Shown here piece after piece: positions 1 to 58,064 of a stretch of 58,064 nt of DNA. The translations under genes and the position numbers were made by a program. The notes under the pieces are model-generated. The model ran no database searches, was not told where the DNA came from, and saw nothing but the letters and a program-made list of their open reading frames with translations. The DNA is from Hylemonella gracilis ATCC 19624 (GTDB lineage Bacteria; Pseudomonadota; Gammaproteobacteria; Burkholderiales; Burkholderiaceae_C): assembly GCF_000211835.1 (NCBI RefSeq), contig NZ_AEGR01000044.1:1-58064 (forward strand), read 5' to 3'. Positions within the stretch are counted from its first letter, which is position 1; the number at the start of each line of letters is the position of its first letter.

Positions 1-47
1 ACCTCAACCTTGGCAAGGTTGCGCTCTACCAACTGAGCTATTCCCGC
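1..47 (-). tRNA. tRNA-Gly (GCC anticodon), cut by the window edge
   Basis: The minus strand reads GCGGGAA, D-arm sequence AGCTCAGTTGGTAGAGC, then anticodon arm CAACC-TTGCCAA-GGTTG. The anticodon GCC lies at 12-14. The 5' end is at 47; the variable loop, T arm and acceptor 3' strand lie outside the window. The isotype comes from the anticodon and the familiar glycine tRNA 5' half. Confidence 0.93.
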
Positions 48-61
48 GTTAAGAGACCATG

Positions 62-89
62 ATTATAGAACGAATTTCAGTCTCGTCAC
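62..89 (-). promoter_or_regulatory. sigma-70 promoter of the tRNA-Gly
   Basis: On the minus strand a perfect TATAAT lies at 67-62. GTGACG (4 of 6 matches to TTGACA) lies 16 bases upstream at 89-84. Transcription would start near 55, a few bases before the tRNA 5' end at 47. No other gene could use it. Confidence 0.65.
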
Positions 90-91
90 GA

Positions 92-122
92 GGGCCAGTG
101 TGAATTTTTTTCACACTGGCCC
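92..122 (-). terminator. 13-bp stem-loop after lon
   Basis: GGGCCAGTGTGAA (92-104) and TTCACACTGGCCC (110-122) pair perfectly around a 5-base loop, 12 bases beyond the lon stop. The stem is very stable but no U-run follows on the lon strand. It is a probable terminator or 3'-end protecting hairpin of unproven type. Confidence 0.55.
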
Positions 123-134
123 AAGGGGCCAAGC

Positions 135-2582
<2,448 letters not shown>

Positions 2583-2626
2583 GGAGGGTCCTCGCAATGT
2601 TTTTGATGAGCAGGCTGTGAAGGGTT

Positions 2627-2654
2627 AGATGCGGGGAAGATTCTCTTTTTCCAG
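2627..2654 (-). promoter_or_regulatory. possible sigma-32 (heat-shock) promoter of lon
   Basis: The minus strand has CTGGAAA at 2654-2648 and CCCCGCATCT at 2636-2627, 11 bases apart. This resembles the sigma-32 pattern CTTGAAA...CCCCATNT with one -35 mismatch and a two-base insertion in the -10 element. Lon is a classical heat-shock gene. The rest of the lon-clpX gap (2583-2849) holds a weak AGCAGG/CCTGCT hairpin at 2692-2709 and nothing else recognisable. Confidence 0.35.
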
Positions 2655-2849
2655 CCCTGCGATGCATATTAAGCCGCTGAGGATGATGTTAAGCAGGATT
2701 AGACCTGCTGAAACCACGAAGGAAACCATGGAAAACCGACAGCTTTCCATGTTCCTGCGTTTTTCGCATGATTTTCTGGCAAAACCGCCCCGATCAGACG
2801 CCCCCTGGGATTGGCAAGCGCACCGCCCCCAAGGAATCACGCATTCGCG

Positions 2850-4115
2850 TCAAGCTTGCTTGGCCGCCTCGCGGTACACCAACAGCGGCGGCTTATGTTC
2901 CTCGATCGTGGACTCATCCACGACGACCTTCTCCACATTGCTCAAGGTCGGCAAATCAAACATCGTGTCGATCAGGGACTGCTCCATGATCGAACGCAGC
3001 CCACGCGCGCCAGTCTTGCGGGCCAGACTTTTCTTGGCGATCGCGGCCAGCGCCGTGGGGCGAATCTCCAGCTCCACGCCCTCCATGCCGAAAAGCTTGG
3101 CGTACTGCTTGACCAGCGCATTCTTGGGCTCGGTCAGGATCTGCACCAGGGCATCCTCGCTCAGCTCGGCCAACGTGGCGACCACGGGCATGCGCCCCAC
3201 GAGTTCGGGAATCAGGCCGTACTTGATCAGGTCTTCCGGCTCGACTTCCTTGAACACTTCCGTCAAGCTGCGCTGAGTCTTGCTTTTGACGGCCGCACCA
3301 AAGCCGATGCCCGACGATTCCGTGCGTCGCTCGATCACCTTCTCCAGACCAGCGAACGCGCCACCACAGATGAACAGGATGTTGGTCGTGTCGACCTGGA
3401 TGAAATCCTGGTTCGGGTGCTTGCGCCCGCCCTGCGGCGGCACCGAGGCCATCGTGCCCTCGATGAGCTTCAGCAAGGCCTGCTGCACACCTTCGCCGGA
3501 GACGTCGCGGGTAATGCTGGGGTTGTCGCTCTTGCGTGAGATCTTGTCGATTTCGTCGATGTAGACGATGCCACGCTGGGCCTTCTCGACCTCGTAATTG
3601 CAGTTCTGCAGCAACTTGGCAATGATGTTTTCGACATCCTCACCCACGTAACCGGCCTCGGTGAGGGTGGTCGCGTCAGCCATCACGAAAGGCACGTTGA
3701 GCTGGCGCGCCAGGGTCTGCGCCAGCAGGGTCTTGCCCGATCCGGTGGGGCCGATCAGCAAGATGTTGCTCTTGGCCAGTTCCACCTCATCCTTGCGCGC
3801 GGTCTCTTTGTGCTGCAAACGCTTGTAGTGGTTGTACACCGCCACCGCGAGCGTGCGCTTGGCGGCATCCTGTCCAATCACGTAGTTGTCCAGGTTGGCC
3901 TTGATCTCGGCCGGGGTAGGCAAGCTGCCGCGCCCCGCGTTCTGGTCGGTGGGGGCAGGCAGCTCGTCACGGATGATTTCATTGCACAGCTCGATGCATT
4001 CGTCGCAGACGAAGACCGAGGGACCGGCAATCAGTTTGCGCACCTCGTGCTGGCTCTTGCCGCAGAAAGAGCAGTACAAGGTTTTTTCGCTGGATGTGCT
4101 TTTTTTGTCGGCCAT
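2850..4115 (-). CDS. clpX: ClpX, ATP-dependent specificity subunit of ClpXP
   Basis: ClpX is the hexameric AAA+ unfoldase that feeds tagged substrates to ClpP. The 421-residue product has an N-terminal C4 zinc-binding domain with cysteines at 15, 18, 37 and 40, the same spacing as E. coli ClpX. A Walker [11 protein letters not shown], a Walker [10 protein letters not shown] and the conserved C-terminal small AAA domain follow. Reading is open further upstream, but the ATG at 4115 gives MADKK and is preceded by GGAAGGTGATG, a strong ribosome site. clpP lies just upstream behind an intrinsic terminator, so clpX may have partly separate transcription. Confidence 0.98.
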
Positions 4116-4204
4116 ATATTCATCACCTTCCTTGCCCACCGGGAAATTCCCGGGCAGATCATAACCAAGCGCGCGCCCTGCTCTGGCGAGCCCTCCTGGC
4201 CTTG

Positions 4205-4240
4205 AAAAAGGCACGGGGTTGGCCCGACAAAAACCGTGCC
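4205..4240 (-). terminator. intrinsic terminator/attenuator between clpP and clpX
   Basis: On the minus strand GGCACGG (4240-4234) pairs with CCGTGCC (4216-4210) across a 17-base loop and is followed at once by five T. It starts 12 bases after the clpP stop. It would terminate clpP transcripts or reduce read-through into clpX. Confidence 0.7.
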
Positions 4241-4251
4241 GCCCGGGGAAC

Positions 4252-4899
4252 TCAAGGCCGTTTTGCGATCACCTGGTCGACCAGACCGTAGTCCTTGGCC
4301 TCGTCAGCCGAGAGGTAGTAGTCACGTTCGGTGTCGCGTTCGATTTTTTCCAGCGGCTGACCCGTGCGTTCCGCCAGGATCTTGTTCAACTGCTCGCGCG
4401 TCTTGAGGATCTCGCGGGCGTGGATCTCGATTTCCGTCGCCTGGCCCTGCGCGCCGCCAAGTGGCTGGTGGATCATGATCTTGGAATTGGGCAGGGAGAA
4501 ACGCTTGCCTTTGGCACCGGCCGCCAGAAGGAAAGCGCCCATGCTGGCCGCCATGCCGATGCACAGCGTGGACACGTCGGGCTTGATGAAGTTCATCGTG
4601 TCGAAGATGGACATGCCCGCGCTGACGCTGCCGCCCGGGGAGTTGATGTAGAGCGAAATCTCCTTGTCGGGGTTCTCGCTTTCCAGGAACAGCAACTGCG
4701 CCACCACCAGGTTGGCGGTCTGGTCGTTCACCGGCCCCACCAGGAAGATCACGCGCTCGCGCAACAGGCGCGAGTAGATGTCATAGGAACGTTCGCCACG
4801 CCCCGACTGCTCGATCACGATCGGCACCATGCCCAAGGCTTGCGTTTCGGTGGCGCCATGGTAGGCGGAGGGATGAGCGACAGAGTTGCGCAGATTCAT
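4252..4899 (-). CDS. clpP: ClpP, serine protease subunit of Clp complexes
   Basis: ClpP forms the tetradecameric proteolytic chamber used with ClpX and ClpA. The 215-residue product has the catalytic triad Ser119 (IGMAASMG), His144 (MIHQPLGG) and Asp193 (ERDYYL), with the same 25- and 49-residue spacing as E. coli. The first residues form a short propeptide of the kind removed on maturation, with PIVIEQ opening the conserved body. The ATG at 4899 has GGAG seven bases upstream. It sits between tig and clpX in the canonical order. Confidence 0.98.
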
Positions 4900-4963
4900 G
4901 TTGACTCCAAATTAGAGACCCGGACTTTATCGCCATTTATATAACGGAAATCGCCGGGGCCGC

Positions 4964-4986
4964 GAACGGCGGAAAGACCGCCGTTC
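4964..4986. terminator. 9-bp hairpin in the tig-clpP gap
   Basis: GAACGGCGG and CCGCCGTTC form a perfect stem with a 5-base loop, roughly 65-90 bases upstream of the clpP start. No U-run follows. It could be an attenuator or leader structure of clpP mRNA. Confidence 0.4.
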
Positions 4987-4994
4987 AAGCAAAT

Positions 4995-5034
4995 GGGGCC
5001 TGCAACCGGGACTGCAAGCCCCGGCTCAGGCCCC
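4995..5034 (-). terminator. terminator-like stem-loop after tig
   Basis: GGGGCCTG (4995-5002) pairs with CAGGCCCC (5027-5034), and an inner CCGGG/CCCGG extends the stem. On the tig strand it is followed by ATTTGCTT, a weak U-tract. It begins 22 bases after the tig stop. Confidence 0.5.
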
Positions 5035-5055
5035 AACCACGTGCGACGCCGGGAA

Positions 5056-6369
5056 TCAGCCGGGCTGTCCCATCAGATCATCGAAGGAAATCGCCTTTTC
5101 CGTAACCTTGGCCTTGGACAGCACGAACTCCGTGACGTTGTTCTCAATCACCACGGCTTCGACCTCGGCCATGCGGCGGTTGTCGCTGAAATACCAGCGC
5201 TTGACGTCTTCCGGACGCTCGTAGCTGGCAGCCAGTTCATCCACGTGGGCCTTGATCTGCTCGGGCGTGGCTTCCAGCTTGTTGGCGCGCACCAGTTCGG
5301 CCACCACCAGGCCCAGGCGCACGCGGCGCTCGGCCTGCGGCGTGAAAAGCTCGGTCGGAATCGGGGCTTTGTCGGCGTCCTTGATGCCGCGGGCCTTCAG
5401 ATCAGCGCGCGCGCTCTCGACCATGCGATCCAACTCGGCAGCGACAATGCTCTTGGGCAGGTCGAGCTCGGCCTTGGCGATCAGGGTGTCCATCACCGCC
5501 TGCTTGTTGCGCGCCACAAGGCGGGCCTTGACCTCGCGCTCCAGGTTCTTGCGGATGTCGGCATGCAAGGCGGCCACGGTGCCCTCGGCCACGCCCAGGG
5601 ACTTGGCCAGCGCATCGTCCACCTCGGGCAGGTGGGCGGCCTCGATCTTCTTGACCGTGACCAAGAAGTCGGCGGTCTTACCGGCCACGTCCTGGCCGTG
5701 GTAGTCGGCCGGGAAAGCCAGAGGGAAGGTCTTGCTCTCGCCCGCCTTCATGCCACGCACGGCATCTTCGAACTCCTTGAGCATCTGGCCTTCGCCCACC
5801 AGGAATTGGAAGCCGTCGGCCTTGCCGCCCTGGAAGGGTTCGCCGTCGATCTTGCCCTCGAAGTCCACCGACACGCGGTCGCCATCCTGGGCGGCCTCGT
5901 CCTTGCCCCGCTGGGCGAAGGTGCGGCGTTGCTTGCGCAGGATGTCCACGGTTTTCTGGATCGCGGCCTCGCTGACTTCGGCGTTCACCTTTTCAATCTC
6001 GGCGCCGGAGAGTTCACCGATCTTCACTTCGGGATAGACCTCGAACACCGCGTCGAAACTGACCTGACCCTCGGGTGCATTGTCCTTTTCGGTGATGCGC
6101 GGTTGACCAGCGACGCGCAACTTGGCTTCATTGGCGGCGGAGGCAAACGCCTCGCCCACCTTGTCGTTCATGACCTCGTACTGCACGGAGAAACCATAGC
6201 GCTGGGCCACGACGCTCATCGGCGCCTTGCCCGGACGAAAGCCGTCCATGCGCACGGTACGCGCGAGCTTCTTGAGGCGAGCATCCACCTCGGTCTTGAT
6301 CACGTCCACGGGCAGGTTCAGGGTGATCTTGCGCTCGAGCTTCTCGAGGGTTTCAACGGTAACGGCCAT
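5056..6369 (-). CDS. tig: trigger factor
   Basis: Trigger factor is the ribosome-bound chaperone and peptidyl-prolyl isomerase that meets nascent chains. The 437-residue protein has the N-terminal ribosome-binding domain with the signature GFRPGKAP near residues 43-50. A central FKBP-like domain (DGDRVSVDFEGKIDGEPF) and a long helical C-terminal chaperone domain follow. The length is normal for the family. The ATG at 6369 is preceded by GGAGTAGACC. It is the first gene of the tig-clpP-clpX-lon order, and a tRNA-Leu lies upstream. Confidence 0.98.
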   Translation of the reverse strand: MAVTVETLEKLERKITLNLPVDVIKTEVDARLKKLARTVRMDGFRPGKAPMSVVAQRYGFSVQYEVMNDKVGEAFASAANEAKLRVAGQPRITEKDNAPEGQVSFDAVFEVYPEVKIGELSGAEIEKVNAEVSEAAIQKTVDILRKQRRTFAQRGKDEAAQDGDRVSVDFEGKIDGEPFQGGKADGFQFLVGEGQMLKEFEDAVRGMKAGESKTFPLAFPADYHGQDVAGKTADFLVTVKKIEAAHLPEVDDALAKSLGVAEGTVAALHADIRKNLEREVKARLVARNKQAVMDTLIAKAELDLPKSIVAAELDRMVESARADLKARGIKDADKAPIPTELFTPQAERRVRLGLVVAELVRANKLEATPEQIKAHVDELAASYERPEDVKRWYFSDNRRMAEVEAVVIENNVTEFVLSKAKVTEKAISFDDLMGQPG

Positions 6370-6447
6370 GGTCTACTCCAAAAAATCGACGATTCGGACA
6401 GATCGGGGCAAATACAGCGGCCTTGGCCGCCAGGAATTGCCACAGTG

Positions 6448-6534
6448 TGGTGCGCGGGGGGGGACTCGAACCCCCACACCCTTGCGGGCGTCAGGACCTA
6501 AACCTGGTGCGTCTACCAATTTCGCCACCCGCGC
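6448..6534 (-). tRNA. tRNA-Leu (TAG anticodon), CCA encoded
   Basis: The acceptor GCGCGGG (6534-6528) pairs with CCCGCGC (6458-6452). A D arm TGGCGAAATTGGTAGACGCA, anticodon loop TTTAGGT with TAG at 6500-6498, a class-II long variable arm and a T arm GGGGGTTCGAGTCCCCC follow. CCA is encoded at 6450-6448. The outermost anticodon-stem pair looks like a C-A mismatch, otherwise the cloverleaf is intact. Confidence 0.95.
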
Positions 6535-6587
6535 AAAGAAAGACAAAAGGCGGTGATCGCAGGCCCGAAGGCATGCAACACCGCCTT
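6535..6587 (-). terminator. terminator of the efflux operon, next to tRNA-Leu
   Basis: On the minus strand AAGGCGGTG (6587-6579) pairs with CACCGCCTT (6555-6547) and is followed by the T-rich tail TTGTCTTTCTTT. It lies downstream of the RND pump stop (6711) and ends at the tRNA-Leu 5' end. The tRNA promoter must therefore overlap or lie before this stem; TAAAAT at 6613-6608 is a possible -10 box. If so, the stem would be part of a tRNA leader instead. Confidence 0.5.
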
Positions 6588-6710
6588 ACGAAATCGGTGA
6601 ACCGTCTATTTTAACCGGGCCGACACCCTGATTCCGCGCCTGGGCATGGCGTCATGCAAGGGCGATGAGCCTGCGGGACTCAAGCCGTGGCGGGCCATGC
6701 CCACCGCAGA

Positions 6711-9700
6711 TCAGTACAACGCCGGTTTGTCACGCTTGACGCGGAACCAAGCGGCATACATCGCCGGCAATGCCAGTAGCGTCAGGACGGTCGCCACGAC
6801 CAGCCCCCCCATGATGGCAATCGCCATCGGCCCCCAGAACACGCTGCGCGACAAGGGGATCATCGCCAGCACCGCGGCGGCGGCCGTCAATACGATGGGG
6901 CGCAAACGCCGCACGGCGGACTCGACAATCGCATCCCAGGCAGCCACCCCGTTCGCGCGCTCCTGTTCGATCTGGTCAATCAGGATCACCGAATTGCGCT
7001 GAATCATGCCCATGAGCGCGATCACGCCCAGCAGCGCGACGAAACCAAACGGCCGATTGAACAGCAGCAAGGCCGCGGCCACGCCCGCGATGCCGAGGGG
7101 ACCTGTCAGGTAAACCAGCAGGGCACGGCTGAAACTCTGCAATTGCAGCATCAGCAGGGTGAAGGTAATGAAGAGCATGACCGGCATGCCAGCCGCAATG
7201 GAACTGGAGCCCTTGGAGCTCTCCTCCACGGTGCCCGCCACCTCGATGCGGTAGCCGTTGGGCCAGCGCAACTCCAGGGTTTTGAGCACGGGCAACAGTT
7301 CCGCCGTGACGGTCGCGCCCTGCAGGCCCTCGGCAATGTCGCTTTGAACCGTGATGGCGTAATCTCGGTTCTGGCGCCACATCACGCCGGGCTCCCAGGT
7401 GAACTGGGGCTTGGCGATCTGGGTCAACGGAATCTGGCGGCCGCTGGCCGTGGGCAGGTAGGCGTTGCCCAGGTCGGTGACGGCATCACGTTCGTCCAGC
7501 GGCTGGCGCAACACAATGTCGATGAGCTTGTCACCCTCGCGGAACTGCCCCACTGTCGCGCCGACCAGCGTGGTCTTGGTGGCCTGCGCGATGGACTGGC
7601 TGGTCACGCCCAGGGCACGGGCTTTGTCTTGATCCACCTCCAAACGGATCACCTTGACCGATTCGTTCCAGTTGTCATTGACGCCACGGGTGTTGGCGTT
7701 CTCGCGCATGAGGGCTTTGACCTCGTCCGCGCGCGCGCGCAGCACCGCCGGGTCCGGCCCCATCACGCGGAACTGAACGGGGTAGGCCACGGGCGGGCCA
7801 TTGGGCAGCAACTTGACGCGTCCACGCACCTCCGGGAATTCCTGGGCCAGCACCACGGGCAGCTTCAGCCGCAGCGACTCGCGCACCTTCAGATCCTTCG
7901 ACATGACGATGAGCTGGGACACGTTGGTCTGCGGAAACACCTGGTCCAGCGGCAGATAGAAGCGTGGCACGCCCGAACCCACCCAGGTACTGACAGCGGT
8001 GACACCTTCCTCGGCCATCAGGCGGCGCTCGACGCGGCGCGTCACCTCCTCGTTGGCCGCGAAGGATGTTCCCTCGGGCAGCCAGAGATCCACCAGAATC
8101 TCCGGACGCACGGAATCGGGAAAGAACTGCTGCTGCACCCGGCTCATCCCAACCAGGCCAAGCGCAAAAGTCAGCAAAGTCGCACCGATGGTCAGCCACC
8201 GATGCTGGACGCACCAATCGACCGCTCGGCGGAAGGCCTGGTAGAAGGGCGTGTCGAAGTGTTCGTGGTGCTCGGCCCCCGCCGCCGTGGGCTTGACCTT
8301 GAGCAGCACATTGCCCAGATACGGCACGAAATAGATCGAGGCCAGCCAGGACAGCACCAGCGCGATGCCCGTGACCGCGAAGATGGCGAAGGTGTACTCA
8401 CCCGTCGAGGACTTGGCCATGCCGATGGGCAGGAAGCCCGTGGCCGTGATCAGCGTGCCGGTCAGCATTGGCATGGCCGTCACCTCGTAGGCGAAGGTCG
8501 CGGCGCGGGCCTTGTCGTAGCCCTCTTCCATCTTGCGCACCATCATCTCGACGGCGATGATGGCGTCGTCCACCAGCAGGCCCAGCGCGATGATGAGGGA
8601 CCCCAGCGACACCTTGTGCAGGCCGATACCCCAGTAGTGCATGGCCAGGAAGGTCACCGCCAGCACCAGTGGAATGGTGATGCCGACGACGAGACCCGGG
8701 CGCATGTCCACGTACCAGCGGCGCCACGGCGGCAGAGTGCCCCCGACAGGGGTGTCACGTTTGTGCAGGCCCAGGCTGAGGAAGCTCACGGCTAGCACGA
8801 TCACCACGGCTTCGATCAGCACGTGCACGAACTCGTTGACAGATTCAGACACGGATCTGGGTTGGTCCTGCACCTGCAACAGGCGCACGCCCGCGGGCAA
8901 AGTTTTCTCGATGCGCGCCGAGACTGCCTTGAGCGCCTTGCCGAGGGCAATGATGTCGCCACCCTTGACCATGGACACACCCAGGGCGATGACTTCACGC
9001 CCGTCATGGTGGACCTTGACCGCTGGCGGATCGGCGTAGCCGCGCGTGATGGTGGCGATGTCGCCCAGGCGCAACTGCGCACCCGAGGTGCCACGGATTG
9101 GCATCTCGCGCAGTTCTTCCAGCGCATTGAACTGCCCAGCCACGCGCACCTGCACCACGTCCAGCGGCGTTTGCACGGCACCCGCGCTCTCCACGGCGTT
9201 TTGCTGACCCAACTGGGCCAGCACTTGGTTCATGTCCAGTCCCAGTTGCGCCGCCGTCTTCTGGGAGATCTCGACAAACACCTTTTCGTCCTGAGCGCCG
9301 AACAATTCGACCTTGGCCACATCGGGCACGCGCAGCAGCTGCTGGCGGGCGTCATTGGCGAAGTCCTTGAGTTCGGCGTAGCTGAAACCCTCGGCGTCCA
9401 GCGCGTAGATGACCCCGTACACGTCACCGAAGTCATCGTTGAAGTAAGGCCCCTGGATGCCTGCGGGCAGCGTATGACGCATGTCGCCCACTCGCTTGCG
9501 CACCTGGTACCAGGTGTCCGCCACTTCCGACGGGGGCATCGAGTCCTTGAGGTTGAAGACGATCTGCGATTCGCCTGGCTTGGAATAGCTGCGAATCTTG
9601 TCGGCGTAAGGCACCTCCTGCAGGGTGCGCTCGAGCTTGTCCGTGACCTGCTCGGCCACCTGTTGCGCGGTGGCACCCGGCCAACTGGTGCGCACCACCA

Positions 9701-9860
9701 TGGCCCGGAAAGTGAAGGGCGGGTCTTCGTCCTGCCCCAGTTGGAAATACGCCGTCAAACCCAGCACCATCAGCACCACCATCAGGTAGCGCGTGAGCGC
9801 GGGATGCTCCAGGGCCCAGCGCGAGGGGTTGAAGCCCTTTTTAGGTTCCATCTGCGTCAT
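6711..9860 (-). CDS. RND family efflux transporter permease (HAE1-like)
   Basis: This is an inner-membrane proton-driven pump of the resistance-nodulation-division superfamily, 1049 residues, the normal length. An N-terminal transmembrane helix (LTRYLMVVLMVLGLTAYF) precedes the first large periplasmic loop. TM4 carries the paired acidic residues of the proton relay in ALGLLVDDAIIAVE, and a second large loop and the C-terminal helix bundle follow. The N-terminal sequence with GQDEDPPFTFRAMVV marks the subgroup of multidrug/unknown-substrate pumps, so substrates cannot be predicted. The start is seven bases after the adaptor gene's stop and has GGAG nine bases before the ATG. No outer-membrane TolC-type gene is adjacent, so a channel encoded elsewhere is presumably used. 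Confidence 0.95.
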   Translation of the reverse strand: MTQMEPKKGFNPSRWALEHPALTRYLMVVLMVLGLTAYFQLGQDEDPPFTFRAMVVRTSWPGATAQQVAEQVTDKLERTLQEVPYADKIRSYSKPGESQIVFNLKDSMPPSEVADTWYQVRKRVGDMRHTLPAGIQGPYFNDDFGDVYGVIYALDAEGFSYAELKDFANDARQQLLRVPDVAKVELFGAQDEKVFVEISQKTAAQLGLDMNQVLAQLGQQNAVESAGAVQTPLDVVQVRVAGQFNALEELREMPIRGTSGAQLRLGDIATITRGYADPPAVKVHHDGREVIALGVSMVKGGDIIALGKALKAVSARIEKTLPAGVRLLQVQDQPRSVSESVNEFVHVLIEAVVIVLAVSFLSLGLHKRDTPVGGTLPPWRRWYVDMRPGLVVGITIPLVLAVTFLAMHYWGIGLHKVSLGSLIIALGLLVDDAIIAVEMMVRKMEEGYDKARAATFAYEVTAMPMLTGTLITATGFLPIGMAKSSTGEYTFAIFAVTGIALVLSWLASIYFVPYLGNVLLKVKPTAAGAEHHEHFDTPFYQAFRRAVDWCVQHRWLTIGATLLTFALGLVGMSRVQQQFFPDSVRPEILVDLWLPEGTSFAANEEVTRRVERRLMAEEGVTAVSTWVGSGVPRFYLPLDQVFPQTNVSQLIVMSKDLKVRESLRLKLPVVLAQEFPEVRGRVKLLPNGPPVAYPVQFRVMGPDPAVLRARADEVKALMRENANTRGVNDNWNESVKVIRLEVDQDKARALGVTSQSIAQATKTTLVGATVGQFREGDKLIDIVLRQPLDERDAVTDLGNAYLPTASGRQIPLTQIAKPQFTWEPGVMWRQNRDYAITVQSDIAEGLQGATVTAELLPVLKTLELRWPNGYRIEVAGTVEESSKGSSSIAAGMPVMLFITFTLLMLQLQSFSRALLVYLTGPLGIAGVAAALLLFNRPFGFVALLGVIALMGMIQRNSVILIDQIEQERANGVAAWDAIVESAVRRLRPIVLTAAAAVLAMIPLSRSVFWGPMAIAIMGGLVVATVLTLLALPAMYAAWFRVKRDKPALY

Positions 9861-9867
9861 GACCGTC

Positions 9868-11022
9868 TCACTCCGCAGCCTGGGCCGACTTCGGTTGGTA
9901 GATCGTCACTTTCTGACCTGGCGAGAGCACGTGGACTCCCGTGGCCACGACCAGCTGACCCGGCTGCAAGCCAGACGCGATCACGGCCTCGTTGCCATCG
10001 GCCGTCGAAACCTGGACCGGCTGCGACCGGACAGTCATGGTGGCCGTGTCCAGCACCCACACCGCGGTCACCTGCCCGTCCTGGCGCAAGGCACTGCTGG
10101 GCAACTTGATGGCCTGCATGGTGGTGGCGTTCGTGTTGGCGTTCTTTGCCTGCACCGGGGTGGACGGCAGTACCGCCACGGTCGCACCCAAGGGCGGCAG
10201 CTTGCGTGCGGAATCCGACGCTTCGATGCTGGCCTTGACCAAGAAGGTGCGCGTCACCGGATCAGCGCTGGCCGCGACCTCACGCACGCGACCAGGCAGC
10301 ATCTCCCCCGTGGCCCAGATTCGCAGCTGAACCGGCATGCCGTTGATCATCAACGCCACTTGCCCTTCGGGCACGGAAAACACCACGTCGCGGGGACCAT
10401 CCTGAGCGATGCGCAACACCGGAGCGCCTGCCGCGACCACCTGACCCGGCTCCGCCTCGATCGCGGTGACGACACCCGCGGCATCGGCAACGAGCTTGGC
10501 ATAGCGGGCCTGGTTGCCTTGCGTCGTCAGTTGGGCCTCGGCCTGATCCAACTGGGCCTGAGCGGCTTTCAGCTGCGCCTCGCGCCGGTCCAGTTCCGCA
10601 TCGCTGATGAAGTTCTGCGCCCGCAGTTCGCGGTAGCGTTGCAGATCGGCCGCCGCCAGGTCGCGATTGGTGCGAGCCGCCGCCGCCTGCGCGCGGGCCG
10701 CGTCCGCCGTCAGCTGATAATCCTGCGCGTCCAGCTGCGCGAGCACATCGCCCACGTTCACATGCTGGCCCAGGTCCACTTGGCGCTGAACGATCTTGCC
10801 AGCGACCCGGAAGCCCAGCCGCGACTCGGTGCGGGCACGCACCTCGCCCGCGAACTCGCGCGTGGACTGCAAGGGACTGGCGCCCACCGTCAGCACCTTG
10901 ACGGCCCGCACCGGCTCTTCCACGGGGGACTGCTTTGAACAGGCGGCAAGCACAATCGCAGCCGCCAGCGTGAGGCCGATGGCGCCCACCCGGGACAAGG
11001 AAGATGAAAAACGATGCCGCAT
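9868..11022 (-). CDS. RND efflux periplasmic adaptor, lipoprotein
   Basis: This is the membrane fusion protein that links the RND permease to an outer-membrane channel. The 384-residue product has a lipoprotein signal peptide ending LAAC (Cys28), so it is probably anchored to the inner-membrane outer face. A barrel-sandwich/lipoyl half (GFRVAGKIVQRQVDLGQHV), a coiled-coil hairpin rich in Ala, Gln and Arg around residues 100-165, a second lipoyl half and a beta-barrel domain follow in the usual order. It is the first gene of a two-gene operon with the pump. Its promoter carries a TetR-type operator, but no tetR gene is adjacent. Confidence 0.93.
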   Translation of the reverse strand: MRHRFSSSLSRVGAIGLTLAAAIVLAACSKQSPVEEPVRAVKVLTVGASPLQSTREFAGEVRARTESRLGFRVAGKIVQRQVDLGQHVNVGDVLAQLDAQDYQLTADAARAQAAAARTNRDLAAADLQRYRELRAQNFISDAELDRREAQLKAAQAQLDQAEAQLTTQGNQARYAKLVADAAGVVTAIEAEPGQVVAAGAPVLRIAQDGPRDVVFSVPEGQVALMINGMPVQLRIWATGEMLPGRVREVAASADPVTRTFLVKASIEASDSARKLPPLGATVAVLPSTPVQAKNANTNATTMQAIKLPSSALRQDGQVTAVWVLDTATMTVRSQPVQVSTADGNEAVIASGLQPGQLVVATGVHVLSPGQKVTIYQPKSAQAAE

Positions 11023-11052
11023 GAGAATTATTCCGCCGTTTGAATGCTAATG

Positions 11053-11095
11053 ACTGACCAGTCAGTAATTTATTAAAACCCCTGTTGCTTGTCAA
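11053..11095 (-). promoter_or_regulatory. efflux operon promoter with TetR-type operator
   Basis: On the minus strand a perfect TTGACA (11095-11090) is followed by a 17-base spacer and TAAATT (11072-11067). Directly after the -10 box comes the inverted repeat ACTGAC-TG-GTCAGT (11066-11053). That placement over the start site is typical of repression, and the sequence resembles operators of TetR/AcrR-family efflux repressors. The divergent hpnC starts only 12 bases beyond the -35 box. Confidence 0.8.
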
Positions 11096-11107
11096 GCCAT
11101 CCCTGTC

Positions 11108-12013
11108 GTGAACCCCGCCTCCTCCGTACAGCACTACGAAAACTTTCCCGTTGCATCGCTGCTCTGTCCACCGCGGCTGCGTGCTCCGATCCAGGCGCTC
11201 TACCACTACGCCCGCACGGCAGATGACATCGCCGACGAAGGAGATGCCCCGGCCACGCAGCGCCTGGCGGATTTGACTGCCTACCGGGACGAGCTACAGA
11301 CCTGTTTCGCCGCCTCTGCGGCGCAGGCCAAGACTCCGTCCCGCTGGCCCCACATCTTCGACCCGCTGCGCCTCGTCGTCCATCGTGTCGAGCTTCCAGA
11401 AACACCGCTGACCGACCTCCTGTCCGCCTTCATGCAGGACGTTGAAAAAACCGAACAAACGATCCGCCAAGGCAGCCGGCCGGGCGCAGCCTATGCCGAT
11501 CGCGCTGAGTTGCTGGACTATTGCCGCAGGTCGGCTAACCCGGTGGGCCGGCTGGTGCTGCACCTGCATGGCATTGACGACCCGGCATCGCTGGCGCAAA
11601 GCGATGCGATCTGCACGGCCTTGCAGCTCATCAATTTCTGGCAAGACCTCAGCCGGGATATCCCGCGTGGTCGGCACTATCTGACGGCGGCCGACCGCGC
11701 TGCCCACGGCGTGAACGACGCGGACTTGCAAGCGCTGCGCGGCACGGCACAAACGCAAGCCCTGATCGCCGACTGCTGCGCCTGGGCAAGGCAACTGATG
11801 CGGCAAGGCGCTCCACTGGTCCACCGCATGCCTGGCCGCATGGCCTGGGAGTTGCGCTTCGTCGTGCAAGGCGGCCTGCGCATCCTCGACAAGATCGAGG
11901 CCCAGGGCTTCAACACCCTGCAGCGCCGACCGCGAATCACCGTGGCCGACGGAGCACTGCTGCTGTGGCGCGCCCTCGGCATGCGCGCGCGGGCCACGAG
12001 CCCGGGGCCTTGA
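11108..12013 (+). CDS. hpnC: HpnC, hydroxysqualene synthase
   Basis: In the three-step HpnCDE route, HpnC converts presqualene diphosphate to hydroxysqualene. The 301-residue protein is a trans-isoprenyl diphosphate synthase fold with two Asp-rich motifs: TADDIADEGD near residue 37 and NFWQDLSRDIPRGR near residue 177. The N-terminal signature HYENFPVASLLCP is characteristic of HpnC and separates it from HpnD. The start is a GTG with no clear Shine-Dalgarno sequence. It diverges from the efflux operon. hpnD and hpnE, normally adjacent, lie about 11.7 kb downstream on the same strand. Confidence 0.9.
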   Translation: MNPASSVQHYENFPVASLLCPPRLRAPIQALYHYARTADDIADEGDAPATQRLADLTAYRDELQTCFAASAAQAKTPSRWPHIFDPLRLVVHRVELPETPLTDLLSAFMQDVEKTEQTIRQGSRPGAAYADRAELLDYCRRSANPVGRLVLHLHGIDDPASLAQSDAICTALQLINFWQDLSRDIPRGRHYLTAADRAAHGVNDADLQALRGTAQTQALIADCCAWARQLMRQGAPLVHRMPGRMAWELRFVVQGGLRILDKIEAQGFNTLQRRPRITVADGALLLWRALGMRARATSPGP

Positions 12014-12044
12014 AGCGCCCCTGCTTCGGCCAGCGTGGGCAGCT

Positions 12045-12080
12045 TGCCGATGCCGATGCCGATGCCGATGTCGATGCCGG
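12045..12080. repeat. hexanucleotide tandem repeat (TGCCGA)x6
   Basis: Four exact TGCCGA copies (12045-12068) are followed by TGTCGA and TGCCGG. The array fills the gap between the convergent hpnC and lysR stops and abuts the lysR stop codon. Its length could vary by slippage without changing either protein. Confidence 0.85.
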
Positions 12081-13007
12081 CTAGCCTGGTGCCGGATCGG
12101 TGGGCGTCCGCGCCAACTTGGCGCTCAGAACCTCGGCCAGCCAGTTCATGAACACCTGCGTGCGGCGCGGCAGTTGCCTGCGGTTCGCGTAGACCAGCGA
12201 CACCGGCATGGCGGGCGCACGCCACTGGGGCAGCACCTCGACCAGCAGGCCCTGCTCGATCAGGGGCCGCGTGCCAATGGCCGGTGCCTGGATCAGGCCC
12301 AGCCCCGCCATGCAGGCGGCCGAGTACGCCGCTGTGTCGTTCACCGTCAACGCCCCCGCCATGGGCAGGTTACGGACATCGCCCTGCTCCACGTACTCCC
12401 AGCCCACGGGCCGCCCTCCCAAGGTCGGCAAGTAGTGCACGAGGCGGTGCTTCGCCAGATCTTCCAGCGTTTGGGGGGTGCCGTGCTGGGCCAGATAGGC
12501 CGGACTGGCGCAGTTGAGCTGCACCATGTAACCCAGGGGCCGGGCCACCAGGGCCGAGTCGTCCAGCGTGCCGATGCGCAGCACGCAGTCGAAGCCCTCG
12601 CGCACCAAGTCCACGCGTCGGTCGGTGCTGCTGAGTTCCAGCTCCAGCTCGGGATGCAGCGCGAGGAACTCACCGAGCCGGGGCAGCACCTGCTGGCGCG
12701 CCACGCCGCTGGGCATGTCCACGCGCAGGCGCCCGCGCACCGCCTCGCCACCTCTGCGGAACAGGGACTGCGCGTCGTCCAGTTGTGCCAACAACTCCTT
12801 GCAACGCTCGTAGAACACTTGGCCGTCCTGCGTGGTCTGAACGCGGCGGGTCGTGCGGTGCAAGAGCCGCGTGCCCAAGCTGGCTTCCAGTTGCTGCACT
12901 GCCTGCGACACGCTGGCTTTTGGTAGGCCCAGGCTGTCGGCCGCCTGGGTGAAGCTGGCCAGTTCGGCCACGCGGGTGTAGATCTGCAATTGCTCGGGAC
13001 GCAGCAT
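12081..13007 (-). CDS. LysR-family transcriptional regulator
   Basis: This is a 308-residue LysR-type regulator. The N-terminal winged helix covers about residues 1-60 (FTQAADSLGLPKASVSQAVQQLEASLGTRLLHR), with a linker helix and a periplasmic-binding-protein-like effector domain from about residue 90. It is of the CrgA/AaeR-like group whose members often control divergent oxidoreductases. It is divergent from an SDR gene and the gap holds a clear dyad (13056-13076), so it probably regulates that gene and itself. The inducer cannot be read from sequence. Confidence 0.9.
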   Translation of the reverse strand: MLRPEQLQIYTRVAELASFTQAADSLGLPKASVSQAVQQLEASLGTRLLHRTTRRVQTTQDGQVFYERCKELLAQLDDAQSLFRRGGEAVRGRLRVDMPSGVARQQVLPRLGEFLALHPELELELSSTDRRVDLVREGFDCVLRIGTLDDSALVARPLGYMVQLNCASPAYLAQHGTPQTLEDLAKHRLVHYLPTLGGRPVGWEYVEQGDVRNLPMAGALTVNDTAAYSAACMAGLGLIQAPAIGTRPLIEQGLLVEVLPQWRAPAMPVSLVYANRRQLPRRTQVFMNWLAEVLSAKLARTPTDPAPG

Positions 13008-13055
13008 GGCGGACTCCTGGTGGGAGGGTGAGTGTGGCCGGGTCAGACGCTTCCA

Positions 13056-13076
13056 TTGTTCAATTTAAATGAACAA
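13056..13076. promoter_or_regulatory. dyad operator between lysR and SDR gene
   Basis: TTGTTCA (13056-13062) and TGAACAA (13070-13076) are perfect inverted arms around a 7-base AT spacer. The site fits the T-N11-A architecture of LysR boxes and sits 49 bases before the lysR start and 85 before the SDR start. Confidence 0.6.
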
Positions 13077-13160
13077 ATTTATCAAATTTTCCCAATTTAT
13101 CGCAATGGGACGAATCAATAAAGTCACTCCTGTCTCAACCACCTCACCAGGAGCATGACC

Positions 13161-13940
13161 ATGAACCCCACACCGTTACAGACACCCACACCCATCGCTC
13201 TCATCACCGGCGGTAGCCGCGGACTGGGCCGCAACGCCGCGCTCACCCTCGCCGCCCAGGGCAGCGACATCATCGTCACCTACCAGCGCCAGCAGGCCGA
13301 GGCCCAGGCCGTGGTGGCGCGGATCGAAGCCTTGGGCCGCCGCGCAGCCGCACTGCAGCTGGACGCAGGCGACAGCGCCAGCTTCGCTGCCTTTGCCACC
13401 CGCGTGCTCGAGCTGCTGTCCAAGCAATGGCAGCGGAAAAACTTCGACCATCTGATCAACAACGCCGGCTTCGGCCACTACGCCGCCTTTGCGGAAACAA
13501 AGGAAGCCGACTTCGACGCGCTGTACCGCGTGCACCTCAAGGGACCGTATTTCCTGACGCAGGTATTGCTGCCGCTGATCGCCGACGGTGGCCGCATCAT
13601 CAATATCTCCAGTGGCCTGGCGCGCTTCAGTTTCGCCGGCAGCTCGGCCTACGCCGTGATGAAGGGCGGCGTCGAGGTGATGACCCGCTACATGGCCAAG
13701 GAGCTGGGATCGCGCGGCATCGCCGTGAACACGCTGGCGCCTGGCGCGATCGAGACTGACTTCGGCGGTGGCCATGTGCGTGACAACGCGGAACTCAATC
13801 GCTCCATCGCCGCGCAGACCGCGCTGGGCCGCGTCGGCTTGCCGGACGACATCGGCGGCGCCATCGCCGCGCTGCTTGCGCCGGGCAGCCGCTGGATCAA
13901 CGCGCAACGCATCGAAGCCTCGGGTGGCATGGTGCTCTGA
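13161..13940 (+). CDS. short-chain dehydrogenase/reductase
   Basis: This is an NAD(P)-dependent classical SDR of 259 residues. It has the cofactor motif TGGSRGLG near residue 17, the structural NNAG (LINNAGFG), a catalytic Ser in INISSG, and the YxxxK pair in SAYAVMKGG. The C-terminus is a typical Rossmann end with a substrate loop. Two in-frame ATGs exist; AGGAG at 13149-13153 is one base from the first (13155) but seven from the second (13161), so the second is chosen. The substrate is unknown. The divergent LysR gene is its likely regulator. Confidence 0.9.
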   Translation: MNPTPLQTPTPIALITGGSRGLGRNAALTLAAQGSDIIVTYQRQQAEAQAVVARIEALGRRAAALQLDAGDSASFAAFATRVLELLSKQWQRKNFDHLINNAGFGHYAAFAETKEADFDALYRVHLKGPYFLTQVLLPLIADGGRIINISSGLARFSFAGSSAYAVMKGGVEVMTRYMAKELGSRGIAVNTLAPGAIETDFGGGHVRDNAELNRSIAAQTALGRVGLPDDIGGAIAALLAPGSRWINAQRIEASGGMVL

Positions 13941-13949
13941 GCCCGATCC

Positions 13950-14003
13950 GCCTTCTCTCTGAAGGCATCGATCAACCGTACTCTGACTCACACTGCGAGT
14001 ACG
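13950..14003. terminator. two hairpins between convergent SDR and aldehyde dehydrogenase genes
   Basis: GCCTTC-TCTCT-GAAGGC (13950-13966) lies ten bases after the SDR stop. CGTACTC/GAGTACG (13977-13983 and 13997-14003) follows. Neither has a U-run, but both sit where convergent transcripts should end. Confidence 0.4.
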
Positions 14004-14057
14004 GCGAGCATCGCAAGCGCGGGAGCGGCCCGCACTCTAGGTCGACCGGTGTCTTCC

Positions 14058-15512
14058 TTAGAAGGGGTAGTGGCGCGGGGTCGTCTGCACCGTGATCCAG
14101 CGCAGTTCGGTGAATTCGTTGACGCCTTGCCGGCCGCCGAAGCGCCCGATGCCCGAGGCCTTGACACCGCCAAAAGGCATCTGGGCTTCGTCGTGCACGG
14201 TCGGTCCGTTGACGTGGCAAATGCCGCTGTCGATGCGACGCGCCACGTTCATGGCGCGCGCGATGTCGCCGCCGAACACAGCCGAGGACAAGCCGTACTC
14301 GTTGTCGTTGGCGCAAGCGATGGCTTCTTCCACGCCCTTGACGCGCACGACGGCCTTGACCGGGCCGAAGGTCTCCTCGTGGTAGATCTTCATGGCCGGC
14401 GTGACGTGGTCCAGCACGGTCGCGGGCATCAGCGTGTTGGTGGCCTTGCCGCCGCACAGCAGCTTGGCCCCCTTGGCCAGCGCGTCGTCGATCAAGGCAT
14501 TGCAATGCTCGACCGTGCTCATGCCGATCACCGAGCCCAGCACCACGGGTTCGGGCTTGCGCGGGTCGCCCAGCGGCAGGTTCTTGGCCTTGTCCGCGAA
14601 CTTCTTGACGAAGGCGTCGGCGATCTTTTCGTCCACGATCAGGCGCTCGGTGCTCATGCAGATCTGCCCACTGTTGGCGAAGCAGCCAAAGGCCGCGCCG
14701 TTGACGGCGTCGTCGAGGTCAGCGTCGTCCAGCACCACCATGGGGGCCTTGCCGCCCAGTTCCAGCACCACGGGCTTGAGGTACTTGGCGCAAGTCATGG
14801 CGATGATGCGACCGACGCGGGTCGACCCCGTGAAATTGACGCGCCGCACCGCCGGGTGCGCAACCATGGCTTCGACCACGGCACCCGCGTCGGCCGGTGC
14901 GTTGGTGATGTAGTTCACCACGCCCGGCGGGAAGCCCGCGTCGATGAAAGATTCGATGATGAGCTGGTGCGTGCGCGGGCTGTTCTCCGAGCCCTTGAGC
15001 ACCACCGTGTTGCCGCAAGCCAAGGGCACGGCGATGGCGCGCGTGGCCAAGATGACGGGCGCGTTCCAGGGCGCGATGCCCAGCACCACGCCCGCGGGCT
15101 GCCGCACGGCCATGGCCAGCGAACCCGGCACATCGGACGGGATCACCTCGCCTGCGATCTGCGTGGTCAGCCCCGCCGCCTCGCGCAGCATGCCGGCGGC
15201 CAAGTGCACATTGAAGCCCGCCCACATGGCCGTGCCGCCAGTCTCCGCGCCGACGGCCTCGATGAACTTGGGCGTCTTGGCTTCCATCGCATCCGCGGCC
15301 TTGAGCAGCAACATGCGCCTTTCGGTGGGGCCGGTCTGGCTCCAGGTCTTGAAGGCCTCGGCAGCGGCCTCGACGGCCATCACCGCGTCGGCGGCCGAAG
15401 CGGCGGGCGCGCGCGTGGCCACGGTGCCATCCAGGGGATTGCGGCGCTCGAAGGTCGCGCCTTTTTCGGCCGTGACTTTCAGGCCGTTGATGAGCATGGA
15501 CAGATCGGACAT
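14058..15512 (-). CDS. aldehyde dehydrogenase (aromatic aldehyde type)
   Basis: This NAD(P)-dependent aldehyde dehydrogenase has 484 residues, the usual length. The general-base Glu is in VLELGGKAP, the catalytic Cys in NSGQICMSTER, and the C-terminal EETFGPV motif is present. The overall character is closest to salicylaldehyde/vanillin/benzaldehyde dehydrogenases, but the substrate is inferred. Reading is open upstream to 15731, but the ATG at 15512 has AAGGAG overlapping the livF stop codon. It is therefore the last gene of the livKHMGF operon, suggesting that the imported compound or its product is an aldehyde. Confidence 0.92.
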   Translation of the reverse strand: MSDLSMLINGLKVTAEKGATFERRNPLDGTVATRAPAASAADAVMAVEAAAEAFKTWSQTGPTERRMLLLKAADAMEAKTPKFIEAVGAETGGTAMWAGFNVHLAAGMLREAAGLTTQIAGEVIPSDVPGSLAMAVRQPAGVVLGIAPWNAPVILATRAIAVPLACGNTVVLKGSENSPRTHQLIIESFIDAGFPPGVVNYITNAPADAGAVVEAMVAHPAVRRVNFTGSTRVGRIIAMTCAKYLKPVVLELGGKAPMVVLDDADLDDAVNGAAFGCFANSGQICMSTERLIVDEKIADAFVKKFADKAKNLPLGDPRKPEPVVLGSVIGMSTVEHCNALIDDALAKGAKLLCGGKATNTLMPATVLDHVTPAMKIYHEETFGPVKAVVRVKGVEEAIACANDNEYGLSSAVFGGDIARAMNVARRIDSGICHVNGPTVHDEAQMPFGGVKASGIGRFGGRQGVNEFTELRWITVQTTPRHYPF

Positions 15513-15522
15513 GGTGTTCTCC

Positions 15523-16377
15523 TTAAACAGGTGCCGCGGCATCGGCGGCGGAATGGGTGCCGGAATGGGTGCCGGAATTGGCCAGGGTTTTGCGTCGTTG
15601 CACGGCGTCGCTCGCCGTGGTCTGGTCGGCGGCACCCGCCCCCAGGTAAGCCTCTCGGATGACGTTGCTGCGCTCCAGCAGACGGGCCGGGCCGCTGGCC
15701 ACCAGCACACCGCGTTCGAGGACATACCCACGGTCGGCCACGGCCAGCGCTTTCTTGACGTTCTGCTCCACCATCAACACGGTGGTGCCGGCATCGGCGA
15801 TGCGGCGAGCGATGGTCAGCAATTCGTCGACCATGCGGGGTGCCAGGCCCAGCGAAGGTTCGTCCAGCATCAGCAGACGGGGTGCGCTCATCATGGCGCG
15901 GGCCACGGCCACCATCTGCTGCTCGCCGCCGCTCATGGTGCCGGCGAGTTGCTGGGCACGTTCGCGCAACTTGGGAAAGTCAGCCAGTACCTGCTCGATG
16001 CGGTGTGCGCGCTCGGCCTTCGGCACCAGCCAGCCGCCCAGCTCCAGGTTCTCCAGCACCGTCATCTGCGGGAAGAGTTGTCGGCCTTCGGCCACCAAGG
16101 TCACGCCGCCGCGCACCACCTCGTGCGTCTTGTCGGGCAGCTCCTCGCCGTCGAGCAATGCCAGGCCCTGGCGCGGAATCAAGCCCATCAAGGCCTTCAA
16201 CAGCGTGGTCTTGCCCGCCCCATTGGGTCCCAGGATCACGGTCAGGCCAGGCTTGACCTCGAAACGCAGATCGCGCAGCACGAGGAAGGCACCGTAGCCC
16301 GCGGAGAGGCCCTGCACTTGCAGGTGCGCGCGCTTGGCGTCGCCAAGCACGAAAGGGGTGTCACGCCACCACATCAT
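15523..16377 (-). CDS. livF: LIV-type ABC transporter ATPase LivF (operon 1)
   Basis: This is one of two cytoplasmic ATPases of a branched-chain amino acid type (HAAT) importer, 284 residues. It shows Walker A GPNGAGKT, ABC signature MSGGEQQ, Walker B LLMLDEPSLGLAP and the LivF-type ending with VEQN after the switch. The start ATG overlaps the livG stop (ATGA). The extreme C-terminus is a low-complexity tail containing a repeated GTHSGTHS from a short DNA duplication at about 15550-15580. HAAT systems carry amino acids, amides, urea and aromatic acids, so the substrate is inferred from neighbours only. Confidence 0.93.
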   Translation of the reverse strand: MMWWRDTPFVLGDAKRAHLQVQGLSAGYGAFLVLRDLRFEVKPGLTVILGPNGAGKTTLLKALMGLIPRQGLALLDGEELPDKTHEVVRGGVTLVAEGRQLFPQMTVLENLELGGWLVPKAERAHRIEQVLADFPKLRERAQQLAGTMSGGEQQMVAVARAMMSAPRLLMLDEPSLGLAPRMVDELLTIARRIADAGTTVLMVEQNVKKALAVADRGYVLERGVLVASGPARLLERSNVIREAYLGAGAADQTTASDAVQRRKTLANSGTHSGTHSAADAAAPV

Positions 16378-17288
16378 GCTGCGGCCTCCTCGGTTCGCGT
16401 GGATGCCACCGTTTCAGGCTCGGCCATTTCGTCGCCCAGGTAAGCCTCGATGACCTCGGGGTTGCGCACCACGTTGGCGGGCGTGTCGTCGGCGATCTTG
16501 CGGCCCTGGTGCAGCACGATCACGCGCTCCACATGGCGCAGCAGGGTAGTCACGGCATGCTCGATCCAGATCACGGTCAGGTCCAGCTCGTCACGCAGCC
16601 GCCCGATCAGGCGCGCCATGTCCTCGATCTCGGCTTCGGTCAGACCCGCCGCCACCTCGTCGAGCAGCAGCAGCCTGGGCCGCGTGCCCAGCGCCATGCC
16701 AATTTCCAGCAGACGCTGCTGGCTCGGTGTGATGGCCGCGGCGGGCAATCCGGCCTGCGCGGACAAACCGATCAGTTGCAGGATGCTGCTCGCGTCCCGC
16801 AGCGCCCACGGCACGTCTTTTTCCTCGCCCCACAAGATGTACTTGCGCGGCCGCCGTCCCGCGAATTTCAGACCGAAGGCGATGTTGTCCAGCACCGTCA
16901 TGTCGCCGAAGACGCGCGGCGTCTGGAAGGTTCGCGCCACACCGTGCGCCGCGTAGCGATGCGGTCGACTGCCCGTCAGGTCATGGCCTTGGCACATCAA
17001 ACGGCCATCGGTCAGGGGCTGCACGCCGGATATGGCGTTGAAGAACGTCGTCTTGCCCGCGCCGTTGGGACCGATGATGCCGACCAACTCGCCCGGCATG
17101 AAGGAAGCACTGACCGCGTCCACGGCGGTCAAGCCACCAAAACGCACGGTGACGTCCCGGGCTTCGAGCAAGAATTTCCGAGCCCCGTCGCCGCCAGAGC
17201 GCGCCAAGGCGGACTGGTTTGCTTCAGGGGTGTGCGCGGCATGCGCCGCGGCGATCAGCGCGGGTGCCGGTGTCGAGGTGCTAGACAA
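16374..17288 (-). CDS. livG: LIV-type ABC transporter ATPase LivG (operon 1)
   Basis: This is the second ATPase of the importer, 304 residues. It has an unusually long Ala-rich N-terminal extension of about 40 residues before the conserved start LLEARDVTVRFGGLTAV. Walker A is GPNGAGKTTFF, followed by ARTFQTPRVF in the Q-loop region and a Walker B LLLLDEVAAGL. The expected LSxGQQ signature reads TPSQQRLLEI, a departure from the consensus at the signature position. Its start overlaps the livM stop by eight bases. Confidence 0.92.
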   Translation of the reverse strand: MSSTSTPAPALIAAAHAAHTPEANQSALARSGGDGARKFLLEARDVTVRFGGLTAVDAVSASFMPGELVGIIGPNGAGKTTFFNAISGVQPLTDGRLMCQGHDLTGSRPHRYAAHGVARTFQTPRVFGDMTVLDNIAFGLKFAGRRPRKYILWGEEKDVPWALRDASSILQLIGLSAQAGLPAAAITPSQQRLLEIGMALGTRPRLLLLDEVAAGLTEAEIEDMARLIGRLRDELDLTVIWIEHAVTTLLRHVERVIVLHQGRKIADDTPANVVRNPEVIEAYLGDEMAEPETVASTRTEEAAA

Positions 17289-18318
17289 AGTAGCTCTCCC
17301 GGGCGCGTTTCAAGGCACGCTGCTTCTCGCGTTCTTTCTCACCGGACAGGTCGCGCTTCAAGTCCCGTGCCCACTCGCGGCTGTCGGTCCACCAACCCTT
17401 GAAGGTGGCCCAGCGCAAGGACGCCAGTCCACCGGGGAGATACAGCACGCAGAGGATGAGCAGCAGACCCAGCGACATCAGGTAGATCTGCGGGAACTGC
17501 AGGCGCAGCGATTCGGCCAACACGCTGAAGATGATGGCGGCGAGCAAGGGCCCCCACAGGGTTAGAACGCCGCCGATCAGGGTGATCAACACGGTCTGAA
17601 AACCGATGAAGGGGTTGAACACGGTGTGCGGATCGATGTAGGTCCAGCGCACGGCCATGGCCGCGCCCACCGCGCCTGCGAAGGCTGCCGTCAAAGCGAA
17701 TCCCGCGACCTTCACCAGCCGCGTGTTGACGCCCAGGGTCTGCGCGCGCTGCTCATCGGCACCGATGGCCAGCAGCGCCAGGCCAAAACGCGTGCGCCGC
17801 ACGACGATGGACGTGGCCACCGCCAGCACGGCCAGCGCCAGCACCGTGAGGTAGATGGTCTCGCGCTCGGGCACGACCATGAGCACCCGGCCCACCGTGC
17901 CCGTGACCGACTTCTCGAAATAGGTCACGGCATGCAGGATGAGTTCCGTCATGCCGAACGTCAGCACCGCGAAATAAGTGCCGCGCAGGTGCAGGACAGC
18001 CGCCCCCATGAGGACGGCGACGACCACCGCGATGCCGGCGCCGATCAGGATCACCGTGAGCCAGGCGAACTCTCCGAGCAGGATGGCCGAGGTGTAGGCA
18101 CCGATGCCGAAGAAGGCCGAGGTCGCCAGCGAAAGGTAGCGCGTGCTGCCGCAGAACAGGCCCCAGCTGGAAGAGAGGGCGACGTACATCAGGCAGGTCA
18201 GCGCCATGGAGGCCACGAACTCGCTGGCGTAGGCCGGCAGCGCCAGGGCCCAGCCCGTGAAAGCCAACAGCACCAGCAGGTCGCGGATCAGGATTTGTCT
18301 TGAAGTCATCACAAACAT
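17281..18318 (-). CDS. livM: LIV-type ABC permease LivM (operon 1)
   Basis: This is an inner-membrane permease of the HAAT importer, 345 residues with about ten hydrophobic helices, from LLVLLAFTGWALALPAYA to LMSLGLLLILCVLYLPGG. The motif GPLLAAIIFSVLAESLR is typical of LivM. The basic C-terminal tail rich in Lys/Arg/Glu is longer than usual. An alternative start at 18309 (MTSRQ) is equally possible; neither ATG has a clear ribosome site. It lies between livH and livG. Confidence 0.92.
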   Translation of the reverse strand: MFVMTSRQILIRDLLVLLAFTGWALALPAYASEFVASMALTCLMYVALSSSWGLFCGSTRYLSLATSAFFGIGAYTSAILLGEFAWLTVILIGAGIAVVVAVLMGAAVLHLRGTYFAVLTFGMTELILHAVTYFEKSVTGTVGRVLMVVPERETIYLTVLALAVLAVATSIVVRRTRFGLALLAIGADEQRAQTLGVNTRLVKVAGFALTAAFAGAVGAAMAVRWTYIDPHTVFNPFIGFQTVLITLIGGVLTLWGPLLAAIIFSVLAESLRLQFPQIYLMSLGLLLILCVLYLPGGLASLRWATFKGWWTDSREWARDLKRDLSGEKEREKQRALKRARESYFV

Positions 18319-18339
18319 CAGGAATCGGTGGCCGCCACC

Positions 18340-19230
18340 TCAGGCCTTGCGGCTCTTGCGCGTGAACAAGCCCTCAGGTCGCAACAACAGCACAGCGATG
18401 AAGACCGTGTAGGACAGCAAGGCCTTGAGGGAAGGGTTCGTGAAGTGCATGCCCAGCGCCTCGATGACTCCCAGGAACAGCCCGCCCACCAAGGCCCCGC
18501 CCATGCTGCCGAAGCCGCCCAGGGTGATGACGATCAAGGCCGTGACCGTGTACGGCTGCCCCATGAAGGGCGTGATGGTGTAGGCCATGGACAGCAAGGC
18601 GCCCGCCACGCCCGAGAGCCCCAGCCCGATGCCGAACATCAGCGGGTGCAGCTTCTGCGTGTCGATGCCCATGAGCTGCGCGCCCGTGGGCGATTGCATG
18701 AGAGCACGCACGCCCTTGCCGAGCAAGGTCTGGCGCATCAGCACGATCAGTGCACCGGCAAACAGCAGGGCCAGGAAAAAGATCAGCAACTTGTTGGCCG
18801 CGAACTGCATCTCGCCGAACTTCACCGGCTCGGTCAGGTAGTCGTAACCGCGCAGGTCACCGCCCCAGAGCCAGGACACAAAGTTCTGCACCAGGAACAT
18901 CAAACCAAAGGCCACCATCAGACTGCGTGCCTCGAACACATCGAGGTTGGGTGAGGTCCGCGTCAGCCGCCGAAAGCACAGGAAATGCAGCACCATGCCC
19001 AGCGCCATCAGCACGGCGAAGGACACGGGAATCATCAGCAGGGGCGAGATGCCGAACTGCGTCTGCACCAACCAGGTGAGGTAGGCCCCGACCATCAGGA
19101 ACTCGCCGTGCGCGATGTTGAGGATGCGCATCAGACCGTACTGGAGGTTCAGCCCCAGGGCGATCAGCGCATAGATGCCCCCGGTGATCAGACCGGAGAC
19201 GATGAGTTCAAACCAGGCGGTGAAAGACAT
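18340..19230 (-). CDS. livH: LIV-type ABC permease LivH (operon 1)
   Basis: This is the second membrane permease of the importer, 296 residues. It opens with the family pattern LIVSGLITGGIYALIALGLNLQYGLMRILNIAHGEF and continues with eight or so hydrophobic helices. The late motif VITLGGFGSMGGALVGG is diagnostic of LivH. A 165-base gap with a strong hairpin separates it from the binding-protein gene upstream, a common way to keep binding protein in excess. Confidence 0.93.
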   Translation of the reverse strand: MSFTAWFELIVSGLITGGIYALIALGLNLQYGLMRILNIAHGEFLMVGAYLTWLVQTQFGISPLLMIPVSFAVLMALGMVLHFLCFRRLTRTSPNLDVFEARSLMVAFGLMFLVQNFVSWLWGGDLRGYDYLTEPVKFGEMQFAANKLLIFFLALLFAGALIVLMRQTLLGKGVRALMQSPTGAQLMGIDTQKLHPLMFGIGLGLSGVAGALLSMAYTITPFMGQPYTVTALIVITLGGFGSMGGALVGGLFLGVIEALGMHFTNPSLKALLSYTVFIAVLLLRPEGLFTRKSRKA

Positions 19231-19324
19231 GACGATGAATCGGCCTACTGAGCGTCACCCAGGTGCCGCCTGTGCGCCGAAAGACCGGAAGTGCGGGGTG
19301 AAAGCGCAGCGAAATAAAGGAGGA

Positions 19325-19344
19325 GGCCCGGCATACGCCGGGCC
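19325..19344 (-). terminator. intra-operon hairpin between livK and livH
   Basis: GGCCCGGC-ATAC-GCCGGGCC is a perfect 8-bp GC stem with a 4-base loop, about 50 bases after the livK stop. On the operon strand only a weak pyrimidine run (TCCTCCTTTATTT) follows. It could attenuate transcription into livH or stabilise livK mRNA. The rest of the gap (19231-19395) shows nothing else. Confidence 0.6.
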
Positions 19345-19395
19345 GGGGGACATTCGCGGAGCTTTTACCCCGCGATTCCGGTCGTGCTTCGATAT

Positions 19396-20598
19396 TTACC
19401 ACTTGGGTTTGGCAATCAGCTTGGCCGTCGCGCGCGCCGGTGGCCACACCACCTCGAACTCGCCCTTCTGCCACTGCCCCACCGTGCCCGGCGTGCCCAC
19501 GTTCTCGCTGCCGTTGAACTTGATCTCGCCCAGGATGGTCTGGTGCGTGGTGTTCGCCACGTAATCGCGAATGGCCTTGCGGTCCAAGCCCACGCTCTTG
19601 ACGGCGTTGGTCAGGATCTCCAACCCGGCCCAGGCAGCACCGCTGGCCCAACGGTCCGGCTCTTTCTTCTGGCTGGCCACATGCGCGTCGAAGTAAGCCT
19701 TGGCGCCCGGGCTGGTCTTCGCGTTCCAGGAGCCCATGCCCATCACGCCCTCCGCGCCCGCCACCGTCATGACCTTGGTATAGAGCGGGAAAGCCGTGCC
19801 CACCGAGGCGTAATAGAACTTCGGATTGAAGCCGACTTCCTTGGACTGCTTGCTGGCCAGGATGGTGTCCGGCGGGTAGGAGAAGCCGATGAAGGCATCC
19901 GGGTTCTTGTCCTTGATCGAGCGCAACACGGGCGACAGGTCTTGCGTGCTACCGGGATAGCTTTTCTCCTCCACCAGCCGGATGCCACTGCCCTTGACGG
20001 CCTCTTTCAGCGCGGCGTAGTTCTCCAGGCCGAACAGGTCGTCGACGTAGATCACCGCGACGGTCTTCACCCCCTGCGACTTGAGCAGGTCCACCAGCGC
20101 ACCGATCATCGGCGCCGGCTGCTGCAGCAGCAAGAAGAAGTAAGGCAGCTTCAGGTCCACCAACTTCTTGGACAGCGCGGTCGGCGCCAAGAAGGGGTAG
20201 CCGTAACGGTTGGCCAGCGGAGCGACGGCGAAGTTCGCGCCGCTGCCCCAGGGCGGCAAGACCAGATCCACCTTGTCGCTGCCCATGAGCTTTTCATAGG
20301 TGCGCACGACGGTCTCCACATTGCTCTGGTCGTCGCTGCTGATGAGCTCGATCTTGCGGCGCACGCCTTTGACGTCCAGCCCCCCCGCGGCGTTCTGCTG
20401 CTCGGCCCACAGCAGGTAGTTGGGCTCCTGGCTGGTCTGCGCGCCGCCAGTCCACGGGCCCGTGCGGGCCATGGTGTAGCCGATGCGCACCGGCGCGTTC
20501 TGGGCCATCAATTGCGGGGCAAAGGTCGCGGCGCCGACGGCGGCCGCGGCACCTTTGATCAAGGTGCGCTTGCTCTGTTGAACCTGGGCTCGGGCCAT
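19396..20598 (-). CDS. livK: LIV-type ABC substrate-binding protein (operon 1)
   Basis: This is the periplasmic binding protein of the importer, 400 residues, type I periplasmic fold with RIGYTMARTGPWTGG near the mature start. The signal peptide is Tat-like: SKRTLIKGAAAAVGAATFAPQLMAQ has a KR in place of RR, then an Ala-rich core and a cleavage site near residue 33. Family members of this form (amino-acid/amide binding) handle many carboxylates, so the ligand is unknown. GAGAGGAGA precedes the start. It is the first gene of the operon and is divergent to the araC-type gene. Confidence 0.92.
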   Translation of the reverse strand: MARAQVQQSKRTLIKGAAAAVGAATFAPQLMAQNAPVRIGYTMARTGPWTGGAQTSQEPNYLLWAEQQNAAGGLDVKGVRRKIELISSDDQSNVETVVRTYEKLMGSDKVDLVLPPWGSGANFAVAPLANRYGYPFLAPTALSKKLVDLKLPYFFLLLQQPAPMIGALVDLLKSQGVKTVAVIYVDDLFGLENYAALKEAVKGSGIRLVEEKSYPGSTQDLSPVLRSIKDKNPDAFIGFSYPPDTILASKQSKEVGFNPKFYYASVGTAFPLYTKVMTVAGAEGVMGMGSWNAKTSPGAKAYFDAHVASQKKEPDRWASGAAWAGLEILTNAVKSVGLDRKAIRDYVANTTHQTILGEIKFNGSENVGTPGTVGQWQKGEFEVVWPPARATAKLIAKPKW

Positions 20599-20743
20599 GC
20601 TGGTCTCCTCTCGAGTTGTGGGGCTGATTTGCCATCTTGGAAGCTCTGCAATCCTAGGGGCCTGCCCGCCGCGCGGCTTTGCTGAGCGTGCACAAAGTAA
20701 TTGCCGCTGCGCGCACGGGCATCGGGGTTAACCCGCGCGCCCC

Positions 20744-20771
20744 TTGTCCACGCGGATGAGGCTCCCATAAT
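20744..20771 (+). promoter_or_regulatory. candidate promoter of the araC-type gene (possibly leaderless)
   Basis: TTGTCC (20744-20749) and CATAAT (20766-20771) are spaced by 16 bases. The ATG begins at 20778, so the predicted start of transcription falls at or next to the start codon. A GGGTTAACCC palindrome lies just upstream at 20725-20734. The remaining divergent gap (20599-20743) shows no other clear site. Confidence 0.45.
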
Positions 20772-20777
20772 CCCTGC

Positions 20778-21773
20778 ATGCATGCCGCCACCTTGAGCAC
20801 CGATGCCTATGCCCCCACCGAGCGGGCATCGATCTGGCGTGACTGGAATTGGTCGCTGTTCGGTGGACTCGAATGCGACCTGTACGGCGACAGCGACTTC
20901 GACGGTCACATCGCCCGCGCGCACGCGGGCGACATCATCCTGACCCGACTGGAAGCGCGGCGCCATCGCGTGGATCGCACGGCGCAACTGGCGCGCGCCG
21001 ACGTCGCACCCGGCTACCTCAAGATCGTCGCCCCCTTGCAGGGACGCGCGCGCGTCGAGCAGGATGGCCGTGAAGCCTGGGTGGGCCCCGGTGCCTGGAC
21101 GCTCTACGACACCACGCGGGGCTACACGGTCGACAACCCGGGCAAGGTGGAACACCTGATCGTGATGCTGCCCAAGGCGCAACTCATCGAACGTGGGCTG
21201 CGGCTGGAGCCGCTGGTGGCTCGTCTGGTTGGCGCGAGCCCTGGCGGTGAAGCCTCGGGCATTGCGCGCGTCGCGCTGTCGACCATGCGCAGCACCTTCC
21301 ATGAACTGCCGCACATGAGCACCGATGCCGCCCACGGGGCCGGGGAACTCATCGCTCAGCTCGTGCGGCTCTCACTGATTGAGCTGTCGGGCCGGGAAAC
21401 CCACCACACGCAACGGCAGGCGCTGAAAGACCGCATACGCGGCTACCTGGCCCTGCACCTGCGCGATCCGGCGCTGACGGTGGAACGCATGGCCGCCGCG
21501 CTCAATTGCAGCAAGCGGCACCTCTACAACGCCTGGGCCGACGAAGAGCGCACGCTGTCCAACCACATCCAGACGCTGCGGCTGGAGGGCTGCATTCGAG
21601 AACTGTCACGCCCGGCAGCGGACGCCACGCTGAAGGAACGCGCGATCACCGAGATCGCGATGTCCTGGGGCTTCAGCAGCCCCGCGCATTTCAGTCGGGT
21701 GTTTCGAGACCACACGGGCCTGAGCCCGAGCGAGTTCCGCGCCGTGCGGCGGCCCAGGAATGCTTCAGACTGA
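20778..21773 (+). CDS. AraC-family regulator (AraC_binding_2/FeaR-like)
   Basis: This is a 331-residue activator. The N-terminal two-thirds match the AraC_binding_2 type ligand domain, seen in regulators such as FeaR and NphR of aromatic amine or nitrile catabolism. The last ~100 residues are the double helix-turn-helix (TVERMAAALNCSKRHLYNAW, then ITEIAMSWGFSSPAHFSRVFRDHTGLSPSEFR). It diverges from the livKHMGF-aldehyde dehydrogenase operon, which it probably activates. FeaR likewise controls an aldehyde dehydrogenase in E. coli, which supports an aromatic-compound inducer. This is inference from family and context. Confidence 0.9.
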   Translation: MHAATLSTDAYAPTERASIWRDWNWSLFGGLECDLYGDSDFDGHIARAHAGDIILTRLEARRHRVDRTAQLARADVAPGYLKIVAPLQGRARVEQDGREAWVGPGAWTLYDTTRGYTVDNPGKVEHLIVMLPKAQLIERGLRLEPLVARLVGASPGGEASGIARVALSTMRSTFHELPHMSTDAAHGAGELIAQLVRLSLIELSGRETHHTQRQALKDRIRGYLALHLRDPALTVERMAAALNCSKRHLYNAWADEERTLSNHIQTLRLEGCIRELSRPAADATLKERAITEIAMSWGFSSPAHFSRVFRDHTGLSPSEFRAVRRPRNASD

Positions 21774-21795
21774 ACGACTGAACGACTGAACACTT
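21772..21795. repeat. short tandem repeat (GAACGACT)
   Basis: Two exact GAACGACT units and a degenerate third (GAACACTT) start inside the araC-type stop codon and give several tandem TGA triplets. It is minor, and is listed because it fills the 45-base gap before the convergent chemoreceptor gene. Confidence 0.6.
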
Positions 21796-21818
21796 GAGCG
21801 CGCCGCGCGCTCGGACAC

Positions 21819-23459
21819 TCAGGACGTGAGCAACAAGGGCCGCGCGGAAGCGCCCACCGCGCCGCCCGGGGCGGAACGGCCCATCCCCGACGACGCGAGG
21901 CGGAACTGGCGCACGATGTCGGCCAGACGATCCGCTTGCTCACGCATGGATTCGGCCGCCGCCGTGGACTCCTCCACCAGCGCAGCGTTCTGCTGGGTCA
22001 TGCGGTCGATTTCCTGGACCGCCTGATCCACCTGGCCAATGCCATGTGACTGGCTGTCGGCCGCCGTGGTGATCTCGCCCATGATGTCGCGCACGCGCTG
22101 CACGCCCGAGACGATCTCCTGCATGGCCGCGCCCGCGGCCTCCACCTGGCGCGCGCCACCGTCGATGGCGGACACGCTGGCGTCGATCAAACGCTTGATT
22201 TCCTTGGCCGCCTCGGCGCTACGGCCGGCGAGACTGCGCACTTCGCCCGCCACCACCGCGAAGCCGCGGCCCTGCTCGCCCGCGCGCGCGGCTTCGACCG
22301 CCGCGTTCAACGCCAGGATGTTGGTCTGGAAAGCGATGCCATCGATCACGGCGACGATGTCCGCGATTTTCTTGCCGCTGGTGCTGATGCTGTACATGCT
22401 TTGCACGGCCTCTTCCATCTCCTTGCCGCCGCGCTGGGCCGACTGGGTGGCGCTGGCGACCAGCTGGTTGGCATTCTGAGCGGCGCTGGCCGTGTGCTGG
22501 ACGTGGCCCGTCAAGCCGCTGATGGAGCTGACGGTCTGCTGCACATTGCTCGCGGTCTGCTCGGTGCGGGTGGACAGGTCGTGGTTGCCCGTGGCGATCT
22601 CGCGGCTGGCCGTCGCGATGCTTTCGCCGGCATCGCGCAACTGGCCCACCATGCCCGCCAGTTCGGAGCGCATCTGTTCCAAGGCGCGCAAGAGATCCGC
22701 CACCTCATCGCGTCCCTCGGCCTGCTGGCTCTGTGTCAGATCGCCACTGGCGATGGACTGCGACAGCTGCCGCGCCAGCTCGACCGGCTGGCAGATGGCC
22801 CGCATGTTCAACAGCGTCAGCGGCACGACGATCAGCAAACTCACGACCACCAGCCCCGCGAAGATGAACAGCATGTTGTCGAGCAGGTCATTGCGGTTGG
22901 TGTTGGCGTCCTTGGCCTCCACGCGCAAGGCTTCGTCCAACTGCGTCAAGGCCTTGTCGGTGGCGGTCAGCTCGCCCACGGCGCGCATGCTCATGCGGTT
23001 GGCGGCCGTGGCGGTGTCATAGACGCTGCTCTCGATCTGCCGGGAGAGATGGGCAAACAGGTTGTGGTACTGCTTGAAATGTTCCATCGCCTTGGTGATC
23101 TGATCTTTTTGCTCACCTTGCAGGGTTTGGGACAGCTCATTCAGGGCCTGCTCGATGCGGGTCGCCGAGGCGTCCCAACGCGTGCGGGTCTCGGCCACGC
23201 GCTCGGGCTGCTCGTACTGGATGATCATGTCCTTCTCATGCTGGCGCGCCAGCGCCATTTCAAGGCGGAGCTTGGACACCCGATCCACCGCCTCCAGGGA
23301 CTCGTTGATCACCTTGCCACTGATCTGATGGATGCGGAACATGCCGAAAATGCCCGCGCCCCCCACCAGCAGCAACAGCACCAGCACGACGCCAATGGCG
23401 GCGTACATGCGGAAACGAATGGTGAATTGGCGCATCAGCGCGAACAGCCGGTGACTCAT
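21819..23459 (-). CDS. methyl-accepting chemotaxis protein (4HB type)
   Basis: This is a transmembrane chemoreceptor of 546 residues. A first membrane helix ([20 protein letters not shown]) starts near residue 22. A periplasmic four-helix-bundle type sensor follows to about residue 190, then a second helix ([21 protein letters not shown]), a HAMP domain with [13 protein letters not shown], and a cytoplasmic coiled-coil signalling domain. The hairpin tip matches the universal sequence around [28 protein letters not shown]. There is no C-terminal CheR/CheB pentapeptide; it ends in a Ser/Ala/Gly tail. The start at 23459 gives MSHRLFAL; reading is open upstream but implausible. The ligand is unknown, though the liv operon neighbours suggest a related attractant. 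Confidence 0.93.
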
Positions 23460-23685
23460 CTGGATCGTCTTTCTTCTGATCAAACAAGGGAAAAGGGGCC
23501 GGTTGCGGCCCGGGCCTGCCAACGCTTCAGGCGCACATGGATAGTACATAGATTGTCGGCATTGGCCGGCACTTGTTAACAACGCGTTGCGTCTGCGATG
23601 ACATCAGGGTAAACCCTCGACAGGACTGCACGCAAAACCGGGCCCGTCGCGAACCATGAAGCTCGGCATGGGAGAATGCCCAGCC

Positions 23686-24579
23686 ATGCCGGTTCACGTT
23701 CCCTCGTCTTCCTCTCCCGCGCAGTACGTCCAGGACAAGGCCGCCGCCTCGGGCAGCAGCTTCTACTACGCCTTTCTGTTCCTGCCAGCGCCCCGGCGGG
23801 CGGCCATCACCGCGTTCTACGCTTTCTGCCGTGAAGTGGACGACGTGGTGGACGAGGTGAACGACGCGGGGGTGGCCGCCGCCAAGCTAGGCTGGTGGCG
23901 GGCCGAAGTGGCGCGCGCCTGGCAGGGTCAGCCCAGTCACCCCGTGCTGCAGGCGCTGATGCCCCACGTCACCACCTACGGCATCGAGGCGCGGCATTTG
24001 CTGGCCGTCATCGAGGGCTGCGAGATGGACTTGCAGCAGAGCCGCTACCTGGACTATCCGGGTCTGCAGCGCTACTGTCATCTGGTCGCGGGCGTGGTGG
24101 GCGAAGTGGCCGCGCGCATCTTTGGCGGCCATTCGGGGACAGACCCGACCCTGGATGAGCTCCGCACACGCTACGCACACACCCTGGGACTGGCCTTCCA
24201 GCTCACCAACATCATCCGCGACGTCGGCGAGGACGCCCTGCGCGGGCGCATCTACCTGCCCATCAACGAACTGCAGCGTTTCGAGGTCAAGGCCCACGAA
24301 ATCCTGAACCGCCAGTACTCGGAGCGCTTCACGGCGCTGATGCGTTTCCAGACGGAACGCGCCCAGTCCTTGTACGACGAAGCACTGAGCCTGCACGCCC
24401 AGATGCCCTCCGAGGAACGGCGCGCTCAGAAGCCGGGCCTGATGATGGCCAGCATCTACCGCACCCTGCTGCGCGAGATCGAGCGCGACGACTTCCAGGT
24501 ACTGCATCAGCGCATCGGCCTGACGCCCTTGCGCAAGCTGTGGCTGGCCTGGAAAGTCCAGGCCCTGGGCCGGCTGTGA
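23686..24579 (+). CDS. hpnD: HpnD, presqualene diphosphate synthase
   Basis: HpnD condenses two farnesyl diphosphates to presqualene diphosphate. The 297-residue protein has the HpnD opening AAASGSSFYYAFLFLP, first Asp-rich motif FCREVDDVVDEV and second motif NIIRDVGEDALRGRIYLP. The ATG at 23686 is chosen over 23656 because GGGAGA lies ten bases before it and the extra residues are not family-like. hpnE follows after a 58-base gap. Its normal partner hpnC is about 11.7 kb upstream. The 226-base gap before it (23460-23685) shows no clear promoter. Confidence 0.92.
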   Translation: MPVHVPSSSSPAQYVQDKAAASGSSFYYAFLFLPAPRRAAITAFYAFCREVDDVVDEVNDAGVAAAKLGWWRAEVARAWQGQPSHPVLQALMPHVTTYGIEARHLLAVIEGCEMDLQQSRYLDYPGLQRYCHLVAGVVGEVAARIFGGHSGTDPTLDELRTRYAHTLGLAFQLTNIIRDVGEDALRGRIYLPINELQRFEVKAHEILNRQYSERFTALMRFQTERAQSLYDEALSLHAQMPSEERRAQKPGLMMASIYRTLLREIERDDFQVLHQRIGLTPLRKLWLAWKVQALGRL

Positions 24580-24637
24580 ATCTGCCCCGCATGCGCCGTG
24601 CGCTGCCACGCGCTTGCCCCCCGAGATTGCGGCGGCC

Positions 24638-25957
24638 GTGAAGATCACCATCGTCGGGGCGGGCTGGGCCGGCCTGGCGGCCGCCGTCGCGGCCACACAA
24701 GCCGGCCACCACGTCACCTTGCATGAGGCCGCGCGCGTGGCGGGCGGACGGGCTCGCGGCGTGGACATGGCGCTGCCCAACGGCCAGACGCTCACGCTGG
24801 ACAACGGCCAGCACATCCTGATCGGTGCCTACACCGAGACCTTGCGGCTATTGCGCACCGTGGGCGTGAACGTGGCATCCGGTCCCCAGGCTGGCGCCGA
24901 GAGCCCCTTGCTGCGCCTGCCCCTGGCGCTGATCGGCCCGGACGGCCAAGGCCTGCGCCTGCCTCGCCTGCCGGGATTTCTGCCCGCGTCCTGGGCGGTG
25001 CTGGCGGGCGTGCTGCGGCATCCGGACTGGCCTTGGCGTGAACGCCTGGGCCTGCTGCGGGCCGCTCTGCGCTGGCAAGCCCAGGGCTTCCAATGTGACG
25101 ACCGCTTGAGCGTGGCCGACCTCTGCGCCCAGGCGCGTGGCGCCATCGGCCCGCGTGTGCTGACCGAGTTGATCGAACCGCTGTGCGTGTCCGCGCTCAA
25201 CACCCCGGCCCCCGAAGCCAGCGCCCAAGTCTTCCTGCGCGTGCTGCGCGACGCCCTGTTTGCACAACCCCAGGGCGCTGACCTGCTGCTGCCCCGCGTG
25301 GACTTGGGCTCGCTGCTGCCCGAGCCGGCCCTGCGCTGGCTCCAGGCACATGGCGTCACGGTCCGTCTCGGCGAGCGCGTGCACGATCTGGCGGCCTTGC
25401 AGGGCCAGGACAGCATCGTCCTGGCCTGTCCCGCCCCGGAGGCGGCGCGGCTGTCACACGCCATCAACCCGCGCTGGGCCGCGCAGGCCCAGGCGCTGGG
25501 GCACACCACCATCGCCACGGTCTACGCCTGGAGCGCCCATGCCCGGCTGCACGCGCCCATGCTGGCCCTGCCCAGCTCGGCACCATGCCCGGCCCAGTTC
25601 GTCTTTGACCGCGGGCGGCTGGACCCCTCGGGCAAGAGCCAGGGGCTGCTGGCCTTCGTGGTCAGCGCCAGCACGGGCGAACGCGAGGAGATCGAAGCCA
25701 GCGTGCTGCGGCAGGCGCGGACGCAGCTGGGCCTTGAACTGCAAGCCGTGCGAACCATCGTCGAAAAACGCGCGACCTTCGCCTGCACCCCCGGCCTGGC
25801 GCGACCGTCCGCGCGGATCGGCCCCCGGCTGCACGCCTGCGGTGACTACGTGGCGGGGCCTTACCCCGCCACGCTGGAAGGTGCCGTGCGCAGCGGCATT
25901 GCGGCCGCCGAGGCCTGCGCCGCAGACCGCGTGTCACCGCATGGGCTGTCAGGGTAG
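24638..25957 (+). CDS. hpnE: HpnE, hydroxysqualene dehydroxylase
   Basis: HpnE is the FAD-dependent reductase that turns hydroxysqualene into squalene, the third step of the HpnCDE pathway. It has about 439 residues with the dinucleotide motif KITIVGAGWAGLAAAVAA at the N-terminus, GGRAR shortly after, and a C-terminal FAD contact GDYVAGPYPATLEGAVRSG. It belongs to the phytoene-desaturase-like amine oxidase superfamily. The GTG at 24638 gives MKITIVGAG, as in most homologues; a TTG at 24614 would add eight residues. No squalene-hopene cyclase is in the window, so the fate of squalene is not shown here. Confidence 0.9.
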   Translation: MKITIVGAGWAGLAAAVAATQAGHHVTLHEAARVAGGRARGVDMALPNGQTLTLDNGQHILIGAYTETLRLLRTVGVNVASGPQAGAESPLLRLPLALIGPDGQGLRLPRLPGFLPASWAVLAGVLRHPDWPWRERLGLLRAALRWQAQGFQCDDRLSVADLCAQARGAIGPRVLTELIEPLCVSALNTPAPEASAQVFLRVLRDALFAQPQGADLLLPRVDLGSLLPEPALRWLQAHGVTVRLGERVHDLAALQGQDSIVLACPAPEAARLSHAINPRWAAQAQALGHTTIATVYAWSAHARLHAPMLALPSSAPCPAQFVFDRGRLDPSGKSQGLLAFVVSASTGEREEIEASVLRQARTQLGLELQAVRTIVEKRATFACTPGLARPSARIGPRLHACGDYVAGPYPATLEGAVRSGIAAAEACAADRVSPHGLSG

Positions 25958-26035
25958 CTGCGGAGTGATACAAACGCGCAGTCCGCACGTCATCGGGCCC
26001 ACCGAGTGGCCAACGGTCTCCTCCCGACGCTCCGC

Positions 26036-28552
26036 ATGAAAACCCTGCTCAAGCTCCTCGCCGTTTCCCTGCTCACCCTGCTCATCGCCCTGCTGCTGGC
26101 GACCGCGCTGGGCTATGGGTACGCACGCGGCAAGCTGCCGCAGCGCGATGGCGAACTCTACCTGCGCGGCCTGGCGGCCCCCGTGCAGGTGCGCTGGGAC
26201 GAGCGCGGCGTGCCGCACATCCAGGCCAAGAACGAGACCGACCTCTACCGCGCCCTGGGTTTTCTGCATGCCCAGGACCGTCTGTTCCAGATGGAACTGA
26301 TGCGCCGCTTGGCCAAGGGCGAGCTGTCGGAGATCCTCGGCCCCAAGCTGCTGGAGACCGACAAGCTCTTCCGCACCCTGGGCCTGCGCGCCCAGGCCGA
26401 GGCGCGGGTGCAGTCCATCAACCCGCGCCATCCGTCCTGGCCGGCATTGCAGGCCTACCTGGATGGCATCAACGAGTTCCAAGAGACCCGGCCGCTGCCG
26501 CTGGAGTTCGAAATCCTGGGCATCCGCAACCCGCTGCCCTATTCCCCCGAAGACACCCTGGCCGTCACCGGCTACCTGGCCTACAGCTTCGCCGCCGCCC
26601 TGCGCACCGAACCCGTGTTGACCTATGTGCGCGACCGGCTCGGCCCCGACTACCTGCGCATCTTCGACGTGGACTGGAACCCGCTGGGCGTGCTCAGCCC
26701 GCAGGCCCAGTTGCTGGGGCAGGCAAGTCCCGCGCGCCCAGGCACTGCGGGCACGCAGGGGCAGGCGCCCCGCCTGGCGTCTTTGAGCGACGCAGACTGG
26801 CAGACCCTGGCCCGCGTGGGCGAGGTCAGCCAGCAGGCCCTGGAGCTGGCCGGTGTGCCGATGATGGAAGGCAGCAACGCCTGGGCCATCGGCGGCCAGC
26901 GCACGGCCAGCGGCAAGCCCATGCTGGCGGGGGACCCGCACATCGCCTTCAGCTTGCCGGCGGTGTGGTGGGAAGCTCACCTCAGCGCCCCCGGCTTCGA
27001 ACTCTACGGCCACTTCCAGGCGCTGAGCCCCTACGCCTTGCTGGGCCACAACAGTGCCTTTGGCTGGAGCCTGACCATGTTCCAGAACGACGACATGGAC
27101 CTGGTGGCCTTGCGCTCCAACCCCGCCAACTCCCGCCAAATTTGGTACCGAGGGCAATGGGTGGACCTGGGCAGCCGGCAGGAAGTCATCGAGGTCAAGG
27201 GCGCCGAGCCTGAGTCTCTGCAAGTACCGCAGTCTCCCTACGGTCCCATCATCAACGCGGTTTTCGCGGACACGCTGGGCACCAGTTCATCGGCCACGCC
27301 CATCGCGCTGTGGTGGGCCTTCTACGATGCCGAGAATCCCATCCTCGAAGCCTTCTACGAGCTCAACCGCGCCGACACCCTGGCCAAGGCCCGCCAGGCC
27401 GCCAGCAAGCTGCACGTGCCGGGCTTGAACATCGTGTGGGCCAACGCGGCGGGAGACATCGGCTGGTGGGCAGCCGCCAAGCTGGTGCAGCGACCCGCTG
27501 GCGTGAATCCCAACTTCATCCTCGACAGCACGCAAGGCCAGGCCGATAAGCCCGGTTACTACCGCTTCGCCGACAACCCGCAGGAGGAAAACCCCGCGCG
27601 CGGCTACATCGTGTCGGGCAACCAGCAACCCCTGCCGCGCAGCGGCGTGCCGGTGTACGGCTACTACAACAACCCGGAGCGCGCGCGCCGCCTGGACTTC
27701 GTGCTCAGCAGCAAGCGCGGCGGCTGGACTGTGGCCGACAGCCAGGCCCTGCAATTGGATGAGCAAAGCGGCTATGCGGTGCGTATCCTGCGCCCTTTGC
27801 TGCCCTTGCTGCGCGCGGCGGCCGAGCACTCGCAAGAAAACACCGTCGAGCAAACCGTCCTGTTGAACCAGCTCAGCGAGTGGGACGGCCGGCACGAGGC
27901 GGGCAGCATCGCGGCCACGGTGTTCAACCAATTCGTCTACGAACTGGCGCGCGCGGCGCTGGCCGATGAGCTGGGGCCCGCCCTGTTCAACAACTTGCTG
28001 CGCACCCGCGTGATCGACGCGGCGATGACCCGCTTGGTCACCGACGAGAACTCCCCCTGGTGGGATGACCGCGGCACGCTGGCCGACCAGGAAACCCGCG
28101 CCGACATCGTGGCGCAAGCCTGGGAAGCCACCCTGGCCCATTTGGTGAAACTGCACGGCAAATCGGCCATCAACCACTGGGCCTGGAGCGCCAACCACCA
28201 GCTCACCCACAACCACCCGCTGGGCCAGGTCAAGCCGCTGAACCTGCTGTTCAACGTGGGGCCTTACCCCGTGTCGGGCGGGCGTGAACTGCCGAACAAC
28301 CTCAATTTCCCCATAGGGCCCGCCCCTTGGAGCGTGCACCACGGCCCCTCGACGCGCCGCGTGATCGATTTCGCCGCGCCCGGCCAAGCCCAGGGCATCA
28401 ACCCCGTGGGCCAAAGCGGCGTGCTGTTCGACCCGCATTACAAGGACCAAGCCGTGGACTACGTGCTCGGCCGCTACTACACCATGCACCTGAATGCCGA
28501 CGACGTGCGCAAGTCCACGCGCAGCATCCTGCTGCTGCAACCCGACGATTGA
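26036..28552 (+). CDS. penicillin acylase family protein (Ntn hydrolase)
   Basis: This is an 838-residue precursor of the penicillin amidase/acylase family, probably exported to the periplasm through its N-terminal hydrophobic segment (LLAVSLLTLLIALLLATALGYGYA). The alpha part contains GVPHIQAKNETDLYRALGFLHAQDRL. Autoprocessing should expose Ser280 in EGSNAWAIGG as the N-terminal nucleophile of the beta subunit. Further conserved motifs are HIAFSLPAVWWE, HNSAFGWSLT and NHWAWS. Related enzymes cleave beta-lactams, acyl-homoserine lactones or cyclic lipopeptides, so quorum quenching or cell-wall peptide turnover are possible; the substrate is not predictable. The start at 26036 gives the signal anchor. 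Confidence 0.93.
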   Translation: MKTLLKLLAVSLLTLLIALLLATALGYGYARGKLPQRDGELYLRGLAAPVQVRWDERGVPHIQAKNETDLYRALGFLHAQDRLFQMELMRRLAKGELSEILGPKLLETDKLFRTLGLRAQAEARVQSINPRHPSWPALQAYLDGINEFQETRPLPLEFEILGIRNPLPYSPEDTLAVTGYLAYSFAAALRTEPVLTYVRDRLGPDYLRIFDVDWNPLGVLSPQAQLLGQASPARPGTAGTQGQAPRLASLSDADWQTLARVGEVSQQALELAGVPMMEGSNAWAIGGQRTASGKPMLAGDPHIAFSLPAVWWEAHLSAPGFELYGHFQALSPYALLGHNSAFGWSLTMFQNDDMDLVALRSNPANSRQIWYRGQWVDLGSRQEVIEVKGAEPESLQVPQSPYGPIINAVFADTLGTSSSATPIALWWAFYDAENPILEAFYELNRADTLAKARQAASKLHVPGLNIVWANAAGDIGWWAAAKLVQRPAGVNPNFILDSTQGQADKPGYYRFADNPQEENPARGYIVSGNQQPLPRSGVPVYGYYNNPERARRLDFVLSSKRGGWTVADSQALQLDEQSGYAVRILRPLLPLLRAAAEHSQENTVEQTVLLNQLSEWDGRHEAGSIAATVFNQFVYELARAALADELGPALFNNLLRTRVIDAAMTRLVTDENSPWWDDRGTLADQETRADIVAQAWEATLAHLVKLHGKSAINHWAWSANHQLTHNHPLGQVKPLNLLFNVGPYPVSGGRELPNNLNFPIGPAPWSVHHGPSTRRVIDFAAPGQAQGINPVGQSGVLFDPHYKDQAVDYVLGRYYTMHLNADDVRKSTRSILLLQPDD

Positions 28553-28561
28553 ACCCGACCC

Positions 28562-29593
28562 ATGACCCCGCTGCCCTCTTCCATGTCCACCCCCAAGACC
28601 GCCGTCCTGCTCTGCAACCTCGGCACGCCCGACGCGCCCACGCCAGCGGCCCTGCGTCGTTATCTGGGCGAGTTCCTGAGTGACCAGCGCGTGGTCGAAC
28701 TCCCCCGCTTCGTCTGGTGGCCTATCCTGCACGGCATCATCCTGCGCGTGCGCCCGGCCAAGTCGGCAAAGAAGTACGCCAGCATCTGGATGCGGGACGG
28801 CGACACCTCGGGTTCGCCCCTGCGGGTGTGGACCGAACGACAGGCCAACGCCCTGGATGCGCAACTGAAGGCGTCGGGCCAGCACGTCACCGTGCGCTAC
28901 GCCATGCGCTACGGCTCACCTTCCATCGCCCAACAACTCGACGCCCTGCAGGCCGAGGGCGTGCAACGCATCCTCATCCTGCCGGCCTACCCGCAGTACT
29001 CCGCCACCACCACGGCCAGCGTGGTCGACGCGGTGGCGCACTGGACCAGCAAGATCCGCTCCCTGCCCGAACTGCGCTTCGTCAACCGCTACCACGACGA
29101 CACGGGCTACATCAACGCGCTGGCCGCGCGCATCAACACGCATTGGGCACAGCACGGCCGCCCAGACGGAAAAATCAGCAAGCTCGTGCTCAGTTTCCAC
29201 GGCCTGCCCGAGCGCAACCGCACCTTGGGTGACCCGTACTACGACGAATGCCAGACCACGGCACGGCTGCTGGCCGAAGCACTGCGGCTCACCCCCGATC
29301 AATACCTCGTCACCTTCCAGTCGCGCTTCGGCGCGGCGAAGTGGCTGCAACCCTACACCGAACCCACGGTCATGGCCCTGGCCCGCTCGGGCGTGCAGCG
29401 CGTGGATGTCGCCTGCCCCGGCTTCACCAGCGACTGCATCGAGACCCTGGAAGAAATCGACCAGGAGGTGCGCGAGGCCTTTTTGACCTCAGGGGGACAA
29501 GAGTTCCGCTACATCCCTTGTCTGAATGACGAGTTGGCGTGGATCAGTGCCCTGGAACGGATCGCGCAAAAGCATTTGAGCGGTTGGCTGTGA
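28562..29593 (+). CDS. hemH: ferrochelatase
   Basis: Ferrochelatase inserts ferrous iron into protoporphyrin IX in the last step of heme synthesis. The 343-residue protein has VLLCNLGTPDAPTP at the N-terminus, the active-site His213 in LSFHGLPERN, and the ferrochelatase acid motif FTSDCIETLEEIDQE. Nine bases separate it from the acylase gene, so they may be co-transcribed. A downstream ATG at 28583 (MSTPKT) is an alternative start; neither has a good ribosome site. Confidence 0.97.
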   Translation: MTPLPSSMSTPKTAVLLCNLGTPDAPTPAALRRYLGEFLSDQRVVELPRFVWWPILHGIILRVRPAKSAKKYASIWMRDGDTSGSPLRVWTERQANALDAQLKASGQHVTVRYAMRYGSPSIAQQLDALQAEGVQRILILPAYPQYSATTTASVVDAVAHWTSKIRSLPELRFVNRYHDDTGYINALAARINTHWAQHGRPDGKISKLVLSFHGLPERNRTLGDPYYDECQTTARLLAEALRLTPDQYLVTFQSRFGAAKWLQPYTEPTVMALARSGVQRVDVACPGFTSDCIETLEEIDQEVREAFLTSGGQEFRYIPCLNDELAWISALERIAQKHLSGWL

Positions 29594-29639
29594 TTCCCAT
29601 GCGGCCGTCGAACGCCAAATCTCAATGCGAGGGCGGCAC

Positions 29640-30200
29640 TCACAACCACTGAAGTTGTTGTCGCAGCTCGGCGCTGGTGAGAACCTGCGCATACTCTCCC
29701 TGCAAATTGGCCAAGGCCATGGCATGGACCTCTTCCGCGCTGCGCGGGACACCGTTGTAGTCGGATTTCGCGAATGCGAACGTTGCATCGGAGGCCACAT
29801 AGGTGGTGAACCCCAGATTCCCCGCGGTTCGCGCAGTCGCTTCAACCGAGTTGTTGGTGCTCACGCCCACGATGGCAACGGACTCGATACCTCTGACACG
29901 AAGCCAACGTTCGAGCCCAGTGTGGATGAACGCATCGGGCACATTCTTCTCGACGACATGCTCCACATCCAAAGGCCGCAAATCCTGCTGGAACTCAACG
30001 CCTGCTTGACCTGGCCAAAAGGGTGAGCCAGGCGTCCTGGAAATATGCCGCACATGAACAACCGGAGCTTGGGCCGTGCGCCAAGCCTCCAGCGTCATCG
30101 CGATGGCGAGTTCGGCTTGGGGGTTGTTGCGCGAACCTGCCAATGGGCTCTGCATACCGCGCTGCATGTCAATGATGATGAGAGCCGTCTGACGTTTCAC
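29640..30200 (-). CDS. isochorismatase-fold hydrolase with Ser in place of the catalytic Cys
   Basis: This is a 186-residue member of the isochorismatase/nicotinamidase (cysteine hydrolase) family. The conserved Asp is Asp11 (LIIIDMQRGM) and the conserved Lys is Lys85 (VEKNVPDAF). At the nucleophile position the sequence reads GVSTNNSVEATAR, with Ser118 where nicotinamidase-like enzymes have Cys; the codon is TCG. It may belong to a known Ser subgroup, or be a non-amidase like the Cys-less true isochorismatases. It stands alone, convergent to hemH and upstream of nothing obvious. Confidence 0.88.
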   Translation of the reverse strand: MKRQTALIIIDMQRGMQSPLAGSRNNPQAELAIAMTLEAWRTAQAPVVHVRHISRTPGSPFWPGQAGVEFQQDLRPLDVEHVVEKNVPDAFIHTGLERWLRVRGIESVAIVGVSTNNSVEATARTAGNLGFTTYVASDATFAFAKSDYNGVPRSAEEVHAMALANLQGEYAQVLTSAELRQQLQWL

Positions 30201-30249
30201 GGGAATGACCTCGATCTGATGTCCAAGGTGGTGCGCGCGACGCTGTCTT

Positions 30250-30924
30250 CTAGGCCGACTTCTTCTTCAAAGCCTGGTAAGCGTCCCGCGCCAAGCACCC
30301 CTTGAGCCACGCACTCGTCAGCGGAAATTGGTCCATCAGCGTGCGCGTCGCCCGCACCCACAAAAGCACGCTGGCGACGCAGAGGTCGGCCACGGTGAAA
30401 CGGTCGGCGGCGATGTGCGCTTCGCCTCGGGCTTGCTGTTGCGCCAGGTGCGCTTCGAGCACGCGCAGCGGGACGTGCAGGCGGCGCTCGGCCTGGTCGG
30501 CCAGCTCGGGCTTGCGCTGGGGCTCGGGCATGCTGAAGCGGTGCATGAGCACGGTGAGCGCGTCCTTCTCCACTTCCGTCATGGTCCAGAAGGACCAGCG
30601 CAGCGCCTCGGCGTCCTCACGCGGCGTGGCAGGGGTAATCGTGGTGCCATCGGCCTTGCCGGCCACCGTGCCGTGATAACGCGCGATGTAGAGCGCGCAA
30701 GCCATGCTTTCCCAGATCACGACGTCACCGCCTTCGCTGTCGGGCCGATGGTCCACCACCACGGGCACGCGCCCGTTGGGGTTGAGCGCCAGGAATTCCG
30801 GCGTGCGCGTGTAGCCCTGGCGGTAATCGGTCTGCACATGCTCGAAGGGCAGGCCCAGCTCGGTCGCGGCCCACAGTGGCCGCAGCGCGCGGGACGCCAG
30901 GATGCCGTAGATGGTCAAGGGCAT
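30250..30924 (-). CDS. glutathione S-transferase family protein
   Basis: This is a cytosolic GST-type protein of 224 residues. The N-terminal thioredoxin-like half starts LTIYGILASRALRPLWAATELGLPFE, contains the cis-Pro segment NGRVPVVVD and a glutathione gamma-glutamyl contact WESMACALYIAR. An all-helical C-terminal half ends ...HIAADRFTVADLCVASVL. The ATG at 30924 has GAGAGGAAC upstream, better than the longer start at 30966. The substrate is unknown. It lies after the second liv operon but on its own ribosome site with a 114-base gap. Confidence 0.92.
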   Translation of the reverse strand: MPLTIYGILASRALRPLWAATELGLPFEHVQTDYRQGYTRTPEFLALNPNGRVPVVVDHRPDSEGGDVVIWESMACALYIARYHGTVAGKADGTTITPATPREDAEALRWSFWTMTEVEKDALTVLMHRFSMPEPQRKPELADQAERRLHVPLRVLEAHLAQQQARGEAHIAADRFTVADLCVASVLLWVRATRTLMDQFPLTSAWLKGCLARDAYQALKKKSA

Positions 30925-31038
30925 GAAGTTCCTCTCAGATACTGCCGCCCCAACGGCCGGCGACAAGCGGCATCAAAAAAAGGATGGGGACGGGCTTGGC
31001 GCGTATTGTCCACACAGCGCGACGGTCAGTTCAGCGTC

Positions 31039-31905
31039 TCAGGTGCGCAGGAACTTGAGCACGGCACCCAACTGGTCAGGCACGTTGAGCGCGGGGGCAT
31101 GGCCGCAGCCAGGCACCTCGATGACCTGCAAGCGCCCGGCCCGGCCAGGGCCGGTCTCGCGCATGGCCGCCACGGTCTCCGGCAAAAGCAGGTCGGAGGA
31201 CTCGCCACGCAACAGCAGTACGGGCACCTCGATGCGGGCGTACGTGTCATGCAGCTTGTAGTCGTCTGGATGGTGGATGAACTGCCCGGCCATGGCCGGG
31301 TCGTAATGCGGCGTCACGCGGCCGTCGGGCAGGCGACGGACCGAGGTCTCCGTCATGCGGCGCCATTGCGCGTCGCTGATCCAGCCGTAGGGCTTGTAGA
31401 TGGTGCGGAAGTAGGCCTCCAGCTCGCTCACGGTGTCGAAGGCCGGGGGGTTGCCCGCATAGGAGCGGATGCGCTGCTCCGCAGCCGCCGCCAGCTCGGT
31501 GCCGATGTCGTTGAGCACCAGGCGGGTGATGCGTCCTCGCAAGGGGCCAGCAGCGCAGACCATGCCGATGGCACCGCCCATGGAGGTGCCCACCCAATCG
31601 AACTGGCACAGACCGAGCTGGTCGGCCAGGGACAGGGCCAGCCTGGCATAGAAGTCCAGGCAGTATTCCTGGACGGGGTCGGGGCTCCACTGGCTCAGGC
31701 CACGGCCTACCGTGTCGGGGCAGATCACGCGGTAACCGTTGGCACACAGGTGCGCGGCGAGTTCGTCCATGTCGCGCCCCGTGCGCGCCAGGCCATGCCA
31801 AGCGATGACGGTACGGCCGCCTACCCGGGCGCTCGAGGCATTCCAGTCCATGTAATGGATTTCACGCCCCTCGCAGCGCAGGTAGTGGGAGGTGGCTTGC
31901 GTCAT
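31039..31905 (-). CDS. alpha/beta hydrolase
   Basis: This is a 288-residue alpha/beta hydrolase fold enzyme. The oxyanion motif is AWHGLARTG near residue 36, the nucleophile elbow is Ser108 in GTSMGG, and the late His is in VPGCGHAPALN. An acidic residue of the triad is probably in the segment before it (GESSDLL). It starts by ATGA overlap with livM2 and is the last gene of the second liv operon, so its substrate is probably the imported compound (an ester, lactone or ring-cleavage product). That role is inferred from position only. Confidence 0.92.
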   Translation of the reverse strand: MTQATSHYLRCEGREIHYMDWNASSARVGGRTVIAWHGLARTGRDMDELAAHLCANGYRVICPDTVGRGLSQWSPDPVQEYCLDFYARLALSLADQLGLCQFDWVGTSMGGAIGMVCAAGPLRGRITRLVLNDIGTELAAAAEQRIRSYAGNPPAFDTVSELEAYFRTIYKPYGWISDAQWRRMTETSVRRLPDGRVTPHYDPAMAGQFIHHPDDYKLHDTYARIEVPVLLLRGESSDLLLPETVAAMRETGPGRAGRLQVIEVPGCGHAPALNVPDQLGAVLKFLRT

Positions 31906-32999
31906 GCGGGTTCCTTCAAAGTCTTGCGCGCGGCGGGCCGGGCCGCGCGCTCCCGCAGGCGGCCGACGATGCCGGTTGGAAAGTGGTAGACCGAGAGCAC
32001 GAAGAGCAGGCCCAGCCAAAGCAGCCAGCGGTCGGGCGTGAAGATGGCGGGCAGCAAGGGCCAGCCTTCCATCGCCGCACCGAGCAGCTTCAACACGTCC
32101 TGCAAATAACTCTGCGCGAGCAGGAAGAGCGTGCTGCCGAGGATGGCGCCATAGAGCGTGCCCATGCCGCCGATGACGACGATGAGCAGGATGTCCAGCA
32201 TGATCTCGAAAGACAGCGAGGTGTCCGGCCCGTTGTAGCGCAGCCAGAGCGCGAGCAGGCAACCCGCCAAGGTGGCGAAACCCGCCGAGATCACGTTGGA
32301 CAAGGTGCGGTACACCACGGTGCGGTAACCCAGCGCCTCGGCGCGGAAGTCGTTCTCGCGGATGGCCTGCAGCACCCGGCCAAAGGGCGAGTTGACGATG
32401 CGCAGCAGGGCCAGGAACATCAGCACCACCGTCAGGAAGATCAGGTAGTAGGTGACGATGCGGCCATTGACGGCCACGCCCAAGACGTCCTGCTCGAACA
32501 GGCGGAAGCCCGGCATCAGCAGCTGCGGCACGCGGAAGGTCAGGCCATCCTCGCCGCCGGTCAAGTCCGAGAGCTGAGACGCCAGCGTGAGAAAGGCCGA
32601 GGCCACGGCCAGCGTGATCATGGCGTAGAAGATCGCCTTGACCCGCAAGGAGAACAGGCCGATCAGCAGGGACAGCAGCAGCGAGACGGCCAAGGCGCTG
32701 GCCACCCCGGTGGCCAAGGCCGTCCAGTTCGCCCCCAAGCGCGTGAAGGCGATCGCCACGCCATAGGCGCCGATGCCGAAGAACATGGTGTGCGCGAAGC
32801 TGACGATGCCGGTGTAGCCCAGCAGCAGGTCGAAGCTCGCCACCAGAGCAATGAAGATCAGCACCTTGGCCGCGACGTTGAGTGCCTTGACGCCCGGCAC
32901 CAGGAAAGGCGCCAAGGCCAGACCCAGCACGAGCACGATGAGCAGCAACGCGAGCACGCGGCTGCGCGGCAGGTCCTTGGACAGAATACGTGTCAGCAT
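31902..32999 (-). CDS. livM: LIV-type ABC permease LivM (operon 2)
   Basis: This is an inner-membrane permease, 365 residues, with about ten hydrophobic helices. It contains the LivM motifs LLGYTGIVSFAHTMFFGIGAYG and VVIGGMGTLYGAILGSTLF. The C-terminus is basic (GRLRERAARPAARKT). A 148-base gap with a degenerate repeat separates it from livH2. The alpha/beta hydrolase gene overlaps its stop. Confidence 0.93.
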   Translation of the reverse strand: MLTRILSKDLPRSRVLALLLIVLVLGLALAPFLVPGVKALNVAAKVLIFIALVASFDLLLGYTGIVSFAHTMFFGIGAYGVAIAFTRLGANWTALATGVASALAVSLLLSLLIGLFSLRVKAIFYAMITLAVASAFLTLASQLSDLTGGEDGLTFRVPQLLMPGFRLFEQDVLGVAVNGRIVTYYLIFLTVVLMFLALLRIVNSPFGRVLQAIRENDFRAEALGYRTVVYRTLSNVISAGFATLAGCLLALWLRYNGPDTSLSFEIMLDILLIVVIGGMGTLYGAILGSTLFLLAQSYLQDVLKLLGAAMEGWPLLPAIFTPDRWLLWLGLLFVLSVYHFPTGIVGRLRERAARPAARKTLKEPA

Positions 33000-33086
33000 C
33001 TCAAACCATTTCTCTCAGTGGACATCCCATCCATACCGAGCATTCTCAACACCAGGGCTCCCGCGGAGCTGGCTTTGCCAGGCCGC

Positions 33087-33147
33087 TGAGAGCGCCCTCT
33101 TGAGGGGGTGGTGAAGCGTCCAACGAGACGCGTAGCCTGGGGATGCT
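33087..33147. repeat. degenerate Comamonadaceae-like intergenic repeat, copy 1
   Basis: The segment after the livH2 stop reads, on the minus strand, GATGAAGCATCCCCAGGCTACG, then ACGCTTCACC and a hairpin CCCTC-AA-GAGGG (33106-33095). The first half resembles the start of the segment after livF2 (34220-34255). It looks like a degenerate dispersed intergenic element of the kind common in this bacterial family. The rest of 33000-33086 shows nothing else. Confidence 0.5.
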
Positions 33148-34134
33148 TCATCTGTCGGTGACCGGGTACACGCCTTGCGGCCGCCAGAGCAGGATGGCCA
33201 CCATCAGCGCGATGTTGGAAAACAGCGCCACCTTCGGCACCAGAAAGCCGGTGTAGTTCGCCATCAGGCCCACCAGCAGCGCGCCGATCAAGGCCCCGAG
33301 CGTGGAGCCGAGACCGCCGATGATGATGACGATGAAGATCAGCACATTGACCTGGGCGCCCATCTGCGGCGTCACGCTCTGCTGGTACAGGCCCCACATC
33401 ACACCGCCCAGGCCCGCCAGCGCGCTGCCCGCGACAAAGACGCCGATGAAAAGGCGCTGGATGCGGTAGCCCAGGCTTTCGACCATTTCGCGGTCCTGCA
33501 CGCCAGCACGGATCAGCAAGCCGATCTTGGTGCGGTTCAGCGTCCAGGCCAGCGCCGTGAACACGGCCAGGCCCACGAGCACGCAAAGCAAGCGGAACTT
33601 CTCCACCGCCGCGTCGCCCAGGTAGAGCACGCCGCTCAAGGCCGGCGGCAGCGGCAGCGCGATCTGCTGCGGGCCCCAGATGACCTTGATGAGTTCCTCG
33701 CCGATGATCATGCCGCCCATGGTGATGAGGATCTGCTTCAGGTGTTGGCCATAGACCGGCCGCACGATGAGCCGCTCGAAGGCCCAGCCCAGCGCGCCCG
33801 CCACGGCCATGGCCACCAACATCGCGGGCAGCAGGGCCAGCAGATTGAGCCACAGACTGCCGGCCTGCACATAACTCCCCATGCCACCCAGCACCGACAC
33901 GGCGACGAATGCGCCCAGTGCGATGAAGACGCCATGGCCGAAATTGAGCACGTCCATCAGACCGAAGACCAGGGTCAGGCCCGAGGCGATGATGAAGATG
34001 ATCAGGCCCATGGCCAGGCCCGCCACCGTCAGCGTGAGCCACGTTGAGGGACTGCCGATGGCCGGCAGCGCGAAAAGCGCCAGCACCGGCACCAGGGCCA
34101 GCGGCTTCCAGTCGAAGTCTTTCAGCGTGGTCAT
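33148..34134 (-). CDS. livH: LIV-type ABC permease LivH (operon 2)
   Basis: This is an inner-membrane permease, 328 residues. It shows the LivH pattern LAMGLIIFIIASGLTLVFGLMDVLNFGHG and the late VIIIGGLGSTLGALIGALLVG. About nine hydrophobic helices are visible. Unlike operon 1, the permeases here follow the ATPases, so the two operons are not a simple recent duplication. Confidence 0.93.
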   Translation of the reverse strand: MTTLKDFDWKPLALVPVLALFALPAIGSPSTWLTLTVAGLAMGLIIFIIASGLTLVFGLMDVLNFGHGVFIALGAFVAVSVLGGMGSYVQAGSLWLNLLALLPAMLVAMAVAGALGWAFERLIVRPVYGQHLKQILITMGGMIIGEELIKVIWGPQQIALPLPPALSGVLYLGDAAVEKFRLLCVLVGLAVFTALAWTLNRTKIGLLIRAGVQDREMVESLGYRIQRLFIGVFVAGSALAGLGGVMWGLYQQSVTPQMGAQVNVLIFIVIIIGGLGSTLGALIGALLVGLMANYTGFLVPKVALFSNIALMVAILLWRPQGVYPVTDR

Positions 34135-34219
34135 TGAACCTCCCGCCGAGCCACCCCAAGGGAGGCGAAGGCCCTAGATCCAAATCTAAGCAAAGTGCGG
34201 GACCCGCCTGCACCTGAGG

Positions 34220-34255
34220 GCCGCAAACACACGAAGCGTTGAGCGTGGAGGTACT
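34220..34255. repeat. degenerate intergenic repeat, copy 2
   Basis: Directly after the livF2 stop the minus strand reads GATGAAGTACCTCCACGC, then TCAACGCTTCGTGTG. This parallels the start of copy 1 (GATGAAGCATCCCCAGGC). Both copies sit in the only two sizeable gaps inside the operon. The remaining gap (34135-34219) shows nothing recognisable. Confidence 0.45.
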
Positions 34256-35041
34256 TCATCCGTGCGCCCCCAAGGAAAGACCCAACAGCCGAGCCTGCAA
34301 GGCTTCGTCCTCCGCCAAGGCCTGCATGCTGCCGCTGTGCACCACACGCCCTTCGTCCATCACGGCCACGCTGTCGCCCAGCTGCTTGGCGAAGTTGAAG
34401 TTCTGCTCCACGAGCAGGATGGTGGTCCGCGCGGCCTTGAGTTCCTTGAAGGCCGTGATCATGTTCTGCACGATGGCCGGCGCCAGTCCCTTGCTGGGTT
34501 CGTCGATCAGCAGCAATTGGCGTGGCTCGACGATGGCGCGCGCCACGGCCAGCATCTGCTTTTGCCCGCCACTGAGCTTGCCGGCAGGATGCAGCCAGAA
34601 CTTCTTCAGCGCGGGAAAGAAGCCGAAGATCCATTCCAGCCGCGCCGTGTCCATGTCGTCCACCGTGCGTGCGCCGCGCGCGGCCAGGAGCAGGTTCTCC
34701 TTGACGCTGAGGTCGGAAAAGATGCCCATGTTTTCAGGCACGTAGGCCACGCCGCCGCCGTCACCTCGCGCGATCTCGGGGGTCTGAAACTGCGTGATGT
34801 CCAACACGCGCTTCGTGTTGACGCGCTTCGTTTTGTCTTGATTCACCGCCAGCGTGATGCGCCCCGCGCTGGCGCGCCACAGGCCCATGATGGTGCGCAG
34901 CGTGGTCGTCTTGCCCGCGCCGTTGCGGCCCAGCAGCATGGTGAGTTGGTTCGCCGGCACGACAAGATCCACGCCGTGCAGGATGTGGTACGCGCCAATG
35001 TGCGTGTGGACACCCTCTAGCTTCAACAGGGGTTCGGACAT
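34256..35041 (-). CDS. livF: LIV-type ABC transporter ATPase LivF (operon 2)
   Basis: This is a cytoplasmic ATPase, 261 residues. Walker A is GRNGAGKTTT, the signature LSGGQKQ, and Walker B LLLIDEPSKGLAP with the following VEQN. An insertion of about 20 residues rich in Lys and Thr follows the first strand region (NQDKTKRVNTKRVLD), somewhat unusual for LivF. It starts one base after the livG2 stop. Confidence 0.93.
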   Translation of the reverse strand: MSEPLLKLEGVHTHIGAYHILHGVDLVVPANQLTMLLGRNGAGKTTTLRTIMGLWRASAGRITLAVNQDKTKRVNTKRVLDITQFQTPEIARGDGGGVAYVPENMGIFSDLSVKENLLLAARGARTVDDMDTARLEWIFGFFPALKKFWLHPAGKLSGGQKQMLAVARAIVEPRQLLLIDEPSKGLAPAIVQNMITAFKELKAARTTILLVEQNFNFAKQLGDSVAVMDEGRVVHSGSMQALAEDEALQARLLGLSLGAHG

Positions 35042-35042
35042 T

Positions 35043-35801
35043 TCAAACAGCCTCTTCCTTGGGGCTCACGCCCAGATAGGCTTGCTGCACGACGGGCGAG
35101 GCGATCACCTCCGCGGGCAGCCCATCGGCCACCAGCTCGCCGTTGTGCAGCACGATGATGCGGTCGGCCAGCTCCCGCACCACATCCATCTTGTGCTCAA
35201 CGAGCAGGATGGTCTTGCTCTTGTCGCGCTTGAGCTTGCGAATCAGGTTCAGGATCACCGGCGCCTCGTCCACGCTCATGCCCGCCGTGGGTTCGTCGAA
35301 CATGAAGACGCTGGGCTCCAGCGCCATCAGCAAGGCCACTTCCAACTTGCGCTGGTCACCGTGTGGCAGGCTGGCGGCATCTGCGTCGCGCTGGGCGGTC
35401 AGGGCCACGGCCTCCAGCACCTGCTCCGCTTTTTCCAGCAAATCCCGCCGGTCGCTCCAGATACGCCAGAAGTCCAGCCCCGCTCCTGCCTTGGCCTGCA
35501 CGGCCAGCCGCACGTTCTCCAGCACGCTGAGCTTGGGAAACAGGTTGGTCAACTGAAAAGCGCGGCCCAGGCCCGCGCGCGTGCGCAGCGGGGCGGACAG
35601 CGGTGTGAGGTCCTGTCCGTTGAGCAGCACACGCCCCGCGCTGGCTGGGATCTGGCCCGAGATCAGATTGAAGTACGTGGTCTTGCCCGCCCCGTTGGGA
35701 CCGACGATGGCGGTCAGCGTGCCGGGCGCGAAGGCGCAGGACACGGCGTTGACCGCGACATGGCCACCAAAACGCACGGTGAGGTTTTCTGTTTGCAGCA
35801 T
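35043..35801 (-). CDS. livG: LIV-type ABC transporter ATPase LivG (operon 2)
   Basis: This is a cytoplasmic ATPase, 252 residues, opening MLQTENLTVRFGGHVAVN. Walker A is GPNGAGKTTYF, the Q-loop region LGRAFQLTNLFP, and Walker B VFMFDEPTAGMS; the signature position reads LPHGDQRK, a known LivG variation. The ATG at 35801 is chosen because the only upstream start is a TTG at 35810. It follows the binding-protein gene by 56 bases. Confidence 0.93.
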   Translation of the reverse strand: MLQTENLTVRFGGHVAVNAVSCAFAPGTLTAIVGPNGAGKTTYFNLISGQIPASAGRVLLNGQDLTPLSAPLRTRAGLGRAFQLTNLFPKLSVLENVRLAVQAKAGAGLDFWRIWSDRRDLLEKAEQVLEAVALTAQRDADAASLPHGDQRKLEVALLMALEPSVFMFDEPTAGMSVDEAPVILNLIRKLKRDKSKTILLVEHKMDVVRELADRIIVLHNGELVADGLPAEVIASPVVQQAYLGVSPKEEAV

Positions 35802-35857
35802 GGATCGCAAAAGAAGCGCCCGGCGAGCGCCGGGCGCGTGTTCGTCAGATCGAACGA

Positions 35858-37051
35858 TCAGCGCTTGTTGCGGATCGGCAGATCGATGTCTTCCGCCTTG
35901 ATCTCGCGCACCAGCTCGGGCACGCCCCAGGCGTAGGCCTGGTCGGCCTTGATGCGGAAGTGGTACATGCTTTGGAGGGCCTGGTGGTCTTCCTTGCGGA
36001 AGGTCATCTTGCCCTTGGGCGTGTCGAAGCTCATGCCCTCCATGGCGGCGATCAGCTTCTCGGCATTCGCATCGCCGTTGGTCTTCTTGAGCGCCGTGAC
36101 GATGGCCATGGCCGCCGAGAAACCACCCGCGGTGAAAAAGTCCGGCGGCGCGTTGAACTGCTTCTGGTGCTCCTTGACCATGTGGTCATTGATCGGGTTC
36201 TTCGGAATGCCGAAGTAGTAGTACAGCGCGCCTTCCATGCCGGGGAACTGCTTGTAGGCCACCATGGCAGGCAGGATGTTCCCGCCCGTGGCCAGTTCGA
36301 TGCCGTAGCGGTTCTTCAGGTCCATCTCCGCGATCTTGGGGAAAGGCGTGGGCGAGCCCGACCAGATGACGGAGATGAACTTGCGGCCCTTCTCGCTCTT
36401 GAGCTTGTCCACGATGCGCAGCAGGCCCGCCGTGAAGTCCGTCGTGCCCACGGGCAGGTACTCCTCGTGCACGACCTTGGCCTTCTTGATGAAGTCCTTG
36501 CTGGCCTTCACGCCGTCGCGGCCAAAGGCGTTGTCGTTGGCCAGGGTGGCGATCACGTTGCCCGGCGCGTCCAGCGCGATGGCGTTGGCGGCGGCGTCCT
36601 GGCTGCTGCTGCGGCCCGTGCGGAAGATGTAGCGGTTCCACTTGTCGCCGGTGATGGAGTCGGCCACGGCGGGCTCCACCAACAGGATCTTTTGGTACTC
36701 CTCGGCCACGGGCAGCATGGCCAGCGCCACGGGCGAGGCGGTCGGGCCGATGGCGATGTCCACCTTGTCGTCGGCGTAGGCCGCGGCCAGCAGGCTCTTG
36801 CCCACGTCGGGCTTGCCCTGGTCGTCCTTCTCGATCACGACCAACTTCTTGCCCGCGACCACCATGGTGCCGCCAGTGGCGTAGGACAGGCCCATCACCA
36901 GGCCCACGTTGCTCTGCTTGGCGTAAGCCTCGAGCGGACCGGTCTTGCTGTGGATCTGGGCGATGCGGATTTCGCCGGTCTGCGCCTGGACCGATGCGGC
37001 CAACAGGGTCGCCAACAGGGCCGCTGCGACCGTGAACGTGCGTCGTTGCAT
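35858..37051 (-). CDS. livK: LIV-type ABC substrate-binding protein (operon 2)
   Basis: This is a periplasmic ligand-binding protein, 397 residues. The signal peptide (MQRRTFTVAAALLATLLAASVQAQ) has an RR before the hydrophobic core but is otherwise Sec-like. The mature protein has the type I fold with IRIAQIHSKTGPLEAYAKQ and GPTASPVALAMLPVAEE. It resembles the aliphatic-amide/aromatic-acid group more than leucine-binding proteins, but the ligand is not predictable. GAGAGGAGAC precedes the start, the same as in operon 1. It is the first gene of livKGFHM-hydrolase. Confidence 0.92.
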   Translation of the reverse strand: MQRRTFTVAAALLATLLAASVQAQTGEIRIAQIHSKTGPLEAYAKQSNVGLVMGLSYATGGTMVVAGKKLVVIEKDDQGKPDVGKSLLAAAYADDKVDIAIGPTASPVALAMLPVAEEYQKILLVEPAVADSITGDKWNRYIFRTGRSSSQDAAANAIALDAPGNVIATLANDNAFGRDGVKASKDFIKKAKVVHEEYLPVGTTDFTAGLLRIVDKLKSEKGRKFISVIWSGSPTPFPKIAEMDLKNRYGIELATGGNILPAMVAYKQFPGMEGALYYYFGIPKNPINDHMVKEHQKQFNAPPDFFTAGGFSAAMAIVTALKKTNGDANAEKLIAAMEGMSFDTPKGKMTFRKEDHQALQSMYHFRIKADQAYAWGVPELVREIKAEDIDLPIRNKR

Positions 37052-37192
37052 GGTTGTCTCCTCTCGTGCTTGTTGTGCGTGGGTTGAACTACGGGCACGA
37101 CCCTTGGCATGGCTCGCAGGTCAAGGCCCAGCCTCTTGCGCCGCCGCATTGTGTGGAGCTTCAACCCGGCGCCCCAGAGGGTTTTCCAGCCC

Positions 37193-37214
37193 TGCGTAGT
37201 TGTACGTAATCGCA
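37193..37214. promoter_or_regulatory. possible operator in the livK2-hsp15 divergent gap
   Basis: TGCG (37193-37196) and CGCA (37211-37214) flank a segment with a TACG motif (GTAGTTGTACGTAATC), giving an imperfect 22-bp dyad. It is the only AT-leaning, symmetric stretch in the gap (37052-37261) and is placed where a regulator of the liv operon could bind. Confidence 0.3.
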
Positions 37215-37261
37215 TGCGCGGGGTCGGCCTAGAATCGCGCGCAGCAACGACACGCCCCCGC

Positions 37262-37750
37262 ATGACCTCCCATCGCGCCTCGCATCACCCCGATCCCACA
37301 ACGTCCGAACGCGCGGGCCTGGACACGATGCGACTGGACAAATGGCTGTGGGCCGCACGCTTCTACAAGACCCGGGCGCTGGCCGCCGAAGAAATCAGCA
37401 AAGGCCGTGCGCGCGTGAACGGCCAGGTCGCCAAGCCCGCGCGCGATCTCAAACCCGGCGACACGGTGGAACTGCGCCAGGGTGCGATCGGACGCACGGT
37501 GCGCGTGCTGGCCTTGAGCGCCCAGCGCGGCCCGGCCCCGGTGGCCGCCTTGCTCTACGACGAAACCCCCGAGTCCATCGCCCTGCGCGCGGCCGCTGCC
37601 GAACAACAGCGCTTGGCGGCCGAGCCCGCGCTGTCGCTGACCCAGGGCCGCCCCACCAAACGGGACCGACGCCAGCTCGACCGCGAACGCGGCAGCCCGC
37701 AGTCGGCGTCGAGCGGCTGGGGCGAGCGCTGGAGTGCTTCACTCGACTGA
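37262..37750 (+). CDS. Hsp15-type S4 RNA-binding protein
   Basis: This is a 162-residue S4-domain protein of the heat-shock protein 15 (HslR) family, which rescues stalled 50S subunits carrying peptidyl-tRNA. The S4 domain starts MRLDKWLWAARFYKTRALAAEEISKGRARVNGQ, and a basic tail (GRPTKRDRRQLDRER) follows. The gene symbol is left blank because S4 paralogues are hard to tell apart without alignment. The start at 37262 adds 22 residues before MRLDKW (ATG 37328); neither has a clear ribosome site. Confidence 0.88.
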   Translation: MTSHRASHHPDPTTSERAGLDTMRLDKWLWAARFYKTRALAAEEISKGRARVNGQVAKPARDLKPGDTVELRQGAIGRTVRVLALSAQRGPAPVAALLYDETPESIALRAAAAEQQRLAAEPALSLTQGRPTKRDRRQLDRERGSPQSASSGWGERWSASLD

Positions 37751-37808
37751 ATCGGTTACCGGTCCAGCGAGCGGCCGCGACGACCGAAGCAGAAAGCTGC
37801 CGGGTGTC

Positions 37809-37861
37809 GGAGCCCCTGCCCCACCGACCTAGGGCTGTGCAAGCTCAATGCAGGGGGCTCC
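37809..37861 (+). terminator. long hairpin after hsp15
   Basis: GGAGCCCCTGC (37809-37819) pairs with GCAGGGGGCTCC (37850-37861) with one bulged G and a 30-base loop. No U-run follows. It separates the Hsp15 gene from the AT-rich regulatory region of the next operon. Confidence 0.35.
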
Positions 37862-37896
37862 ACCTGGGCCACGCAAATACTGGATATACGCCCATA

Positions 37897-37992
37897 TTTG
37901 TAACATTTTTGTATAACTTTTTGATCAAAATATCCGCATATCGCCCTGCGGATTCGGTGTTCGGATAAAGTCTGTACAACTTTTGTACAAGA
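37897..37992 (+). promoter_or_regulatory. LitR/CarH-type operator: 11-bp repeats before the MerR gene
   Basis: Two abutting 11-mers, TTTGTAACATT (37897-37907) and TTTGTATAACT (37908-37918), are followed by the looser TTTTGATCAAA (37919-37929). A second pair, TCTGTACAACT (37971-37981) and TTTGTACAAGA (37982-37992), abuts the start codon at 37997. Direct repeats with 11-bp period are the known layout of CarH/LitR operators. The region is strikingly AT-rich against its surroundings. The second pair lies where bound protein would block transcription or initiation. Confidence 0.75.
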
Positions 37993-37996
37993 ACCG

Positions 37997-38923
37997 ATGT
38001 CCACCGATCCGTCGCAGGACCCCAACGCCCAGGAGTTTTTTCCGATCCGCACCGTGTCCACGCTGACCGGTGTGAATCCGATCACCCTGCGCGCCTGGGA
38101 GCGACGCCACGGACTGATCCGCCCCACGCGCACGGCCACCGGTCATCGGGTCTACACGCGTTCCGACATCGACACGGTGCATCGCATCCTCGCCCTGGTG
38201 GACTCGGGCGTCACGATCAGCCATGTGAGCGAGGCTCTGGCCGCTCAAGCGCGATCTTCCTCACTGGCCGCCACCGACGAAGGCCCTTGGGTCCGGGCTC
38301 GGGCCCAGATGGTGGATGCGATTTCGCGCTTCGACGAAGCCCGGCTGGAAACGCTCTACAACGAACTGCTGGCGGTGCATGCGATCGAGGAGGTCACGGC
38401 GCGCCTGTTGCTGCCGCTGCTGGTGGAGCTGGGCCAACGCTGGGACAACAACCAGCCCGGCGGCATCGCGGAAGAGCATTTCTTCGGCATGTACATGCGC
38501 ATCAAGCTCGGTGCGCGCCTGCACCATCGCAGCCGCGCGGTGCTAGGCCCCAAGCTGATTGCGGCCTGCCTGCCGGGCGAGCAACACGAAATCGGCTTGC
38601 TGTTGTTCGCGCTGGCCGCGCACGAACAGGGCTACCGCATGGTGCTGCTCGGTGCCAACATGCCACTGGACCAACTGCCCCACGCCGCCGAACGCACGCA
38701 GGCCGCGGGCATCGTGCTGTCCGGTTCGATCGAAGCCCCGCGCGCGCTGCACGCCGAAGCCCTGCCAGCGCTCGTGCGCGACGCTGCCATCCCCGTATTC
38801 GTGGGCGGTCCGACCTCGGTGCACCAGCAAGATGAAGTGCGCGCCGCAGGCGCCGTTCCCCTGGGCACGGACATCGCCCGTGGACTGCAACTGCTGCACC
38901 TCACCCTCAACCCTACGGAGTAA
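37997..38923 (+). CDS. MerR-family regulator with B12-binding domain (LitR/CarH-like photoreceptor)
   Basis: This is a 308-residue regulator. A MerR winged helix (FPIRTVSTLTGVNPITLRAWERRHGLI) spans about residues 14-75. A four-helix bundle and a Rossmann-like cobalamin domain follow. The B12 signature E-x-H-x-x-G is present as GEQHEIG with His197 as the likely lower axial ligand. The light-sensing cap residues of CarH (Trp, then Glu-His) appear as Trp149, Glu160 and His161, with ten rather than nine residues between Trp and Glu. Family members bind adenosylcobalamin, repress in the dark and release DNA in light. It heads the lipid gene cluster, and repeated operator elements precede it, so autorepression is likely. 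Confidence 0.9.
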   Translation: MSTDPSQDPNAQEFFPIRTVSTLTGVNPITLRAWERRHGLIRPTRTATGHRVYTRSDIDTVHRILALVDSGVTISHVSEALAAQARSSSLAATDEGPWVRARAQMVDAISRFDEARLETLYNELLAVHAIEEVTARLLLPLLVELGQRWDNNQPGGIAEEHFFGMYMRIKLGARLHHRSRAVLGPKLIAACLPGEQHEIGLLLFALAAHEQGYRMVLLGANMPLDQLPHAAERTQAAGIVLSGSIEAPRALHAEALPALVRDAAIPVFVGGPTSVHQQDEVRAAGAVPLGTDIARGLQLLHLTLNPTE

Positions 38924-38927
38924 ATCC

Positions 38928-40007
38928 ATGACCGCCCTGACCCAGAATGCACCGCCTTCGAAGGCGCCCGTGTCCCTCGCGCTGCGCTGGGCCGAACAGG
39001 GCTACCTGCCCGATGCGCTGATCCGCCACGGCATCCGACGCCTGACGCGCGAACGCCTGCAAGAGATCGACGCCGATGACGCCGAGGCCAGCGCCGAGCG
39101 GGCCACCCGCTTCATCTCCGCCCTGCCCCACCTGCCCGTGGCCCTGGTGCCCGAGGCCGCGAATGCCCAGCACTACGAGGTGCCGGCCGAATTCTTCCGC
39201 CACGCCCTGGGCAAGCACCGCAAGTACAGCTCGGCCTGGTGGCCCGAGGGCGTGCAGACCCTGGACGAGGCCGAAGCTCGCGGCCTGGCCGCGACCTGCG
39301 AGCACGCTGGCCTGGCGGACGGGCAACGTATCCTCGAACTCGGCTGCGGCTGGGGTTCGCTGACCTTGTGGATGGCCGAGCACTACCCGCAGGCGCGCAT
39401 CACCGCAGTGTCCAACTCAAACTCGCAGCGCGAGCACATCATGGCCGAGGCGAAACGTCGCAATCTCGGCAACGTGAACGTGATCACCTGCGACATGAAC
39501 CGCTTCGAGGCCCCGGAGCACTACGACCGCGTGGTCTCGGTGGAGATGCTGGAGCACATGCGCAACTGGGACGAAATCTTCCGCCGCGTGCACGGCTGGC
39601 TGCTGCCCGGGGGCCGCTTCTTCATGCACGTCTTCGTGCACCGGTCCGTGCCCTACGCCTTCGAAGTGCGCGACGAGAGCGATTGGATGAGCCAGTTCTT
39701 CTTCACCGGCGGCATGATGCCCAGCGATGACATGGCCCTGCACTTCCAGCGCAAGCTGCGGCTGGTGCAGCGCTGGCGCTGGGACGGCACCCATTACGAG
39801 AAAACCGCCAACGCCTGGCTGCGCAACATCGACGAGCGGCGCGCCGAGGTCATGCCGGTGCTGGCCGCCACCTATGGCCCGGACCAGGCGGCGCTCTGGT
39901 TCCAACGCTGGCGCATCTTCTTCATGGCTTGCGCGGAACTCTTTGGCTATGAACAGGGTCAGCAATGGTGGGTCAGCCACTACCTGTTCGAACGTCCCGC
40001 CGACTGA
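38928..40007 (+). CDS. CFA-family SAM-dependent methyltransferase (first copy)
   Basis: This is a 359-residue class I methyltransferase of the cyclopropane-fatty-acid synthase family. The SAM motif is ILELGCGWGSLTLWMA, and the preceding lipid-type region reads QHYEVPAEFFRHALGKHRKYSSAWW. It lacks the long N-terminal lipid-binding domain of the second copy (45756-47024) and is clearly divergent from it. Such short forms can methylate rather than cyclopropanate. It starts four bases after the MerR stop with GGAG upstream. UfaM-like fatty acid methylation is possible but unproven. Confidence 0.88.
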   Translation: MTALTQNAPPSKAPVSLALRWAEQGYLPDALIRHGIRRLTRERLQEIDADDAEASAERATRFISALPHLPVALVPEAANAQHYEVPAEFFRHALGKHRKYSSAWWPEGVQTLDEAEARGLAATCEHAGLADGQRILELGCGWGSLTLWMAEHYPQARITAVSNSNSQREHIMAEAKRRNLGNVNVITCDMNRFEAPEHYDRVVSVEMLEHMRNWDEIFRRVHGWLLPGGRFFMHVFVHRSVPYAFEVRDESDWMSQFFFTGGMMPSDDMALHFQRKLRLVQRWRWDGTHYEKTANAWLRNIDERRAEVMPVLAATYGPDQAALWFQRWRIFFMACAELFGYEQGQQWWVSHYLFERPAD

Positions 40008-40107
40008 GACGGTGACGTCCCAAAAGAGAGCGATCGACCGTCCTCCTGCCGGATGACCGCCTTCACCGGGCCGACATCCTTTCCCTGACCCCGACCCCGA
40101 GACCTTT

Positions 40108-40656
40108 GTGCGCAAACTCATCAACTTTCTGATCTATCAGACCGGCTGGCTGGTCTGCGTGCTGGGCGCCGCCCGAGGCTGGCCCTGGGCCGGCGTGGTC
40201 TTCGTGCTGCTGGCCCTGGCCTGGCATCTGCGCCAGGCCGAAGACCTGCGCGCGGAACTGCGCCTGGCCCTGATCGCGGGCCTGGTCGGCGCGCTCTGGG
40301 ACACCGCGCTGGCCGCCACCGGCCTGGTGCGCTTCACCAACGGCGTGCTGATCGACGGCACCGCGGCGTACTGGATGGTCGCGCTGTGGGTGCTGTTCGG
40401 CATGACGCTCAACGTCAGCCTGGCCTGGCTCAAGGAACACCTGCTGGGCGCCGCCATCCTGGGCGCCGTGGGTGGGCCTTTGGCGTACCTGGCGGGCGCC
40501 AAGCTCGGCGCCTTGTCCCTGCCCGACACCAACCTCGCCCTGCCGCTGCTGGCACTCGGCTGGGCGCTCATCACCCCCCTGCTGTGTGTGATCGCGCGCC
40601 GTTTCGACGGCTTTCGCGCGATGACCGCAAAACCCTTGGAGCCTTCTCATGTTTGA
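40108..40656 (+). CDS. DUF2878 membrane protein
   Basis: This is a 182-residue inner-membrane protein of the DUF2878 family with five or so hydrophobic helices, opening INFLIYQTGWLVCVLGAARG. No catalytic motif is known for the family. It recurs beside CFA-type methyltransferases and DUF1365 genes in proteobacteria. The start is a GTG after a 100-base gap that contains a GACGGT/ACCGTC hairpin (40008-40042). Its 3' end overlaps the next gene by eight bases, so they are translationally coupled. Confidence 0.8.
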   Translation: MRKLINFLIYQTGWLVCVLGAARGWPWAGVVFVLLALAWHLRQAEDLRAELRLALIAGLVGALWDTALAATGLVRFTNGVLIDGTAAYWMVALWVLFGMTLNVSLAWLKEHLLGAAILGAVGGPLAYLAGAKLGALSLPDTNLALPLLALGWALITPLLCVIARRFDGFRAMTAKPLEPSHV

Positions 40657-41437
40657 CTGGAATGCCGCCCTCTGGGCCTTGCTTGCGATGAGCCTGTTGG
40701 GCTTCGCCGGCTGGCTGCTCAGCCTCGCCAAGCGCGACGTCAGCATCGTCGACAGCCTGTGGCCCCTGTTCTTCCTGCTGGGCGCTTGGGTCCATGTGAT
40801 CGCGCAGACGGGCATGGCCAGCCCCGGCCCGCGCGCCCTGCTGCTGCTGGGCCTCGTGCTGATCTGGGCCCTGCGTCTGTCGGTCTACCTGACCTGGCGC
40901 AACTGGGGACAGCCGGAGGACCATCGTTACCAAGTGATCCGGGCGCGCAATGAGCCGGGATTCTCGGTCAAGAGCCTCTACCTGGTCTTCGGCTTGCAAG
41001 TCGTGCTGGCCTGGATCATCGCCGCCCCCCTGTTCGCGGCGCTCGGCAGCACCGAGCCCCTGGGTTGGCTGGACGCCCTGGGCGCCGCCGCTTGGTTGAT
41101 CGGCATGTTCTTTGAAACCGTGGGCGACGCGCAGCTCGCGCGCTTCAAGAGCAACCCCGCCGAGCGTGGCCGTGTGCTCGACACCGGTTTGTGGCGCTAC
41201 ACCCGCCACCCCAATTACTTCGGCGAGGCGCTGCTGTGGTGGGGCTTCTTCTTGATCGCCGTCGCTGCTGGCGGCTGGTGGAGCGTGTTTGGCCCCCTGC
41301 TCATGACCGTGCTGCTGCTCAAGGTCTCGGGCGTGGCCCTGCTGGAACAAGACATCGCGCAACGCCGGCCGGCCTATGCCGACTACATCCGCCGCACCAA
41401 CGCCTTTGTGCCTTGGTTTCCCAAGGAGCGCGCATGA
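40649..41437 (+). CDS. DUF1295 membrane protein (steroid 5-alpha-reductase/ICMT-like fold)
   Basis: This is a 262-residue polytopic protein of the DUF1295 family. The C-terminal signature GLWRYTRHPNYFGEALLWWG is shared with steroid 5-alpha reductases, isoprenylcysteine methyltransferases and ergosterol reductases. It could reduce or methylate a lipid double bond or headgroup; the actual reaction is unknown. It sits between DUF2878 and DUF6134 with overlapping ends (ATGA with the next gene), within the light-regulated cluster. Confidence 0.85.
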   Translation: MFDWNAALWALLAMSLLGFAGWLLSLAKRDVSIVDSLWPLFFLLGAWVHVIAQTGMASPGPRALLLLGLVLIWALRLSVYLTWRNWGQPEDHRYQVIRARNEPGFSVKSLYLVFGLQVVLAWIIAAPLFAALGSTEPLGWLDALGAAAWLIGMFFETVGDAQLARFKSNPAERGRVLDTGLWRYTRHPNYFGEALLWWGFFLIAVAAGGWWSVFGPLLMTVLLLKVSGVALLEQDIAQRRPAYADYIRRTNAFVPWFPKERA

Positions 41438-42159
41438 CCCTGGGTTCGCCCGCGCACGCGCCCGAGCCTCGCACCGTGCGAGTGCTGGCCAGGAGACTCC
41501 AGTCCGGCCTTAGCGCGGCTTGGTTGCCTCTGCTGGGCGGGCTCGCGCTCGTGCTTGGATTGGGCTCGACCCCGGCCTGGTCCAACGAGCGTGTCTGGCA
41601 ATTCCGCGTGCTGCTGGACGGCGACGAGGTCGGCAGCCACAGTTTTCGCGTCACCGAGGATGCCCGGCGTGGCGAGCGCGAAGTCCGCAGCGATGCGAAG
41701 TTCACGGTCCGCGTTCTCTTCGTGGAGGCCTACCGCTACGCCCACCAAGCGCGTGAAGTCTGGCAGGGTGATTGCCTGGCCCGCATCGAAGCCCGCACCG
41801 ACGATGATGGTGACATCCTCTCCGTTCAGGGGGAACGCCGCGCGGGCGGCTTTTCCGTGGACGGCCCCAAGGGGCGCGAGCAAGTGGCGGACTGCGTGAT
41901 GAGCTTCGCCTACTGGAATCCGCGCATGCTGAAACAGAGCCGCCTGCTCAACAGTCAGAGTGGTTTGTGGCAAGAGGTGCGGATCGAACCCCGGGGCGAG
42001 GAAACGTTGAACGTGCGTGGCACGCCCACCCGCACCCGCCGTTACGCCCTGCGCGGCGAGAAGCTGGACATCGACCTTTGGTACACCGACGCCGACGACT
42101 GGGTTCAGCTGGAGTCCCGCGTGACCGGCGGCCGCACCTTGCGCTACCAGCGCCTCTGA
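41434..42159 (+). CDS. DUF6134-type exported protein
   Basis: This is a 241-residue protein with a hydrophobic N-terminal segment (LSAAWLPLLGGLALVLGLGS, ending TPAWS) that is a probable signal peptide, so the product is likely periplasmic. The mature part is beta-rich (FRVLLDGDEVGSHSFRV...LDIDLWYTDADDWVQLESRV) and resembles the DUF6134 group found next to CFA/lipocalin genes. It could carry a lipid, but no function is established. The ATG overlaps the previous stop (ATGA). The lipocalin gene follows after 28 bases. Confidence 0.75.
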   Translation: MTLGSPAHAPEPRTVRVLARRLQSGLSAAWLPLLGGLALVLGLGSTPAWSNERVWQFRVLLDGDEVGSHSFRVTEDARRGEREVRSDAKFTVRVLFVEAYRYAHQAREVWQGDCLARIEARTDDDGDILSVQGERRAGGFSVDGPKGREQVADCVMSFAYWNPRMLKQSRLLNSQSGLWQEVRIEPRGEETLNVRGTPTRTRRYALRGEKLDIDLWYTDADDWVQLESRVTGGRTLRYQRL

Positions 42160-42187
42160 CGCAACCCGATCTCCACCCGACACCACC

Positions 42188-42748
42188 ATGCTGCAACGAC
42201 TCAAACCTTTCCTCGCGACGCTCGGCCTGAGCGGCCTCGTCGGCTTGCTGGCGGGCTGCCAAAGCAGCCCCGTGGCGCCCATGCCCACGGTGCCCCAAGT
42301 GGACTTGCCACGCTTCATGGGCGACTGGTACGTCATCGCCAACATTCCCACCTTCATCGAGCGCGGCGCGCACAACGCCGTCGAGAGCTACCGCATCGAC
42401 GCTGACGGCAGCATCGCCACCACCTTCCGTTTCCGCGCCGGCGGCTTCGACGGCGCCGAGAAGGTCTACAACCCGCGAGGCTTCGTGCTGGACGCCAGCA
42501 ACGCCTTGTGGGGCATGCGTTTCGTCTGGCCGATCAAGGCCGACTACCGCATCACCTACCTGGACGCCAGCTACAGCCAGACCGTGATCGCGCGCCAAGC
42601 GCGCGACTACGTCTGGATCATGGCGCGCACCCCCTCGATTTCAGAGACCGACTACGCTACCCTGGTGCGCCACGTCGCCGCACTGGGCTACGACGTCAAC
42701 CGGCTGCAAAAGGTGCCACAGCGCTGGCACTCGGCCAAGGAGCAATGA
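42188..42748 (+). CDS. lipocalin family lipoprotein (Blc-like)
   Basis: This is a 186-residue bacterial lipocalin. A lipoprotein signal ends at LLAGC (Cys23), so it is membrane-anchored. The lipocalin signature GDWYVIANIP follows near residue 45, and the C-terminal strand ends QTVIARQARDYVWIMAR. E. coli Blc binds lysophospholipids and fatty acids. In this cluster it probably handles modified or damaged acyl chains in the envelope. AAGGAG at its 3' end serves the desaturase gene. Confidence 0.9.
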   Translation: MLQRLKPFLATLGLSGLVGLLAGCQSSPVAPMPTVPQVDLPRFMGDWYVIANIPTFIERGAHNAVESYRIDADGSIATTFRFRAGGFDGAEKVYNPRGFVLDASNALWGMRFVWPIKADYRITYLDASYSQTVIARQARDYVWIMARTPSISETDYATLVRHVAALGYDVNRLQKVPQRWHSAKEQ

Positions 42749-43716
42749 TGCGCAGCCTGCTTGCCTGGTTCGACAACCAGTACGCCCCCGTCACCGACAC
42801 CGAACCCTCGGATGCCCAGGGCGCGCCCGCGCGCCGCGTGGACTGGCTGCGCGTGCTGCCTTTCATCGGGCTGCACCTGGGCTGCCTGGCGGCGTTCTGG
42901 ACCGGCGTGAGCGCGACCGCGTTGGCGGTGGCGCTGGCGCTGTATGCCGTGCGCATGTTCGCCATCACGGGCTTCTACCACCGCTATTTCGCGCACAAGG
43001 CCTTCCGCGCCTCTCGCCCCATGCAACTGGTCTTCGCGTTGCTGGGTGCGAGCGCGGCCCAGCGCGGACCGCTCTGGTGGGCTTCGCACCACCGGCACCA
43101 TCACGCGCATGCGGACCGCGAGACCGACGCGCACTCTCCGCATCACCAAGGCCTGCTGTGGTCCCACATGGGTTGGTTCCTCGCGCGGGAAAACTTCGCG
43201 ACGCGCATGGCCCAGGTGCCGGACCTGGCGCGTTATCCCGAGCTGCGCTTCCTTGACCGTTTCGACGTGCTCGTGCCGGTGCTGCTCGGCGTGGGTCTCT
43301 ACGGCACGGGCGAATGGCTGGCCGCTGCCTGGCCTGCGCTGGGGACCGATGGCCCCATGCTGCTGGTCTGGGGTTTTTGCATTTCGACCGTCGCGCTTTA
43401 CCACGCGACCTTCCTGGTCAACTCGATGGCCCACAAGATCGGCAGCCGGCGCTACGCCGTGCGGGACACCTCGCGCAACAATTTCTGGCTGGCCCTGCTG
43501 ACCTTTGGTGAAGGCTGGCACAACAACCACCACCGCTACCCCGGCTCGGCGCGCCAGGGCTTCTATTGGTGGGAAATCGACCTCACCTACTACGGCTTGC
43601 GCGCGCTGTCCGCCGTGGGCCTCGTGCGCGACCTGCGTCCCGTGCCTGCGGCCATCCGCGCTGGCGGCCGCGTGGAGCAGCCTGACCACGACGACCTGCC
43701 GGGAGGGCCGGCATGA
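42748..43716 (+). CDS. membrane fatty acid desaturase (delta-9 acyl-CoA type)
   Basis: This is a diiron membrane desaturase of 322 residues with the three His boxes HRYFAH, HHRHH (in SHHRHHHAHAD) and HNNHH (in GWHNNHHRYP). It has four hydrophobic segments in the usual pairs. It resembles acyl-CoA or phospholipid delta-9 desaturases and would make the double bonds that the CFA enzymes act on. Two adjacent ATGs exist; AAGGAG is two bases from the first (42745) and five from the second (42748), so the second is chosen. It overlaps the lipocalin stop and the FAD oxidoreductase start. Confidence 0.93.
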   Translation: MRSLLAWFDNQYAPVTDTEPSDAQGAPARRVDWLRVLPFIGLHLGCLAAFWTGVSATALAVALALYAVRMFAITGFYHRYFAHKAFRASRPMQLVFALLGASAAQRGPLWWASHHRHHHAHADRETDAHSPHHQGLLWSHMGWFLARENFATRMAQVPDLARYPELRFLDRFDVLVPVLLGVGLYGTGEWLAAAWPALGTDGPMLLVWGFCISTVALYHATFLVNSMAHKIGSRRYAVRDTSRNNFWLALLTFGEGWHNNHHRYPGSARQGFYWWEIDLTYYGLRALSAVGLVRDLRPVPAAIRAGGRVEQPDHDDLPGGPA

Positions 43717-44963
43717 GGATCGCCATCGTTGGCACCGGCATCGCTGGCAACGTGGTCGCCCACCATCTGGCGCGCGAGCACGACATCACGGTCTACGAAG
43801 CCGGCTCCCATGTCGGCGGCCACACCCACACCCACGAAGTCCAGCAGGGCGGCCGCAGCTACCAGGTGGACACGGGCTTCATCGTCTACAACGACTGGAC
43901 CTACCCGAACTTCATCGCCCTGCTGGAAGAACTGGGCGTGGCCACGCAAGCCAGCAGCATGAGCTTCTCGGTGCGCGACGAGGGCAGTGGCCTCGAATAC
44001 AACGGCACCACGCTCAACACCTTGTTCGCGCAGCGGCGCAACCTGCTGCGCCCCTCCTTCCTGCGCATGATCCGTGACATCCTGCGCTTCAACCGCGAGG
44101 CGCCGGCCCTGCTGCAAGACGGTGCCGAAGACATCACGCTGGGCGACTACCTGGAGCGAGGCCGCTACACACGCGGATTCATCGAGCACTACATCGTGCC
44201 CATGGGCGCGGCGATCTGGTCCACCGACCCGGTGAACATGCTTGCCTTCCCAGCCCGCTACTTCGTGCGCTTCTTCCACAACCACGGCATGCTCTCGGTG
44301 AACGAACGCCCCCAGTGGCGCGTGATCCGTGGCGGCTCCGCGCGCTACGTCGAAGCGCTGGTGGCCCCCTTCCGCGATCGCATTCGTCTGAACACCCCGG
44401 TGCAGTCGATCCGCCGCGAGGGTGACCACGCTTGGGTGCAGGCGCAAGGCCAGGCGGCTGAGCGCTACGACGCGGTCTTCCTGGCCTGCCACAGCGACCA
44501 GGCCCTGCGCCTGCTGGCCGACCCCAGCGCGGCCGAACGAGAGGTGCTGGGCGCCATCCGCTACCAGCCCAACGAGGCCGTGCTGCATACCGACGCCCGC
44601 CTGCTGCCGCGAACGCGCCGCGCGTGGGCCGCGTGGAACTACCACGTGCTGCCCAAGGACACGGGCCGGGTCGCGCTGACCTACAACATGAACATCCTGC
44701 AGTCGCTGGATGCGCCCACGCCCTTCCTGGTCACGCTCAACCACAGCGATGCCATCGATCCGGCCAAGGTGATCAAACGCATTCCCTACGAGCACCCGCT
44801 GTACACCCGTGCGGGCGTGGCGGCTCAGGCGCGCCAGGGCGAGATCAACGGCCCCCTGCGCACCTATTTCTGCGGCGCGTACTGGCGCTACGGCTTCCAC
44901 GAGGATGGCGTGGTCAGCGCCCTGGCCGCGCTGGAACATTTCAAGGCGCGCGCCCATGTTTAG
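43713..44963 (+). CDS. FAD-dependent amine oxidase-like protein (possible UfaD-type)
   Basis: This is a 416-residue flavoprotein of the NAD(P)/FAD-binding amine-oxidase superfamily. The dinucleotide motif is [19 protein letters not shown], followed by [11 protein letters not shown], and the C-terminal FAD contact region ends [16 protein letters not shown]. It is the type always found beside DUF1365 and CFA genes. In Rhodobacter a homologue (UfaD-like) desaturates methylated fatty acids on the way to furan fatty acids; this assignment is by analogy. It overlaps the neighbours at both ends (ATGA with the desaturase). Confidence 0.85.
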
Positions 44964-45759
44964 CGCGCTCTACGTCGGGCGCGTGCGGCACCGGCGCTTG
45001 CTGCCCCGGCCCCATGATTTCCGCTACGGCCTCTTCATGGTCTACCTGGACCTGGCCGAACTGGACCGCGTGTTCGCGGGCCGCTGGTTCTGGTCCACGC
45101 GGCGCATGGCCCTGGCCCGCTTCCGGCGCGAGGACTACTTGGGTGACCCGGCCCTGCCGCTGGACGAGGCCGTGCGACTGCGCGTGGCCCAAGCCACGGG
45201 GCAACGCCCCACCGGACCGATCCGCATGCTCACGCACCTGCGCTACTTCGGTTATGTCTTCAATCCGGTGACGTTCTATTACGTGCACGATGCGGCCGAC
45301 ACGCGGGTGGAAACCATCGTCGCGGAGATCACCAACACGCCCTGGAAAGAGCGGCACAGCTATGTGCTGCCGCAGGACGCGCACGCCCCCAAGCCGGACT
45401 TGCATCGCCACCGCTTCACCAAGAATTTTCACGTTTCCCCCTTCATGCCCATGGAGCAGGAGTACGACTGGCGCTTCACGTCACCCGGCGAGACCCTCTC
45501 GGTGCACATGGAGAACCTGCAAGCGGGTCAGAAAGTCTTCGACGCGACCTTGGCCCTCGAACGCAGGCCGCTGACCGGCGCCAACCTCGCGCGCGCCCTC
45601 CTGTTCTACCCGGCCATGACCTTGCAGGTCGTCGTTGGCATCCACTGGCAAGCGCTCAAGCTCTGGCTCAAGCGCACGCCCTTCCACATCCACCCGAGCA
45701 AGCGCGCGCCCGATCCGGTCTCGGCGGGTGCCGCCACCCCACAGGAACCCAGGCCATGA
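44956..45759 (+). CDS. DUF1365 family protein
   Basis: This is a 267-residue DUF1365 protein. It opens [31 protein letters not shown] and contains the family core [16 protein letters not shown] and [16 protein letters not shown]. No biochemical activity is firmly assigned; in every context it pairs with the FAD oxidoreductase and CFA synthase, implying a shared step on acyl chains. It starts eight bases inside the FAD gene and its stop overlaps the next start (ATGA). Confidence 0.88.
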
Positions 45760-47024
45760 ACACCCTCGCGAACACCGTCCCCAACAGCGCGCCCGCCTCC
45801 ATCGCTGGCTACACCCCCAAGCCCCACTTCCTTGACGGCTTGGCCCAGCGCGGCGTGCGCGAGCGCCTGGCGCAGCTGCGGCATGGCCGCGTCAGCCTGA
45901 TCGATCAGGGCCAGCGCGTGGACTACGGCCTGCCCGACGCGCGCTGCCCCCTGAGCGTGCAACTCGAAGTGCTGGACCCGCGTTTCTGGGGTGAGCTGGC
46001 GTTTGGCGGCTCCATCGGGGCCGGTGAAGCCTACATGGCGGGCTACTGGCGCTGTGACGACCTGACCGGCCTGGTGCGCATCCTGCTGCAGAACCGGGAC
46101 GTCCTCGACGGCATGGAGGGCGGCCTGGCCCGACTGACCGCGCCCCTGCAAAAGGCCTTGCACTGGGCCAACCGCAACACGCGCAGCGGCTCGCGCCGCA
46201 ACATCGCCGCGCACTACGACCTGGGCAACGACTTCTTCGCCCTCTTTCTCGACCCGACGATGATGTACTCCTGCGCGTACTACGAAACGCCGCAGACCAC
46301 GCTCGAAGAAGCCCAACAGGCGAGATTGCACCGCGTCTGCCAGCACCTGAAGCTGGGGCCCGACGACCATCTGCTCGAAATCGGCACCGGCTGGGGTGGC
46401 ATGGCCATCCACGCGGCCCAGCACTACGGCTGCCGCGTGACCACCACCACCATCTCGCGCCAGCAGTACGAATTGGCGCAAGAACGCGTGGCCGCCGCCG
46501 GGCTGCAAGACCGCATCACCTTGCTGCTGGAAGACTACCGTGACCTGACCGGCCAATACGACAAGCTGGTGTCGCTGGAAATGATCGAAGCCGTGGGCCA
46601 CCAGTTCTACGGCGACTACTTCGCGCAATGCGCGCGCCTGCTCAAGGACGACGGACTGATGCTGTTGCAGGCCATCACCATCGCCGACCAGCGCTACGAA
46701 GCGGCGCGCAAGTCCGTGGATTTCATCCAGCGCCACATCTTCCCCGGCAGCACCATCCCGTCCATCACGGCCATGCTCAACGCCATCACGGCCGAGACCG
46801 ACATGAAACTGGTGCGGCTCGACGACATCGGCCCGCACTACGCCACCACGCTGCGTCACTGGCGCGAGCGTTTCATGGCCCGGCTTGACGAAGTTCGTCT
46901 ACTCGGTTATCCGGACACGTTCATCCGCATGTGGGATTTCTACCTCTGCTACTGTGAGGGCGGCTTCGAGGAACGCGCCCTCGGCGACGTGCACATGCTG
47001 CTTGCGAAGCCCGGCGCCCGCTGA
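45756..47024 (+). CDS. cfa: cyclopropane-fatty-acyl-phospholipid synthase (second copy)
   Basis: This is a full-length CFA synthase type protein of 422 residues. It has an N-terminal lipid-binding half, the substrate motif [19 protein letters not shown] with MMYSCAYYE, the SAM motif [16 protein letters not shown], and the carbonate/active-site region [15 protein letters not shown]. It adds a methylene (or, in some homologues, methyl) group from SAM to unsaturated phospholipid acyl chains. It is the last gene of the cluster and overlaps DUF1365. Having two divergent CFA-family genes in one unit suggests two different modifications. Confidence 0.93.
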
Positions 47025-47098
47025 ACCTGGCTGTGACCTTGGCGGTGAAGGTGCCGCCACATCACACCTCCCCCGGCTGTTCACCCCCTCTCTCATCC

Positions 47099-48754
47099 AT
47101 GTCCATACGCAACAAACTCCTGCTCGCCTTTGGCTCGGTGGTGGCCATCGTCTTGCTGGCCATCGGGCTTGCCATCTATCTGCTCTCCGAGGCGAACGCG
47201 CGCTTTGACAACTACGTGTCGGGCATCAACGCGCGGGCCCTCACCGCCGCTCAGGTCCGCGCGGCGGTGGACCAACGCGCGATCGCCGCGCGCAACCTCG
47301 TCCTGGTCACCCGCGCCGAGGACATCGCCGAAGAAAGCCGCATCGCTCAGCAAGCGCACCAGGAAGCCACCGTGGCCCTCAAGCGCCTGACCGAGCTGGC
47401 GCAAGACCCGGAGGCTTCCCGAGAAGCGCGCGAATTCATCCGTGACATCGCGGCGGTCGAGGCCCAGTACGCCCCCGTGGCGCTGAACATCGTGGACCTC
47501 GCCGTGCGCGGTCAGCGCGAGGAAGCCATACGCAAGATGAACGAGGAGTGCCGACCGCTGCTGGCGCGCTTGATCCAGGCCACCGACAGCTACGCCAAGT
47601 TCACCGCCTCGCGCGCCGATCAGCGGGTGGCCGCGGCAAGCGAAGCCTATGAGAGTCAACGCGCGCTGCTGATCGCGGTGTGCGGACTCGCCATCGCCTT
47701 GGCGGTGGCGGCCGGTCTGCTGATTGAGCGCAATCTGCAGCATGACCTGGGCACGGAGCCCGCGCAGATGCGCCAGCTGGTCGGCACGGTGGCGGCCGGT
47801 GACTTGTCCGCCGCGCTCGCGGTGCGCGAGGGCGATCAGCGCAGCGTGCTGGCGACCATGGCGCGCATGCAGGGCAGCCTGCGCGGCATCGTCGCCACGG
47901 TCCGGGAAGAAGCCCGCGAAGTCTCGCTGGCTTCCGAGCAGATCGCGGCGGGCAACGCGGAGCTGGCCTCGCGCACCGAAAGCCAGGCCAGCTCGCTGGA
48001 GCAGACGGCCGCGGCCATGGAGCAATTCGGCGCGACGGTGCGTCAGAACGCCGACAACGCCGCCCGCGCCGACGAGCTGGCCCGCCAAGCCCGCGACGTC
48101 GCCTTGAACGGCGGCGAGGTCGTGGGCCAGGTGGTGCAAACCATGCAGGGCATCAACCAAAGTTCGCGCAAGATTTCCGAGATCATCGGCGTGATCGACG
48201 GCATTGCCTTCCAGACCAACATCCTCGCGCTGAACGCGGCGGTCGAAGCCGCCCGCGCGGGCGAGCAAGGTCGTGGCTTCGCGGTCGTGGCCAGCGAGGT
48301 GCGCAACCTCGCCGGCCGCAGCGCCGAGGCTGCGAAGGAAATCAAGACCCTGATCACCGGCAGCGTGGCGCAAATCACGAGGGGCACCGAGCTGGCGGAA
48401 ACGGCGGGCGCGACCATGGAACGCATGGTCAGCAGCATCCGTCAGGTGACCGAGGTGGTGGAAGAGATCGCCAGCGCCAGCAAGGAGCAAAGCGCGGGCG
48501 TAACGCAGGTGAGCGAGGCCATCGTCTTCATGGACCGCGTCACGCAGGACAACGCGGCCATGGTGGAAGAGATGTCCGTCTCGGCGCGCGGCTTGCACGA
48601 AAAATCGCAGACCTTGGTGCGCACCGTGGCCAGCTTCCGCCTGCCCTCGGATCGGGCCATCGCGGCGGCGGTCAACATGCCCAGCCGCTCGACGACCTAC
48701 CCTGGCCAGAAAGCCTCGCAGGATCTGCCCGTGCTCAAGCAGCTGGCCGCATGA
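47099..48754 (+). CDS. methyl-accepting chemotaxis protein (4HB type)
   Basis: This is a chemoreceptor of 551 residues. The first membrane helix ([23 protein letters not shown]) starts near residue 7. A helical periplasmic sensor follows to about residue 185, then a second helix ([20 protein letters not shown]), a HAMP-like linker and the signalling domain. The tip matches the universal sequence around [23 protein letters not shown]. No C-terminal pentapeptide is present. Its 3' end overlaps the convergent mobA 3' end by 20 bases. Sensing of an aromatic acid is suggested only by that neighbour. Confidence 0.93.
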
Positions 48755-50678
48755 ACCCTGCGAAGAAACTGGCCAGTTGCGCATGCGCGGCCAGCGGCAG
48801 CACGAGCGCGATGTACTGATCGGGGCGCACCACGACCAGCGCCCCCTGCGCGCGGTCCACGCCGCGCAGGTCAAAAATGTCCGGTGCGGGACGGCCTGGC
48901 TTGATCTGCGCGCTGAACAGCTTCTCGTAGTCACGCAGACCGTGGTGGCCCTTGCGCGGCCACAGCAGCGCGGGCATGGTTTCGATGGCCAGGTCCCGGT
49001 GGCTGGGTTGGAAGATGGCGCGCAGGTCGAACACGGCGTCCGGGTCCTGGCCCGCAGGAGTGAACTTGCGCACGGGCGAATCGGGCGAGGTCTCCAGAAA
49101 ACGGCAGAGCGCGCGCACACCGTTCTTGTCATCCACGGCGTCGTTCTGCCCTGCGAAAGCGTAAAGACGCCAGCGCCCGTCGGCCTTGCCCGCATGCCCC
49201 AGGTGAACCACCTTGGCGTCGGTGATGCGCAAGACCTCGGCGGAATGGAAACGCGTCCCCACCTCGAACCCCGTGGCCAGCGCCTGATGCGCGCCATCAC
49301 CGCAGATCAGCGAGGCGCTGTACTTCGTGCCCATGCCCGCTGTGAAGCGCAGGTGCCGCTCGAAGTAGCTCTGGAATTCCTTCGGGTCCACGCCGCCCTG
49401 ACCCGGCCCGCCACCAGCTTCCTCTGAAGCTGGTTTCTCGCTGATCATCTTGGCCCACTCGCGGTCGAAGTCGATCAGCTGCTGGCCCACGGTCTGGCGC
49501 TCGGCGTTGTAGCTGTGCAGCAGCGAGGGCGGACACAGGCCGCGCAACACGGCGGCCAGCTTCCAGCCCAGGTTGAAGGTGTCCTGCATGGAGAAGTTCA
49601 TGCCCTGGCCCGCCTTGGGGCTGTGGGTGTGGCAGGCATCGCCCGCGATGAAGACGCGCGGCAATTGCACCGCTTCCCGTCCCGCGGGCACGTCGTCGTA
49701 CTTGTCACAGATGCGGTGGCCGATCTCGTACACCGACCACCAGGCGACCTCTTTCACCTCCAACGTATGCGGCTGGAAGATGCGCTGGGCCGCGCCGATC
49801 AGCTGCTCGACCGTGATCTGCTTCTGGGCCACGCGCTCATCCTCGCCCAGCTTGTCCATCTCCACATAGAAGCGCACCAGGTGCCCGCCCTCGCGCGGGA
49901 TGATCATCAGGCTGCCCTCGTTCGACTGGATGGCCACCTTGTGCCGGATGTCCGGAAAGTCCGTCAGCGGCAGCACGTCCATCACGCCCCAGGCCTGGTG
50001 CGCGGCCTCGCCCACCAGTTCACGGCCGATGGCCGCGCGGGTGGCGCTGCGCGCGCCGTCGCAACCCACCACGTAGCGCGCGCGCACCGTCTCGCGCTGG
50101 CCGGCGTGCGCGGCATCGACGCGCTCCAGCGTGACCGTGACGGGGTAGTCGACCGCCTGGTCATCCACCGTCACCTCCAGCAGCTTGCGTCCATAGTGCG
50201 GCTCCAGGCGGCTGGGCGAATGGCGCATGGTCTCCAGGTAGAAGTCGTGCACACGGGCCTGGTTCAGCACCACGTGCGGGAACTCCGACAGGCCATCTTC
50301 CGTGTCTTGCACGCGGCCATGGCGCACGATGCGGTCAGGACGTTGCGGATCGGGTTTCCAGAACGTCACCTCGTTGATCCAGCAAGCCTCCTTCAGCACC
50401 CGCTCCGAGAAGTTGAAGGCCTCGAACATCTCCATGGTGCGGCAGGCGATGCCATCGGCCTGCCCTTTCTCCAGCGGGCCGTCCTTCTGTTCGACGATGG
50501 CGGTGCGGATCTCCGGAAAAGCCGCCAGCTGCGTGGCCAGCGTCAGCCCGGCCGGGCCGCAGCCCACGATGAGCACGTCCACCTGGGCGGGCACGGCCTC
50601 GGTATGCGGCAGGGCCAAGGGTGAGGCGGGATGGATGTGGGGGTCACCGGCGCGAAAGCCGTCGAGGTGGAATTGCAT
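48735..50678 (-). CDS. mobA: 3-hydroxybenzoate 4-monooxygenase
   Basis: This is a FAD-dependent aromatic hydroxylase that converts 3-hydroxybenzoate to protocatechuate with NADPH and O2. The 647-residue product has the FAD motif [14 protein letters not shown], the DG motif [11 protein letters not shown], and the second FAD motif [23 protein letters not shown]-terminal thioredoxin-like domain ends with [21 protein letters not shown]. Sequence runs such as [19 protein letters not shown] and [23 protein letters not shown] match my recollection of the Comamonas testosteroni enzyme closely; phenol 2-monooxygenases are the next alternative. GGAG lies eight bases before the ATG at 50678. A MarR-type gene lies upstream on the same strand. 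Confidence 0.9.
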
Positions 50679-50710
50679 GGCGGGTCTCCAGACAGGTCCG
50701 GCGTGACCCG

Positions 50711-50745
50711 GACACAATTAATATGTATGAATACTATATGCATGC
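50711..50745. promoter_or_regulatory. AT-rich operator region of mobA
   Basis: This is a sharply AT-rich island in the mobR-mobA gap (50679-50857). It contains the palindrome GTATGAATAC (50725-50734) and overlapping ATGCAT/GCATGC palindromes (50738-50745). A possible -10 box TATTAA is on the mobA strand. MarR-type regulators bind such palindromes, so this is the likely MobR site. Confidence 0.5.
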
Positions 50746-50857
50746 TGTTTAGTTGCCGTCAAGAGGGCCATCCAAGACCGTGGGGCCAGCTCGGACATGC
50801 CAGCCCCTGGCGGCGGACCGACGGCCACGCCTCCTCAAAAACAGACAGGAACAGCGT

Positions 50858-51325
50858 TCAGTCGCGCGCGGGCGTGCTGCTGAGTTCGGCCTGGGCCTCG
50901 ATGATCAGCGCCATCAGGCGCATCAGTTCGTCGCGCTCGCTGGCCGACAACGGCTCCAGCAAACGCTCCTGCGTCGTGAGCACGCGCGGGATCACCGCCT
51001 TAAGGATGCGCAGACCCTCGTCCGTGGGGCTGATCAGGCGCACACGCCGGTCTTGGGGGCTCATGCTGCGCAGCACCAAGCCCCGCGCCTCCAGACGGTC
51101 GATCACGCCTCCGATGGTGGCCGCGTCGTAACTGATGGACTGCGCCAGCGTTTTCTGGTCGATCCCCGGCTGCTGGCAGATCGCGTGCAGCGCCGAGTAC
51201 TGCACGGGCGTGAGGCCCAGCTCCGCCACTTCCTCACTGAACAAGGCCACGGCCAACTGCTGCAGCCGCCGCGCCAGGTGGCCAGGCAAGGTGCGCGGGT
51301 CCAGGCTTTTCCATTTGTCGGTCAT
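50858..51325 (-). CDS. mobR: MarR-family regulator (MobR-like)
   Basis: This is a MarR-type repressor of 155 residues: a winged helix (IDQKTLAQSISYDAATIGGVIDRLEARGLV, then RSMSPQDRRVRLISPTDEG) between helical dimerisation ends. The ATG at 51325 has CGGAG at the right distance; longer starts up to 51466 are not family-like. In Comamonas testosteroni a MarR protein, MobR, represses mobA and is released by 3-hydroxybenzoate. Position just upstream of mobA on the same strand makes that role likely here. Confidence 0.82.
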   Translation of the reverse strand: MTDKWKSLDPRTLPGHLARRLQQLAVALFSEEVAELGLTPVQYSALHAICQQPGIDQKTLAQSISYDAATIGGVIDRLEARGLVLRSMSPQDRRVRLISPTDEGLRILKAVIPRVLTTQERLLEPLSASERDELMRLMALIIEAQAELSSTPARD

Positions 51326-51544
51326 GTCACTCCGTCTCGCTTGCCGCGGCTTGAAGAGCCGCTCCACCTCGTCGCCATCGCGCATCTCGTCCAGCGCTGC
51401 ACCACCCAAGGCCCACCCAGCCGCGGGCGAGCTGGGTGTCTTGCGGCTTTGGGCTGCATTGTGCATGCGTGACCCTCGACCATTGAGCGGTCATGAATTC
51501 CCGCCGGAAGGTCGTCGCGCGTCAACCCGAGCTGCGAAATGGTT

Positions 51545-51571
51545 CTGTTTGGCGCAAAATGCGCCAAACAG
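51545..51571. promoter_or_regulatory. perfect 12-bp inverted repeat over the ParD-like ribosome site
   Basis: CTGTTTGGCGCA (51545-51556) and TGCGCCAAACAG (51560-51571) are exact inverted arms around AAA. The right arm overlaps AGGAG (51570-51574), the ribosome site of the gene starting at 51582. It could be a DNA operator for autoregulation or an mRNA hairpin that hides the ribosome site. The rest of 51326-51544 shows nothing recognisable. Confidence 0.8.
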
Positions 51572-51581
51572 GAGAAGCGCC

Positions 51582-51935
51582 ATGCCTCAATCCGACACCG
51601 GTTTTGCATCCGTCAAACTGCCCGCCACTTTGGTGAACCAGGCGCGCGAGGCCGCGCAGCCCATGCGCCGCTCGGTGGCGGGTCAGGTGGAATACTGGGC
51701 CACGCTGGGCCGCATCGTGGAGCGCAGTGGCCTGACCGCGCAGGAAGCGCAAACCGCCATTGCCAGCTTTGATGCAGCCGCACGGCGTGCGCGCGCCGTG
51801 CGCAGTGAGCCCGCAAGCCAGGCAGACACCCTGCTCGCCCAATTCATGACCGTGGAAAACGATGGCAGCCTGGCGCAGCGCGTGCGCGAGGTGGTCGCCA
51901 GCAACCGGAGCAAAGCGGGCCCAGCAGCCACCTGA
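51582..51935 (+). CDS. ParD-like antitoxin-type protein, solitary
   Basis: This is a 117-residue protein opening FASVKLPATLVNQAREAAQPMRRSVAGQVEYWATLGRIVERSG, which matches the ParD-like family: a ribbon-helix-helix DNA-binding type N-terminus, then a helical tail. Type II antitoxins of this form normally neutralise a ParE toxin, but no toxin ORF lies next to it; the flanks are the MarR gene and the repair operon. It may act as a free-standing regulator. A perfect 12-bp inverted repeat covers its ribosome site, consistent with autoregulation. AGGAG lies eight bases before the ATG. Confidence 0.75.
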   Translation: MPQSDTGFASVKLPATLVNQAREAAQPMRRSVAGQVEYWATLGRIVERSGLTAQEAQTAIASFDAAARRARAVRSEPASQADTLLAQFMTVENDGSLAQRVREVVASNRSKAGPAAT

Positions 51936-52057
51936 TATGGGCTCCTGGCCGCTTCACCAGCTTGGCCTTGTGATCGGGCGATGCGCCACCCTCCACAGGT
52001 TCTGGGTTTCGAAGGAACAGGTCCGAAAACGGCGAGTCCAGTCTGGGCCGACTGCCT

Positions 52058-53785
52058 ATGATCCAGCCCATGGACACGCCCCTGGACCCCGACCACTGCT
52101 ACCCGGCCTTGCTGGCGCGGGATGCGCGCTTCGATGGCGTCTGGTTCGTCGCGGTCCGCACCACCGGGGTTTACTGCCGCCCCATCTGCCGCGTGCGCCC
52201 ACCCAAGCGCGAGAACTGCCGCTTCTTCCCGACCGCCGCGCTGGCGGAAGCGGCACACTTCCGTCCCTGCCTGAAATGCCGCCCGGAACTGGCGCCCCTC
52301 GCCCGCCGCTGGAGCGCGATGGACGCGACCGACGTGCTGGCCCGCGAAGCCGTGCGCTGGCTAGACGAATGCTCGCCCGAGATGGCGACGCTGCCCGCCT
52401 TGGCGGCCCACCTCGGGGTCAGCGAACGGCATGTGCGGCGCGTCTTCACCGCCGTGCACGGCGTCGGCCCGCTGCAGTATTTGCAGACGCGTCGGCTGCT
52501 GCTTGCCAAGCAGCTGCTGACCGACACGGCGATGCCCGTGTCCGAAGTGGCGCTCGCGTCGGGCTTCGGCAGCCTGCGACGCTTCAACGCCTCCTTCGCT
52601 GACCACTATCGCCTCAAGCCCAGTGCCTTGCGCCGAACTTCGCAAGAGGCCACAGCCGCGGCACCAGACACAGTTGAACTGCGCCTGGACCTGCGTCCGC
52701 CCTTGCTTGGCCGCGCGCTGCTGCAATTTCTGGTGGCACGCGCGGTGCCGGGCGTAGAGCAGGTCGATGTCGAAGCGATGACGGTGTTGCGCAGCGTGCG
52801 CCTGAGCCGCCCCGGCGCGGAAGATCTGCTGGGCTGGGTGCAAATCCATCTGCCGCCGGACGACACGGAGCGTGCGCAAGTCCGGGCGCGGCTGAGTGCG
52901 TCCTTGTGGCCCGCCATCGCCACACTGATGCCACGGCTGCGCCGCTGGCTGGACCTGGACGCCGATCCGGCCGCGATCGCCGCCGCGCTCGGTGACGAAC
53001 TCGGTGGCCCGGCGACCGGCCTGCGGCTGCCGGGCACCATCGACCGCTTCGAACTCGCGATCCGCGCGGTGCTGGGGCAGCAAGTGACCGTGGCGGCGGC
53101 GCGCACGCTCGCCACGCGGCTGATCACGCGCTTCGGCGAGCGGCTGCCACCCGCACTCGGCGCCCCGGATGGCATCACCCACGCCTTCCCGCCGCCGGAG
53201 CGACTCGCCGCCGCGACGGTGGACGACATCGCCTCGCTCGGCCTGCCAGCCCGTCGCGCGCAGGCGCTGATCACCCTGGTGCAGCGCTGGCCCACGCTTG
53301 CCTACGCCCAGGGACGCGGCGAGGTGACCGCGGCCATTGCCGAGCTGGTCGAACTGCCCGGCCTCGGCCCCTGGACCGCGCACTACATGCTGATGCGCGG
53401 CTGGAGCTGGCCGGATGCTTTTCCACCGGCGGACGTGGTGCTGAAGCAGCGCATGGAACAACGCGCCGATCGGGCGCTCAAGCCCTCGGAAGTGGCCGCC
53501 GCCGCACAGGCATTCGCGCCCTACCGCAGCTACGCGGTGCTGCAGCTGTGGCGCGAAGCGGCGCAAGCCACCAGCGCCCGCAGCGCCCGTAGTGCTTCCG
53601 GACGCGACGCCGGACACAAAGTCAAACACACGGTCAAGCGCACGATCAAGCACATGGTCCAACGCACAGAAGAAAGCACCGTCAAGGGCAAGGCCCCACA
53701 TGCATCTCCCGTTGCGACGAGACGGACAACCGATCCGAAGCGCCGCGCCCGATCAGCCCCCCGCCCACCAGGAGCCGCCTCATGA
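52058..53785 (+). CDS. Ada/AlkA fusion: methylphosphotriester sensor plus 3-methyladenine DNA glycosylase
   Basis: This is a 575-residue fusion protein of the alkylation response. The N-terminal Ada domain has the four zinc cysteines Cys40, Cys44, Cys71 and Cys74 in the E. coli Ada spacing, the first being the methyl acceptor for phosphotriesters. An AraC-type HTH (GVSERHVRRVFTAVHGVGPL, ASGFGSLRRFNASFADHYRL) follows at about 95-195. The AlkA half has the helix-hairpin-helix LPGLGPWTAHYML and the catalytic Asp in PPADVVLKQ. After about residue 500 comes a basic, low-complexity tail of some 75 residues, unusual for the family. It should both sense methylation and excise damaged bases. The ogt gene overlaps its 3' end (ATGA). 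Confidence 0.93.
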   Translation: MIQPMDTPLDPDHCYPALLARDARFDGVWFVAVRTTGVYCRPICRVRPPKRENCRFFPTAALAEAAHFRPCLKCRPELAPLARRWSAMDATDVLAREAVRWLDECSPEMATLPALAAHLGVSERHVRRVFTAVHGVGPLQYLQTRRLLLAKQLLTDTAMPVSEVALASGFGSLRRFNASFADHYRLKPSALRRTSQEATAAAPDTVELRLDLRPPLLGRALLQFLVARAVPGVEQVDVEAMTVLRSVRLSRPGAEDLLGWVQIHLPPDDTERAQVRARLSASLWPAIATLMPRLRRWLDLDADPAAIAAALGDELGGPATGLRLPGTIDRFELAIRAVLGQQVTVAAARTLATRLITRFGERLPPALGAPDGITHAFPPPERLAAATVDDIASLGLPARRAQALITLVQRWPTLAYAQGRGEVTAAIAELVELPGLGPWTAHYMLMRGWSWPDAFPPADVVLKQRMEQRADRALKPSEVAAAAQAFAPYRSYAVLQLWREAAQATSARSARSASGRDAGHKVKHTVKRTIKHMVQRTEESTVKGKAPHASPVATRRTTDPKRRARSAPRPPGAAS

Positions 53786-54348
53786 ATCACCTGTGCCACA
53801 CCACCCTGGACACGCCCTTGGGCGCCGTGCTGATCGCGCGCAACGCGGACGGCCTGTCCGGCCTCTGGTTCGAGGGCCAGAAGTACCATCCCGGCACGCT
53901 GGCCGCGCCACGACGCGACGATGACGCGCTGTTGACAGAGGCCGTCATCAACTTGTGCGATTATTTCGTCGGCAAACCGTTGCGTGCGCTGCCGCTGTCA
54001 CCGTCCGGTACCCCGTTCCAGCAAGCCGTCTGGCGCGCCCTGCTCGCTATCCCGGCAGGCACGACGCTCAGCTACGGTGAACTGGCCCGGCGGGTTGGCC
54101 GACCGCAGGCGGTGCGCGCGGCGGCGGCGGCGGTGGGACGCAATCCCCTGTCGGTGATCATTCCCTGTCATCGGGTGCTGGGCGCCGACGGCGCGCTGAC
54201 CGGTTATGCCGGTGGTCTGCACCGCAAGCAGGCGCTGCTGACGCTGGAAGGCGCCTGGCGCGAGACCACGCCGCTCAGCGCGACACCTGCCCGCGCATCA
54301 TCCCGGACGGCCATGGCGCCGTCCCTGTTCTCTGGAGTTCTTGTTTGA
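53782..54348 (+). CDS. ogt: methylated-DNA--[protein]-cysteine S-methyltransferase
   Basis: This enzyme directly repairs O6-methylguanine by transferring the methyl group to its own Cys, once per molecule. The 188-residue protein has the acceptor Cys129 in NPLSVIIPCHRVLG, preceded by the helix-turn-helix FQQAVWRALLAIPAGTTLSYGELA. The length and PCHRV motif fit Ogt/MGMT. The C-terminal ~15 residues are a non-conserved tail. ATGA overlaps with the Ada/AlkA gene make one operon for alkylation repair. Confidence 0.96.
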   Translation: MNHLCHTTLDTPLGAVLIARNADGLSGLWFEGQKYHPGTLAAPRRDDDALLTEAVINLCDYFVGKPLRALPLSPSGTPFQQAVWRALLAIPAGTTLSYGELARRVGRPQAVRAAAAAVGRNPLSVIIPCHRVLGADGALTGYAGGLHRKQALLTLEGAWRETTPLSATPARASSRTAMAPSLFSGVLV

Positions 54349-55238
54349 AACAACGTGATGTGATTGAGTTGATGGTGCTGGCCGCCATCTGGGGAGCGTC
54401 TTTCCTGTTCATGCGGGTCGCAGCGCCGGAGTTCGGCCCGGTGGCCACGGCTGCGGTGCGCGTGGCCGGCGCGTCCTTGCTGCTGTTGCCGTTGCTCGCC
54501 TTCCGTGAGGGACTGAGCGACCTGCGCACGCACTGGAAGGGCCTGCTGCTGGTCGGCTTCCTCAACGGCGCCTTCCCCTTCGCGCTGTTCAGCTTCGCGG
54601 CACTGTCGATCAACGCGGGCCTGTCCAGCATCCTCAACGCCACCACGCCCATGTGGGGCGCGCTGGTCGCCTGGGCCTGGTTCGGGCAGCGCTTGGACGC
54701 ATCGCGCCTGGTCGGTTTGGCGCTCGGCTTCGGCGGCGTGGTGCTGCTGGCCTGGGACAAGGCCTCGTTCACCCCCGGTGGCGGTGGTCTCGCCATCCTG
54801 GCCTGCCTCACAGCGACCCTCTGTTATGGCATTGCCGCGAGCGCCACCAAGCGCTACCTGGGTGCCGCCAGCCCGCTGGCCGTCGCCACCGGCAGCCAGT
54901 TCTTCGCTGCCCTGTTGCTGGCCGCGCCAGCGCTCGCGCTGCAACCCACCACCCTGCCCAGCGCCAAGGCCTGGATCGCGGTCACGCTGCTGGCCCTGCT
55001 CTGCACCAGCGTCGCCTACATCCTGTTCTTCCGCCTCATGAAGCGGGTCGGCCCCACCAACACCATCTCGGTGACCTTCCTGATCCCCGTGTTCGCGCTG
55101 CTGTGGGGCTGGCTGCTGCTGGACGAAACCGTCAACCTTGCGATGGCCCTGGGATGCGGCGTCGTGCTGCTGGGTACTGCGTTGGCGGTGGGAGTGATCA
55201 AGCTGCCGATGATGGGAGCGGCGCCTGCCGAGAAGTAA
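54345..55238 (+). CDS. EamA/DMT family transporter
   Basis: This is a ten-helix drug/metabolite transporter of 297 residues made of two EamA repeats (IWGASFLFMRVAAPEFGP and a second set ending VNLAMALGCGVVLLGTALAVG). The start is a TTG that overlaps the ogt stop (GTTTGA) with GGAG seven bases upstream; an ATG ten codons in (MVLAAIWG) is the alternative. Members export amino acids, nucleosides or drugs. As the third gene of the repair operon it may export a damaged nucleobase or alkylating compound, which is conjecture. Confidence 0.9.
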   Translation: MKQRDVIELMVLAAIWGASFLFMRVAAPEFGPVATAAVRVAGASLLLLPLLAFREGLSDLRTHWKGLLLVGFLNGAFPFALFSFAALSINAGLSSILNATTPMWGALVAWAWFGQRLDASRLVGLALGFGGVVLLAWDKASFTPGGGGLAILACLTATLCYGIAASATKRYLGAASPLAVATGSQFFAALLLAAPALALQPTTLPSAKAWIAVTLLALLCTSVAYILFFRLMKRVGPTNTISVTFLIPVFALLWGWLLLDETVNLAMALGCGVVLLGTALAVGVIKLPMMGAAPAEK

Positions 55239-55284
55239 AGGCCGCGCTCCGCTCGGGCTTCAGGCCTCGGGGGTTTCGGACTGG

Positions 55285-55308
55285 AGATCGCCCGCGATCG
55301 AGCGATCT
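55285..55308. terminator. hairpin between eamA and the convergent HTH gene
   Basis: AGATCGC (55285-55291) and GCGATCT (55302-55308) are inverted around a 10-base loop. The stem lies in the 79-base gap between convergent genes. No U-run is seen. Confidence 0.35.
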
Positions 55309-55317
55309 AGACTGACA

Positions 55318-55980
55318 TTAACCACGCAGCGCCTTCTTGACCGGCTTAGGCACGGCAGGGTCTATCAATGACGGCAGGCGCTCCTGCGCCATGCCCCGCT
55401 CGCGCGCCTTGCCCACGCGCAATGCATCAAACAGCGCCAGCATGTCGTAGAGCTTGGCGTCCTGCATCGCGGCATAAGGCACGGATGGATGCAGCGGCTC
55501 CACCCCCACGCCACGCACCGCGCCATTGGGGTGGGGCCATACGAAGTCTGTGCCACCCGGAGCGAACACCCCGGCAAACGCCGGCGCACTGTGACTGGTG
55601 GGCACGCCCACTGCCAAGGGCAACTGCACTGCGGGGAAGGCGTATTTGGCCCCGTACAGGGCGAACTCCGCCAGGTTGTGCGGGTGCGGACGCACCGGGT
55701 TGTCAGCACCCGCGCCGTTTTCAGCCGCGGCGGCACGACGCACCAGCTTGGCGGCCACGCGGTAAATGGCCTGGGGCTCTTGCGCCGCCAACGCCTGGCT
55801 GTCGTCGCTGGCAGGGTGGTTGTGCAGCAGCAAGCCGGCCAACAAACCGCGCTTGACGGCGCCATGCGCCTCGGAAGCACTCAGACCCAGCTCCTGCGCA
55901 AGGCGTGCATACGTCCAGCGTTGATCGCCCCAAGCGATGAGCTTGAGGGCCACCAGGAAATCTTGGGGTTTGAGCTGCAT
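55318..55980 (-). CDS. winged-helix DNA-binding protein of unknown function
   Basis: This is a 220-residue protein. The N-terminal ~60 residues look like a helix-turn-helix (WTYARLAQELGLSASEAHGAVKRGLLAGLL). The middle is Ala-rich, and the rest contains HNLAEFALYGAKYAFPAVQ and several Pro-His segments with no recognised fold. I do not recognise a named family. Its ATG lies within a strong dyad (55979-56021), so it probably regulates itself. Because it sits at the border of the AT-richer segment, it may belong to the same acquired unit as the ATPase. Confidence 0.65.
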   Translation of the reverse strand: MQLKPQDFLVALKLIAWGDQRWTYARLAQELGLSASEAHGAVKRGLLAGLLLHNHPASDDSQALAAQEPQAIYRVAAKLVRRAAAAENGAGADNPVRPHPHNLAEFALYGAKYAFPAVQLPLAVGVPTSHSAPAFAGVFAPGGTDFVWPHPNGAVRGVGVEPLHPSVPYAAMQDAKLYDMLALFDALRVGKARERGMAQERLPSLIDPAVPKPVKKALRG

Positions 55981-56021
55981 TTACATTCTGTATTCGCGAT
56001 TTTCGAATGCAAAATGTAAAT
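55979..56021. promoter_or_regulatory. dyad operator covering the start codon of the HTH gene
   Basis: ATTTACATT (55979-55987) and AATGTAAAT (56013-56021) are exact inverted arms. Between them ATTCG (55992-55996) and CGAAT (56004-56008) form a second, nested dyad with the same centre. The left arm includes part of the ATG. The site is AT-rich, with a TTGCAT that could be a -35 box on the minus strand; transcription would then start very near the ATG. The remaining gap (56022-56093) shows nothing. Confidence 0.7.
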
Positions 56022-56093
56022 CAAAGCCCTGTGACATGCATGCAAGCAAGCGGGGCGTGGTTGCTCATTTCCGCAACTCGGCCAGGAACGCTG

Positions 56094-56435
56094 TCACCGT
56101 CCTGCCTCCGCCTCCTGCAGCTCTTTCAGCGTCCGTCCCTTGGCGTCTTTCCACTCGATGCGGCCATTGGCACTGCGCCCCAGGACCACCGCCGCTGCGG
56201 TGCTGGGGGAACTGAAAGGATAGTCTTGCGTGAATCGGTAGCCCGAACCTTCTTGCACCAAGACACCGTTGGCGATCAGCTCCTGCCGCAGGTCGTACAT
56301 GCCGCGCACATGTTGCTGCATGGATGGCACCGACTCCCCTACCGCCTGCGATCCCGCCTTGACCACGAAGCCCTGACTGGCTTCGTAAACTTTGGCCGCT
56401 ACCTTTTGCCCGCTGTAGTCGGGCTCGTTAAACAC
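56094..56435 (-). CDS. DUF4357 domain protein without a nuclease domain
   Basis: This is a 113-residue protein matching only the DUF4357 domain: GFVVKAGSQAVGE, then YDLRQELIANGVLV and VVLGRSANGRIEWKDAKGRT. In databases this domain is normally the C-terminal part of GIY-YIG nucleases or other effector proteins, which is missing here. The start is a GTG. Reading is open ten more codons upstream, up to the stop of the ATPase gene, and those residues (LTRLVFSASK) may be family-like. It may be a remnant or a domain-only partner of the ATPase. Base composition is nearer to the ATPase than to the rest of the window. Confidence 0.6.
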   Translation of the reverse strand: MFNEPDYSGQKVAAKVYEASQGFVVKAGSQAVGESVPSMQQHVRGMYDLRQELIANGVLVQEGSGYRFTQDYPFSSPSTAAAVVLGRSANGRIEWKDAKGRTLKELQEAEAGR

Positions 56436-56465
56436 TTTTGATGCTGAAAATACTAACCGCGTTAG

Positions 56466-58043
56466 TCACACAAGATTGTTGGTGGCTTGCGTTGGCGCTG
56501 AGAATTGAAATAGCGCATACAACAAATCCAGCTTTTCCGTGACTTCAGCGGGAATGGACTTTGGTTCTGCAAGCGCAACCAAACGATGCAACTCGCCTTT
56601 TTTCAGAAGAATACTGCCGCCTAAGCGTGCGGCTAGGCGACGGAAAAACTCCTCGGCAAACGTGCTGAGCTTCATGCGCTGCGTCTTGGCCTCCCACACA
56701 ATCCGCACAGCTTCCGCTGGCGAATTTTTCCAAGCATCAAAGTCCGTTTGCACGCCCTCAAATACCTGTTCCAGCAGCAGGCCGTCCAACACCTCATCAA
56801 TTTCCATTTGATGCCCACCAAATAACTCCATCTCAGCAAAATACTCGGTGGCATACCGACGCAACACATCAGGGGTGACGAAGTAATTTTCTGCCTCGTA
56901 CCGCCGCCAATAAGTGAGCTGCAAATTCCCTTCTGTACTGCTTTGACGGTCTCGCCCATCGTTATCCAGCACCGCCAATCCCCTAAGTTGCGGCAACAAA
57001 TTGCAAAGGCCTTTGAAATGTTCGCGAGGCGTTACACCAAACCCGCCTTCAACTCGCTCTAATTCGCTGTCAAGCGACTTGTCAGGGTAATTGTTCTGCA
57101 CATAAAACGAGTTGATTCGCTCGTCCCAGGCTGACGCTACCGGGTGATTGAGCCGCTCGGCCAAGGCACGCAACATGTCCACATCTGTACCGCCTTCAAC
57201 ATACAACACATAGCCTCGTTCACGTGCCTTGATGTAATGCTCCGCACCAAAGTGCTTGAGGCTGTTGCGTATATCGGTTTTTCGGGCTAAATCGTCAGCC
57301 TTGCCATCTATCAGCAGCGTCAAATTATTGTCTAGTGCTTCATCCAATATGACCTCTGAATGCGACACCATAACCACCTGAGAATTGTTTTCCGCAGCGA
57401 TGTCACGCAACAGCACATACACCTGCTTCTGACGCAGAATTTCCAAGTGAGCATCCGGCTCATCCACCAGCAACACGCTGCGCTTATGGGAATACAAGTA
57501 GGAAAATATCAGTAACATTTGCTGAAAGCCGCGCCCACTCGATGAGACATCCAATGCCTCGCGGACACCTGGCTGCTTGTAACGCATTTCAATAGCGCCT
57601 CGGGTTGTCTCTTGCGGAGTTTCCAGCATCACGTTGAACAAGCGCTTCATGAGTTTGACGATGCTGGTCCAGTCATCTGGGTTGTCCTTTGCCACCATCA
57701 GACAGAGGTTGCGCAGCACCTGTGCGGTTTGACCTTGACCAAGTAGCACATCTATGCGACCCGGCTGCAGAATGGGCTCCTCTGTTTCCAGACCCGACAT
57801 GGGGTAGAGCAACTCCACGCTGATTTGCGCGGCGTACTTTAGAAACGCAAGATTGCCGACTACCGAGTCGTCCGGCGAGCAATACACCAGCTCGTCACCC
57901 TGATTTCGGAACCGCATGGGGAGTGCAATAACTTCACCTCCGAACTCGATGCCCACCGTGATGGTGAACGTTATATCTTTGGCACCTGCACGTACATTGG
58001 TGTTGTGCCAGAAAAAACGGGTACGCTGGACTGGCACCGCCAC
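56466..58043 (-). CDS. ATPase/TOPRIM protein (OLD/PARIS-like), 5' end missing or broken
   Basis: This is an open frame of 525 residues from a GTG at 58043, running to a TGA at 56466. The N-terminal half has an ABC-type signature-like SSSGRGFQQMLLIFSYLYS and a Walker B LLVDEPDAHLE with the following SHSEVILDEAL. No Walker A is present. The C-terminal half has TOPRIM features: YVEGGTDVDMLRAL (acidic Glu with Gly) and LAVLDNDGRD (Asp-x-Asp type). ATPase-TOPRIM fusions of this kind include OLD nucleases and AriA/AriB-type (PARIS) phage-defence proteins. An in-frame TAA lies at 58061-58059, five codons before the GTG, so the ATP-binding loop is either in another frame, outside the window, or lost. 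The gene is clearly AT-richer than its left neighbours. Confidence 0.75.
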   Translation of the reverse strand: MAVPVQRTRFFWHNTNVRAGAKDITFTITVGIEFGGEVIALPMRFRNQGDELVYCSPDDSVVGNLAFLKYAAQISVELLYPMSGLETEEPILQPGRIDVLLGQGQTAQVLRNLCLMVAKDNPDDWTSIVKLMKRLFNVMLETPQETTRGAIEMRYKQPGVREALDVSSSGRGFQQMLLIFSYLYSHKRSVLLVDEPDAHLEILRQKQVYVLLRDIAAENNSQVVMVSHSEVILDEALDNNLTLLIDGKADDLARKTDIRNSLKHFGAEHYIKARERGYVLYVEGGTDVDMLRALAERLNHPVASAWDERINSFYVQNNYPDKSLDSELERVEGGFGVTPREHFKGLCNLLPQLRGLAVLDNDGRDRQSSTEGNLQLTYWRRYEAENYFVTPDVLRRYATEYFAEMELFGGHQMEIDEVLDGLLLEQVFEGVQTDFDAWKNSPAEAVRIVWEAKTQRMKLSTFAEEFFRRLAARLGGSILLKKGELHRLVALAEPKSIPAEVTEKLDLLYALFQFSAPTQATNNLV

Positions 58044-58064
58044 AATGTTGAGGCGGGTTTAGGG

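Follow-up and report, generated by a model that had tools for sequence, protein, structure and literature searches.

A putative CarH-like operator of 11-bp direct repeats, with a second array, upstream of a B12-type MerR gene heading lipid genes in Hylemonella gracilis

Genes and repeat arrays of the locus

The window (the whole stretch of 58,064 nucleotides that was analysed) contains on its forward strand the gene of a CarH/LitR-like regulator, upstream of which a distal and a proximal array of 11-bp repeat units are situated (Table 1). Nine genes on the same strand follow behind the regulator (38928-47024), either overlapping or separated by gaps of at most 100 bases, and the regulator probably heads a membrane-lipid operon whose genes would be transcribed together with it. 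The B12-type regulator presumably acts on these nine lipid and membrane genes and not on carotenoid genes; the FAD-dependent protein among them matches phytoene-desaturase models with a weak score below the cut-off. Two reverse-strand open reading frames between the S4-domain gene and the regulator have no Pfam match, so that no divergent gene is evident.

Table 1. Features of the locus (positions in the window; bit scores from the matrix trained on orthologs; columns kept refer to the window and two sister species)
Feature	Position	Strand	Remarks
S4-domain gene upstream of the regulator	37328-37750	+ (same strand as regulator)	predicted start
Distal repeat unit 1	37897-37907	+	TTTGTAACATT, degenerate; 6.4 bits; 6/11 columns kept
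Distal repeat unit 2	37908-37918	+	TTTGTATAACT, top single unit of the locus; 17.2 bits; 9/11 columns kept
Gap between the arrays	37919-37959	+	includes the claimed repeat TTTTGATCAAA; candidate place of a -35 region
Proximal repeat unit 1	37960-37970	+	TTCGGATAAAG, degenerate in the window; -1.5 bits; candidate -10
Proximal repeat unit 2	37971-37981	+	TCTGTACAACT; 13.1 bits; 10/11 columns kept
Proximal repeat unit 3	37982-37992	+	TTTGTACAAGA; 14.4 bits; 11/11 columns kept
CarH/LitR-like regulator, 308 aa	37997-38923	+	Pfam: MerR DNA-binding domain, B12-binding_2 helix bundle, B12-binding Rossmann domain
Cyclopropane-fatty-acid-synthase-type methyltransferase (CMAS), presumed first target	38928-40007	+	Pfam
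DUF2878 membrane protein	40108-40656	+	Pfam
DUF1295 (steroid-reductase-like) membrane protein	40649-41437	+	Pfam
DUF6134 protein	41434-42159	+	Pfam
Lipocalin (Blc-like)	42188-42748	+	Pfam; NCBIfam Blc model below cut-off
Fatty-acid desaturase	42745-43716	+	Pfam on 42583-43716; predicted start codon
FAD-dependent amine-oxidase-type protein	43713-44963	+	Pfam
DUF1365 protein	44956-45759	+	Pfam
Second CMAS, cyclopropane-fatty-acid-synthase-type protein	45756-47024	+	Pfam CMAS; NCBIfam CFA synthase models below cut-offs

In a sequence-only reading of this DNA, a complete array of five 11-bp repeats with a 41-base gap (37930-37970) had been proposed. The five sequences and the gap were found exactly where that reading had placed them, and the two 11-bp pairs are real; an intact five-unit array is rejected, however, as TTTTGATCAAA (37919-37929) fails as a repeat, the degenerate unit at 37960-37970 had been overlooked, and the first distal unit is weak. 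The best core in TTTTGATCAAA lies 12 instead of 11 bp from its neighbour (3.6 bits, and -3.5 bits in register), and the sequence is unconserved, the sister species having TTTTAAGAAAA and TATTTA-AAAA at that place. At 37960-37970, the sister species possess TTCGTATACAT (8.5 bits) and TTCGTATAAAT (12.5 bits), both in register with the proximal units, so that the proximal array is counted as three units, the first of which has apparently decayed to TTCGGATAAAG in the window. Four bases separate the end of the array at 37992 from the ATG of the regulator at 37997.

The same reading had suggested searching sister genomes for the repeats, and they are indeed retained there: proximal units 2 and 3 are identical in 21/22 columns within the genus (window and two sister species), compared with 18/30 columns in the gap at 37930-37959 and 25/57 in the upstream flank (alignment gaps counted as differences). 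Concerning the claim that all units run in one direction, it is well supported for TTTGTATAACT (17.2 bits forward vs 7.6 reverse), whereas the core of the two TGTACA units is a palindrome, such that their direction is judged from the flanking bases (27.4 bits forward vs 20.8 reverse for the pair).

Significance and conservation of the repeats

The repeats were scored with a 14-column matrix trained on 55 units from 17 loci, all outside the genus, the sole criterion of choice being two TGTAYA-like hexamers spaced by 11 bp and having together no more than one mismatch; the resulting unit consensus is TTTGTA(C/T)AAnT. On both strands of the window, the top pair has its cores at 37973/37984 (27.4 bits), followed by a second distinct pair at 37899/37910 (23.6 bits), and the best pair away from the locus reaches 8.2 bits. 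The best pair in 60 simulated windows of the same dinucleotide content (both strands) scores 17.1 bits, and none of 20,000 simulated 116-bp stretches with the local AT-rich composition reached 23.5 bits on the forward strand. Throughout the 3.6-Mb genome, only two 11-bp pairs matched with at most two mismatches, both of them at the locus (plus the reverse reading of the proximal pair), compared with one match of the reversed control pattern. A looser pattern with one mismatch matched, besides the proximal pair, one further place (2 forward and 2 reverse matches); its reversed controls gave 3 and 3 matches, which puts the looser pattern at chance level. Both 11-bp pairs are not due to chance.

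When the genome of the window itself is included, the regulator gene occurs in 3 of 26 genomes at the genus level, in 11 of 399 at the order level, and in 43 of 369 at the class level. The loci examined number 42, i.e., the window and 41 others; L035-L038, L046, and L047, being repeats of other loci, were dropped, and 15 match rows of the class-level gene search, which came without loci, stand outside the 42. L043 and L044 are absent from the 37-locus hexamer and matrix counts, from the 40-locus unit scan and from the promoter scan, and are present in the 39-locus count of exact pairs, in the palindrome count over 42 loci, and in the motif comparison of 42 proteins. Upstream distances start at the beginning of the protein match, which sometimes differs from the true start codon.

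In the genus, pairs without any mismatch are confined to the same 3 of the 26 genomes that carry the gene. One-mismatch matches in two genomes without the gene (G025:C25:27842 and G010:C166:8742) are probably due to chance, since reversed-pattern controls match in five of the 26. Upstream of the 37 non-genus orthologs, exact TGTA[CT]A hexamers, counted independently of the matrix, are spaced by 11 bp 12 times; the next commonest spacing is 42 bp (4 times), and a second cluster extends from 42 to 46 bp (10 pairs). An exact 11-bp pair is found upstream in 9 of the 39 non-genus loci and in none of 78 in-gene stretches. With the matrix, a pair of at least 18 bits on either strand occurs upstream in 23/37 loci, compared with 0/74 in-gene and 3/144 further-upstream stretches; 17 of these 37 orthologs had trained the matrix, and the cleaner figure is 7 of the 22 loci outside its training. 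Forward pairs at 11 bp amount to 26 in the orthologs, with 17/37 loci having one (units of at least 8 bits). A forward unit of at least 8 bits is absent upstream in 8 of the 37 orthologs, and four of the 40 loci scanned (L055, L058, L063, L073) have no unit of at least 7 bits in either direction. Across Burkholderiales and other Gammaproteobacteria, 11-bp repeats are thus found again before many of the orthologs, though not before all of them.

The 11-bp spacing also bears on the way in which the arrays would be bound. As TGTACA is a palindrome, they might be inverted-repeat dimer sites in the style of class II LitR (TGTACA-N12-TGTACA); the hexamer is the same as in the consensus of PplR1 and PmlR2, and the two-site layout is similar (passages of PMC9758184). 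Such binding is nevertheless very improbable, as the spacing in the window is 11 and not 18 bp, forward pairs in the orthologs number 0 at 18 bp vs 26 at 11 bp, and the flanks favour one orientation, though the other one prevails in 4 of 19 clear loci (forward clearly better in 15; reverse in L051, L064, L069, and L071). The N12 arrangement is thus rejected.

Concerning promoter elements, no sigma-70 promoter is recognisable in the window, neither at 9/12 nor, under relaxed rules, at 8/12. One sister species (L003) has TGTACA-17-TATAAA at the distal unit, and the other (L004) has none. A promoter-like match of at least 9/12 is present in 24 of 40 loci scanned, and its best -10 lies exactly in a repeat unit in 10 of these 24, the unit belonging to the start-proximal array or being the only one in eight and being a distal one in two (L003, L007). 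The arrays may plausibly cover promoter elements, an overlap that is partly built in because the unit itself resembles a -10 box. The repeats could also be mostly promoter elements, i.e., -10 boxes resembling TGTATAAT within an AT-rich region around the start, of which a few would happen to be 11 bp apart by chance, and the TAYAAT-like bases of the unit as well as the 10 coincidences just mentioned are in line with this. The sharp 11-bp spacing across 37 orthologs, the restriction of zero-mismatch pairs in the genus to the three gene-bearing genomes, and the fact that the two best-conserved units of the window are TGTACA and not TATAAT make this explanation highly unlikely. The proposal of the sequence-only reading that the own promoter of the regulator is blocked is plausible, yet with no recognisable promoter in the window the exact step blocked is one that we infer.

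In 13 of the 39 non-genus loci, the regulator gene has behind it a CMAS-type gene 57-67% identical to that of the window (tblastn; some loci end soon after the regulator). These 13 and the three genus loci mostly possess an array close to the start codon and one or more units further upstream; exceptions are L043 with one forward unit only, L052 with one array only, and L044 with variant TTGAATA-type units. From the last distal to the first proximal unit, the distance in seven non-genus Burkholderiales loci is 43-47 bp in five, 34 bp in one, and 66 bp in one (the distance in L041 becomes 34 bp if a weak unit is counted; L043-L045 are outside this set). In a tree of the 42 proteins, the CMAS-linked group needs three changes, and a single origin of the group is still conceivable. 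L043 exhibits drifted units (TTTGAAGAACT/TTTGCATAATA/TTTGAATCGTA) at the 11-bp period, and several copies of TTGAATAAGT are found upstream in L044; these drifted units perhaps reflect co-evolution of the operator with the DNA-binding domain.

The regulator protein and a sister clade of B12-MerR genes

The MerR, B12-binding_2, and B12-binding (PF02310) domains of the window protein all score above the Pfam cut-offs, and the nearest solved structures are those of Thermus thermophilus CarH (3whp and 5c8d, E 1.4e-29); with the NCBIfam CarH equivalog model NF052513, the protein reaches 131.6 bits, below the cut-off of 400. Among three other proteins of the clade scanned for domains, L006 lies just below the PF02310 cut-off and L045 is without PF02310. 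The elements GxxW, EH, GxxH, and GxxxP, which have been proposed to mark cobalamin domains that respond to light (passages of PMC11796333), are complete in the window protein as GQRW, EH, GEQH, and GANMP. As to the B12 motif D/ExHx2G/P-x41-SxT/V-x22-27-GG, EQHEIG, the x41 spacing, and a later GG are present, and the SxT/V step is represented by SGS.

Instead of the strict Wx9EH, the window protein has Wx10EH, with an extra residue in the loop from the adenosyl-capping Trp to Glu-His (residues 149-161; AAC AAC in the DNA). The longer form is shared with the Hylemonella gracilis ortholog L032 (88% identical), whereas the protein of the third sister species (G003, 88% identical) has the regular spacing; in the 42-protein set, x9 is found in 38, x10 in 3, and the motif not in 1. 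This Trp is followed by Asp where T. thermophilus CarH has His132, and His is found at this site in none of the 41 proteins (of 42) in which the Trp can be placed. In T. thermophilus CarH, His132 completes the bis-His state after light; the H132A variant mostly stayed tetrameric after light in a 2023 study, whereas an earlier report cited therein had found it disassembled (passages of PMC10442372). Given Wx10EH and the Asp, light release by the window protein may follow a different mechanism or be weaker. The L075 ortholog seems to be without the Trp, the Glu-His, and the lower-ligand His of the cofactor pocket, and two TTGTACAAT-type units 13 bp apart are situated upstream of its gene.

On the side of the cofactor, the genome encodes a CobA/CobO/BtuR-family adenosyltransferase and has two cobalamin riboswitches. 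The repeats might be an operator and the protein nonetheless insensitive to B12 and light, i.e., a B12-independent repressor similar to CarA or class II LitR that is relieved by another signal or partner. Wx10EH and the Asp would suit such a protein, CarA retains the B12 motif yet acts without B12 (passages of PMC8156234), and a short LOV protein relieves class II LitR (passages of PMC9758184). However, both B12 domains are above the Pfam cut-offs here, whereas class II LitR retains just one (passages of PMC9758184), the closely similar G003 protein has the regular Wx9EH, and no BLUF protein or gene was found in three genomes of the genus; a B12-independent repressor is considered possible, albeit rather unlikely.

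A distantly related B12-MerR gene (25-33% identity) occurs in many genomes of the genus that lack the gene of the window. Among 24 loci of this sister clade (L008-L031, 12 of them in the genus), the 250 bp before the gene match contain the palindrome TTGTC-N3-GACAA exactly in 18 and with at most one mismatch in 22, whereas exact copies are absent from all 48 in-gene stretches and, even with one mismatch, the palindrome is absent from all 42 loci of the window's clade. Paired palindromes occur in 14 sister-clade loci and are 62-63 bp apart in 13 of them (exactly 63 bp in 12) and 21 bp apart in one; many of the 24 loci are close relatives, such that the 63-bp spacing does not represent 12 independent events. 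The five sister-clade proteins scanned match both B12 domains, although one stays slightly under the cut-off of PF02310, and an amine-oxidase gene 45-50% identical to that of the window is present in 18 of the 24 loci. The sister clade thus has TTGTC-N3-GACAA palindromes instead of 11-bp direct repeats. In the passages of the literature searched, no published description was recognised of such sites at B12-MerR genes, nor of a direct-repeat operator for the clade of the window.

Relation to known light switches and proposed mechanism

In the dark, an AdoCbl-bound oligomer of CarH occupies 11-bp direct repeats, so that RNA polymerase is blocked (passages of PMC8156234 and PMC9304148). CarH of T. 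thermophilus and Bacillus megaterium (class I LitR) combines a MerR domain with a two-part B12 domain, as does the window protein, and class I operators consist of three or four tandem 11-bp direct repeats with a TnnACA core over the target promoter (same sources), to which the tandem repeats described here appear to correspond; the T. thermophilus operator has three units (passages of PMC8156234), equally to the proximal array of the window. Despite this similarity, there are differences from class I CarH: the protein possesses Wx10EH, Asp for His132, and SGS; the three-unit proximal array includes a decayed unit and is accompanied by a separate distal array 41 bp upstream; and the regulator heads lipid genes instead of carotenoid genes. 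A mixture of good and degenerate direct repeats, down to one or two good units, is also described for CarH operators of Myxococcales, as found in the window; there, however, each promoter has only one array region, or a pair of divergent promoters is served by two operators (passages of PMC9304148), whereas nothing in the window points to a divergent gene.

Class II LitR of Pseudomonas (PplR1, PmlR2) shares with the window TGTACA hexamers and two sites, which there lie at the -35 region and in the stretch from the start site to the ATG, and its targets in P. putida include a furan fatty acid synthase, comparable to the lipid genes of the window; its sites have the 18-bp TGTACA-N12-TGTACA form and the protein is LOV-relieved and has no B12-binding Rossmann domain, whereas an 11-bp period and PF02310 are found here (passages of PMC9758184 for class II LitR). 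By its description, the MerR-type blue-light-response regulator VCA0056 of Vibrio cholerae, which affects its own gene, also resembles the regulator of the window, but the passages of PMC5241685 describe no operator for it. The locus very probably represents a CarH-like operator of direct repeats that includes a second array and precedes a B12-MerR gene heading lipid genes, i.e., a variant of a known switch. The corresponding claim of the sequence-only reading, a CarH/LitR-type direct-repeat operator before its own B12-MerR gene, is supported by the conservation among orthologs, by the uniqueness in the genome at up to two mismatches, and by the published 11-bp period of CarH.

It is considered likely that the CarH/LitR-like protein has its operator in these repeats and that they serve AdoCbl-dependent autorepression of the regulator and the lipid genes in the dark, with release by light, where we infer binding, repression, dependence on light and B12, and co-transcription. 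In the dark, the MerR-type DNA-binding domains of the AdoCbl-bound oligomer would sit on the proximal 11-bp units and, more weakly, on the distal ones; so bound, the oligomer would cover or bracket the promoter and repress both the regulator and the lipid-remodelling genes that follow. Light would break the Co-C bond, the oligomer would leave the DNA, and the genes would be expressed, presumably as a membrane photoprotection response.

More tentatively, and with doubtful odds, one oligomer or two joined ones may bridge both arrays on the same face of the DNA and hold the promoter in a repression loop opened by light, the sister clade of B12-MerR genes doing likewise with its paired palindromes 63 bp apart. 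The offset from the strong distal to the strong proximal unit is 63 bp in the window (six helical turns) and 62-63 bp in the genus, which is compatible with looping. The helical phasing of the arrays at ten loci (three of the genus and seven of other Burkholderiales) has a resultant length of 0.51 at 10.5 bp and of 0.39 at 11 bp, values that speak clearly neither for nor against a common phase. Such a loop-based two-array design, if true, would be undescribed for B12 photoreceptors in the passages of the literature searched. With His at the site of His132 in none of the 41 readable proteins, nature provides in this set a means of examining whether the His132 ligand switch is required for light release. 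If the proposed operator is confirmed, the known range of direct-repeat B12 light operators would grow to include Burkholderiales as well as other Gammaproteobacteria, with membrane-lipid genes in place of carotenoid genes as their targets.
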